Of a DNA stretch of 37,464 nucleotides, positions 1-37,464 are shown one piece after another (the first letter of the stretch is position 1; each line of letters begins with the position of its first letter). The notes below the pieces were generated by a model. The model searched no databases and was not told the DNA's origin. It worked only from the letters and a program-made list of their open reading frames with translations. Made by a program: the position numbers and the translations under genes. The stretch is from a virus. The DNA lies in IMG/VR virus record IMGVR_UViG_3300035682_000090, positions 1-37,464 of that record. The stretch is one strand, 5' to 3'.

Positions 1-493
1 CAGAAGTGCTGGAGATAGGGTCACTATCCAGAGCGTCATCTGAGATGTCTATATCTTCACCGTCAGTATTTTGTGCTGCAGTGACTGATTGTTCTTCAAT
101 AAAGCGGTAACCAATTTTAACCCAGCCATGACCAAAAATCAAAGCATCTTTAACCGCACGGCGAAACTCAGGCTTAATATTATAGTGACGCATCCAATAG
201 TTAACAACAGCCTCAGCAATAACAGCATTAGGAGCCTGCTCAGGTAGTGTAGCAGAAACAACAACCTTAGGATAGTTAATAGCAACGCTAGGGGCAATAA
301 CATTAATAGTGGAAAATCCAATATTAACAATCATTCTATCTTCTTCAGCAAAGTCATCGTAATGCTTGCCACGATACAGGTCACTAAGTCTGCGCCATGT
401 TTCGTCCATGCCTTCATCTTTACGCCACTTTTTGGAAGTGGCGATACGACTAGAATACCTAGCGAGTAGGTCTGCTTGAGAAGTCTTAGCCAT
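1..493 (-). CDS. Portal protein, N-terminal part (gene continues at the right edge)
   Basis: This is the first 164 codons of the portal, the dodecameric ring through which DNA enters the capsid and to which the tail attaches. It begins MAKTSQADLL at 493, where its ATG overlaps the stop of the upstream holin-like gene (TAATG). It has the usual portal opening: a polar helical start, then a WRRLSDLYRG segment and an acidic stretch. The frame is still open at base 1. The split codon made from base 1 and bases 37464-37463 is GTT (Val), and reading continues as AERVSPFDMFVDPDA at the right edge, a typical portal motif. The two pieces together give about 636 residues, normal for a podoviral portal. 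Confidence 0.9.
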   Translation of the reverse strand, partial: MAKTSQADLLARYSSRIATSKKWRKDEGMDETWRRLSDLYRGKHYDDFAEEDRMIVNIGFSTINVIAPSVAINYPKVVVSATLPEQAPNAVIAEAVVNYWMRHYNIKPEFRRAVKDALIFGHGWVKIGYRFIEEQSVTAAQNTDGEDIDISDDALDSDPISSTS

Positions 494-687
494 TATTTAG
501 AGCCAGCACCAAACGCTGTATCATTAGGGTTCAGATAACGCAGGATTGGTGGTACTGCTGCAGCAATAAAGGCTGCAAGAATGTCTGACCAACTTTTAGC
601 GCCGACAAGAACCGCCGACAATACTGTTGCAAGAACAGACCGTCCGTATGATGCCAATGCTGCTTTTTGTGTTGCGCTAAGTTTCAT
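493..687 (-). CDS. Probable holin, two membrane segments
   Basis: A 64-residue protein with two hydrophobic stretches, about residues 17-30 (SVLATVLSAVLVGA) and 35-50 (ILAAFIAAAVPPILRYL), joined by a short polar turn and followed by a polar tail. Size and topology fit small phage holins, which form the inner-membrane lesion that releases endolysin; the recognised endolysin is at the far end of the same transcription unit (17354-17830). Its start overlaps the upstream stop (ATGA) and its stop overlaps the portal start (TAATG), so it is translationally coupled. The holin role is inferred from topology and family resemblance only; a structural membrane protein is the alternative. Confidence 0.6.
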   Translation of the reverse strand: MKLSATQKAALASYGRSVLATVLSAVLVGAKSWSDILAAFIAAAVPPILRYLNPNDTAFGAGSK

Positions 688-884
688 TTTGTTTCCTTAC
701 CTTCGTGCCAGCCAATATGACCGTCAATTTTAGTTCCGACTCTATCTACTTTTGAGATTACTTCCCTAAGTAGTTCACGCCCTTCGGCGTGTTGGTTTGT
801 GTTCTCTTTGCGCAATAGTTGCATGAGAACCATTAATGGTCCACCAATGACAGCAACCACAATGGGTACAAACCATGATTGCAT
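684..884 (-). CDS. Small N-terminally anchored membrane protein
   Basis: A 66-residue protein with one N-terminal membrane helix (about residues 4-22, FVPIVVAVIGGPLMVLMQL) followed by a charged, probably helical tail (LREVISKVDRVGTKIDGHI). It resembles short single-helix proteins found beside holins in actinobacterial phages. It overlaps the downstream holin-like gene by 4 bases and abuts the upstream gene's stop. Possible roles are an accessory holin, an antiholin or a spanin-like lysis protein; nothing in the sequence decides between them. Confidence 0.55.
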   Translation of the reverse strand: MQSWFVPIVVAVIGGPLMVLMQLLRKENTNQHAEGRELLREVISKVDRVGTKIDGHIGWHEGKETK

Positions 885-1112
885 TTAAATCCACCTAGTC
901 CCAACAGGTTCCGCAGTAATCCCCTTAGAGGCTGCGTCAGAGACTATTTTGCGTTGTTTCTCACCAATGGTGTCACCATGAAAGTTATCTTTGCCGTGGC
1001 TGAAGCCAATATGCAATGATTTAACATGGCAACCAAAGCAAAGTGCGCCACGGCGTGGCAATTCCTCATCATGAAAACTCTTAGAGCAATTTTCGCATAC
1101 AAATACCATCAT
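885..1112 (-). CDS. Small zinc-finger-like protein
   Basis: A 75-residue protein with two cysteine pairs, CENC at residues 6-9 and CFGC at about 25-28, the layout of a treble-clef or zinc-ribbon knuckle, followed by a His-rich middle (HIGFSHGKDNFHGD) and a C-terminal VGTRWI. Function unknown. It sits just downstream of the large terminase gene. Two adjacent ATGs (1112 and 1109) could serve as start. No classical Shine-Dalgarno is close; the repeated TAGGGAACGA element lies about 15 bases upstream and overlaps the terminase stop codon. Confidence 0.65.
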   Translation of the reverse strand: MMVFVCENCSKSFHDEELPRRGALCFGCHVKSLHIGFSHGKDNFHGDTIGEKQRKIVSDAASKGITAEPVGTRWI

Positions 1113-1130
1113 GTCTAGGTTAATCGTTCC

Positions 1131-2726
1131 CTAATTTGAAAGATTGCGCACATTGTGAGCGCCAATGTGAACTTTGTTTCCGTTTTGTTCCGAAAACAGA
1201 TGCTGTTCCCACCACATTAAACTATTTTTAGGGACAACCATATTTGGACTGTATTCAGGAAGGTGAGCATATTTCATCATCTGGTTAGCAATAGCCAAAG
1301 ACATAACCCTGTCGTCATGAGGGGAACCAGTCATTTTACCATTCTCTTTGCGAACATATGTACGCAACTCAGCAATAGTCTTAGAGCAGTAAATCTCTAG
1401 GAACTCAGTACGAATAGCAGCAGATAACTCGTCAATAGCCAACGGCTTAGTAGAACTAGTGGTACGCCAACCCAAAACCTCAGTAGCCTGAGGGCGAGCA
1501 TGCGCCAAACGGCGCTGCTTATAGATGTTCCTGTAGCCAGTACGCTGTAGGGCTTTCAATGTGGTTAGCCCGTGGTTGTTATTCTCAACCCCCACTAGAC
1601 ATGTGTTGTACCACCAACCCAATTCAGCCAATGCTTTACCAAATAGGTCGGGTTCAATATGTCCATGCCAATGAGCCACAATTTGACCTGTGGAACAGTT
1701 AATAACATGAGCAGAACTATAGTCACCATAACTAAGACCCTCAGCCACATCCGCCCCAATCACATACACACCATCAATTTCAGGTTCAGACCAGACGCTA
1801 ATTTCACCATCTTCAGCAGGGTTCCAACGAACTTGACGCTCAACGATACAATCAAGGAAACCTCTAGATGGGTTCATAGTTGGAAGTTTGTCCAAAGCAT
1901 CAATGTCAAATACGGGGTTACCAGATTTAATAAAGGCTTCCTCAGGAATCCGTGGATACTCCTGATGCAACTGCCAAGGTTGCATCGTTTTAGATTTAGA
2001 TTCGTACCAGTCCTCGTCACGGTCACCAGCACTCCAAGGGAAGAACAAACCCTTAAAGGCGTTAGTTCCCGTTTGGGAACCAACCCACATGTTATGGAAA
2101 AAGTTACCAGACCCGTTAGCAGTGGACAAACATATAACACGACCACCGACATCGGCTACAGGCTCAATAGAAGCCCACGCTTCCTCAGCGTTAGGCAAGA
2201 AAGCCATCTCATCCACAATAACCAAATACACCGATTCACCACGAGCAGGGTCATTGGACGAAGGCAGAGACTCTAAGGCTGATTCATTTGTGAAAGCCAT
2301 CTTCAGTTGATGGTCGCTAATCAGGCTAGGTCCCCTTTCCTTCATCCAACTAGGTAAAAACCTAAAACCATATTTAGACTTCAATAGCAGTTTGGCAGCC
2401 TCACGCTCAGTACGGGACAACATAACAATGAAACGGTCCTGTTCAAAGAACACAAGCCAAAAGGCAAAAGCAGCAGCCAAAGTGGAGAACCCAATTTGGC
2501 GTGCTTTGAGCACAACGCTGTAGCGTTCCACTAGCCACATGCGGATGGTTTCTATTTGGGGTTCTCGTAGTTCAAACTCTATGCGTCCTCGTTCTGGGTG
2601 TTTGATGTACCAGTAGTTTGCACAGAAATACAGGAACGCTTCTAGGCGTTCTTCTGGTGTGGCGTTTTCGGGTCCTCTGCATTTGCGCCATTCTCTTTCG
2701 TTGATGGCATCTTGAAGTTCAGTCAT
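1131..2726 (-). CDS. terL: Terminase large subunit
   Basis: The DNA-packaging motor: an N-terminal ATPase that pumps DNA through the portal and a C-terminal nuclease that cuts concatemers. The 531 residues show a variant Walker A (KARQIGFST, 74-82), a Walker B with catalytic acidic pair (VIVDEMAF, D172/E173) and a coupling motif (LSTANG, about 200-205). The RNase-H-like nuclease follows, with acidic residues at D326 (IGADVAEG), E381 (VGVENNNHG) and D471/D472 (HDDRV). Length is normal. The start overlaps a 39-residue zinc-ribbon gene by 8 bases, and the small subunit lies just upstream. A circularly permuted map suggests headful packaging, but the packaging type is not directly readable. Confidence 0.95.
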   Translation of the reverse strand: MTELQDAINEREWRKCRGPENATPEERLEAFLYFCANYWYIKHPERGRIEFELREPQIETIRMWLVERYSVVLKARQIGFSTLAAAFAFWLVFFEQDRFIVMLSRTEREAAKLLLKSKYGFRFLPSWMKERGPSLISDHQLKMAFTNESALESLPSSNDPARGESVYLVIVDEMAFLPNAEEAWASIEPVADVGGRVICLSTANGSGNFFHNMWVGSQTGTNAFKGLFFPWSAGDRDEDWYESKSKTMQPWQLHQEYPRIPEEAFIKSGNPVFDIDALDKLPTMNPSRGFLDCIVERQVRWNPAEDGEISVWSEPEIDGVYVIGADVAEGLSYGDYSSAHVINCSTGQIVAHWHGHIEPDLFGKALAELGWWYNTCLVGVENNNHGLTTLKALQRTGYRNIYKQRRLAHARPQATEVLGWRTTSSTKPLAIDELSAAIRTEFLEIYCSKTIAELRTYVRKENGKMTGSPHDDRVMSLAIANQMMKYAHLPEYSPNMVVPKNSLMWWEQHLFSEQNGNKVHIGAHNVRNLSN

Positions 2727-2838
2727 CTGAGTCTTTCATTTTGTGTAGTTCATCCGTAGGGTGACAGTCGGGGCAGTCGTGAAACGATTTGGGTAGCCAT
2801 TGACCACAGCGTGGACAAGCCCAAAGGTTCTCAAACAT
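2719..2838 (-). CDS. 39-residue zinc-ribbon micro-protein between the terminase genes
   Basis: A short gene encoding 39 residues beginning MFENLWACPRC and containing CPRC and CPDC knuckles separated by ten residues, then an acidic tail. This is a complete minimal zinc ribbon. It fills the gap between the small and large terminase genes, overlaps the large terminase start by 8 bases, and has an AGGA about 10 bases upstream of its ATG that overlaps the end of the small-terminase gene. One copy of the dispersed GCRTGGACAA element lies inside it, encoding part of the first knuckle. Function unknown. Confidence 0.7.
   Translation of the reverse strand: MFENLWACPRCGQWLPKSFHDCPDCHPTDELHKMKDSDD
2809..2818 (+). 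repeat. Dispersed 10-mer GCGTGGACAA
   Basis: Exact copy of GCRTGGACAA inside the minus-strand zinc-ribbon micro-gene, antisense to transcription, where the reverse strand encodes ACPRC. Confidence 0.8.
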
Positions 2839-2850
2839 GCCCTAGGATTC

Positions 2851-3288
2851 CTAGACGGCTTTTAGGTTGCGTTCAGACTTTTCGTTTACAACCAACGACT
2901 TGAGCAAATCATCCAACTCACTGTCAGATAGTTCCGATGTAGTTGTAGTGGTAGTAACATTGACCTGCTGTGGGGACAGTCTGTTGGTCGCCTGAAGGTA
3001 CAGTTGAGCCGATTTGGTGTCACCATCCATCGCACGCTCATAAAGGTTATCCAGCAGCGTCTGAGTACGCTCTGGTGAACCCTGTAGTTCCTCTACACGC
3101 TTCTTCCATTGTGAGGCGAACGCTGGGCGCTTCTGCCACCTTCTTAGTGTCGTGGTGTCCACGCCAGCATCTTTCGCATAGGCTTCTTGTGTTGGGGGTT
3201 TACGCAAACGCTGGGGACATAGCAGCCATTCCAGATAGGCTTCTTGTCTTTCGTCTAGGGCTGTGAATTTGTTGCCGTTAGCACTCAT
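2851..3288 (-). CDS. terS: Terminase small subunit
   Basis: A 145-residue protein with an N-terminal helix-turn-helix (about residues 30-58: PTQEAYAKDAGVDTTTLRRW), a central helical segment and an acidic C-terminus (SELSDSELDDLL). This is the build of DNA-recognising small terminases, which bind the packaging site and load the large subunit. Its position immediately upstream of the large subunit supports the call. It is the first gene of the minus-strand late arm. No good Shine-Dalgarno is visible before the ATG at 3288. Confidence 0.85.
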   Translation of the reverse strand: MSANGNKFTALDERQEAYLEWLLCPQRLRKPPTQEAYAKDAGVDTTTLRRWQKRPAFASQWKKRVEELQGSPERTQTLLDNLYERAMDGDTKSAQLYLQATNRLSPQQVNVTTTTTTSELSDSELDDLLKSLVVNEKSERNLKAV

Positions 3289-3494
3289 ACATTAGGTTGT
3301 TTCGTTCCCATCCCACATAGTGGGAATTGACCGTCCCCGTTAGGGAACGGCTGGGGGGGATATAGGGGGGGACAGAAAAACTGTCCCAATCAACGGAACG
3401 AAGTGTGAGTTGATTGGTTCAAGTAACTAGAACCTAGAAGCAATGTGCTGCCTAGATTGGCAGCACCAATAACCAAGTTAGCGTGGACAAACCA
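3289..3494. promoter_or_regulatory. Divergent control region with four inverted repeats
   Basis: This gap separates the late (minus) and early (plus) arms and must hold promoters for both. Four perfect inverted repeats lie in about 160 bases: TCCCAC-ATA-GTGGGA (3311-3325); GGGACAG-AAAAA-CTGTCCC (3369-3387); CCAATCAAC/GTTGATTGG with a 14-base loop (3386-3417); and GTGCTGCC-TAGATT-GGCAGCAC (3445-3466). None is followed by a T-tract, so they look like operators or RNA structures and not terminators. A GTTAGGGAACGG element lies at 3340-3350 and a GCRTGGACAA copy at 3481. No convincing -35/-10 pair was recognised on either strand. Confidence 0.6.
3481..3490 (+). promoter_or_regulatory. Intergenic GCRTGGACAA site before the early arm
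   Basis: GCGTGGACAA, extended TAGCGTGGACAAA, ends four bases before the first plus-strand start codon, in the place a ribosome site would occupy. The position suits an operator at the start of the early transcript. Confidence 0.65.
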
Positions 3495-3623
3495 ATGAAG
3501 AAGATGGGCAAAGACTCAGGAATGAAGCACGAAAAGGCTGAAGGTCCAAAAGAGCGTAAAGCAGAATACGGTTCCAAAAAAGGTGGCGTAAAGTCATCAT
3601 ACCCACCAAAGAAGAAGAAGTAA
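3495..3623 (+). CDS. Lysine-rich mini-protein 1 (42 aa)
   Basis: First gene of the plus-strand arm, 42 residues, beginning MKKMGKDSGMKHEK and ending PPKKKK. It is strongly basic and low in hydrophobic residues, so probably unstructured and nucleic-acid binding. No Shine-Dalgarno precedes it; the dispersed GCRTGGACAA element lies there instead. It starts a tight cluster of four basic genes followed by a tRNA and a terminator. Similar Lys-rich mini-proteins occur in aquatic phages without known function. Confidence 0.6.
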   Translation: MKKMGKDSGMKHEKAEGPKERKAEYGSKKGGVKSSYPPKKKK

Positions 3624-3624
3624 C

Positions 3625-3744
3625 ATGCCCAAGGTTGGAAACAAAAAGTTCCCCTATACGGATGCTGGTATGAAAGACGCTAAAGTAGCGGCTAAAAAAA
3701 CTGGCAAAAAAGTAGAAGTTACTTACAAGAAGAAAAAGAAGTAA
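3625..3744 (+). CDS. Lysine-rich mini-protein 2 (39 aa)
   Basis: A 39-residue protein beginning MPKVGNKKFPYTDAGM, with an alternating Lys/Ala middle and a C-terminal KKKKK. This pattern (a start like P-K-V-G-x-K-x-F-x-Y-T, then A/K-rich) recurs in small proteins of aquatic phages. It starts one base after the preceding stop and its own stop abuts the next start, so translation is probably coupled. Function unknown; the charge suggests DNA or RNA binding. Confidence 0.6.
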   Translation: MPKVGNKKFPYTDAGMKDAKVAAKKTGKKVEVTYKKKKK

Positions 3745-3909
3745 ATGGAAAAGCCAGTCTGGCTTACACCAAACCCCAAGGCTAAAGGTAAATCCAAGCC
3801 ATTGTCCTCAGCCCAAAAGGCTAGTGCCAAAGCACGAGCCGTTGCAGCAGGACGACCATACCCAAACCTTGTGGATAACATGGCTGCAAGCCGTAAGAAG
3901 AAGAAATAA
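3745..3909 (+). CDS. Lysine-rich mini-protein 3 (54 aa)
   Basis: A 54-residue basic protein beginning MEKPVWLTPNPKAKGK, with an Ala/Lys/Arg-rich centre and ending SRKKKK. The stop overlaps the next start (TAATG). Like its neighbours it has a polylysine tail. The central ASAKARAVAAGRPYPNLVDN segment is more sequence-specific than in the two preceding genes and may be a short folded or binding segment. Function unknown. Confidence 0.6.
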   Translation: MEKPVWLTPNPKAKGKSKPLSSAQKASAKARAVAAGRPYPNLVDNMAASRKKKK

Positions 3910-4178
3910 TGGCAGCCAAGAAAACTCCTGCATGGACCCGTGCCGAAGGTAAAAACCCCAAAGGTGGATTAAACGCCAAAGGACGAGCATCCTACAAGGC
4001 ACAAACAGGCGGAACACTGAAGCCACCTGTCTCAGCCAAACAAGCAGCCAAATCCCCCAAAGCAGCAGCACGCAGAGAATCATTCTGTGCAAGAATGGGC
4101 GGTATGGAAGGACCAATGAAAGACTCCAAAGGTCGCCCAACACGCAAAGCCCTAGCATTAAGAAAATGGGACTGCTAA
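3909..4178 (+). CDS. Conserved basic small protein (DUF6321-like)
   Basis: An 89-residue basic protein with the signature of a small family seen in phages and large DNA viruses: an EGKNPKGGLNAKGR block (about residues 13-26), then RRESFCARMGGM (about 55-66) and a C-terminal RKALALRKWDC. I recall this family as DUF6321; the number is from memory. Function is unknown; the composition suggests nucleic-acid binding. It is the last protein gene before the tRNA in this cluster and overlaps the preceding stop (TAATG). Confidence 0.75.
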   Translation: MAAKKTPAWTRAEGKNPKGGLNAKGRASYKAQTGGTLKPPVSAKQAAKSPKAAARRESFCARMGGMEGPMKDSKGRPTRKALALRKWDC

Positions 4179-4186
4179 ATCAGCAT

Positions 4187-4262
4187 TGTCTCCTAGCATA
4201 ACTGGCAATGCAACGGACTGTTAATCCGTCAAATCTTGGTTCAAACCCAAGGGAGACAGCCA
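4187..4262 (+). tRNA. tRNA-Asn(GTT) with encoded CCA
   Basis: All four arms pair. The acceptor is TGTCTCC/GGAGACA, the D-stem GCAT/ATGC, and the anticodon stem ACGGA/TCCGT with loop CTGTTAA (anticodon GTT at 4220-4222). The T-stem is CTTGG/CCAAG with loop TTCAAAC. The discriminator G is followed by an encoded CCA at 4260-4262. It lies directly after the basic-protein cluster and before a strong terminator, so it is probably processed from that transcript. It may supply Asn-AAC decoding for the Asn-rich virion proteins (inference). Confidence 0.95.
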
Positions 4263-4268
4263 CACTGG

Positions 4269-4297
4269 AATACCACCCCTAAAACGGGTGGTATTTT
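4269..4297 (+). terminator. Rho-independent terminator after tRNA-Asn
   Basis: Stem ATACCACCC/GGGTGGTAT with loop CTAAAAC and a following TTTT (4294-4297); A-T pairs extend the stem by one. It closes the transcript of the basic-protein/tRNA cluster. Confidence 0.9.
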
Positions 4298-4329
4298 CAT
4301 ATCCAAACCCATACACCACAAGCATTATA

Positions 4330-4339
4330 GCATGGACAA
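4330..4339 (+). promoter_or_regulatory. Intergenic GCRTGGACAA site downstream of the terminator
   Basis: Exact copy within TATAGCATGGACAAACC, preceded by CATTAT as a possible -10 box, just after the tRNA terminator and before the AT-rich run. The placement resembles the site at 10844. Confidence 0.65.
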
Positions 4340-5018
4340 ACCAGCCAGTCTATTCAAATTTTAAAATAATATATTTTATATAGGGGTCCCACGAATTCAG
4401 TCTCTCTGGCTATCCCCTAATTGAGTCCCAGAGGTCCGACCGTACCTACCCCCCCATGCGCCCCCCTAGTGTGTGTGTGCGCAGAGTCGCGAGGCGGTGA
4501 AAGTCAAGCCCTGTAGTATCCATCGGTTATTTGGGGGTGGTAACCAGTGGCTACTTGACATGGTGCGGAAAGTGTGCTATCGGGCGAGCGCATGAGGCGT
4601 GACCTGTGAGCGCATGTGCCTGTGCACCTGTCACGATTGCTTCCTGTGACACGAGAATGGTGCGCATTATGCCTGCGATTCGGCGCTAGGCGTGTGACGG
4701 TGAAACCGTTGTGATGGGGTGTACGAGGCTTCATTTTGGCTATTTGGGAAAAAATTCTTTCCTATATGCCACAAGGCTTTGAAGGTCCGTTTCGTAATGA
4801 GTCGTAGTAATTTGGTTTTGATGCTCTTATTGTTCTCGGCATCAACTTCGGTTCGGTGTTCGCAACATCGGGTCGGATTGAACGAGTCCGTGACTTGTAG
4901 CGATACAGGTCACCTCATAGCGACTCGGTTGACCACGGTGTCTGCTCTCATGGTGAGAGGCATCCGATGGCAATGCTTACTAGCGAAGTGCACTCAGAAG
5001 GCATGAAGGGTAGGAGAC

Positions 5019-5174
5019 ATGTACCACGGTACAGGATTCGGGCTTATTTGCCGATACTGTGCAGTGAGAGCGTCATCATTTACGATACAAGACCCTTTAG
5101 GGCTTGTACTGTGGTGGAATGCGTCTAGACCAGTCCGTCTAGGTTCATGTCATATCCCAACACTACGGGACTAG
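5019..5174 (+). CDS. Possible small gene (51 aa), weakly supported
   Basis: An ATG placed directly after GGTAGGAGAC opens a 51-residue frame starting MYHGTGFGLICRYC. It has a single Cys pair (CRYC) but no partner pair and no recognised family. The spacing from AGGAG to the ATG is only two bases, shorter than at the phage's other genes, and other frames here look no worse. Treat it as a candidate only. Confidence 0.2.
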   Translation: MYHGTGFGLICRYCAVRASSFTIQDPLGLVLWWNASRPVRLGSCHIPTLRD

Positions 5175-5405
5175 TCCATAAAGCAACCTTGGGCATAGCC
5201 GTATCTCCTACCAACGGTAGGTGCAGTGACTCTGACTGGTGTCAATGGGTTATCGGTGCATTGCGTCACCTAGAGTCAAGACAACATGCTGTAGCATGTC
5301 GGTGTCCATGTCGTTATCATGGAAAGAACCTACGGTGATGCGTAGTCAATCAACATCGGGGACAAGGCACTAGGTGCTGTTGGTACGGTAGGTGCGATTC
5401 CTACC

Positions 5406-5440
5406 TTGTCCACTATGTCCACGCTAATTTGGCATGGACA
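5406..5440. promoter_or_regulatory. Operator-like cluster of TGTCCA half-sites
   Basis: Three near-copies of the dispersed element in 35 bases: TTGTCCACT (5406-5414), TGTCCACGC (5416-5424) and GCATGGACA (5432-5440). The last two form an inverted pair separated by seven bases. The cluster ends about 25 bases before the start of the first clear early gene (5465), a classical operator position. Confidence 0.6.
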
Positions 5441-5464
5441 GTAAACAAAACATGAGGAGACATC

Positions 5465-5794
5465 ATGAAATTAGAAGCAATCAACCCAAAGGCTACGCCT
5501 TTTAAGGACGGTAAGACCGTTACCGTAGGAAATTGGCATTACGAGGACTTCAGTGACCTTGTGGATGTTCGTCAAGTGTTTCATTACAGTACCCTTATGG
5601 GTCAATTTGAGGATTCACCTGAATTTGGTTGGACATTTGAGCCAATTAGCGTTGGTCGTGGCAGTGTTTCGGACCAAAATGGCATGAATGCCATTATTGG
5701 TGGCGAATGGAAATACTACCGCAATGGTGGTGACCCTCGGTATGTTGCTTATGATGATGTCACGGTATTTCGTGGCTTTCCGATTGACTGCTAG
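5465..5794 (+). CDS. Hypothetical protein (109 aa)
   Basis: A 109-residue acidic-to-neutral protein with a strong ribosome site (GAGGAG, seven bases before the ATG). It is rich in Tyr, Trp, Phe, Asp and Gly and contains VGNWHYEDFSDLVDVRQVFHY near the middle, suggesting a compact beta-rich fold. No membrane helix, cysteine knuckle or known motif was recognised. It is the first clear gene after the non-coding region and lies directly behind an operator-like cluster, so it should be among the earliest expressed. Confidence 0.6.
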   Translation: MKLEAINPKATPFKDGKTVTVGNWHYEDFSDLVDVRQVFHYSTLMGQFEDSPEFGWTFEPISVGRGSVSDQNGMNAIIGGEWKYYRNGGDPRYVAYDDVTVFRGFPIDC

Positions 5795-5915
5795 ATAATA
5801 TCTAGTCGGGTATCCTTGGTGGCTGTCAATTTGACAGGGTGGTTCAATTCCACTAATATCCACGATGACATAACCAATGGGGTTATGACATTACCCAAAT
5901 GTTAGGAGACATAAC
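5795..5915. other. Intergenic spacer with hairpins and a tRNA-like tail
   Basis: Three tight inverted repeats lie in about 100 bases: CTAGATA-A-TATCTAG (5791-5805, overlapping the upstream stop), CTGTCA-ATT-TGACAG (5823-5837) and CATAACC-AATGG-GGTTATG (5869-5887). Between the second and third, GGTGG-TTCAATT-CCACT followed by AATATCC looks like the T-arm and 3' acceptor strand of a tRNA, but D-arm and anticodon arm are not recoverable. A TTAGGAGA ribosome site precedes the next gene. Confidence 0.5.
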
Positions 5916-7193
5916 ATGGGAGCAATAAAAGCGCCAACGATTGTTGGCATTAAACACAACACCGACACCGATTCGGCGGACTACACTTACCTAAAGGTAA
6001 ATGGGGAACCACGGACTACTCAACTTCGTTGGGCAGACCGTTCTACCCTTATGGCGATTGGCAAATACTGCAATGCTTTTGCAGGAAAAGGAACACCAGT
6101 TGGCATGGACAAGTCAGACATGTTGAATCATGTTCAAGTCCGTATCAAGGAACTAGGCGAGAAGAACAATTATGTTCCTCAGCCTTTCATGGAACCATCA
6201 CCTACGGCGAAAGTCGTGTTGAACAGTGCACCTCGTCAGGCTGAACCTAAGGGTTCATCCATTGACGATGCAGTCAAGCAACTCATGGAGTCAATGCTTG
6301 CCAGTGGTGTTATGACACCACCGACAACACAAATTGACCCTGCACAAATTGAAGCCCTACAGGCTCAAATTGACGACCTACAATTACAGGTCGCTAATCG
6401 TCCTGCTCCTGTGGTCATCGTTAACAATGGCGTAACATCTAAACCTACGGTCGGTGTTGTCCATGCTAAGTATGCAGACATCGCCAAGGCAATGATGTTA
6501 AGAATGAATGTGTACCTTGTAGGTCCAGCAGGGACTGGTAAGTCCACAATTCCACAGCAAATTGCAGAGCAAATGGGGTTGGAATTCAGTGCTGTATCTT
6601 GTGGTACTACGGATGCAAAATTTGACTATGTGGGGTTCCGTGATGGTCACGGTGTTCTGCATTCAACATCGTTCCGTGACAGATACGAAAATGGTGGTGT
6701 AATGCTACTGGACGAGATGGACAATGCATCACCCGATGTACTTGTGACACTGAATCAGGCTCTAAGCAATGGCATCATGGCGTTCCCTGACAAAATGGTC
6801 AAGAAACACCCCGACTTCATATTGGTTGCTGCAGGAAACACCTACGGTAGTGGGGCTACGGCTCAGTATGTCGGTAGGTCACCTATTGACGCTGCTACGA
6901 TGAATCGTTTCATCAAATTCGTTGTCGGTGTTGACGAGAACATTGAGAACGAGATGGTAGCGTCCACTGGCTTACTAGTCATTCACCAACTAAATTGGCT
7001 AGGCATTATCCGTAAGGCTAGAGCAAATTGTGAGGCATCAGGGCTACGAGTTATGGTTACACCACGAGATGCGAAACACGGTGCTAGCCTGTTGCACCTT
7101 GGTTTCACAGTGGCGGAAGCCATTGACATGACTTTCGGCTTCGGTCTTGAAGGTGTACAGCGTGACAAGGTACTTGCTGGTGTCACCCTGTAA
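5916..7193 (+). CDS. AAA+ ATPase of MoxR/CbbQ type
   Basis: A 425-residue protein. The N-terminal 180 residues contain an acidic coiled-coil-like stretch (about 115-162). A MoxR-like AAA+ domain follows: Walker A GPAGTGKST (203-211), Walker B VMLLDEMDN (262-270), a sensor-1-like AAGNT (306-309) and an arginine-finger candidate MNRF (R331). MoxR ATPases usually work with VWA-domain partners to remodel protein complexes or insert cofactors; the next gene encodes a VWA-like protein, so the two probably form such a pair. A good ribosome site (TTAGGAGA) precedes the ATG. The target in infection is unknown. Two copies of the dispersed 10-mer lie within the gene. Confidence 0.85.
   Translation: MGAIKAPTIVGIKHNTDTDSADYTYLKVNGEPRTTQLRWADRSTLMAIGKYCNAFAGKGTPVGMDKSDMLNHVQVRIKELGEKNNYVPQPFMEPSPTAKVVLNSAPRQAEPKGSSIDDAVKQLMESMLASGVMTPPTTQIDPAQIEALQAQIDDLQLQVANRPAPVVIVNNGVTSKPTVGVVHAKYADIAKAMMLRMNVYLVGPAGTGKSTIPQQIAEQMGLEFSAVSCGTTDAKFDYVGFRDGHGVLHSTSFRDRYENGGVMLLDEMDNASPDVLVTLNQALSNGIMAFPDKMVKKHPDFILVAAGNTYGSGATAQYVGRSPIDAATMNRFIKFVVGVDENIENEMVASTGLLVIHQLNWLGIIRKARANCEASGLRVMVTPRDAKHGASLLHLGFTVAEAIDMTFGFGLEGVQRDKVLAGVTL
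6103..6112 (+). repeat. Dispersed 10-mer GCATGGACAA
   Basis: Exact copy in the AAA+ gene, same strand as transcription, read as Gly-Met-Asp-Lys. Confidence 0.8.
6457..6466 (-). repeat. Dispersed 10-mer (minus orientation)
   Basis: TTGTCCATGC on the plus strand inside the AAA+ gene, antisense to transcription, read as Val-Val-His-Ala-Lys. Confidence 0.8.
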
Positions 7194-7218
7194 TGGGGTG
7201 GCACAGTCAAATTGGAAT

Positions 7219-7231
7219 CAAATTAGGAGAA
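7219..7231 (+). promoter_or_regulatory. Reiterated ribosome-binding leader CAAATTAGGAGAA
   Basis: The same 13 bases stand before four early genes: here and at 8127-8139, 8625-8637 and 8808-8820. Each lies five to eight bases before an ATG. A strong AGGAG core is preceded by a constant A/T enhancer, a shared high-efficiency translation cassette. Confidence 0.75.
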
Positions 7232-7235
7232 CATA

Positions 7236-8057
7236 ATGAACAAGGTAATTGACAAATTCAACTCATTCAGTGAGTTACTAGCGTATGCAAATACGAATCC
7301 TCATCTTGAGGAATCAAGCAATACTGGCGATGCAATATGGCATGGTGGCACATCTAATCTTGCTGAGGCAGTCAAATTGGCTACCGATGGTTGGCATGAT
7401 GAGCGTGACGCTTTGGATAAAATGCTACGAGTATTGCAGGAGCAAATTGGTGAGCGTTTCCAAACAGTTAAGCGTTCATACAATTCAGTATGTGGTGGTC
7501 GTGTTGACATGGGGCGTTTCCTTGGTGGTCGTCCTGACCATATGGTGGCGTACCGTAAGGTAGCCACTACTGCACAAGGCAAAATATGCCGACTCATATT
7601 GGACTACGGTGCTAATGGTTCCACCCCTGCAGAGCAAATGCTCAAGCGTGGTGTCACCATCACAGCACTTGTTGACCTACTGGCAACTATGGGTATCAGC
7701 ATTGAGTTGTGGGGTGAAACTACAATCAAGGTTGGCAAGGACCAAACACACACCACCTTGGTTCAAATGCACGACCCACGAGAGCCACTAGACATTGACT
7801 CGTTGATGTATGCCATTGCTCACCCTGCGATGCTACGCCGACTGACATTCTCAGTCCGTGAGAAGTGGTCAGGTGATGGTGGTGTTCGCAAAATGGCTTC
7901 ACATGGTCATGGCACTAGCATCCCAATCACATTCGCTAAGGAATTGCAATGCGATGTTGTGCTCAACCGTATTGAACATGGCGGTAGCGATGACATAATC
8001 AACAAGCCTGTTGAGTGGATAATGCAAACAATCAAGGGCTTAGGCTTGCTTGACTAG
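7236..8057 (+). CDS. VWA-like partner of the AAA+ ATPase (putative)
   Basis: A 273-residue protein encoded directly after the MoxR-like ATPase. The segment at residues 117-160 has the rhythm of a von Willebrand A domain: a buried strand (ICRLILDYGA), a loop with Ser-Thr, a helix with RGVTITALVDLL, then a second strand (GISIELWG). A canonical DxSxS metal site is not present, so the MIDAS would be degenerate. The N-terminal third resembles a phage family in which a Trp/Gly-rich NLAEAVKLATDGW motif recurs. A role as adaptor for the neighbouring ATPase is inferred from fold pattern and adjacency; it could be an unrelated Rossmann-like protein. Confidence 0.55.
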   Translation: MNKVIDKFNSFSELLAYANTNPHLEESSNTGDAIWHGGTSNLAEAVKLATDGWHDERDALDKMLRVLQEQIGERFQTVKRSYNSVCGGRVDMGRFLGGRPDHMVAYRKVATTAQGKICRLILDYGANGSTPAEQMLKRGVTITALVDLLATMGISIELWGETTIKVGKDQTHTTLVQMHDPREPLDIDSLMYAIAHPAMLRRLTFSVREKWSGDGGVRKMASHGHGTSIPITFAKELQCDVVLNRIEHGGSDDIINKPVEWIMQTIKGLGLLD

Positions 8058-8145
8058 TGACACATGGTGTTGGTATGGTGTCGGTAGTGTGTCTCGCTAT
8101 CGGCATCGTGCTGCCAAATAAGAAAACAAATTAGGAGAAAATAAA
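8058..8145. other. Short intergenic spacer
   Basis: A GT-rich stretch (TGGTGT and GGTAGTGTG repeats) precedes the CAAATTAGGAGAA ribosome leader of the next gene. No promoter or hairpin of note was seen. Confidence 0.4.
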
Positions 8146-8370
8146 ATGAAAATAGATACAGATACGAAAATGAAGGGCGATGTCACTTATGTGAATCGCT
8201 TGGGTCATGTGGTTAAGTTGTGGGTGTCATCACCTACTGGCGATGCCTCAGATAGCCATGTGTTTGAATTGGAATGCCATTCAATCGGTCAAGCCAAATT
8301 GGTTGCGTCTAAATGGCGTAAGGTATGGGGCTTGAACCTAGTTGACGAAGTTAGCGAGGACAACTCATGA
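8146..8370 (+). CDS. Hypothetical protein (74 aa)
   Basis: A 74-residue soluble protein with alternating polar and hydrophobic segments (DVTYVNRLGHVVKLWVSS) suggesting a small beta-sheet with a C-terminal helix. No known motif. It is preceded by the CAAATTAGGAGAA leader and overlaps the next start by four bases (ATGA), so the pair is coupled. Function unknown; it belongs to a run of small early genes of the kind often used to alter host metabolism. Confidence 0.6.
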   Translation: MKIDTDTKMKGDVTYVNRLGHVVKLWVSSPTGDASDSHVFELECHSIGQAKLVASKWRKVWGLNLVDEVSEDNS

Positions 8371-8615
8371 ACATATTCATGCTAATTGGGTTGGTTTCAT
8401 TGGTGTTTGGCGTTGTATTTGCCGACATGCTAGTGGGGATACCACGAGTACAAATCAAGCGTATTGGTAAGTCACGAACACATTGGAACGATGATGTGCC
8501 AATGCTTGACTTCCGTACTGCTTGTGCACCTTGGCTACTTGAATGCATAGACCCCGATTGTGACTGCCATGACAACTGGTGTTACGATTGGAAATATGAT
8601 GACGACCTTAAATAA
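8367..8615 (+). CDS. Small membrane protein with Cys-rich tail
   Basis: An 82-residue protein with an N-terminal hydrophobic segment (residues 3-23, IFMLIGLVSLVFGVVFADML), a basic middle, and a C-terminal acidic Cys-rich part containing ECIDPDCDCHDNWCYDW. The helix could be a membrane anchor or an uncleaved signal. The clustered Cys/Asp/His may bind a metal. It is coupled to the preceding gene by a 4-base overlap. Unknown function; an early membrane-associated effector is possible. Confidence 0.55.
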   Translation: MNIFMLIGLVSLVFGVVFADMLVGIPRVQIKRIGKSRTHWNDDVPMLDFRTACAPWLLECIDPDCDCHDNWCYDWKYDDDLK

Positions 8616-8643
8616 AAACAACAACAAATTAGGAGAAACAATA

Positions 8644-8829
8644 ATGGCTACGAAATATACGGAACGGCTTGTCTGTCCACGATGTGAATGCTACATGTAT
8701 CCACCACGAGTTGCGTTGTCACGACTTGACAACACGACCAGTGTGTGTAATGATTGTGGTGTTGACGAAGCAATAGAGCAGTGGGTCACAGGAACCATTG
8801 CAAATTACAAATTAGGAGAAACAAAATGA
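8644..8829 (+). CDS. Zinc-ribbon protein (61 aa)
   Basis: A 61-residue protein with a CPRC knuckle at residues 11-14 and CNDC at about 35-38, a standard zinc ribbon. The ATG at 8644 was chosen because the CAAATTAGGAGAA leader lies seven bases before it. The stop overlaps the next start (ATGA). Small zinc ribbons in early phage regions often bind host polymerase or nucleic acids; the specific role here cannot be read from the sequence. Confidence 0.7.
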   Translation: MATKYTERLVCPRCECYMYPPRVALSRLDNTTSVCNDCGVDEAIEQWVTGTIANYKLGETK

Positions 8830-9479
8830 CAACAATATCCGCAACGGTATTACCATCGGGTCCACAGGTTGAACCTGAGCCGATGTTAATTGAACCTACA
8901 CACACTGAAATTCAGAAGGTGGTGGGTGGTCACTTTGACATGGTTCGTGTTGAAGTTGAAAACGAACAAGGCGATGTGTGCATCGTACTTGGTTATGTCC
9001 ATGACGAAGGTTTGATTCGCAATATGGAACCTAACTATTTGGCTACCGCATTATTCCGTCAGGAGTTGCGTGGTCCTTGTCTGCTTATGTCAGGGCTTAG
9101 TCCTGAGGGTGAGTATGACGGTGAGTGTTACGACTTGCCTAGTTGGGTTTGGGAAGGTCTGAGTACGGACCTTGTAGAACGAACAGCATCCACATATAAC
9201 AAATCTAAATTGCTTCAATTTGGTTTGGCTTGCGCTATTGAGGAGCGATTCTGTACAGCAGAAGAACTCAAGGAACTCATGAAGGCTATCATTGCGCAGT
9301 CGGACTTTAATAACGACACGGTAATGTCTGAGGAGCAACACGAACTTGTTGACATCCTTATAGATTGGGCAAGGGTGGAGTTGTACCGAACAAATAAACT
9401 TAGTGCAGACCCTGCGTTTGTTGATGCAGTCATTGACGCAGTGTTTGAATACGACCAAGAAAATAACCAAGGAGAATAA
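8826..9479 (+). CDS. DUF3846-like early protein
   Basis: A 217-residue protein whose first half matches the pattern of DUF3846 phage proteins: QKVVGGHFDMVRV, then a short sheet (VCIVLGYVHDEGLI), a NYLATALF segment and a GPCLLMSG strand. The C-terminal half is helical and acidic (EELKELMKAIIAQSDF; AFVDAVIDAVFEYDQEN) and is an addition to the usual short family member. Its start follows the CAAATTAGGAGAA leader and overlaps the upstream stop by four bases. No function is known for the family. Confidence 0.65.
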   Translation: MTTISATVLPSGPQVEPEPMLIEPTHTEIQKVVGGHFDMVRVEVENEQGDVCIVLGYVHDEGLIRNMEPNYLATALFRQELRGPCLLMSGLSPEGEYDGECYDLPSWVWEGLSTDLVERTASTYNKSKLLQFGLACAIEERFCTAEELKELMKAIIAQSDFNNDTVMSEEQHELVDILIDWARVELYRTNKLSADPAFVDAVIDAVFEYDQENNQGE

Positions 9480-9480
9480 C

Positions 9481-9687
9481 ATGTCAGATGCCATGCCCAC
9501 CAAGAAGCCCAAGCCCAAAGCGAAGGCACCAGCGAAAACCTCAACAAAACCAGTGGTTTTTAAGCAGGGAAATTACAAATGCGTTAAGTGCAATACCATC
9601 GTACACATTTTTGTGCCGATGAATTGCCCACCAGCCCATTACCATACATCCAGTAAAACACATCACATGATGGAGAAAACAAAATGA
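9481..9687 (+). CDS. Basic zinc-knuckle protein (68 aa)
   Basis: A 68-residue protein with a Lys/Pro/Ala-rich N-terminal tail (TKKPKPKAKAPAK) followed by a compact metal-binding module: KCVKC at about residues 35-39 and MNCPPAHYH further on, giving Cys-Cys-Cys-His ligands. The ATG at 9481 follows CCAAGGAGAATAAC, a good ribosome site. The basic tail plus zinc knuckle suggests nucleic-acid binding. It overlaps the next gene by four bases. Confidence 0.65.
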   Translation: MSDAMPTKKPKPKAKAPAKTSTKPVVFKQGNYKCVKCNTIVHIFVPMNCPPAHYHTSSKTHHMMEKTK

Positions 9688-10076
9688 AACACCTATTTAA
9701 GCCCAACACAAAAGTGCTCATGTTGGATACGCCAAACATTAGCCTGAATGCAGACATGGAAACAGGTGTGATTGAGCATCTGCAAATTAGGTTGAACAAT
9801 GCAGAGTTGAACTTCTTTGCGGAAGATGTGACCGAGTTTCTGAAAATGCTTGATTCGTTATCCGCTTGGCGAATGAAACATACGCCGTCACGGATGAAGA
9901 ACCCACCTGAACCAATTTGGTATGAGATGATTCTTCAGCGAGGACAATGTGAGGATTGCGATACATTCGTACCGTGGTTCTACCGAATGTGGGACGGTGA
10001 CGATATTGTCCGTCCATGCTTATGTTCCAAGTGCTCAGGAAAGTCAGGAGCGAACGATGACCGAACAATTTGGTGA
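9684..10076 (+). CDS. Hypothetical protein with C-terminal zinc site (130 aa)
   Basis: A 130-residue protein. The N-terminal two thirds appear as a mixed alpha/beta domain with an amphipathic helix (VTEFLKMLDSLSAWRM). The C-terminus has CEDC (about residues 91-94) and CLCSKC (about 114-119), consistent with a zinc ribbon. It overlaps the HTH regulator gene that follows by 20 bases, so the two are probably translated together. No family recognised. Confidence 0.6.
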   Translation: MKHLFKPNTKVLMLDTPNISLNADMETGVIEHLQIRLNNAELNFFAEDVTEFLKMLDSLSAWRMKHTPSRMKNPPEPIWYEMILQRGQCEDCDTFVPWFYRMWDGDDIVRPCLCSKCSGKSGANDDRTIW

Positions 10077-10824
10077 CGACTGGCTTGGGTGTGGCAACGC
10101 TGAACATCCACAAGAATGCTTGTGTGATGTTGTAATAACACATCCCACAAAATGGAATGCCGACTGTGTAAATGGTGTTCATATGGGTGCTCAAATCTGT
10201 GAACTCAGAGACTACAGCGTACCTTGGACTAGGGAGCAACTTGTCAACTACATGGATGACCTGATGCTATTTCAAGATGCACTACGAGGGTCCATAATCA
10301 CAAGCGAAACACCATCGTGGTACCCAACGGATACTTCACGAGTTAGCATGGAAACAATCAGACAAACAGTGGCGGAACATATGAACACAGAAAAACCAAA
10401 CATCCAAATAGTCCTAGATATATTGGGCATAACAGGGAAAGTATTTATGAGGGCAATAACCTGCAATCAGATACCTGAACTCAAATTAGCAAAATGGACT
10501 TCCCATTTGCTCAGTGAATTCCAGCGTGACCTAGAAGAAAATAAACTTTCGTTCCGTGAAATGATGAGAAAGTACGACCTAAGCAAAACTTCGTTCTACA
10601 ATCTCAAAGGCTACTTCATTCATGTATTACGACAAGATGCATCTGGTGTTCTGGTATCCACCAACCCTGAGCAACAAGCCAAAGCACGAGTAGTTGCCAA
10701 GCGTTTAATTGGAGAGGGATACGACAACAAAAAAATCGTTGAGTCTGTCTTTAACGAAACCCGTGTTCACTATACTTCTAGTGCTATATCAAAATTGCGT
10801 AGTCGCAATTCCGACCTAGGCTGA
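10057..10824 (+). CDS. Putative DNA-binding regulator with two HTH segments
   Basis: A 255-residue protein. The N-terminus is Cys/His-rich (C12, H17, C21, C23, C37, C48) and may bind zinc. The C-terminus carries two helix-turn-helix-like segments: residues 163-186 (LSFREMMRKYDLSKTSFYNL) and about 210-250 (AKRLIGEGYDNKKIVESVF, then SSAISKLRSRN), the second ending in basic residues. The start at 10057 is set by TCAGGAG seven bases upstream and lies inside the previous gene. The gene sits immediately before a perfect inverted pair of the genome-wide GCRTGGACAA element, so it is the best candidate for the protein that binds that element, possibly autoregulated. This assignment is inference; no named family was recognised. 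Confidence 0.55.
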   Translation: MTEQFGDDWLGCGNAEHPQECLCDVVITHPTKWNADCVNGVHMGAQICELRDYSVPWTREQLVNYMDDLMLFQDALRGSIITSETPSWYPTDTSRVSMETIRQTVAEHMNTEKPNIQIVLDILGITGKVFMRAITCNQIPELKLAKWTSHLLSEFQRDLEENKLSFREMMRKYDLSKTSFYNLKGYFIHVLRQDASGVLVSTNPEQQAKARVVAKRLIGEGYDNKKIVESVFNETRVHYTSSAISKLRSRNSDLG

Positions 10825-10843
10825 TACAATAGAACTTATAATA

Positions 10844-10853
10844 GCATGGACAA
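10844..10853 (+). repeat. Dispersed 10-mer GCATGGACAA (left arm of operator)
   Basis: Left arm of the inverted pair, just downstream of the TATAAT box. Confidence 0.85.
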
Positions 10854-10886
10854 GATAGGTAGTTATGTCTCCTTGTACTGTCTGTT

Positions 10887-10896
10887 TTGTCCATGC
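10887..10896 (-). repeat. Dispersed 10-mer (right arm of operator)
   Basis: Right arm of the inverted pair, in the leader about 12 bases before the AAGGAG ribosome site of the nuclease gene. Confidence 0.85.
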
Positions 10897-10919
10897 TACT
10901 ATTCTTGTAAGGAGATACA

Positions 10920-11753
10920 GTGAAAATAGATAATGAAAATAATACCGTGTGGGTGAGGCAATCTTGGCTCGGTGACATTCTTCTGTGCCCCGAACGAGCA
11001 AGGCTCGGCATTACAATGCCCTCGTTTCGCCGTGGCTCAGAAGCCACAGCAATCGGCACAGGGATGCACTCCGCCATTGAAGGAGTGCTGACTGGTGAAG
11101 TGGAACAGAATCAGGTTGTGATGACAGCAGTCGCTTTGGAACATGTGTTCTCCGAACTTGCTCAACCTGACATTGCCCGTGTTGACTACAGCGATGAAGA
11201 AGTCACAGGGTTTGTTCATGCCATGACTGACGCTTGGTATAACAACATCCAACCCGAAGTTGAATTTGGTGGTCAATGTGAACGCCAATTTAGCGTTCTC
11301 ACCGACCTAACAGTTGGACCATACAAATTGGGTTTCAGTGGCACAATGGACTATGTTACCCCTAGTGGCGTAATTTGGGATTGGAAAACGGCTGCCCGTA
11401 AATATTTCGCTAATGAAAAGCAGAAGCAATCTGTTCAAGCCTCGGTATATGGTTACGCTGTTAACCAATTTATGCCTGAAGTTGGCTACCCTGTTGACTT
11501 TAGGTTTGGTGTCATGTTGCGACATAAAAATCCCACGGCACAAATTCTGAAGATTACACGCTCCAAGGAGCAGATAAATTGGTTGCTGAAACAAACCTCA
11601 GGTATTGTTTCGCAACATTTAAACACAGGTTTAAACACCGAGTGGACAATGAATGACCAGCATTTTTTGTGTTCCGCTAAATGGTGTTCGTATTGGTCTG
11701 TCTGTAAGGGAGCCTATGTTGCACACGGTGACGGCTTCCCACCAGCCCAATGA
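10920..11753 (+). CDS. Cas4/RecB-like exonuclease with Fe-S cluster motif
   Basis: A 277-residue PD-(D/E)XK nuclease. Visible residues are C23 (LLCPERARL), H50 (GTGMHSAIE), D144 (GTMDYV), the D154-W-K156 core (WDWKTA), and a Q..Y motif near 173-177 (VQASVYGYA). Three C-terminal cysteines (C251, C256, C262) with C23 would hold a 4Fe-4S cluster, as in Cas4 and AddB. Such enzymes resect DNA ends for recombination or replication. There are no cas genes nearby, so the role is phage DNA metabolism. The start is GTG, eight bases after AAGGAG. It heads the replication block and lies directly behind the operator at 10837-10898. Confidence 0.85.
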   Translation: MKIDNENNTVWVRQSWLGDILLCPERARLGITMPSFRRGSEATAIGTGMHSAIEGVLTGEVEQNQVVMTAVALEHVFSELAQPDIARVDYSDEEVTGFVHAMTDAWYNNIQPEVEFGGQCERQFSVLTDLTVGPYKLGFSGTMDYVTPSGVIWDWKTAARKYFANEKQKQSVQASVYGYAVNQFMPEVGYPVDFRFGVMLRHKNPTAQILKITRSKEQINWLLKQTSGIVSQHLNTGLNTEWTMNDQHFLCSAKWCSYWSVCKGAYVAHGDGFPPAQ

Positions 11754-11896
11754 CATTTCCGACCTATCTGATAGAGTTCGGTTACCGAGATGGACGGAAT
11801 CCACCTAGGGCTGTCAATGCCTGAAAGAAACAACGACTAGCATATTCGTTGTGCAATTTGACAATATGCCACACACCACCAACGACAGGAGAGTCC
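11754..11896. other. Intergenic spacer
   Basis: It contains a modest inverted repeat CAACGA/TCGTTG (about 11829-11849, nine-base loop) and the ribosome site for the next gene. No promoter was recognised. Confidence 0.35.
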
Positions 11897-12340
11897 ATGA
11901 ATAAGGACCAGTCAATCATTACCCAAGTTGCAGCAAAAATTGCTGCTGACCTTACACCAAAATCAGATGATGTTTCAACCAACATCACCCAATGGGCGAC
12001 AGCGTTTGACGCTGTTCGTGAAGCACTATTTGATGCTCACGCATTTGGCGAAATGGTGGCAACACCAGCAACAACATACACACAGCCTGTAGAACAGCAA
12101 GTACAGATGGTTACCAACGCCTTCCCAACTGCTACACAGACTCAAGGCATGGTCGGTTCAATCCGTATCAAGGGAAGCCAGCATGGTCCAATCCCTGAAT
12201 GGCTTGTATCCGCTTGTGCCAAGGATGGTGTCACAGAAGTGTGGGACAATCGTGATGGACTTGCAGTAAACCCTAAGCGCCCTTGGTTCAAGGCTGTACA
12301 GGGTGAGCAAGCATATTGGGAACCTAAGGCTCGCAAATAA
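11897..12340 (+). CDS. Replication-block protein of unknown function (147 aa)
   Basis: A 147-residue protein. The N-terminal half is helical (about residues 5-55); a Gln/Thr/Pro-rich linker follows (TYTQPVEQQVQM). The C-terminal domain has SIRIKGSQHGPIPEWLVSAC, then VTEVWDNRDG and a Lys/Trp/Pro-rich end (KRPWFKAV). The C-terminal module looks like a compact Trp-rich domain, and its neighbours (nuclease, helicase, primase) suggest an accessory DNA-binding or single-strand-binding role, which is inference. The ATG at 11897 follows GACAGGAGAGTCC. Confidence 0.55.
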   Translation: MNKDQSIITQVAAKIAADLTPKSDDVSTNITQWATAFDAVREALFDAHAFGEMVATPATTYTQPVEQQVQMVTNAFPTATQTQGMVGSIRIKGSQHGPIPEWLVSACAKDGVTEVWDNRDGLAVNPKRPWFKAVQGEQAYWEPKARK

Positions 12341-12366
12341 TATAATCACTTACCACTAGGAGCAAT

Positions 12367-13473
12367 TTGGAAACACCAACCGAATTTGCTGACCGATGGG
12401 CGCAACTTGGGCGTGGGGAGAACATCTCCACGCCTGAGCCGTCTGTGGGACCAGCATCAAACACATACTACAAACCTTTAATCGGAGCCGTGGACGAGTA
12501 TGTTCATTGGGCACAAAACCCAGCCGAGCGTATCTACTTAGGTTTCCCCGAACTTGACCACGAAATCCGTGGCATAGCACCAGCAGAAATGTGCATCATC
12601 AACGGATACAGTCACTCAGGTAAGACATTGTTTCTGTTGCAGATACTTGTAGCGAACGCTGACAAGCCTGTTATTTATTTCTGTCCTGACGAGCCACGAA
12701 CATTGACGCTAATCAAATTGGCTTGTGTAATGCATGGTGTTGACGCTGCGTATTTAGAATATCAAATTGAACATCAAGACCCAGAAGCGATTGCGCTGCT
12801 CAAGCAGACAGCCGTGGAACACTTTCCCAATTTGGCTGTCTTTGACCAGTTCATGACACTTAGCGACATGGAAAAAGCCGTAGGCGAAATACAAGAACTA
12901 TGGGGCAAACCATCGTTGATTGTATTTGACTATTTGGAATTGCTAAATTCAGGTGATGGCGATGTGCCTAGCAAAGCCAACACGCTCAAAGCGTTTGGCA
13001 AGCGACACAATGTGCCGTTGCTTGTGCTACACCAGTCATCCCGTACCGCAGGTTCCGAAGGCAAGAAGATGACAATATCATCTGGCGCTTACGGTGGCGA
13101 ACAGCAGGCTACACACATCGTTGGTGTACGCCGTAAGCGTTTTGAAATAGAAGCGCAAATCCGTGAGATAGAAGAAAAACTAGACAAGAACACCGCCTCA
13201 GAACGGCTACTTGAACGGTTGGATGTACTGCGTTATGAACAACGCATACATCAACACACCATCACAATCAACCTTGTCAAATGCAAGCGCCCATCATCAC
13301 AACTATTGGATGACATGGACTTTGAAATTGAACAAGGCACAGGCAGGCTCACACGGCTAACTAACATACTGCCCACAGCAATGTGGCATAGCGAGGACAT
13401 GAAGCAATACGACACAGAAGTTGACAACGGGGCTACCGTGGATGTTAACTTGTTTGAGGACGACTGGATTTAG
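12367..13473 (+). CDS. DnaB/RecA-like replicative helicase
   Basis: A 368-residue RecA-fold ATPase with Walker A GYSHSGKT (80-87), Walker B LIVFDYLE (184-191) and the LVLHQSS motif (219-225) typical of DnaB-family helicases, followed by a charged helical segment (about 255-300) and an acidic tail. It lacks the DnaB N-terminal domain. Its likely role is unwinding at the phage fork together with the next-door primase. The start is TTG, four bases after AGGAG; no in-frame ATG is better placed. A TATAAT at 12341-12346 with TTGGGA 19 bases upstream could be an internal promoter. Confidence 0.85.
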   Translation: METPTEFADRWAQLGRGENISTPEPSVGPASNTYYKPLIGAVDEYVHWAQNPAERIYLGFPELDHEIRGIAPAEMCIINGYSHSGKTLFLLQILVANADKPVIYFCPDEPRTLTLIKLACVMHGVDAAYLEYQIEHQDPEAIALLKQTAVEHFPNLAVFDQFMTLSDMEKAVGEIQELWGKPSLIVFDYLELLNSGDGDVPSKANTLKAFGKRHNVPLLVLHQSSRTAGSEGKKMTISSGAYGGEQQATHIVGVRRKRFEIEAQIREIEEKLDKNTASERLLERLDVLRYEQRIHQHTITINLVKCKRPSSQLLDDMDFEIEQGTGRLTRLTNILPTAMWHSEDMKQYDTEVDNGATVDVNLFEDDWI

Positions 13474-13481
13474 GAGATGAA

Positions 13482-14393
13482 ATGTACAGCGACTTAGAAA
13501 AAGAAAAACTACAGGCAGGGTTCATCACCCTGTTCCGTGGCAGAGCAGATGTTTACGGACATGACGAAGGACGATGCGTTAAAGAACCACTGGATACTAG
13601 TGTGTTCAATCAGCATCTGACAGGTGGCAACAGCATCGGTGTCTATCCCATTGTCCCAACCCAAGGCGACTTCAAGGTCGTGTGGGGATGTTCAGACATT
13701 GACATTGAGGATATTGTTCGTGCTACCAATTTGCGTGACGCATTAAAAGAAGCAGGTGTAACATCCTATGTGGAACGGTCACGCTCCAAAGGTTACCATG
13801 TTTGGGTATTTGCACCTGAACTTGTCCACGCTAAAGACATGCGCCGTATGTTTCTCGCTGCCCATCAGGTTGCAGACATACCGCCCATTGAAGTAAACCC
13901 CAAGCAAGAAACACTGAACGGCACCAACTACGGTAACTATGTCAGGCTCCCATACCCTAATGGTCTGAATGAAATGCCCACAAGGCGTGTCATTCTTGAC
14001 CGCACCAACCAACCAGTCCCTATGGATATGTTCATCCCTTATGCTCTTGAGCATCGCACAGACCCCACGCTAATTACCAAATTGGCTGGCTACTATACGG
14101 AGCCTGTGTATCAACACACGGCTCCATTGCAGATGGACACACCCACTAGCGTTCGTGACGCACTAACTAACCTGAGTCCTTTGGGCAAGGTTATTTGGCG
14201 TGACGGACCACTGCCTAGCAAGGACAGGTCAACAACCCTGAGCCACCTAGGACATGAGTGTGTGCGTAGTGGGCTTAACCCATCTGAGACTCGCACAGTG
14301 ATAGCCGATGCCGACAGGCGTTGGGGCAAGTATCATCTGCGTACAAACGGAGACATGGAAATAGACAAATTAGTTATGAGAGTATTCCGATGA
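13482..14393 (+). CDS. Archaeo-eukaryotic-type primase (AEP superfamily)
   Basis: A 303-residue protein with the AEP catalytic layout: metal-binding D72-x-D74 (CSDIDIED), the S-x-G-Y-H motif (SKGYHVW, S102-H106) and a third motif GNYVRLPYPN. A C-terminal helical domain (about 215-303) would be the primase-associated part. It resembles primases of phage replication modules and TOTE-type primase domains. Function: RNA or DNA primers for phage replication, with the adjacent DnaB-like helicase. The ATG at 13482 has TAGGAG nearby. It overlaps the resolvase start by four bases (ATGA). One dispersed 10-mer lies within it. Confidence 0.85.
   Translation: MYSDLEKEKLQAGFITLFRGRADVYGHDEGRCVKEPLDTSVFNQHLTGGNSIGVYPIVPTQGDFKVVWGCSDIDIEDIVRATNLRDALKEAGVTSYVERSRSKGYHVWVFAPELVHAKDMRRMFLAAHQVADIPPIEVNPKQETLNGTNYGNYVRLPYPNGLNEMPTRRVILDRTNQPVPMDMFIPYALEHRTDPTLITKLAGYYTEPVYQHTAPLQMDTPTSVRDALTNLSPLGKVIWRDGPLPSKDRSTTLSHLGHECVRSGLNPSETRTVIADADRRWGKYHLRTNGDMEIDKLVMRVFR
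13822..13831 (-). repeat. Dispersed 10-mer (minus orientation)
   Basis: TTGTCCACGC within the primase gene, antisense to transcription, read as Leu-Val-His-Ala. Confidence 0.8.
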
Positions 14394-14743
14394 AAAAACC
14401 ATTCACATTCACCATCACAGGTATGCCACGAGCAAAGGGCAGACCACGCATGACACGCCGTGGGCGTGTCTTTACGCCTATGGCTACGCACGAGGCTGAA
14501 ACAATTATTGCACAGCAATATGTCGCTCAAGGTGGAACTAAATTTGAAGGTCCAATTTACCTTGAGGTTGACTTTCACCCGCAAAGCACGGTTATTACAG
14601 TAGCGGAATCCAATTTGCCTTTAAGCAAATTGCGTGGTGATGTGGACAACTACTTGAAGTTAGTCATGGACGGGCTTAACGGCATTGCGTGGGATGACGA
14701 CAAGCAAGTTGTTCTAATTTACGCAGCCAAAATAGACGACTAA
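14390..14743 (+). CDS. rusA: RusA-type Holliday junction resolvase
   Basis: A 117-residue protein with the RusA core: N-terminal GMPRAKGRPRM, then RGDVDNYLKLVMDGLNG (residues 82-98) and WDDDKQV (101-107). The acidic residues D84, D86 and one of D102-D104, with K90, match the catalytic set of RusA. It cleaves four-way junctions arising in phage replication so that packaging is not blocked. It is coupled to the primase gene by a 4-base overlap. Length is normal for the family. Confidence 0.93.
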   Translation: MKKPFTFTITGMPRAKGRPRMTRRGRVFTPMATHEAETIIAQQYVAQGGTKFEGPIYLEVDFHPQSTVITVAESNLPLSKLRGDVDNYLKLVMDGLNGIAWDDDKQVVLIYAAKIDD

Positions 14744-14776
14744 CCTTGACACACCCCCACCTAGAGATTGTTAGTG

Positions 14777-14787
14777 TATAATAATAC
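14777..14787 (+). promoter_or_regulatory. Promoter of a probably leaderless transcript
   Basis: TATAAT at 14777-14782 lies only five bases before the ATG at 14788, so transcription would start at or next to that A. A TTGACA at 14746-14751 is 25 bases away, too far for a standard spacer, so the -35 is uncertain. Confidence 0.55.
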
Positions 14788-15255
14788 ATGGCTAAGAACT
14801 TATCAGACTACGACATTCCTGCTCGTAGATATGATTTTCAAGAGGACTTAAAGTTTGGTCACAAGGGTGAAGCCTTGGTGACCGAGTTCCTTGACGCTCT
14901 TAGTGGGGGTGCCTTTGAGGTTAAAACAGACCGCTATAGGAATGGTCGCATGGTGATTGAAACATCCCAAAACCCTAGACGCAAATTAGATGATGAAGGT
15001 AACGCATTCTGGAAGCCGTCTGGCTTGATGGTTACCAAGGCTGCGTGGTGGGTGTATGTTTATACACTAGATGGGGGCGAAGGCGCTTTCATTGTAGTCA
15101 ATGTCAAGCGCATGAAGCGTTGGCTTAAAGAAAACAAAAAGATTATAAAACTCAAAGAGTTTGCATGGTCGTCCAGCAACCCATCCAAAGGTTACTTGTT
15201 GGAACCTGAACAAGTTATGGATATGCTAATCAGCAAGGACTATGATGCTGTTTGA
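14788..15255 (+). CDS. Small PD-(D/E)XK-like nuclease (putative)
   Basis: A 155-residue protein. Residues 21-60 read KFGHKGEALVTEFLDAL, then FEVKTDRYRNGR and VIETS. The G-x-x-G-E helix followed by E44-V-K46 and a later E58 is the pattern of a restriction-endonuclease-like fold, and WKPSGLMVTKAAWWVYVY continues it. Phage proteins of this type may recognise modified or branched DNA; the substrate here is unknown. Its start has no ribosome site but a TATAAT five bases upstream, suggesting a leaderless mRNA. It overlaps the next gene by 14 bases. Confidence 0.6.
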   Translation: MAKNLSDYDIPARRYDFQEDLKFGHKGEALVTEFLDALSGGAFEVKTDRYRNGRMVIETSQNPRRKLDDEGNAFWKPSGLMVTKAAWWVYVYTLDGGEGAFIVVNVKRMKRWLKENKKIIKLKEFAWSSSNPSKGYLLEPEQVMDMLISKDYDAV

Positions 15256-16060
15256 GCCACCTGCAAAGGTCAATGTACATAACCCTACAGAACTGTTGAT
15301 GTCGCCATTTGTGCATGACCTTGACATTCGTGATTGGGAAACCATTGAAGCCGTTGCCGATTGCATGGAGCAACTACAGGACCCACACAAATCCATTATA
15401 GAACTTGTCTTTTACCATCGTGTACCTTACAGCCAACTTGCGCCCCTGCTTGGTACTAAAGCCAAAAGTTATGCTTGGCGACAGGCTAAAAAAGCCATCT
15501 CTGAATTTGAAAAAATACTATTGGAACACCCAAAGATAAAGGAAAAATATATGACATTTGACAACTGGAATGATAACGCCAAGAAAGAATTGGATTATTT
15601 CTACAGCAAAGAAAAAGAACACGAAACAAACATCAATGAAGATGCAATCTCCATTGATTTATTGAAACCCCAGAAAATGCTTGCCAACTATATTGACGAC
15701 TTGCAATTTGGAGAAGGCATCACCACCGTCAGCGTACTCAGTGCGTTTGATGTTACGGGCTACCTGAGTGCAATATACTTATCCAGCAAAGGCGTGGACA
15801 AACACGACATGCTTGAGTTGTTGGTGTCCAAGCAACACGACTACGGTCATCGCAACATTACGCTCACGGGCTTTGTTGGGTTGGCTGTCAGGATGTGCGA
15901 TAAAATCGCACGACTGAACCACCTGTTGGAATATCGCCAAGGCAACAGTAGCAACGAACCAATCTTGGACACTTGGAAAGACATCCTTGGATACTCTGTT
16001 ATTGCAGAGATGATGGCTAACAACACATTCAAAACACCACTAAAAGAGGATATGAAATGA
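15242..16060 (+). CDS. Sigma-region-4-like HTH fused to a DUF1599 domain
   Basis: A 272-residue two-domain protein. Residues 33-93 resemble sigma-70 region 4: a helical lead with IIELVFYHRVPYSQLAPLLG, then a basic recognition-like helix (SYAWRQAKKAISEFEKIL). Residues 195-258 match DUF1599 (nucleotide-modification-associated domain 1, name from memory): KQHDYGHRN, then VGLAVRMCDKIARLNHLL and DTWKDILGYSVIAEMM. DUF1599 is all-helical and linked to nucleotide metabolism in phages. The fusion is unusual and could couple transcription to nucleotide state, which is speculative. Two adjacent ATGs (15242, 15245) are possible starts. One dispersed 10-mer lies within it. Confidence 0.65.
   Translation: MMLFEPPAKVNVHNPTELLMSPFVHDLDIRDWETIEAVADCMEQLQDPHKSIIELVFYHRVPYSQLAPLLGTKAKSYAWRQAKKAISEFEKILLEHPKIKEKYMTFDNWNDNAKKELDYFYSKEKEHETNINEDAISIDLLKPQKMLANYIDDLQFGEGITTVSVLSAFDVTGYLSAIYLSSKGVDKHDMLELLVSKQHDYGHRNITLTGFVGLAVRMCDKIARLNHLLEYRQGNSSNEPILDTWKDILGYSVIAEMMANNTFKTPLKEDMK
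15792..15801 (+). repeat. Dispersed 10-mer GCGTGGACAA
   Basis: Exact copy in the DUF1599 fusion gene, co-directional, read as Gly-Val-Asp-Lys. Confidence 0.8.
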
Positions 16061-16254
16061 GCGAACAGCAACCAACATGGGCTGACCTTGGTGAGCCACA
16101 ACCTAAAATGATGATGGCATCCATATTGGCTATCATCATGTTTTTAAACAACCTATTTCCTGATTCACAACAAATGATTATGGAAGCCACAGATTCAATC
16201 TTGGATAGCATGGAACAAGTGAATGAAGAAAATAACGAAGCACCAACTGAGTGA
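16057..16254 (+). CDS. Small membrane-associated protein (65 aa)
   Basis: A 65-residue protein with a hydrophobic stretch at residues 18-34 (MMMASILAIIMFLNNLF) and a long acidic C-terminal tail. It overlaps the upstream stop (ATGA). The helix is short for a membrane span and could be amphipathic. No family recognised. The following gene starts inside it in another frame. Confidence 0.5.
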   Translation: MSEQQPTWADLGEPQPKMMMASILAIIMFLNNLFPDSQQMIMEATDSILDSMEQVNEENNEAPTE

Positions 16255-16375
16255 ACTAGAAGAACTACTGAAAGTTCTTGACTACACGCTCAAAGCAAAC
16301 GGCGCTCCGTTGAGTCTGATACGCAATGTTGAAGATGTACACAAATCAATCAACCACCTCAGAGGCAAAAAGTAA
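16223..16375 (+). CDS. Hypothetical helical mini-protein (50 aa)
   Basis: A 50-residue frame beginning MKKITKHQLSELEELLK, predicted as two amphipathic helices joined by a NGAP turn and ending RGKK. It overlaps the preceding gene by 32 bases and its stop overlaps the next start (TAATG), the coupling style used throughout this genome. It fills an otherwise empty gap, which supports it. Function unknown. Confidence 0.5.
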   Translation: MKKITKHQLSELEELLKVLDYTLKANGAPLSLIRNVEDVHKSINHLRGKK

Positions 16376-16545
16376 TGGGAAAATTTAGAGGACCAGACGA
16401 AATCCCGATGAAGATTCACAATCGGAAAGAGTTAAAACCATCAGCCGAAATGACAGACAAAGAACTATTGGCTGACGCTATTCGTTTATACGAAAAACAA
16501 ACAGGTAAAAAATATGACGACAATAGTCGCAATCCAAGGCGATAA
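16375..16545 (+). CDS. Hypothetical basic mini-protein (56 aa)
   Basis: A 56-residue frame beginning MGKFRGPDEIPMKIHN, with a central helix (MTDKELLADAIRLYEKQTG) and a basic end (NSRNPRR). It is joined to the preceding gene by TAATG and overlaps the Ntn hydrolase start by 32 bases. The helix resembles those in small adaptor proteins. Unknown function. Confidence 0.5.
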   Translation: MGKFRGPDEIPMKIHNRKELKPSAEMTDKELLADAIRLYEKQTGKKYDDNSRNPRR

Positions 16546-17122
16546 CTATGCCTTATTGGGGACCGATTCCCGCATTTCATCCTTTGATGAAAGCGGAATG
16601 GCATTTCAAATTACAACCCTTGGTTCAGGCACATCCAAAATTGGAACCAACGGCAAATACTTATTGGGCGCAGCAGGCGATGTTAGAGCAATCAACATCC
16701 TACAACACGCCTTCACACCACCAGCCCCTGCACCCACATTGCGTGGGCGAAAACTAGATGGCTTCATAACAAAACAGTTTGTCCCTGCTTTACGAGACTG
16801 CTTTGAAATACAAGGATACGCCAGCCCACAAAACGATTCATCCAGCCATGTCGCTGAGCAAGGCTCAACAATCATGGTCGTAGTTAACTCCATGATATAT
16901 GTAATAGAAGGCGACTACAGTTGGACCAGCGATGTTAACGGCATCTATGCCATTGGTACAGGAGCACCGTATGCGTTGGGCGCACTGCAAGTGCTAGCCC
17001 ACGGCAAGAAGTCAACCATTGCACAAGCAAGGACAATCGCAAACAAAGCCTTGAATGTTGCATCTAAATTTGACCCGTACACTGGCAGCCCATTTGCAAC
17101 CTATATTCAGGAAAGCAAATGA
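16514..17122 (+). CDS. Proteasome/HslV-like Ntn hydrolase
   Basis: A 202-residue protein with the proteasome-beta/HslV layout. Met is followed directly by TTIVAI, so removal of Met would expose the catalytic Thr1. LLGTDSR puts Asp at mature position 17 and Arg at 19, as in proteasome beta subunits, and a Lys at residue 42 (TSKIG) could be the Lys33 equivalent. LLGAAGD and YAIGTGAPYALGAL are family hallmarks. No ATPase partner of HslU or Mpa type is encoded; the MoxR-like ATPase is far away. It could degrade host or phage proteins or work as a free peptidase. It overlaps the next gene by four bases. Confidence 0.8.
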   Translation: MTTIVAIQGDNYALLGTDSRISSFDESGMAFQITTLGSGTSKIGTNGKYLLGAAGDVRAINILQHAFTPPAPAPTLRGRKLDGFITKQFVPALRDCFEIQGYASPQNDSSSHVAEQGSTIMVVVNSMIYVIEGDYSWTSDVNGIYAIGTGAPYALGALQVLAHGKKSTIAQARTIANKALNVASKFDPYTGSPFATYIQESK

Positions 17123-17373
17123 GCGAAGAATACCCATTCGGTTTTGACCCAGAGGACATGGAAGAAATTTCCGACATGCTGGACTATGTGGTTGGCAGCC
17201 ATATTGAAAGTTATGTCATCCAATTTGAAATACCATCACAAGGTGCCAAGCGCCTTATTGAATACTACGAGAAAGCAATATTTGGGGACACCAAATCCTT
17301 ATCAATATGCATGTTTGAGTTCGGCAAAATAATTGAAGAACTAAAAGAACAAATTATATACGATGAAGAATAG
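17119..17373 (+). CDS. Hypothetical acidic protein (84 aa)
   Basis: An 84-residue, strongly acidic, helical protein beginning MSEEYPFGFDPEDMEE; ATGA overlap with the Ntn hydrolase gene. It is the last gene of the plus-strand arm and its 3' end overlaps the convergent endolysin gene by 20 bases. Its position suggests a partner or inhibitor of the upstream hydrolase, which is only a guess. No motif recognised. Confidence 0.5.
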   Translation: MSEEYPFGFDPEDMEEISDMLDYVVGSHIESYVIQFEIPSQGAKRLIEYYEKAIFGDTKSLSICMFEFGKIIEELKEQIIYDEE

Positions 17374-17830
17374 GGGTCTTGTTCTTCCACATTGTTTTGG
17401 TCGTTTCAATATGCAACCACTTAGACCAGCCCTGACCCATGCCATGCTTATTTGGCTCCTGCTTTTTCCAGCCACCATTCTTATCGTGTGCACGAGAAGC
17501 CACCCAAATACGACAACCAGCATAGTCAGCAATCATCTGAATACCAAGTTGCGCTGAGTTAGCAACCAACATAGGAATCACAACCGACTCCACCTTTTGC
17601 CTATCCATAGCGCCATAGTTCCAATCAAGCGCAGCCCCAAACGAATGAGAACTAGGTACAGTACCACCCTTGATGGGACGCTTCTGATATATGCCAACAT
17701 TTTGTCCATGCCAACGGTCCACCAAATAATTCTTTAATGCAACCAAGTTGGGGCTGGGAACACGAAACTTGACTGCATCAAGTTTCGTACCTTTTTGCCA
17801 ATTATAATAATCGCTATCGTTAACTGTCAT
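17354..17830 (-). CDS. Endolysin, M15-type D-Ala peptidase
   Basis: A 158-residue single-domain protein with the zinc-peptidase M15 motifs: S61-H62-x-x-G65 ... D69 (SSHSFGAALDW) and W-L-H140-I-E142. These give the two His and one Asp zinc ligands and the catalytic Glu of VanX/Ply500-type enzymes. It would cleave peptidoglycan peptide cross-links at the end of infection. There is no signal peptide and no cell-wall-binding domain, so it needs a holin; the best candidate is at 493-687. It is the last gene of the late arm and overlaps the convergent plus-strand gene. One dispersed 10-mer lies within it. Confidence 0.85.
   Translation of the reverse strand: MTVNDSDYYNWQKGTKLDAVKFRVPSPNLVALKNYLVDRWHGQNVGIYQKRPIKGGTVPSSHSFGAALDWNYGAMDRQKVESVVIPMLVANSAQLGIQMIADYAGCRIWVASRAHDKNGGWKKQEPNKHGMGQGWSKWLHIETTKTMWKNKTPILHRI
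17702..17711 (-). repeat. Dispersed 10-mer (minus orientation)
   Basis: Exact copy in the endolysin gene, co-directional, read as Trp-His-Gly-Gln. Confidence 0.8.
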
Positions 17831-17832
17831 AA

Positions 17833-20800
17833 TTACCCCTGTGGAATATATCCTGCATCACGCAGTTGTTTAATAAGTCTTTGCAAAGCAAACTGTCGGT
17901 TGATTAACTCACCACGCTGTTCACCCTCGGTAACCTGACGAACAGGGGCACCGACAAAACCAGCAATAGAGGACAACTGACGGTCAGCATAAGAAGCCTT
18001 ACCACCAGCAGCCTGAGGAATCAAACGCTGAACCTTAGCCACACTAGGAATCAAGTTACCAGCAGCATACTGCAACTTAGGGTTAATCATAATTTGACCC
18101 TGAGCATTAGTGCTAGTTTGACCAAACGGTGCACCCAGCAACGCAGTCAACAAGTCCAAGCCTTTAGCCTCAACAGGTTGGTCACCAAAAGGAATATCGT
18201 TGCTAAGTTGGTTACTGCCCATCAACTCAATAGGCAACTTCAACAATGGGTTCAAGTTACCAGCCAACCGCTTAGGGTTAGACAGTAGTTCAATTTGGTT
18301 TTGGAACTGGTTCATAGGCAAGTCAGGATTCAAAACCCAATTACCACCCAAACCAAGAGGACGACTAGCAGCCAACCATTTAGGCAACACAATATTGCTG
18401 TCAACAGGTGCGTTGGAACGCAAATGGTCATACATAGCGTACACCTGTGGACGAGTCCACATGGTAGCCAACTGCAACGGAACATTACGGCTAGTCCAAA
18501 TCCAGAACGGAACAAACTTCTTCATCTGGACATCCAATTTAGACAAATCAGTATAGTCAAAATGGTATCTAGAGATACGAGTTGCAGATTCATCAAAAGA
18601 CAATCCAGCACGGACATCATTCAAAGCCATAGAGAAACGGGCAGCAAACTCAACACCTTCGTTGAACCTACTGCTAGCCCGTGTAACTTTATTGTTCAGA
18701 ATGCGTCCACCCTTACCATTAAGGATTGGTTCCATAATGTCGTTAACGGTCTGACCAGCACCAGTGCTAGAAAGAATTTCCCAAGCCTGCTGATACTGCG
18801 CCCGTGCCTGTGGAGCCAACTTCAAACTATCAAGCCAACCATCAGGTCCCTTAGTCATGTACGCAGTCGCAGCCTTAACCGCATCAACCATTGCTTCAGT
18901 TTTAACACCAGCAACATAGTTCATAAAAGTAGATGACATGGCGTTACGAATAGAAAATCCAGGGGTTAGCGTAGCATAAATCTTAAAGAAACGATGATAC
19001 TGCTCATACGCATTCAAGAACTTAGCCATCTCCTGAGGGTTCTTCAACTTAACCAAATTAGGATACATCAAATCTTTAATGTCCTTAGGCACTTCAACAC
19101 CTAAACCAGCGATAGCATCCCAGCCTTTGGTTACATCATCAACAAGTTTTCCACCAAGACGACCCGACCTTGCAGCCGTTAAAGTCATCTCCGCCCTAGG
19201 AAGGTTCACAGTTTCAAGCATGGCAAGGTCAGCCTCGTCAGCAAACAACTGAGTCACAACACGCTGTAAACCTTCAAGTTCAGTATCGCCAAGACGGATA
19301 GCCTCATCAATGTCGTTCAACATTTTACTGGTTTTATTAGCCCACAAACTAGCAACATCACCAGCAGAACCCTTCAGGTTTCTGCGTTCAATTTGAGCCT
19401 TAACAATATTAATGTCATTCATGTATTGCGGTAAAGCATTCTCAGCCCAAGCCGTAGCGTCAGCAGCCAAAATATCAGCCTGATTCAACACTCGTGTAGC
19501 ACGCTCAGCAGCCGTAGAAGCACGACCCACAGTAGAGAACTCACCAGTAGCAGGATTTAATAAACCAGTATTCCGTGCAGTAGATTCCAACTGCGCCAAT
19601 TTGCGTTCCGCAGCAGCAACCGACTTATCAAGTTCAACCAATTTAGCCTCGGCAGTTTCCTTGGTGTAAGTCACCTTACGGCGACCACCCTTCGCTGTTT
19701 TCTCCCAAACAGTAACAACATCACCCTCAGCAATTTTACCTGTAGCAGACTCAACCTTAGCGCCAAGACGCTTCGCTTGTCCACGCTTAGAAGCCAACTC
19801 TGCATTCAACGCTTCACGGCGTGCAACACCAGTGTCAATACCAGCACCAACATCAGTCATGGTCTGAGAAGCAACCTGCTGAGCAGACCTTGCAGCCTCA
19901 TCAGCAGCCATCAAATCAGTCATCTGAGTAGATGCCCTGCCCATTGTTGTATCCAAATAAGCAGCATTGTCAGACAACAAACTAGGAGCAGAGTCCAAAT
20001 TGTTAGGGTCCAACAAACCAGACTGGCGACCCAACACCAAACTTGCTTCACCCAAATCAGCAGCCGAATCAAACACCTGTGAAGGAACTAAAAATCCAGA
20101 GCCACCCATACCAGAACCATAATTAGCAAGACCAACACCCATAGCGTCAGTAGCAACCTTGTCACCCCAACCACTAGGTAGTCCATGAGTATTCTCAAAA
20201 GCATTCATAGCGTCATTGATATTGTCAAACAAGTTAACAACTTGATGCTCAGAAATGTCCGTACCAAGTTGGGCAGCCTCAACGGCAGCCAAACGATAGC
20301 CGTGGATAGATTCTAAAACATGCGCCAACTCAGGGCTGGCACTAGCAAATAACGGGTCAATATATTCAGGACCATTTTGGATGACTGCTTCAAGATTTCT
20401 AAAGAAATCATCAGCCAAAGCGTTAGCACCAAAGTTGGCAAAACTACCAAGGTCCTGAGCCTCTTGAAGTATCTGCCCAATACCGCCACCCAACGCATCA
20501 GCAAACGCATCAGCCTCACTAGGTAGCGTAATATCAATAACATCAGCAGGTGCACGCATAGCAATAACCTGACTAGGGTCAGCGCCCTGTTCCAAAACAG
20601 ACTTAGCGTTAGTGTCCAACACAACAGCAGCACCACCCTGACTAGGTTCACCAGCAGGCATATACACCAAACCATTGTCCGTGTATGGCGCAGTGTTCAT
20701 AGCATTAGTTAAGTTATTGTAACTATCAATTTGGGTTCCAATATCAACAAGTTCAGCCTCAAGAGTTGCATACTCCCTAGAGGCTTGCTTGCCTTCAGTA

Positions 20801-22959
20801 GCAAGACGGTTCAACTTTGCAGTGGTTCTATCACGAGTCTTAGTTAAGGTTGCAATTTGCTTGTCAATACGACCAGAAGCAGCATCAATACGAGTTTTCA
20901 AAACCTGAATATCCTCAGGAATGTTCTTAGCCTTAGGGTACAAACTGATGTATGTCTTTTGTAATTCGGTCTTACCAGAATCAACCAGCGCCTGACCAGC
21001 AGAAACACTACTGCGTAGTTTTTCAATTTGAAGTTCCGTACTAGAGATTACAGTTTCCATAGCACTACGCTCGGACCCATTAAGGGTATTCGCTGCTGTA
21101 CGCATATTAGCGAGGACAACAGTAGCATCATCCAAAGCAGCCAAAGCCTCAACCTGAGCCTTAGCAGACAACGCTACACGCTGTTCACCACGGGCAATGC
21201 CACGCTCCAACGCTGCAACCTGCTTACCAGCAACACGCCCAACTTCACGCTGTGCATTGTCCACGCTATTCTTGAGGATACGCTGAACTTTTTTAATTGA
21301 ACGAACAGCACCTTCCCAAGAAGCAACAAGGTCTTTATCTGGAACAAGTTTCTTCATTAAAGGACGCACATTATCAACGCCGAAATCCATGAGGCGGTTG
21401 ATATATGCAGTACGCTGAACCTGCTTACCCATGCTGTACATGTAGTCGTTCATGATTGTTGGTGCATCTTCTTTAAACCATTTGAAACCAAGTTGTTCCA
21501 TAGACCTAGCGTTGATTTCCTGCAAGGTTCCAGTCTGTAGTGGTGGACCTTCAAGCCAAATTTCACCAGCCTTTAGTTTACGCATTCTGGCAGAACTGGC
21601 ACCATTGACAAGTTCGTCAGCAGTCAAGTCACCATTTTCCATGATGGTCATAAAGTTTTTATTTGTAGGACGCTCCGATTGGCTAGCCAACCATTTAGCA
21701 GCATCTTCACTGAGGGAGTGGTTAACACCAAAGTTTTCAAGGTTGTTAACACCAACAGGTACCGTGATGCCACGCTTAGCAGCAAATGCTTGGGCAGATT
21801 TGTTTGTTTCTGCAAGCATGTCAGAATAGAAACCAACTATTTTGTCAGCCAAAGCCCGTTCCGCAGGGTCCACAACAAACATAGGGTTCTCAACAGCATT
21901 AACAACTGTTTCTCTGAAAGGGGAGTCTGCAATTTCTTTAATCAAATTGGCATGACGGTCAGCCATTTGTGTAACAAATACCCGACCAGCACCGTTACCT
22001 TGCTTTGCTGAACTCCAATGAGCCAACGCCCGTGTTGACTCATCAGCAGCCAATTTACCACGACCAACATCTGCCAAACCCTGACCGTAACTGGCAGGCA
22101 AAACTTTGCTCATAACTTTTTGTGATGCTGCAGTGTCACCAAGCAACGCCCTAGTCTTAGCCCACGAACTACCAACACCTTCAGCGATACCACCAGTACC
22201 ACGAATCACAGGGGCATTAACTCCATGCCCAAAGCGTAAACCTTTTTGAACACCCAACGCTGTACGCTCAGCAGGGCTAAGCGCCCATTCACCCAATCTA
22301 GCGATGTCGTCTAACTTGCCAGCCAAACTAGGAGCCTTCAGAATGCTTCCTGATTCGGCAGCCTTTGCTGCAAGCATCAAACGCCCACCACGACCAGCAT
22401 AAATACTGGCACCAAAACTAAGATAAGTTAAAGGGTCAAGCGCAACATCGGAACCGAAAGCAAGGACACCATCAAGGAAGTTATTACCCGTACTGATGTT
22501 GTTCTTTTTCATTACCTTGCCAACACCATAACTGGTGTCGCCAATGTTGTTAGCCCAATCAGACAAAGAGAAATCTTGACCAGAAGCCAAATTGGCAGCC
22601 TGTTCAGCAGTAGAAACAATAGCCCTAACTGGTGTACCAAGAATGGCGGTAGCACCCAACACACCCTTACCAATAGGGCTATTAATTAAACCAGCAAGAA
22701 CACCCTTGGCTGGTGTAGGTTGTCCAGCAGCAATAGCATTAACTTTATCTAAAAACGGATTTAATTTACCCTGTCTGATAATTTCAGGAGAACCAGCCAA
22801 AGTACCATATGCTGTTCCAACACCTTTTTGTAAACCCTGTCGGGCTTCAGCAAGTTTTTGTTCAGCAGCAGAAAATCCCGTAGGGAGTTTCATATTGTTG
22901 ACCTTATCTAGGAATGGGTTGCCACTACCCTTGGGAATCGGGTTTTGAATTAAAGGCAT
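17833..22959 (-). CDS. Giant internal virion / DNA-ejection protein (1708 aa)
   Basis: The largest gene, 1708 residues. The N-terminus has the octamer NPFLDKVN twice (residues 14-21 and 67-74), then a Gly/Ala/Ile-rich region with membrane-like stretches (about 90-125). Long Glu/Lys/Ala coiled coils follow (about 560-760 and 1090-1190). A C-terminal conserved block contains FNEGVEFAARF, SRYHFDYTDLS and KKFVPFWIWTSRNVPLQL, a pattern seen near the end of giant phage structural proteins. The position, last of four consecutive alanine-rich genes after the tail genes, is that of T7 gp16. It probably leaves the capsid and helps DNA cross the cell envelope. No lysozyme or transglycosylase motif was recognised. 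Three dispersed 10-mers are close to or inside it, two of them within. Confidence 0.75.
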   Translation of the reverse strand: MPLIQNPIPKGSGNPFLDKVNNMKLPTGFSAAEQKLAEARQGLQKGVGTAYGTLAGSPEIIRQGKLNPFLDKVNAIAAGQPTPAKGVLAGLINSPIGKGVLGATAILGTPVRAIVSTAEQAANLASGQDFSLSDWANNIGDTSYGVGKVMKKNNISTGNNFLDGVLAFGSDVALDPLTYLSFGASIYAGRGGRLMLAAKAAESGSILKAPSLAGKLDDIARLGEWALSPAERTALGVQKGLRFGHGVNAPVIRGTGGIAEGVGSSWAKTRALLGDTAASQKVMSKVLPASYGQGLADVGRGKLAADESTRALAHWSSAKQGNGAGRVFVTQMADRHANLIKEIADSPFRETVVNAVENPMFVVDPAERALADKIVGFYSDMLAETNKSAQAFAAKRGITVPVGVNNLENFGVNHSLSEDAAKWLASQSERPTNKNFMTIMENGDLTADELVNGASSARMRKLKAGEIWLEGPPLQTGTLQEINARSMEQLGFKWFKEDAPTIMNDYMYSMGKQVQRTAYINRLMDFGVDNVRPLMKKLVPDKDLVASWEGAVRSIKKVQRILKNSVDNAQREVGRVAGKQVAALERGIARGEQRVALSAKAQVEALAALDDATVVLANMRTAANTLNGSERSAMETVISSTELQIEKLRSSVSAGQALVDSGKTELQKTYISLYPKAKNIPEDIQVLKTRIDAASGRIDKQIATLTKTRDRTTAKLNRLATEGKQASREYATLEAELVDIGTQIDSYNNLTNAMNTAPYTDNGLVYMPAGEPSQGGAAVVLDTNAKSVLEQGADPSQVIAMRAPADVIDITLPSEADAFADALGGGIGQILQEAQDLGSFANFGANALADDFFRNLEAVIQNGPEYIDPLFASASPELAHVLESIHGYRLAAVEAAQLGTDISEHQVVNLFDNINDAMNAFENTHGLPSGWGDKVATDAMGVGLANYGSGMGGSGFLVPSQVFDSAADLGEASLVLGRQSGLLDPNNLDSAPSLLSDNAAYLDTTMGRASTQMTDLMAADEAARSAQQVASQTMTDVGAGIDTGVARREALNAELASKRGQAKRLGAKVESATGKIAEGDVVTVWEKTAKGGRRKVTYTKETAEAKLVELDKSVAAAERKLAQLESTARNTGLLNPATGEFSTVGRASTAAERATRVLNQADILAADATAWAENALPQYMNDINIVKAQIERRNLKGSAGDVASLWANKTSKMLNDIDEAIRLGDTELEGLQRVVTQLFADEADLAMLETVNLPRAEMTLTAARSGRLGGKLVDDVTKGWDAIAGLGVEVPKDIKDLMYPNLVKLKNPQEMAKFLNAYEQYHRFFKIYATLTPGFSIRNAMSSTFMNYVAGVKTEAMVDAVKAATAYMTKGPDGWLDSLKLAPQARAQYQQAWEILSSTGAGQTVNDIMEPILNGKGGRILNNKVTRASSRFNEGVEFAARFSMALNDVRAGLSFDESATRISRYHFDYTDLSKLDVQMKKFVPFWIWTSRNVPLQLATMWTRPQVYAMYDHLRSNAPVDSNIVLPKWLAASRPLGLGGNWVLNPDLPMNQFQNQIELLSNPKRLAGNLNPLLKLPIELMGSNQLSNDIPFGDQPVEAKGLDLLTALLGAPFGQTSTNAQGQIMINPKLQYAAGNLIPSVAKVQRLIPQAAGGKASYADRQLSSIAGFVGAPVRQVTEGEQRGELINRQFALQRLIKQLRDAGYIPQG
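19777..19786 (-). repeat. Dispersed 10-mer (minus orientation)
   Basis: Exact copy in the giant virion gene, co-directional, read as Lys-Arg-Gly-Gln-Ala. Confidence 0.8.
21257..21266 (-). repeat. Dispersed 10-mer (minus orientation)
   Basis: Exact copy in the giant virion gene, co-directional, read as Ser-Val-Asp-Asn, in a different frame from the copy at 19777. Confidence 0.8.
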
Positions 22960-24131
22960 TACTTCTTCTTAATTTTTGTCTTAGTCTGTGTCAACATAGG
23001 AACTAAACCACGAGCCTGCTGGGTAAAGGGCGTTACTCCAGCCTCTGCCAATTTAGCCATACGCTCATTAATAATCTGTGCAGCCTTAGTGGCGATACGC
23101 TGTTCTGATTGGTTTTTCAAATTCAAATTCAAAGCACCAGTAGAATTTTTTAAAGCCTCTTGATACGCTTTTTGTTGCGCTGCAGTATTTCCAACATTTA
23201 CTTCAGATTGAGGTTTGCCTTTTGAAAATGGGTTGTAACCACCAGCAGTAAAAAACCCACCAGCCAATTTAGTTAAACCAGCCAAACCAGTACCAATTAT
23301 TTCATTAACTGCTCTTGTTCCAAGTTGTTTGTTTCCCAAAATGGATTCAGGAACATAAGCCTTAGTTTGTTCACCACCAGAACCAAAAAACCTATTAATT
23401 TGATTAGTAGTAGGGTCACCCTGACTAGGGTCCATAGCGTTAGCACTAATCTTTGTAGCCATTGCTTTGTCCATGCTAGTAGGAACATACTTTTGCTGAC
23501 CAAAACGGTCAGACACTAAAGCCTCACGATTAATAGCATAAGTCTGGCTAGGGTCAACCAAGTTAGCCAAACTAGGAATACCTAACCTAGTAGCCAAAGC
23601 ACCAGCACCAGTACCTGTACCACCAGTTTGCTTTAAAAAAGCGTTGTACTGTTGTTTTTGCAAAGCAGCATTTTGTGTTGCTTTTGCATCAACATACTTA
23701 GAAGCATCAGTGGACAAATCAGCAATTAAACCTGCAACATCGGCTTGTGTTACACCAAACTGTTTTAAATTTTCATCAGTCATTTTAGTGACTGCAGTCA
23801 TTGGGTCTGTGCCTTGGTCAATAGCATCAAAAATATAACTAGCAATTTGCTGTTCAACAGGTGAACGCTGTGAATATTTTAAACGCACCGAATTGTTAAG
23901 AGCCTCAAATGGCGCAGCATCCGTAGTGTAGGTTTGAGCAGGGTCAAAGGTTCCACCACCAGCAGTAGAAATCTGTTGACCCAAAGCCGACAACAACCTA
24001 GGGTCAGCCAGCAATTTAGATAGCAAACCAGACTGTGTAACATTGCTGCCCACAAGGTCAGAAATGTTACCGCCAGCAACAATGTAGTCAATCAACTGTT
24101 GGGTTGTGTAGTTAACAGGTTTTGCAGCCAT
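22959..24131 (-). CDS. Probable internal virion protein (390 aa)
   Basis: A 390-residue Ala/Thr/Gln/Lys-rich protein beginning MAAKPVNYTTQQLIDY and ending KTKIKKK. It has no membrane helix or catalytic motif. It shares one base with both neighbouring genes and lies between two similar proteins and the giant ejection protein, the place of T7 gp15. Role as an ejected internal protein or core component is inferred from order and composition. Confidence 0.55.
   Translation of the reverse strand: MAAKPVNYTTQQLIDYIVAGGNISDLVGSNVTQSGLLSKLLADPRLLSALGQQISTAGGGTFDPAQTYTTDAAPFEALNNSVRLKYSQRSPVEQQIASYIFDAIDQGTDPMTAVTKMTDENLKQFGVTQADVAGLIADLSTDASKYVDAKATQNAALQKQQYNAFLKQTGGTGTGAGALATRLGIPSLANLVDPSQTYAINREALVSDRFGQQKYVPTSMDKAMATKISANAMDPSQGDPTTNQINRFFGSGGEQTKAYVPESILGNKQLGTRAVNEIIGTGLAGLTKLAGGFFTAGGYNPFSKGKPQSEVNVGNTAAQQKAYQEALKNSTGALNLNLKNQSEQRIATKAAQIINERMAKLAEAGVTPFTQQARGLVPMLTQTKTKIKKK
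23467..23476 (-). repeat. Dispersed 10-mer (minus orientation)
   Basis: Exact copy, co-directional, read as Ser-Met-Asp-Lys. Confidence 0.8.
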
Positions 24132-25243
24132 TACTTTTTACTCTTAACCCAAGTTTTTTTGTCGGCTTTCCAAACATAATGGTCTTTGCCAACATTGTAT
24201 TTTTGGTTTGGTTTAGGATTTGTAGGGGCATTAGCCAACGGGTTCTTTGAAGCCGTTGGTGTTTTGGGGGTATTTAAATTTAAGTTTCTTGGTGCAATAT
24301 CAGTTGGTCCATTAGTTGCTGCTGTTGTAGCAGGGACAATAGGAAGCGATGGGTCTGGACCAATCTTAAATGCATCAGAACCACCAGTGGTTGGATTAGC
24401 CACCAACAACGGAAGCAAAGTCTGCAAAATATTAGCCTTAGAAGTACCATACACCTGTTCAGCAGCAGCCTTCTGTCCAGCCTGCGTGTTAGCCAAAGCC
24501 TGCAGTGCTGCAGCGCCCTGAGAACTAGCACCAGCACGCAACGAATCCAAATAGTTCTGTTGAATAGCATTTTGAGCCTGATTAACACCCTGATACATGT
24601 TTGTAGCATTTTGCGCAGTAGCGTTAGCGTACTGCTGCAAATTACCAATATCAGTAGTACCAGCACCAGTGCTAGCAAGATACTGCTGGTAAGCGTTACT
24701 GCTGGCTTGTGGTTGCAACCAAGTAGGAGTAGTAGCAGGCTTGTATGTAGTAGGCAAACTATTAAGCAGGTTTTGTGTTGCTGTATTAATTTGTCCAGTA
24801 GCAGCAATGTTTCCCTGATTCAAAGCATTCAAGTAATTATTGTATCTATCGGTTAAAGCAGCATTGGCACTAGTACCATAATTGGCTAAAATGGGCGCAA
24901 CAGTGTTGCGGTCTGTGATAGTGTTTTGACGGTTATAAACAGTAGTAGCACTAGGGGCTGCAGGTGCAGCAGCACCAGTTCCCATATCTAGACCAGTAGG
25001 AGTTTTTATACTTTTAATAAAGTTATTTACATATTCGTCAGCCAATGTAGTTGCAGGGTCTTTTACCGTTTTGCCACCCTTAGTATAGGCAGTAGAACCT
25101 TCACGCATGGCTGTTGCTGTACGCTGGTCAACACTAGTTGCACCAGTTTTAACACCATATCGTTTAGCAATACTAGGTGTAACAACAAGTTTAGTTTTTG
25201 GTTTTTTTCTATCCGCAATAATTTTATCTTCAGCAGCGCCCAT
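24131..25243 (-). CDS. Probable internal virion protein (370 aa)
   Basis: A 370-residue protein with a basic N-terminus (DRKKPKTKLVVTPSIAKRYG), a central Asn/Gln/Ala/Thr-rich low-complexity region (about 140-280) and a C-terminal segment with KDHYVWKADKKTWVKSKK. The middle resembles the helical Gln/Ala-rich parts of podoviral internal proteins. Tight packing with its neighbours places it in the same ejectosome block. No enzymatic motif. Confidence 0.5.
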   Translation of the reverse strand: MGAAEDKIIADRKKPKTKLVVTPSIAKRYGVKTGATSVDQRTATAMREGSTAYTKGGKTVKDPATTLADEYVNNFIKSIKTPTGLDMGTGAAAPAAPSATTVYNRQNTITDRNTVAPILANYGTSANAALTDRYNNYLNALNQGNIAATGQINTATQNLLNSLPTTYKPATTPTWLQPQASSNAYQQYLASTGAGTTDIGNLQQYANATAQNATNMYQGVNQAQNAIQQNYLDSLRAGASSQGAAALQALANTQAGQKAAAEQVYGTSKANILQTLLPLLVANPTTGGSDAFKIGPDPSLPIVPATTAATNGPTDIAPRNLNLNTPKTPTASKNPLANAPTNPKPNQKYNVGKDHYVWKADKKTWVKSKK

Positions 25244-25245
25244 GA

Positions 25246-25683
25246 TTAACCCCCAAATGCTCCAACATTTTGAATACCAGTAGCAGTTTTCAAAATATCC
25301 TGTGCCTTATTAAACTTCAACTGTTGAAGATACTCGTCCAACGCATCCTGATTAGTTGTTTCAGCCTGCGTAATAGCATTCTGCTCATACGCATTCTGAC
25401 CCACTTGGGCATCCATACCACGCTGATACGACTTAGCATACTCACCCAAAGCATTTTGAGTAATACCAGACTTACCCACACCCCGTCTAGCCAAACCACC
25501 CAGCATCGGATTAAAACCCTGCTGGAATTTACGGCTAAGTTCTTCAAGGCTGCGTTGTCCACGCTGCTGACCCCAAAACGATGCTTGCTGGCTAGCCAAA
25601 GTCTGGTTGGCACGCTTCTTAATAGCAGCAGCAGCCTGCCCAGCGTAAGCCCCATAATCAGGTGTATAGTCAATATTGCTCAT
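25246..25683 (-). CDS. Probable internal virion protein, gp14-like (145 aa)
   Basis: A 145-residue Ala/Gln/Gly-rich helical protein beginning MSNIDYTPDYGAYAGQAAA. The composition and the short GGLARRGVGKSGI loop in a helical frame resemble small podoviral internal proteins such as T7 gp14, which inserts in the outer barrier on ejection. It is the first of the four-gene ejection block in transcription order, matching gp14-15-16 order. A dispersed 10-mer lies within it. Confidence 0.5.
   Translation of the reverse strand: MSNIDYTPDYGAYAGQAAAAIKKRANQTLASQQASFWGQQRGQRSLEELSRKFQQGFNPMLGGLARRGVGKSGITQNALGEYAKSYQRGMDAQVGQNAYEQNAITQAETTNQDALDEYLQQLKFNKAQDILKTATGIQNVGAFGG
25555..25564 (-). repeat. 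Dispersed 10-mer (minus orientation)
   Basis: Exact copy, co-directional, read as Gln-Arg-Gly-Gln-Arg. Confidence 0.8.
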
Positions 25684-25704
25684 TACTTATATGCCTTCCG
25701 TACC

Positions 25705-26745
25705 CTAGATTAGATAGTGTTCCAAATTAGACCTGAGGCGTTCATCCTCAGGAGCCAAATCCACAGCCAAAATGCCATGCAATTTGGCGTTCTCAAAATC
25801 ACCCAAATTCCAATATGCCACAGCCAATAAATCATGAGGCTTCCAACCCCACACATCAGACTCACACAAATACTGGAGTGGCTTGTCCTTGATAGCCAAA
25901 GCCGAATCACACGCCGTCAACACTTTTAGCCACTGACCAGTCTTGTAGTACCACTCACCTAGGTCAACCCAAGGTTCACGACCCTCAGAGTATTCGGCAC
26001 AAGCCCGCAAAAACCAATACTCAGGTTCCACACCACACTTAGCCAAATACCTCATACTGGCAGCCCGTTCAGGTCGCCACACAGCCTTAGGTAAATTTAG
26101 ATGGCGTTGGAATTCTTCGGCAGCCTCGGATAGTCGCCCATGAAAAAACAACTCACGGGCATAATAAAACGCTGTACGGTCACAATCGGGAGACTCAGAC
26201 TTAGCCAACTCCAACAAAGGAAAATACTGGCTACGACTTTTAGATGAATCTGGATGGTGATGGATTTCTAATCCACACCATTCCTGAACTTCATCCTTAG
26301 TGGATGTAATGATTTCATGCACAGGATGCTTCCATCTGTAGCCACTACGGGCATGGATTTTATCCCCACCATAAGACAAACCCTCGGAGCCGTCAGGATT
26401 CCACGACCAAACATACTTATAGCGTGGACGAGTAGTTAGCAAGGACAAATTCTCCAGATGTCCACGCCAACCTTCCACTAGGACTTCATCCATGTCTAGG
26501 GCTATACATAGGTCTATGTCTGGTGGTAGCGCAGCCAATGCTGCGTTACGGGCATCATCAAAACGCCATGGGCTGATGTGGACTGGTATCACTTTGATAC
26601 CATAAGAATCACGGGCAATTTCTACTGTGCCATCTGTTGAACCTGTGTCGGCTATTAGTAGATAGTCGGCTTCTTTGGCTGATTCAGCCCATCTTTTAAT
26701 AAAATTTACTTCATTAAGTGCAATAGCATATACAGCAATACGCAT
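25705..26745 (-). CDS. Family 2 glycosyltransferase with TPR-like tail
   Basis: A 346-residue protein. The N-terminal GT-A domain shows ALNE (residues 9-12), DTGSTDGT (33-40) for nucleotide-sugar binding, and ALDMDE (82-87) holding the metal-binding DxD. The C-terminal half has helical repeats like TPRs (AFYYARELFFHGRLSEAAEE; HDLLAVAYWNLGDFENAKL). Similar SPBc2-type enzymes occur in phages. It is embedded in the fibre/ejection gene block, so virion proteins, notably the Thr-rich collagen-like fibre at 28961-30421, are the likely targets; modification of host surface is the alternative. It does not look like a DNA glucosyltransferase. Confidence 0.85.
   Translation of the reverse strand: MRIAVYAIALNEVNFIKRWAESAKEADYLLIADTGSTDGTVEIARDSYGIKVIPVHISPWRFDDARNAALAALPPDIDLCIALDMDEVLVEGWRGHLENLSLLTTRPRYKYVWSWNPDGSEGLSYGGDKIHARSGYRWKHPVHEIITSTKDEVQEWCGLEIHHHPDSSKSRSQYFPLLELAKSESPDCDRTAFYYARELFFHGRLSEAAEEFQRHLNLPKAVWRPERAASMRYLAKCGVEPEYWFLRACAEYSEGREPWVDLGEWYYKTGQWLKVLTACDSALAIKDKPLQYLCESDVWGWKPHDLLAVAYWNLGDFENAKLHGILAVDLAPEDERLRSNLEHYLI
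26458..26467 (-). repeat. Near-copy of the dispersed 10-mer
   Basis: ATGTCCACGC, one mismatch from the consensus, in the glycosyltransferase gene; it helps fill the roughly 2-kb spacing. Confidence 0.4.
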
Positions 26746-26749
26746 AATT

Positions 26750-26884
26750 TTATTCTACTGGTGGCTCAATAATGACAGTGCCACAAGGACCACAAATAAC
26801 TGTTGAGCCTTCTACTATGTCTAGTTCTATTTCAACATTTTCGTTGACACAGTTTTCTTTTGTGCATTTAATTATTACTTGCAT
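26750..26884 (-). CDS. 44-residue zinc-ribbon micro-protein
   Basis: A short gene beginning MQVIIKCTKENCVNENVEIE, with a C-x4-C pair (residues 7 and 12) and ICGPCG (31-34), a minimal zinc ribbon, and an acidic end. It fits exactly between the fibre gene (stop at 26887) and the glycosyltransferase start (26745) with two- and four-base gaps, which supports it as a real gene. Function unknown. Confidence 0.65.
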   Translation of the reverse strand: MQVIIKCTKENCVNENVEIELDIVEGSTVICGPCGTVIIEPPVE

Positions 26885-26886
26885 TT

Positions 26887-27405
26887 TTATCCTGCTCCTG
26901 ATGTTGGTAACATTTGAATTGCAACCCAATGCAAGGTGTCGTTGCCACCCACACTATTATTGTATGTAAAAGATGATGTGCTTAGTGCTGAAACCAATGC
27001 GGTCCATGTAGTGCCAAGGTTTTGTGGGATTATCATTGGTACAGCCGTAAATCTACCTGAAGGAAAAGTGACAGTAGTAGAACCAGCACCACCATATAAC
27101 GAACCCGCAGAAACAGCATAAGGGTTCAATGCCCATTCAAGTCCTGTTGTTGCACTGGAGTTTGCTCTAAGGGCATAACCATTAGAACCTACTGCTAAAC
27201 GGTCAGGAGTTGTAGAGAAAGTTTGTAGGTCGCCTTTGGTTGTTGTTGATGCTGTATATATGCGAACCCATGCTGAGCCGTTCCAAACAAATTCAAAGTC
27301 AGTATCAGTCTCGTAGATGTGTTGACCCTCATACGGGGCTGTAGGGCGTGTTGATGATGTGCATACACCAGTGCGAATTCCTGTGTTGTTATTACTAATA
27401 GCCAT
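26887..27405 (-). CDS. Tail-fibre-type protein A (172 aa)
   Basis: A 172-residue Ser/Thr/Gly-rich beta protein. The N-terminal 45 residues (GVCTSSTRPTAPYEGQHIYE, then FVWNGSAWVRI) form a module repeated in the next upstream gene and in many phage fibre proteins. The C-terminal part (TTTVTFPSGRF-like strands; LHWVAIQM) has the look of a receptor-binding or fibre-tip fold. Probably a tail appendage component. It lies in a run of tail-fibre genes. No chaperone is evident. Confidence 0.6.
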   Translation of the reverse strand: MAISNNNTGIRTGVCTSSTRPTAPYEGQHIYETDTDFEFVWNGSAWVRIYTASTTTKGDLQTFSTTPDRLAVGSNGYALRANSSATTGLEWALNPYAVSAGSLYGGAGSTTVTFPSGRFTAVPMIIPQNLGTTWTALVSALSTSSFTYNNSVGGNDTLHWVAIQMLPTSGAG

Positions 27406-27407
27406 TA

Positions 27408-27980
27408 CTAACCTGCAATCTCCATAAGTGTCATGTGCCCACCACCCATCTCCAAGTTTCCACCAAGAGCAGAAAGAAAACGAATTGAATAAGTAACTGA
27501 TGATGTTGTTGCTGGACCATCCAAATAACTAAATCCTTGTCCAGAAAAAGATGCTGCTGTGGCGGTTGTTGACTGGTCAAACAGATAACCCATCTGGGCA
27601 ATGTTTGAAGAATCTCTAAATATAGCCATATCCATCCAAGTTCTATAGGCACCTTTTGCAATATAGCCAGTAGAACCAGAAACAAGTATTGTACTAGATG
27701 TTGCTGATGGTGTAATTGATAAAGTTATTGCTGAAGTAACAAACGAGTTTGTCGCATTACTGACATTTGTTGCGGTTGACATGTTTTTTACTTGTAGAAT
27801 TGCACCAGCAGTTGCTGCAGTTGGAATCTGTTTCCATGCTGAACCATTATAAACAAAAACTTTATCGGTGTCAGTTTCGTAAATAACCTGACCCTCATAC
27901 GGTGATGCTGGACGAGTAGCATTGGTACAAACACCAGACTTAATTAAAGAACTGGCTCCAATTTGTTGTGAAATACCCAT
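27408..27980 (-). CDS. Tail-fibre-type protein B, paralogue of A at its N-terminus (190 aa)
   Basis: A 190-residue protein sharing the N-terminal module of its neighbour (GVCTNATRPASPYEGQVIYE, then FVYNGSAWKQI) with a wholly different C-terminal beta domain rich in Ser/Thr. It ends with GGGHMTLMEIAG. The conserved attachment module and divergent tip suggest that both occupy the same virion site, as alternative or combined fibres. Its start is joined to the upstream stop by TAATG. Confidence 0.6.
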   Translation of the reverse strand: MGISQQIGASSLIKSGVCTNATRPASPYEGQVIYETDTDKVFVYNGSAWKQIPTAATAGAILQVKNMSTATNVSNATNSFVTSAITLSITPSATSSTILVSGSTGYIAKGAYRTWMDMAIFRDSSNIAQMGYLFDQSTTATAASFSGQGFSYLDGPATTSSVTYSIRFLSALGGNLEMGGGHMTLMEIAG

Positions 27981-28612
27981 TACTGTGCCTTAATAATATA
28001 GTTGAGAACAATAGTTGGTTGTGTGTTGGTCAATGCAGTATTAGCAAAACCACCATCACCCGAAGTACCAGAAAAGGCAGGAAGGTCAATAGAGTGATTA
28101 TGTGCGCCTGCAGTTGAAGATTCACGCATTGCACCTTCAGTGTTCCATCCTGACAAGTAAGGTGTAGAACCACCAAAAGCACCACCTTGCGTATAGTGTG
28201 TATGGTTTCCTTCTCCACCAGTAGTATTAAAAGCCCCGTGGTCATGGTTTATAGAATGTGTATGCACAGGCAAATTACCACTAGCAATAGTTGCAGTTTG
28301 TGCACCACCAGTAGCACCAAGGGTGTTGCTTGCGGTAAGAATTGTGCTAGTTAAACGACTAGCAGCCGTACCGCCCATGTCGTCCTTGCCTGCAACAGCA
28401 CGCCCACGCATATCGGGAATAGCAAAAGTAGTGGAACCATCACCAGCACCATAAGTAGTTCCAAGAGTAGAAAACAAAACAGGGTATTGTGTACGGCTAA
28501 TAGTTTGCCCAAAGCACAGCAACCATCCAGCAGGTGCGTTAGCACCAGCAAAAGGGTTTACAACACCAACAGGAACAGCGCCCGTAGCACTAAGAGCAGC
28601 AGAAATACCCAT
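27980..28612 (-). CDS. Phage tail collar-domain protein (210 aa)
   Basis: A tail-collar (microcystin-dependent-protein-like) protein: PFAGANAPAGWLLCFGQ, TTFAIPDMRGRAVAG, and the terminal His motifs PVHTHSINHDHG, GNHTHYTQGG and GAHNHS, ending IVLNYIIKAQ. The ATG at 28612 was chosen because it overlaps the upstream stop (TAATG), as at many genes here, and gives MGISAAL, matching the neighbour's MGISQQ; a TTG 18 bases upstream is the alternative. A second collar protein lies at 30789-31559. Role: short fibre or host-contact structure. Confidence 0.85.
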   Translation of the reverse strand: MGISAALSATGAVPVGVVNPFAGANAPAGWLLCFGQTISRTQYPVLFSTLGTTYGAGDGSTTFAIPDMRGRAVAGKDDMGGTAASRLTSTILTASNTLGATGGAQTATIASGNLPVHTHSINHDHGAFNTTGGEGNHTHYTQGGAFGGSTPYLSGWNTEGAMRESSTAGAHNHSIDLPAFSGTSGDGGFANTALTNTQPTIVLNYIIKAQ

Positions 28613-28959
28613 TAAAGAGTTTTGTCCCAACCAACAACAGTAATATTAACAGCACTGGCAGAATCAGAATAACCCCACAACCTGTCACCAGCATTTAAAA
28701 CCATAGCCGTATCAAGGACAACAGTGTCAAACCCAGCAATAGGAAGTGCATGCAAAAAACGACTAGATGTTCCACCAGTAACCGTATTACCAATACCCAA
28801 ATACACCAATCTGTCCACGCCACTAGTATTACATAGGATTACTTGTTTAATAACCCACACATGGCTGGTGGCAACAACCGCAGACCCAAGGGCTGCGTCT
28901 GTTGCTGTTAACGCTGTTGGGTTAACCAATCGTGTTTCTATTCTGTCGCCACTTGCCAT
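28612..28959 (-). CDS. Small fibre-associated beta protein (115 aa)
   Basis: A 115-residue protein beginning MASGDRIETRLVNPTAL, with regular hydrophobic strands (ATSHVWVIKQVILCN; RLVYLGIG; VLNAGDRLWGYSD) and no charged helices: a compact beta-sandwich of the kind found as small fibre or head-decoration proteins. It sits between the collagen-like fibre and a collar protein in one operon, so a fibre accessory role is likely but unproven. Confidence 0.5.
   Translation of the reverse strand: MASGDRIETRLVNPTALTATDAALGSAVVATSHVWVIKQVILCNTSGVDRLVYLGIGNTVTGGTSSRFLHALPIAGFDTVVLDTAMVLNAGDRLWGYSDSASAVNITVVGWDKTL
28811..28820 (-). repeat. Near-copy of the dispersed 10-mer
   Basis: CTGTCCACGC, one mismatch from consensus, in the 115-residue fibre-associated gene. 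Confidence 0.4.
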
Positions 28960-28960
28960 A

Positions 28961-30421
28961 TTAGACTCCTACATCCATTAAAATAATTGCACTAAATTTA
29001 CTGTCATTCATCGGGTCTGATGATGCAACCGTGTTTTTCCACAAACCAGTTGCAGCATTATAAACCAAAGCATCCTTGTCCTGAGGGCTAGTGATTAAAA
29101 CATTATGTATTTCTTGTAGTTCAAAACCATTTTGAGGGCGAACAAAAATCTCACCAACAGTAGCATGTGCTCTGGTTACAACACCAATATAAACAAGATG
29201 GTCAGGAGCAACAGGCTTGCTAGCCAAACCAAATATTAAGTTACCAGCCGTACCCAACCAAACAGGGTCACCAGCAGTGGCGGTACTAGTGTTTAAACCA
29301 TCTAGTAAACCTTCTGTAACTACATTAGCAAAATCATTTAAAACAACCGTTGCATCAAGCAACCCCATAGTCTTAGATGAACCAGCCTCTGTAGCATTAG
29401 TTGCTTTAGAAACAATAATATTAGTACCATTAGCGGACGAAACATAAACTGCTTGCCCCTTGGTGATTGCTTCGCCAGCCTTGACTTCATGTTTAACTGT
29501 TGAAACATAAGTAGCCACAGGACCCGTAGGACCAGTCGGTCCAGTTACGCCAGTAGCGCCAGTAGGTCCCGTGACCGTACTGGCAGCACCCGTAGGACCA
29601 GTTACCCCAATAGGACCCGTAGGTCCCGTAACACCTTGAATACCTTGGATACCTTGTGGACCAGTTGGACCTGTTACAGTTGACGCTGCCCCTACCGCCC
29701 CTGTTGGTCCTGTTGGTCCTGTGACTGTAGATGCTGCACCAACTGGACCAGTAGGTCCTGTTGGTCCCGTAACTGTACTGGCTGCGCCGACTGGACCCGT
29801 AGGACCAGTAACTAACGAATCGGCACCAGTCGGACCTGTTGGTCCTTGAATACCTTGTGGTCCTGTTGGACCAGTAACAGTTGATGGTGCACCAGTAGCG
29901 CCTGTCGGACCTGTCGGTCCCGTGGGACCAGTTACCAGTGACGCTGCACCTGTTGCTCCAGTTGGTCCTGTAACCATGCTGGCAGCCCCTGTGGGACCTG
30001 TTGGACCTGTCGGTCCCGTAACCATACTTGCAGCGCCCGTAGGACCCGTAGGACCCGTTACAGTAGATGCAGCGCCTGTAGAACCTGTAGGTCCAGTAAC
30101 ACCCTGTGCGCCTGTTGGACCTGTGGGTCCAGTAGAACCAGTAGCACCTGTAAACCCCGTACTACCCTGTGGACCTGTGGGACCCGTAGCCCCAATAAGT
30201 CCTTGGATTCCTTGCGCACCTTGTGGACCAGTAACTCCAATAGGACCTGTAGGTCCAGTCGTTCCAGAACTGTAAGGCAATGCAGTCCACACAGACGAAC
30301 CATTGCCAAGTTTGTATTTACCCGTGTCAGTTTCAACGGCTAATTCACCCTGTGCCAAAACAGGGTTTACACTAGTCCAGTTTGCTGCGGTTCCACGGCG
30401 CAGTTGAATATGAACTGCCAC
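28961..30421 (-). CDS. Collagen-like tail fibre (486 aa)
   Basis: A three-part fibre. Residues 1-50 are an adaptor module ([32 protein letters not shown]) common at the start of phage fibre and tropism proteins. Residues 53-301 are a Gly-X-Y stretch dominated by GPTGPTG, interrupted at near-regular steps by GAAS(T/M/L)VTG. The C-terminal 185 residues form a globular beta domain ([34 protein letters not shown]). Such fibres trimerise through the triple helix and expose the tip to the host. The many Thr in the Y position are possible glycan sites for the nearby glycosyltransferase. Confidence 0.85.
29519..30265 (-). repeat. Collagen-type Gly-X-Y coding repeat
   Basis: About 249 codons of degenerate GGN-CCN-ACN repeats, including interrupted units of the form [14 protein letters not shown]. 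At DNA level the copies are divergent in third positions, so they have been maintained by protein selection and not by recent slippage. Confidence 0.85.
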
Positions 30422-30789
30422 TAGATACCCCCTGCGTCAATAGTCTCTAGTCCCCCATAAATAGACCAAGGCGTTCCCCCATCAAGGTCCAAAGTAGCAT
30501 ACCCATCATCACCCTTGTCGCCCTTAGGGATATAGAAATCCAAACTAGCAGCCGTAGAAGTACCAATGTTAACAACATTTGCGCTTGTCCCTGCCCCTGT
30601 TGTGGTTGTTGAATGAACACCAACCGTTGCGCCTGCGCCAGCAGGACCAGTTGGTCCCGTGGCTCCACCGCCAGTCAAATCAAGCATCGCCAAGAAATCA
30701 CTCAAGGATGAAAAAATGTTCCTAAGAGATAAAGCGTCCTGCGACTGTAGCGTGGACAACGAGGGGGCAACCCATTTTTGGTCTGCCAT
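30421..30789 (-). CDS. Short collagen-containing fibre protein (122 aa)
   Basis: A 122-residue protein with a helical N-terminus ([17 protein letters not shown]), a short collagen-like [11 protein letters not shown] (about 44-54), a Thr-rich beta part and an [10 protein letters not shown] motif (about 89-98), typical of fibre-shaft ends. It lies between a collar protein and the large collagen-like fibre and overlaps neither by more than one base. Likely a fibre attachment or bridging protein. One dispersed 10-mer lies within it, antisense. Confidence 0.6.
30750..30759 (+). repeat. Dispersed 10-mer GCGTGGACAA
   Basis: Exact copy, antisense to the minus-strand gene, whose codons here read Leu-Ser-Thr-Leu. 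Confidence 0.8.
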
Positions 30790-31559
30790 TATAGTTTAAT
30801 GATGTAACTAACTACTATGAATGGCTGCATGATATTGTGGGCATTGCCACTACCAACAGCAGCAGTGTCACCAACAATATTATGTTTGTGTTGGCTGTTT
30901 GGTACTCCTGTTGTGTCAATAGTCTGGTTGTTTAGTGATGCAATAATACCAGAACCAGCAGCAGGATTCACAGTTGTTAAACCACCTGATGGTGTATTTT
31001 GTAAATTTATGCCGTGTGTATGTTGTGAATTTTCAAAATCAGAAAGAAAGTTTATCCCGTGTGAATGACTAGGAAGTTGGGCAGTTGTCAAAGTATGAGT
31101 TTCAAAACCAGCCTTGTCGTTTAACGCACGAGCAGTTAAACCAGCCCCAGCACCGTAACCAACAGGCACACGACCTTTCATGTCGGGAACAGCAAAAGAG
31201 TTAATACCAGAACCACCATAGGTGGTTCCAACAGCAGCCCACAACCTAGCATATGTAGCGTCAGCAGCATTATACAAAGCACCGTCACATAAACGCCAAC
31301 CAGCAGGAGCAGCCGTACCAACATACTGCGTTATTACACCAGCAGGCATAAACAAATCAACATAGTTTTTATGTACAGCCTGATAATCGCTGGTAGGAGC
31401 CGAACTAGGCAAAGTAGGGAAAACACTAAAGTTAGCCGCATTAGGCTGAATCACATTAGTGTTAAGCCAACTTGACAAATAAGAAAAGTTGGCGTTAACA
31501 AGGTTAGCGTCAGCGTTTGTGTTGTTGGTGAATGAATTGGGGATACTAGCGGTAGCCAT
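30789..31559 (-). CDS. Phage tail collar-domain protein, second copy (256 aa)
   Basis: A 256-residue collar protein: an N-terminal helical attachment part (ANLVNANFSYLSSWLN), then PAGVITQYVGTAAPAGWRLC, NSFAVPDMKGRVPVG, the His motifs LPSHSHGINF, SQHTHGINL and SQHKHNIVG, and an end (IVVSYIIKL) like that of the first copy. It differs from the collar protein at 27980-28612 in having its own attachment domain. It lies directly after the tail-tube genes, so it is probably the first fibre attached to the tail. Confidence 0.85.
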   Translation of the reverse strand: MATASIPNSFTNNTNADANLVNANFSYLSSWLNTNVIQPNAANFSVFPTLPSSAPTSDYQAVHKNYVDLFMPAGVITQYVGTAAPAGWRLCDGALYNAADATYARLWAAVGTTYGGSGINSFAVPDMKGRVPVGYGAGAGLTARALNDKAGFETHTLTTAQLPSHSHGINFLSDFENSQHTHGINLQNTPSGGLTTVNPAAGSGIIASLNNQTIDTTGVPNSQHKHNIVGDTAAVGSGNAHNIMQPFIVVSYIIKL

Positions 31560-31560
31560 A

Positions 31561-33204
31561 TTAACTCCTTACGGGTCGTGGATTGAATTTAAACATAATA
31601 GAGTTAACAGCCCAAATAACACTAGATGGACCAGTAACTTTAAGTTGGATAGAATTAGCAATACCAAGATTGCGTCCCTTGATAACCAAAGAAGCAGCGC
31701 CTATTTGTGACCAGTTAGCCTGATTCCAGCCATTATAAGCATCAGGTTCTGTAGTTGTTGCTCTCCAAGTTAAACCCGTACTAGGACTAGTTAAAGGCAA
31801 AGGAAAAGTACCCTTAGATGTTCCACTGTTAAAATCCTTGTAATAGTCAATAGTTAAACTAGAATCAGCATTAGGTGCACGGCAAACAAACTCAGGTCGT
31901 TTCCACATTTTCTTGCTAGCAAAACTGTCGCCATCAAACCATCTAGTAACATAATAAGAAACAAAAGGGGCAGGAGTGGAACTAGTTATAGTATCATAAG
32001 CAACATCATAATTGTCCACAGTAACAACATAAGGCACATTAGGGTGAGCCATAATGGGGAAACGGGTATCGTTGGAATCGGACCAGTCCATGCCAGCCAC
32101 AAGACCATAACCATCCGCAGTGTTCACCTTTGTCCATGCACCATCAGCACCAATAGATGAATCATAAATATAATTAACAGTAGGTTTAGTTGCTGAACCA
32201 GCAGGGTCATAAGGGACACTAAGCCAAACACGCCTGTTTACCCAAGAAACCTGAACTGACGGAATAGCATATTCCGACAGTAACTTTTCAGTAATCATTG
32301 GACGCAAACTAGAAAAAACATCTTTAACAGTTGTTCCATTATAGAAAAACATACCATTAGGGTAATCAAAAAAGTACACACCCAAATCTGCTTTAGCAAA
32401 AGCATTTGGGTTTGCAACACCAATGTTTTCACTAATGGTTACAACTTGATAAGTTTCACGACTATAACCAAAAATGGCATAAACACCAGATTCTTTTAAA
32501 ACAAGTAAATGCCCTTTGATGGATACAATACCTAGAATTTGACTACCGCCAGCATCAATATCAATATAGTCAAGTTCAGCCCATGATTCAGGTTTAAAAG
32601 TATGCGACCATCGGATACGGTTAGGATATGCTGTGGAACCTTCATTTAAATTGGCTACCCACATGACATCGCCATGTGTTTCAATAAACTTAGCCCGTGG
32701 CATATGTGTCCCTGTAGGACTAGCATAATCATTCTGCCATTGTCCAGCCTGTGAAGCCGTCAGCGTTGTTGCGTAAACACTAGAGGTGTTTCCGCCAATC
32801 CATTTACAGGCTTGAGATGTTCTGCCAGTAACAATATATGCTTCATCGCCCCAATCAGTAAAATAAGGACCATAATCAGATGTTATCGTGATGCTGGTGG
32901 ATGCACCAATTTTAATTTCAGTAAAATCCGCACCCGTACTAGCATAGGCTTTAGTAAGCGTGGACAACAAAGCATAATGAGAACCATCAAGTGTTTCAAA
33001 TTTGTGCATACGCTGAGGTGCCCAAGTACCCGAAATAGCAGTTGTGTTTACCTGTTGAAAACCACCACGGCTAAAGAAACCACCTCGTGGGTCAATTTCA
33101 ACATTCAATAAATCACTTGTCTCGTTAGATGCCAACTGGAATGCATCTGCACGCAGATTCAAACCACCAGTAAAGTTTCTAAGTTCAACAACATTAAGGG
33201 TCAT
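31561..33204 (-). CDS. Tail tube / nozzle protein, gp12-like (547 aa)
   Basis: A 547-residue beta-rich protein beginning NVVELRNFTGGLNLR, a start shared by many podoviral nozzle proteins. It has repeated blade-like segments (QRMHKFETLDG; GDVMWVANLNEG; NRIRWSHTFKPESWAEL; GHLLVLKESGVYAIFG) consistent with a beta-propeller, and a C-terminal beta domain. It forms the distal tail in T7-like and related podoviruses. It follows the gp11-like gene directly (shared base), the usual order. Two exact dispersed 10-mers lie within it, in opposite orientations. Confidence 0.8.
   Translation of the reverse strand: MTLNVVELRNFTGGLNLRADAFQLASNETSDLLNVEIDPRGGFFSRGGFQQVNTTAISGTWAPQRMHKFETLDGSHYALLSTLTKAYASTGADFTEIKIGASTSITITSDYGPYFTDWGDEAYIVTGRTSQACKWIGGNTSSVYATTLTASQAGQWQNDYASPTGTHMPRAKFIETHGDVMWVANLNEGSTAYPNRIRWSHTFKPESWAELDYIDIDAGGSQILGIVSIKGHLLVLKESGVYAIFGYSRETYQVVTISENIGVANPNAFAKADLGVYFFDYPNGMFFYNGTTVKDVFSSLRPMITEKLLSEYAIPSVQVSWVNRRVWLSVPYDPAGSATKPTVNYIYDSSIGADGAWTKVNTADGYGLVAGMDWSDSNDTRFPIMAHPNVPYVVTVDNYDVAYDTITSSTPAPFVSYYVTRWFDGDSFASKKMWKRPEFVCRAPNADSSLTIDYYKDFNSGTSKGTFPLPLTSPSTGLTWRATTTEPDAYNGWNQANWSQIGAASLVIKGRNLGIANSIQLKVTGPSSVIWAVNSIMFKFNPRPVRS
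32130..32139 (-). repeat. Dispersed 10-mer (minus orientation)
   Basis: Exact copy in the nozzle gene, co-directional, read as Ala-Trp-Thr-Lys, a frame used by no other copy. Confidence 0.8.
32958..32967 (+). repeat. Dispersed 10-mer GCGTGGACAA
   Basis: Exact copy antisense to the nozzle gene, where the coding strand reads Leu-Leu-Ser-Thr-Leu. Confidence 0.8.
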
Positions 33205-33911
33205 TATTCGCCTAAGTTATTTCCAAGTGATTGCAACCATCCGTACATGCTGCGTTTGTGGCGACCAGAACCAGATAATACCATAGGTTGGTAAGAATCA
33301 GGACGCTGAACATCACGCCGAGCGCCTGCCACAGCCTCGTCATATGATTGTTTGTATGCCAACGCTAGGGCTGTGTTTTCCTGATGTTGGAACACTTTGG
33401 ATACAATAAAATACACCAAAGCAAAATGCAAATTAACCGATGCATCAACATAGCCGTTTGTGTCAATCCAGTTAAACGGTTCACGATATGCACGACAAGT
33501 TATAGTGTAAATAGCATCGGGCTTAGGAAACAAATGAACATTTTCATTCCAATTAGCAAAAAACAAAGGGCGGTTAGGTGTGTCAAGACTACCTAAGTAT
33601 TTATATTCAGCCTCGTCATAAGCCATCATTTCCAGACGCACACCATAGTTGTCTGCTTCCACAAGTGAAATAATTTCACGAAGTGGATATGCAGCAATGG
33701 CATCTAGGTCATAAGAACGCTGACCAATAACAGTATTGAAATTGAAAGAATACTCAAGGAAACGCCAACGGCGTTCCAAATCTATCATATGATTATAGCC
33801 ATCACGCATATACAAATTAATAAGAGAATCAGACAGGTCAGCAGTATCAGGCAAATCCATGATATTACGCACCGCAGTACGAATATCACTAGCAGTCATT
33901 TTAGTCGCCAT
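33204..33911 (-). CDS. Head-tail adaptor / tail tube A, gp11-like (235 aa)
   Basis: A 235-residue protein with the podoviral adaptor pattern: an N-terminal helical bundle (IRTAVRNIMDLPDTADLSDS, LINLYMRDGYNHM), an RRWRFLEYSF strand and a C-terminal helical part with FIVSKVFQHQENTALA. It forms the ring below the portal and carries the nozzle. Order portal-scaffold-capsid-small gene-adaptor-nozzle is as expected. It overlaps the next gene upstream by 11 bases. Confidence 0.8.
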   Translation of the reverse strand: MATKMTASDIRTAVRNIMDLPDTADLSDSLINLYMRDGYNHMIDLERRWRFLEYSFNFNTVIGQRSYDLDAIAAYPLREIISLVEADNYGVRLEMMAYDEAEYKYLGSLDTPNRPLFFANWNENVHLFPKPDAIYTITCRAYREPFNWIDTNGYVDASVNLHFALVYFIVSKVFQHQENTALALAYKQSYDEAVAGARRDVQRPDSYQPMVLSGSGRHKRSMYGWLQSLGNNLGE

Positions 33912-34155
33912 CAGTTACCTCACTAGATTCAGCAGCCTTAATACCCTTTAGGTGTCCAACACAGTAATCTTGTCCACGCATCTTGTTAGCATTGCAAGTA
34001 TCGTCATTGCCTGCGCATTTAGGTCCACGACCCAAATACGGCGCACCAGCAGGTGCCAGCCGTGAACTACGACCAGCATCCCCAGCAGGGCGCTGCCCAC
34101 TGGTGGCAGGTTCCCCATATAGGGTATGGGCAAGTTTGGAAGTAGTTGAACTCAT
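33901..34155 (-). CDS. Small protein with Cys/His cluster (84 aa)
   Basis: An 84-residue protein whose N-terminal half is Gly/Pro/Arg-rich and probably disordered; the C-terminal part has CAGNDDTCNANKMRGQDYCV followed by His, a C-x6-C-x10-C-x2-H pattern that could bind zinc. It stands between the capsid terminator and the adaptor gene. No ribosome site is obvious; TAGGGAACGA lies about 25 bases upstream of its ATG. Similar small proteins occur at this place in other actinophages without known role. Confidence 0.55.
   Translation of the reverse strand: MSSTTSKLAHTLYGEPATSGQRPAGDAGRSSRLAPAGAPYLGRGPKCAGNDDTCNANKMRGQDYCVGHLKGIKAAESSEVTDGD
33970..33979 (-). repeat. Dispersed 10-mer (minus orientation)
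   Basis: Exact copy, co-directional, read as Met-Arg-Gly-Gln-Asp. Confidence 0.8.
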
Positions 34156-34179
34156 CAGAAATAGGCTATTCGTTCCCTA

Positions 34180-34189
34180 GGGTGGACAA
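34180..34189 (+). promoter_or_regulatory. Near-copy of the dispersed 10-mer beside the capsid terminator
   Basis: GGGTGGACAA, one mismatch, starting one base after the terminator T-tract and next to TAGGGAACGA. An intergenic position, so possibly a real site. Confidence 0.45.
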
Positions 34190-34190
34190 T

Positions 34191-34218
34191 AAAAAAGGGG
34201 GTACCCGTAGGTACCCCC
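34191..34218 (-). terminator. Terminator after the major capsid gene
   Basis: Perfect 9-bp stem GGGGGTACC/GGTACCCCC with a CGTA-type loop, followed on the minus strand by TTTTTT. It lies 15 bases after the capsid stop. Read-through would still feed the tail genes, so it probably sets capsid protein above tail protein levels. Confidence 0.93.
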
Positions 34219-34233
34219 AATTCTATTTTAGCC

Positions 34234-35178
34234 TTACGCTGTTTTAGCGGTCAACTTACCTTGGCGAGCACGGTTACGCACTGTCATGTTACCGTAGCAC
34301 ATGATGAGCGCATAGCGAGCATCAAGGTTCTCAGGACGAACAAAGTCGGTCTGAGCGAACCACTTGTCGGAGTGACCAACGATTGTGATGTACTTTGAGT
34401 TAATGAAGAACATGTTACCAGCAGGGGCAGCAGTATCAAACATTACAGGGGCACCCTTGAACAACAGGTTCTGGAATCCAGCATCTGCACTCTTAGTGTC
34501 GGTGTAACGAAGGTTCGGGGTCAAAAGTGACTCGTACTTTTCGTATAGTGTCTGTGTTGCCATGATAAGGTCAGGACTGTCGTTACCCTTAGATACGCTG
34601 TTGTAAGCGGTATTCATTTGGGCAAGAGTCAAAGCACCTGCGGTGTTTTCCTCATATGACTGCCAGAATTCGTTACCAGCAGTAGCCGAGTTAATTCCAC
34701 CGACCGTGTTGCCACGCTCAATCAAGTTACCAAGACCGTTCCAGTTTTTACCTGAGTTTCCTGTACCGTCACCGTAGAACATCGTGGAGAAACCTTCACG
34801 CATTGATTCTTCAGCCTGCATGATTTTTGCTTCAAGAAGGTTGATGATTTCGGCTTCGCCGTTGTTCTTGGCTTCTTCAATACCGCTAATTGCGATAGAT
34901 GCAGCATACTGTTTCCAGTCAAACTGTGCAGCAGAGATGCCAGTTTGGTCAGTGATAGAAATTGCTTCGTATCCTGAGTATGAAGCAACAGTGTCGTTCA
35001 AACCATGAACCAGAGGTTCAATGATTTGTGCGCCACCATTAACCATACGGATGCGACCCTTTTCGGTCAACCAGTAAGTTAGTGGGCGAGCAGTGAACAC
35101 ATTGTCTGTGAGTTGCTTGCGGTAGTTGTTAAGAGTAGTGGACAGAATCGCACTAAAGTTTGAGTTTGCAGTTGCCAT
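34234..35178 (-). CDS. Major capsid protein, HK97-fold
   Basis: A 314-residue protein with features of phage capsid subunits: a helical N-terminus (ILSTTLNNYRKQLTDNVF), TARPLTYWLTEKGR, a spine-helix-like EIINLLEAKIMQAEESMREG, and a C-terminal domain with NNM/IMATQTLYEKYESLL and a terminal KLTAKTA. Length and position after the scaffold gene support the call. The ribosome site is AAGGAAG. A strong terminator follows directly, consistent with a need for high dosage. Confidence 0.9.
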   Translation of the reverse strand: MATANSNFSAILSTTLNNYRKQLTDNVFTARPLTYWLTEKGRIRMVNGGAQIIEPLVHGLNDTVASYSGYEAISITDQTGISAAQFDWKQYAASIAISGIEEAKNNGEAEIINLLEAKIMQAEESMREGFSTMFYGDGTGNSGKNWNGLGNLIERGNTVGGINSATAGNEFWQSYEENTAGALTLAQMNTAYNSVSKGNDSPDLIMATQTLYEKYESLLTPNLRYTDTKSADAGFQNLLFKGAPVMFDTAAPAGNMFFINSKYITIVGHSDKWFAQTDFVRPENLDARYALIMCYGNMTVRNRARQGKLTAKTA

Positions 35179-35212
35179 ATTAAGACTTCCTTATTAAATT
35201 AGGGTTGATATT

Positions 35213-35989
35213 TTAGAAGCCGCCATGCGAACGCTTGGCAGCAGCCCAAGCATCAGAAATGGAATTAATAGAAGGTTCTGCGTTGCCTGAACTGGCTGCA
35301 CTAGCACCACCCGAAACAATCCCAGCATCCCGTTTAGCCTGTAAAACATTATTCTCCTGCTCGGCAATTACTTGCTGAGCACCAGATTGTGCTTTCATTT
35401 GGCTATAAAGTTTGTCAAAGGACATTTGTTTATAGGTAGCCTCTAAGTCATTAGAGCCAGTTTTTAGCGCACTCAGGATGACCATTTGCGGGTCAAAATC
35501 TTCATATTGCGACTGCAGCCGACCAATTTCAGCCTGCAACTGCTGTTCAGCACGAAACGCTTCAATCTGTTCAACCTTTTGGGAAACTTCCCAAATTTGC
35601 CGTTCCAACGGGTCCGAAAACTCAGGAACTTCAGGTTCTGATTGTGCGTCTGCACCTAATCCGTAGTGTTGCTGCAACAGTTGAATGGTCCCATTAGGGT
35701 CCTGTTGTAACGCTTCTTGGATAGCCGTAGCAAACTGCATCTGCTCACGCTGCGTAGCCAACTCCTGAGTCTTGCGGGTATAATCCGCTTGACGCTGGTA
35801 GCCAGCAACCGCTTCCGAAAGTGGAACAAATTCGTCCTTGCCATCAATCTTAATGCCAACCTTGCGGTCTGCATATTCGCTGATGTCAAAGATGTCCTCG
35901 CCACCTGATGCTTCAATATCTACAGATTCAACTTGTCCCGATTCAACAGGGGTATCATCAACAGATTCATTTTGAGTAAAATCACTCAT
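35213..35989 (-). CDS. Capsid scaffold protein (258 aa)
   Basis: An acidic, Gln-rich helical protein: a disordered acidic start, a segment with ISEYADRKVGIKIDGKDEF, and an extended coiled coil (about 65-200). The C-terminus is short and basic (WAAAKRSHGGF), the part that usually binds the capsid shell. It lies between portal and capsid genes, the standard place. It guides procapsid assembly and is later lost. The GGAG ribosome site is clear. Confidence 0.88.
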   Translation of the reverse strand: MSDFTQNESVDDTPVESGQVESVDIEASGGEDIFDISEYADRKVGIKIDGKDEFVPLSEAVAGYQRQADYTRKTQELATQREQMQFATAIQEALQQDPNGTIQLLQQHYGLGADAQSEPEVPEFSDPLERQIWEVSQKVEQIEAFRAEQQLQAEIGRLQSQYEDFDPQMVILSALKTGSNDLEATYKQMSFDKLYSQMKAQSGAQQVIAEQENNVLQAKRDAGIVSGGASAASSGNAEPSINSISDAWAAAKRSHGGF

Positions 35990-36046
35990 ATTATTTTTTT
36001 CTCCAGAGTCCTAGGATGGTTGCTCTAGTATTACTAAGGTCGTTCC

Positions 36047-37464
36047 CTAGATGGGGGGCATGCCACCCATTGGTGGCTGCCCACCCTGAAGTTGAGCCAA
36101 CAACGCCTGAATAATTTCAGGTGGTAACTGGCTAAGGTCTGGCATACCGCCACCTTGTGGTGGCATCATTTCGGCAGGGACAACACCTTGTCCTTGCTGT
36201 TGTGCCATCATAGCCATTATTTCAGGCGGTATTTCACCACCGCCCATGTCAGGCGGTGCTGCAGGCGGTGCAGGTGGCTGCTCAGGCGGTACTGGAGCCT
36301 GTGCCTGCTCAGGTGGACCCTGAGGTGCGCCCTCAGGTGGCATAGGTGGTTGTTCTGGAGCCATGAACTCATCAGGGTTTCTAATACCGAAACCATTTTG
36401 TAGAACATGTGCAGCCAACTTTCGCATATCAACAACACCAGCACCAGCAAGCGGAGCCATAGCATCCATAAGTTGCAACGCCGACTGTCGTCTAAAGGAT
36501 TCATTTACTGGTTGTGTGGAACCAGCAAATACTTCAAAGTCAAATTCACCAGCAATATAGTCACGGTCAAATTGAACCCAACTTGCAGAACCATCTTTAC
36601 CAGTAATACGGGCAATTTGTTCACCAGACATGAACTGCTGTGCCAAGCCAATAAGGCGCTTAGCAACTTCAGCCAGTGCAACTTCAACCATTGTTAGTTT
36701 ATCTGCTGTACGGCTATTGCTTGCGTCTTGGATTGCTCCTACTTCGGTTGCGGAACGGCGGATAGCCATACCGCCACCACGCATGAACTCGGTAACACCA
36801 GAGATACGGTCAATGTCGGCAGTAATCAGGTCTGACTGCTGATAGAACTCTGGTGGGTTAATGATGGCTGGGAATGGTGCAACAACACCACCCAAAGGCT
36901 CGTCACCAATAACAGGAACCATAACATTGTCATAGTCTGATTCTAAAGCCGAGCGTCCCGTGTTGTCAAACGCTGATTCTTTAAATAGGTATTTACGGCT
37001 GAAACGCTTACGGTGGTTCAGCATCTGTGAACGAGTTTCGTTCAATTCACGCTGGAGTGGTTCAATAGCCTCAAGTTCGCCAATAGGGTAGAAAGTGTCT
37101 GGCACTTCATAGTCACGCAACATAACAAAAGGATGACCAGTTGCGTAAGGCATCTTGGTTGGTTTAATTAGGAACTGCTCAGCACCATCAGCGAATACGC
37201 TGATTGTGTTACGGTGCAGGTCATAAAATTCCCACACCTCAGCATAACCCATAGCCTTGTCGTTGATTTTCTTATTGGCAGAATGGTCAGACCACTTAGA
37301 GTAAGACATTGGTTCAACAGCATCACGGGCTGTTTTGTTGTATCGTTTGTCCGATTTAATTTCAGAGATTGGACGCTTGATACGCTGGGCAACCCAACGC
37401 ACATCCTGCATACTGATAGCGTCAGGGTCAACAAACATATCAAAAGGAGAAACACGCTCAGCAA
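36047..37464 (-). CDS. Portal protein, main part (continues at the left edge)
   Basis: The C-terminal 471 codons of the portal. The open frame runs off the right edge and joins the piece at 1-493. Features: ERVSPFDMFVDPDA, a stem/wing region with DYEVPDTFYPIGELEAIEPL, the long helix (RELNETRSQMLNHRKRF), and RRSATEVGAIQ. It ends in a Pro/Gln/Gly/Met-rich tail of about 110 residues (PPMPPEGAPQGPPEQ and similar), which is longer than in most portals and probably disordered. The stop codon is the start of a TAGGGAACGA repeat. The ATG at 37438 is internal, not the real start. Confidence 0.92.
   Translation of the reverse strand, partial: AERVSPFDMFVDPDAISMQDVRWVAQRIKRPISEIKSDKRYNKTARDAVEPMSYSKWSDHSANKKINDKAMGYAEVWEFYDLHRNTISVFADGAEQFLIKPTKMPYATGHPFVMLRDYEVPDTFYPIGELEAIEPLQRELNETRSQMLNHRKRFSRKYLFKESAFDNTGRSALESDYDNVMVPVIGDEPLGGVVAPFPAIINPPEFYQQSDLITADIDRISGVTEFMRGGGMAIRRSATEVGAIQDASNSRTADKLTMVEVALAEVAKRLIGLAQQFMSGEQIARITGKDGSASWVQFDRDYIAGEFDFEVFAGSTQPVNESFRRQSALQLMDAMAPLAGAGVVDMRKLAAHVLQNGFGIRNPDEFMAPEQPPMPPEGAPQGPPEQAQAPVPPEQPPAPPAAPPDMGGGEIPPEIMAMMAQQQGQGVVPAEMMPPQGGGMPDLSQLPPEIIQALLAQLQGGQPPMGGMPPI

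Follow-up and report, generated by a model that had tools for sequence, protein, structure and literature searches.

The locus considered here raises the question of what reads a perfect 12-bp inverted repeat situated just ahead of the replication genes of a virus, and what that reading accomplishes. The window, which is the whole stretch of DNA analysed, is a virus record of 37,464 bases with 45% G+C, from an uncultured phage. The left site, TAGCATGGACAA (10842..10853, + strand), has its core GCATGGACA at 10844-10852, and the right site, which appears as TTGTCCATGCTA on the + strand (10887..10898, - strand), has its core at 10888-10896. Both arms are exact and stand 33 nt apart, and their extended form covers 26 nt at 81%. 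A TATAAT sequence, a -10-like box and putative promoter element (10837..10842, +), shares its last T with the left site, and the pair is flanked by a multi-HTH ORF ending at 10824 and a nuclease gene starting at 10920. The preliminary description of this DNA was correct as to the perfect repeat, the contact of its first arm with TATAAT (an overlap of one base), and the placement between the HTH protein and the nuclease. It had also proposed that the arms form an operator and main switch bound by the upstream HTH protein, and this part is not supported by the evidence discussed below. The arms are better viewed as two copies of a dispersed word that probably (at roughly 0.7) serves as the recognition, or priming, site of the archaeo-eukaryotic primase (AEP) encoded by the phage, with the pair as a candidate origin.

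Genomic context and conservation of the pair

The record encodes a P22-like portal, a TerL and a capsid protein. It has no megablast match to known phages, and the best TerL among known phage records shares 50% identity, leaving no close relative there. IMG/VR holds at least 378 stretches encoding a TerL relative, and a TerL search of genome contigs for prophages returned one distant contig only and no close prophage. The rightward replication block opens with a PD-(D/E)XK nuclease (10920..11753, +; PF12705, 5e-10; phrog_69), the first gene after the site pair, followed by a DnaB-like helicase (12367..13473, +; PF03796, phrog_19), the AEP primase (13482..14393, +; PF22548, 2e-20) and RusA. The proteins scanned, a subset of ORFs, include no DNA polymerase, integrase, ParA or parABS system; as no phage polymerase is found among them, the phage likely uses a host polymerase, as RSF1010 does. 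A MoxR-type AAA ATPase followed by a DUF7192 protein (5916-8057) forms a pair of genes kept in most relatives.

The nuclease-upstream pair is special by its position. The right site is the copy with the most conserved position in the phage family. Of 65 relatives, 46 have a site directed toward the gene within the 145 nt upstream of the nuclease gene and 22 have a facing pair there, compared with 6% and 0.5% of random 145-nt windows. The earlier view of this locus as the best-organised copy is upheld, in that its placement is the most conserved among the copies and lies at promoter-like sequence before the replication operon. The suggested comparison of the intergenic region in related phages also shows the arms to be conserved: in a near relative (L001/L008, 90.7% identity overall), the 60-base interval 10839-10898, which takes in the left site, is unchanged in L001, compared with 87% identity for the stretch as a whole, and the 12-mers of aligned sites diverge by about 1% versus 9% over the whole alignment. 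Extended -10-like boxes of the form TGTTA.. precede the nuclease-upstream site in several relatives, making a promoter role possible, and from this promoter-proximal placement the pair may also take part in regulation.

A dispersed array on both strands

The 12-mer occurs in the window as five exact copies and as 35 copies within two mismatches, where 4.08 are expected and the maximum in 100 shuffles is 9, which substantiates the earlier recognition of a dispersed element. The other exact copies lie in a divergent control region (4328..4339, +) that also holds a tRNA-Asn (GTT) gene (4187-4262), within the AAA ATPase gene (6457..6468, -) and within a late gene (23467..23478, -). At the level of the core, the window holds about 38 sites, 19 per strand. 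Across 13 genomes of about 37 kb each, the pattern GC[AG][TGA]GGACA has 17-39 copies per genome, and a reversed-pattern control with a closely similar pattern gives 0-2 matches per record. The array is a family trait carried by most of the relatives examined; an array of this form is absent from outgroups with divergent TerL, and MW202803 (50% TerL identity) is without it.

Site number is equal on both strands, orientation relative to genes is sense for 173 sites and antisense for 144 in the 13 genomes, and density is 0.76 per kb in early and 0.73 per kb in late regions. Most sites fall within genes with no avoidance of coding sequence, and they occur in each of the three sense reading frames. 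Gaps between sites on a given strand average 1.7-2.8 kb, or about one site per 2 kb, and the spacing is more regular than expected at random (24 strand sets, Fisher 6e-26, the genomes being related). A linkage of the sites to hairpins was considered and rejected, as there is no general hairpin enrichment beside them, unlike at RSF1010 ssiA, and only the copy near TerS has a conserved inverted repeat nearby.

Site dialects covary with two primase residues

The word exists in dialects that differ at one base, GC..[G|A|C]GACA. G002 and G003 carry GC..AGACA, G021 and G022 carry GC..CGACA, and G016 is relaxed at this base. One base changed coherently at dozens of sites implies that the reader of the sites has changed. 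A screen of seven early proteins for columns associated with the dialect singled out only two, both in the AEP primase. In approximately 2,460 columns from 11 early proteins, full separation of the dialects is confined to primase positions 258 and 262, the next best column reaching 0.78. TerS is rejected as reader, its best column separating the dialects at only 0.62.

Primase residues and site letter agree in all 70 classifiable distinct loci, part of which were collected by a search whose patterns excluded columns 258 and 262. H258 with R262 accompanies G (54/54 loci), Y258 with K, N, E or D at 262 accompanies A (14/14), and W with K or F with E accompanies C (2/2). Four loci are unclassified ("mix"), namely three with HE or YR and one with HR; G is the commonest letter in every HR locus, and in the one YR phage the letter is relaxed (A18, G17, T16). 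On a tree built from the catalytic domain only, the dialect changes seven times, and independent contrasts are all concordant, numbering seven over all branches and three over strongly supported branches, the three alone being too few for sign-test significance. Among the relatives, the site before the nuclease gene switches its letter along with the primase: 35 HR phages have G there, nine Y phages have A, and the FE phage has C. Judged by these evolutionary comparisons, the dialect follows the primase and not the upstream HTH protein, which suggests that the primase determines the sequence used as a site. The covariation identifies the reader of the site and not the effect of the reading. 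The primases of L319 and L320 have H258 with E262 (AHICAES); an array of this form was not found in these two HE phages, which may use a different word.

The catalytic residues of the primase, a DxD motif (D72, D74) and SRSKGYH with H106, are invariant in A4, and the closest solved relative of its catalytic domain is the CAPP Prim-Pol of Marinitoga (E 4e-16 by sequence, Z 22 by fold). An AlphaFold2 model (mean pLDDT 83.6) predicts a C-terminal bundle of five helices at residues ~224-303 (14151..14390, +). The codons for H258 to R262 (14253..14267, +) belong to helix 249-262 of this predicted bundle, where the two dialect-tracking residues stand in an i,i+4 relation, one turn apart. The primase has no match to Pfam PriCT, and RSF1010 RepB' spans the model at an rmsd of 16 with no clean superposition on a solved bundle.

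Possible function of the sites

Since AEP helix bundles bind template recognition sites, the covariation is most simply read as marking the word as a primase recognition site. The C-terminal helix bundle of the primase would recognise a word of 9-11 nt, which is TRGCRKGGACAR on one strand and the complementary sequence on the other. Residues 258 and 262 would select one base of this word, and primers would be started next to it. With about 20 sites per strand, or one per 2 kb, strand synthesis would have fixed starts genome-wide. The facing pair before the replication operon would provide one site per strand, as ssiA and ssiB do in RSF1010, and is a candidate replication start because facing sites on opposite strands fit the needs of a bidirectional or strand-displacement start. 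That the primase physically binds the word, that primers are made there and that the pair acts as an origin is inferred from the patterns described above. The length of the word counts against a priming function, as most template motifs known for AEPs span 3-8 nt and the phage word is longer. Primase start positions are usually loosely specified, and template-base choice by AEP primase helix bundles is, to our knowledge, known from very few enzymes. The full combination of some 20 fixed starts per strand, a two-residue code in the helix bundle, repeated specificity switches with all sites following, and an origin at the pair has about an even chance of being right. If true, primase specificity would become readable as a code, each primer start of a phage could be predicted from its sequence, and orthogonal primase/site pairs of natural origin would be at hand. 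The tracking of one base by two residues at dozens of genomic sites in many phages constitutes a natural evolutionary experiment.

Alternative roles and readers

The alternative that survives best retains the primase as reader and alters the outcome, such that it would recognise the sites as double-stranded sites for regulation or origin licensing (operon autoregulation, helicase loading or packaging choice) and not as primer starts. This is unlikely, though it accommodates the location of the most conserved copy at a -10-like box before the operon encoding the primase and of a second conserved copy in the TerS/early divergent region. Approximately 40 evenly spaced and mostly intragenic sites on two strands are, however, hard to reconcile with autoregulation, and the domain type is known to read single-stranded template.

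Far less probable is the reading closest to the preliminary description, in which the sites are operators or stoperators read by the upstream three-HTH protein (10057..10824, +), as in the Cluster A mycobacteriophages. The resemblance extends to dispersed asymmetric sites, per-genome variants, a promoter-proximal copy and an adjoining HTH gene. In Cluster A, however, stoperators follow the direction of transcription and have the immunity repressor as reader (PMC6550527, PMC9283540), whereas the phage sites have no orientation bias, are mostly intragenic, occur at equal density in the early and the late regions, and covary with a primase. The HTH protein evolves fast, including in its helices, and has no dialect-linked column; its third HTH is missing in G013 and the first two are missing in G003, with the array kept in both. 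The lack, among the proteins scanned, of the integrase or parABS expected of a temperate phage and the lack of a close prophage in the genome collection may also count against this role. The protein carries an N-terminal C-x4-H-x3-C-x-C motif, different ones of its predicted HTH units are lost in different phages, and its fold model is weak (pLDDT 69), with a Pax-6 half-domain as its best but uninformative match (Z 5.7).

Still less credible as reader is a sigma-region-4-like protein, the N-terminal part of 15242-16060, acting as a phage transcription factor. Its sigma-4 match and a recognition helix, KAKS[HY]AWRK, that is near-invariant in 13/13 sampled genomes speak for it, but this helix is the same across the G, A and C dialects and its best dialect column reaches 0.67. 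The HTH domain (15242-15541, +; also L150-L214) is fused to a phrog_1485 domain here and is a separate gene of ~107 aa in most relatives. The least probable reading, a host-derived word such as Chi or a DNA uptake sequence, shares the two-strand distribution, even spacing and intragenic location of the sites but is at odds with a letter that changes together with a protein of the phage within a single phage family. DnaA boxes were also rejected: TTGTCCAYGC resembles the actinobacterial box TTGTCCACA, but the invariant positions differ.

Relation to known priming systems

The primase reading finds its nearest counterpart in the IncQ plasmid RSF1010, where ssiA and ssiB are template motifs for the helix bundle of an AEP primase, with one ssi per strand accompanied by a hairpin (PMC4434180). 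The phage resembles the RepB' system in an element-encoded AEP primase with a C-terminal helix bundle (predicted in the phage), a separate helicase and specific single-strand initiation sites on opposite strands (candidate sites in the phage); it differs in the number of sites, about 20 on each strand, and in their lack of a general hairpin. On the primase reading, the phage sites work like RSF1010 ssi and are not members of the ssi type proper, given that hairpin enrichment is absent. The helix bundle of pRN1 ORF904 reads template GTG (PMC8076596) and that of the NrS-1 primase-polymerase reads TTTGGTTA or GTGA (PMC8718748), the primer beginning just upstream in both cases. These systems share with the proposed phage mechanism a template word read by a helix bundle, whereas their words are shorter. 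Their sites are not known to have a hairpin, which is a feature of RSF1010 ssiA, and neither a genome-wide array nor a residue-letter code is known to us for either enzyme. The CAPP enzyme, although closest in its catalytic domain, is CRISPR-linked and not a phage replication protein. We know of no dispersed sites associated with it.

Sites in the TerS and early region

The interval from TerS to the first rightward gene contains a site (3479..3490, +); 13 of 14 genomes have a site at this place, and in G002 and G003 it carries the local dialect. At ~3400-3470 in the same divergent region, most relatives have an inverted repeat, e.g., GCTGCC..GGCAGC, 20-30 bp from the conserved site. Its sequence varies between relatives with pairing retained, and it is possibly a second initiation site or a terminator. 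Farther along, a back-to-back inverted site pair (5415..5441) precedes the gene at 5465. In six relatives (e.g., G006, G008 and G020), a site overlaps the start of TerS as GC-ATG-GAC-A, and the protein begins with MDN or MDS.
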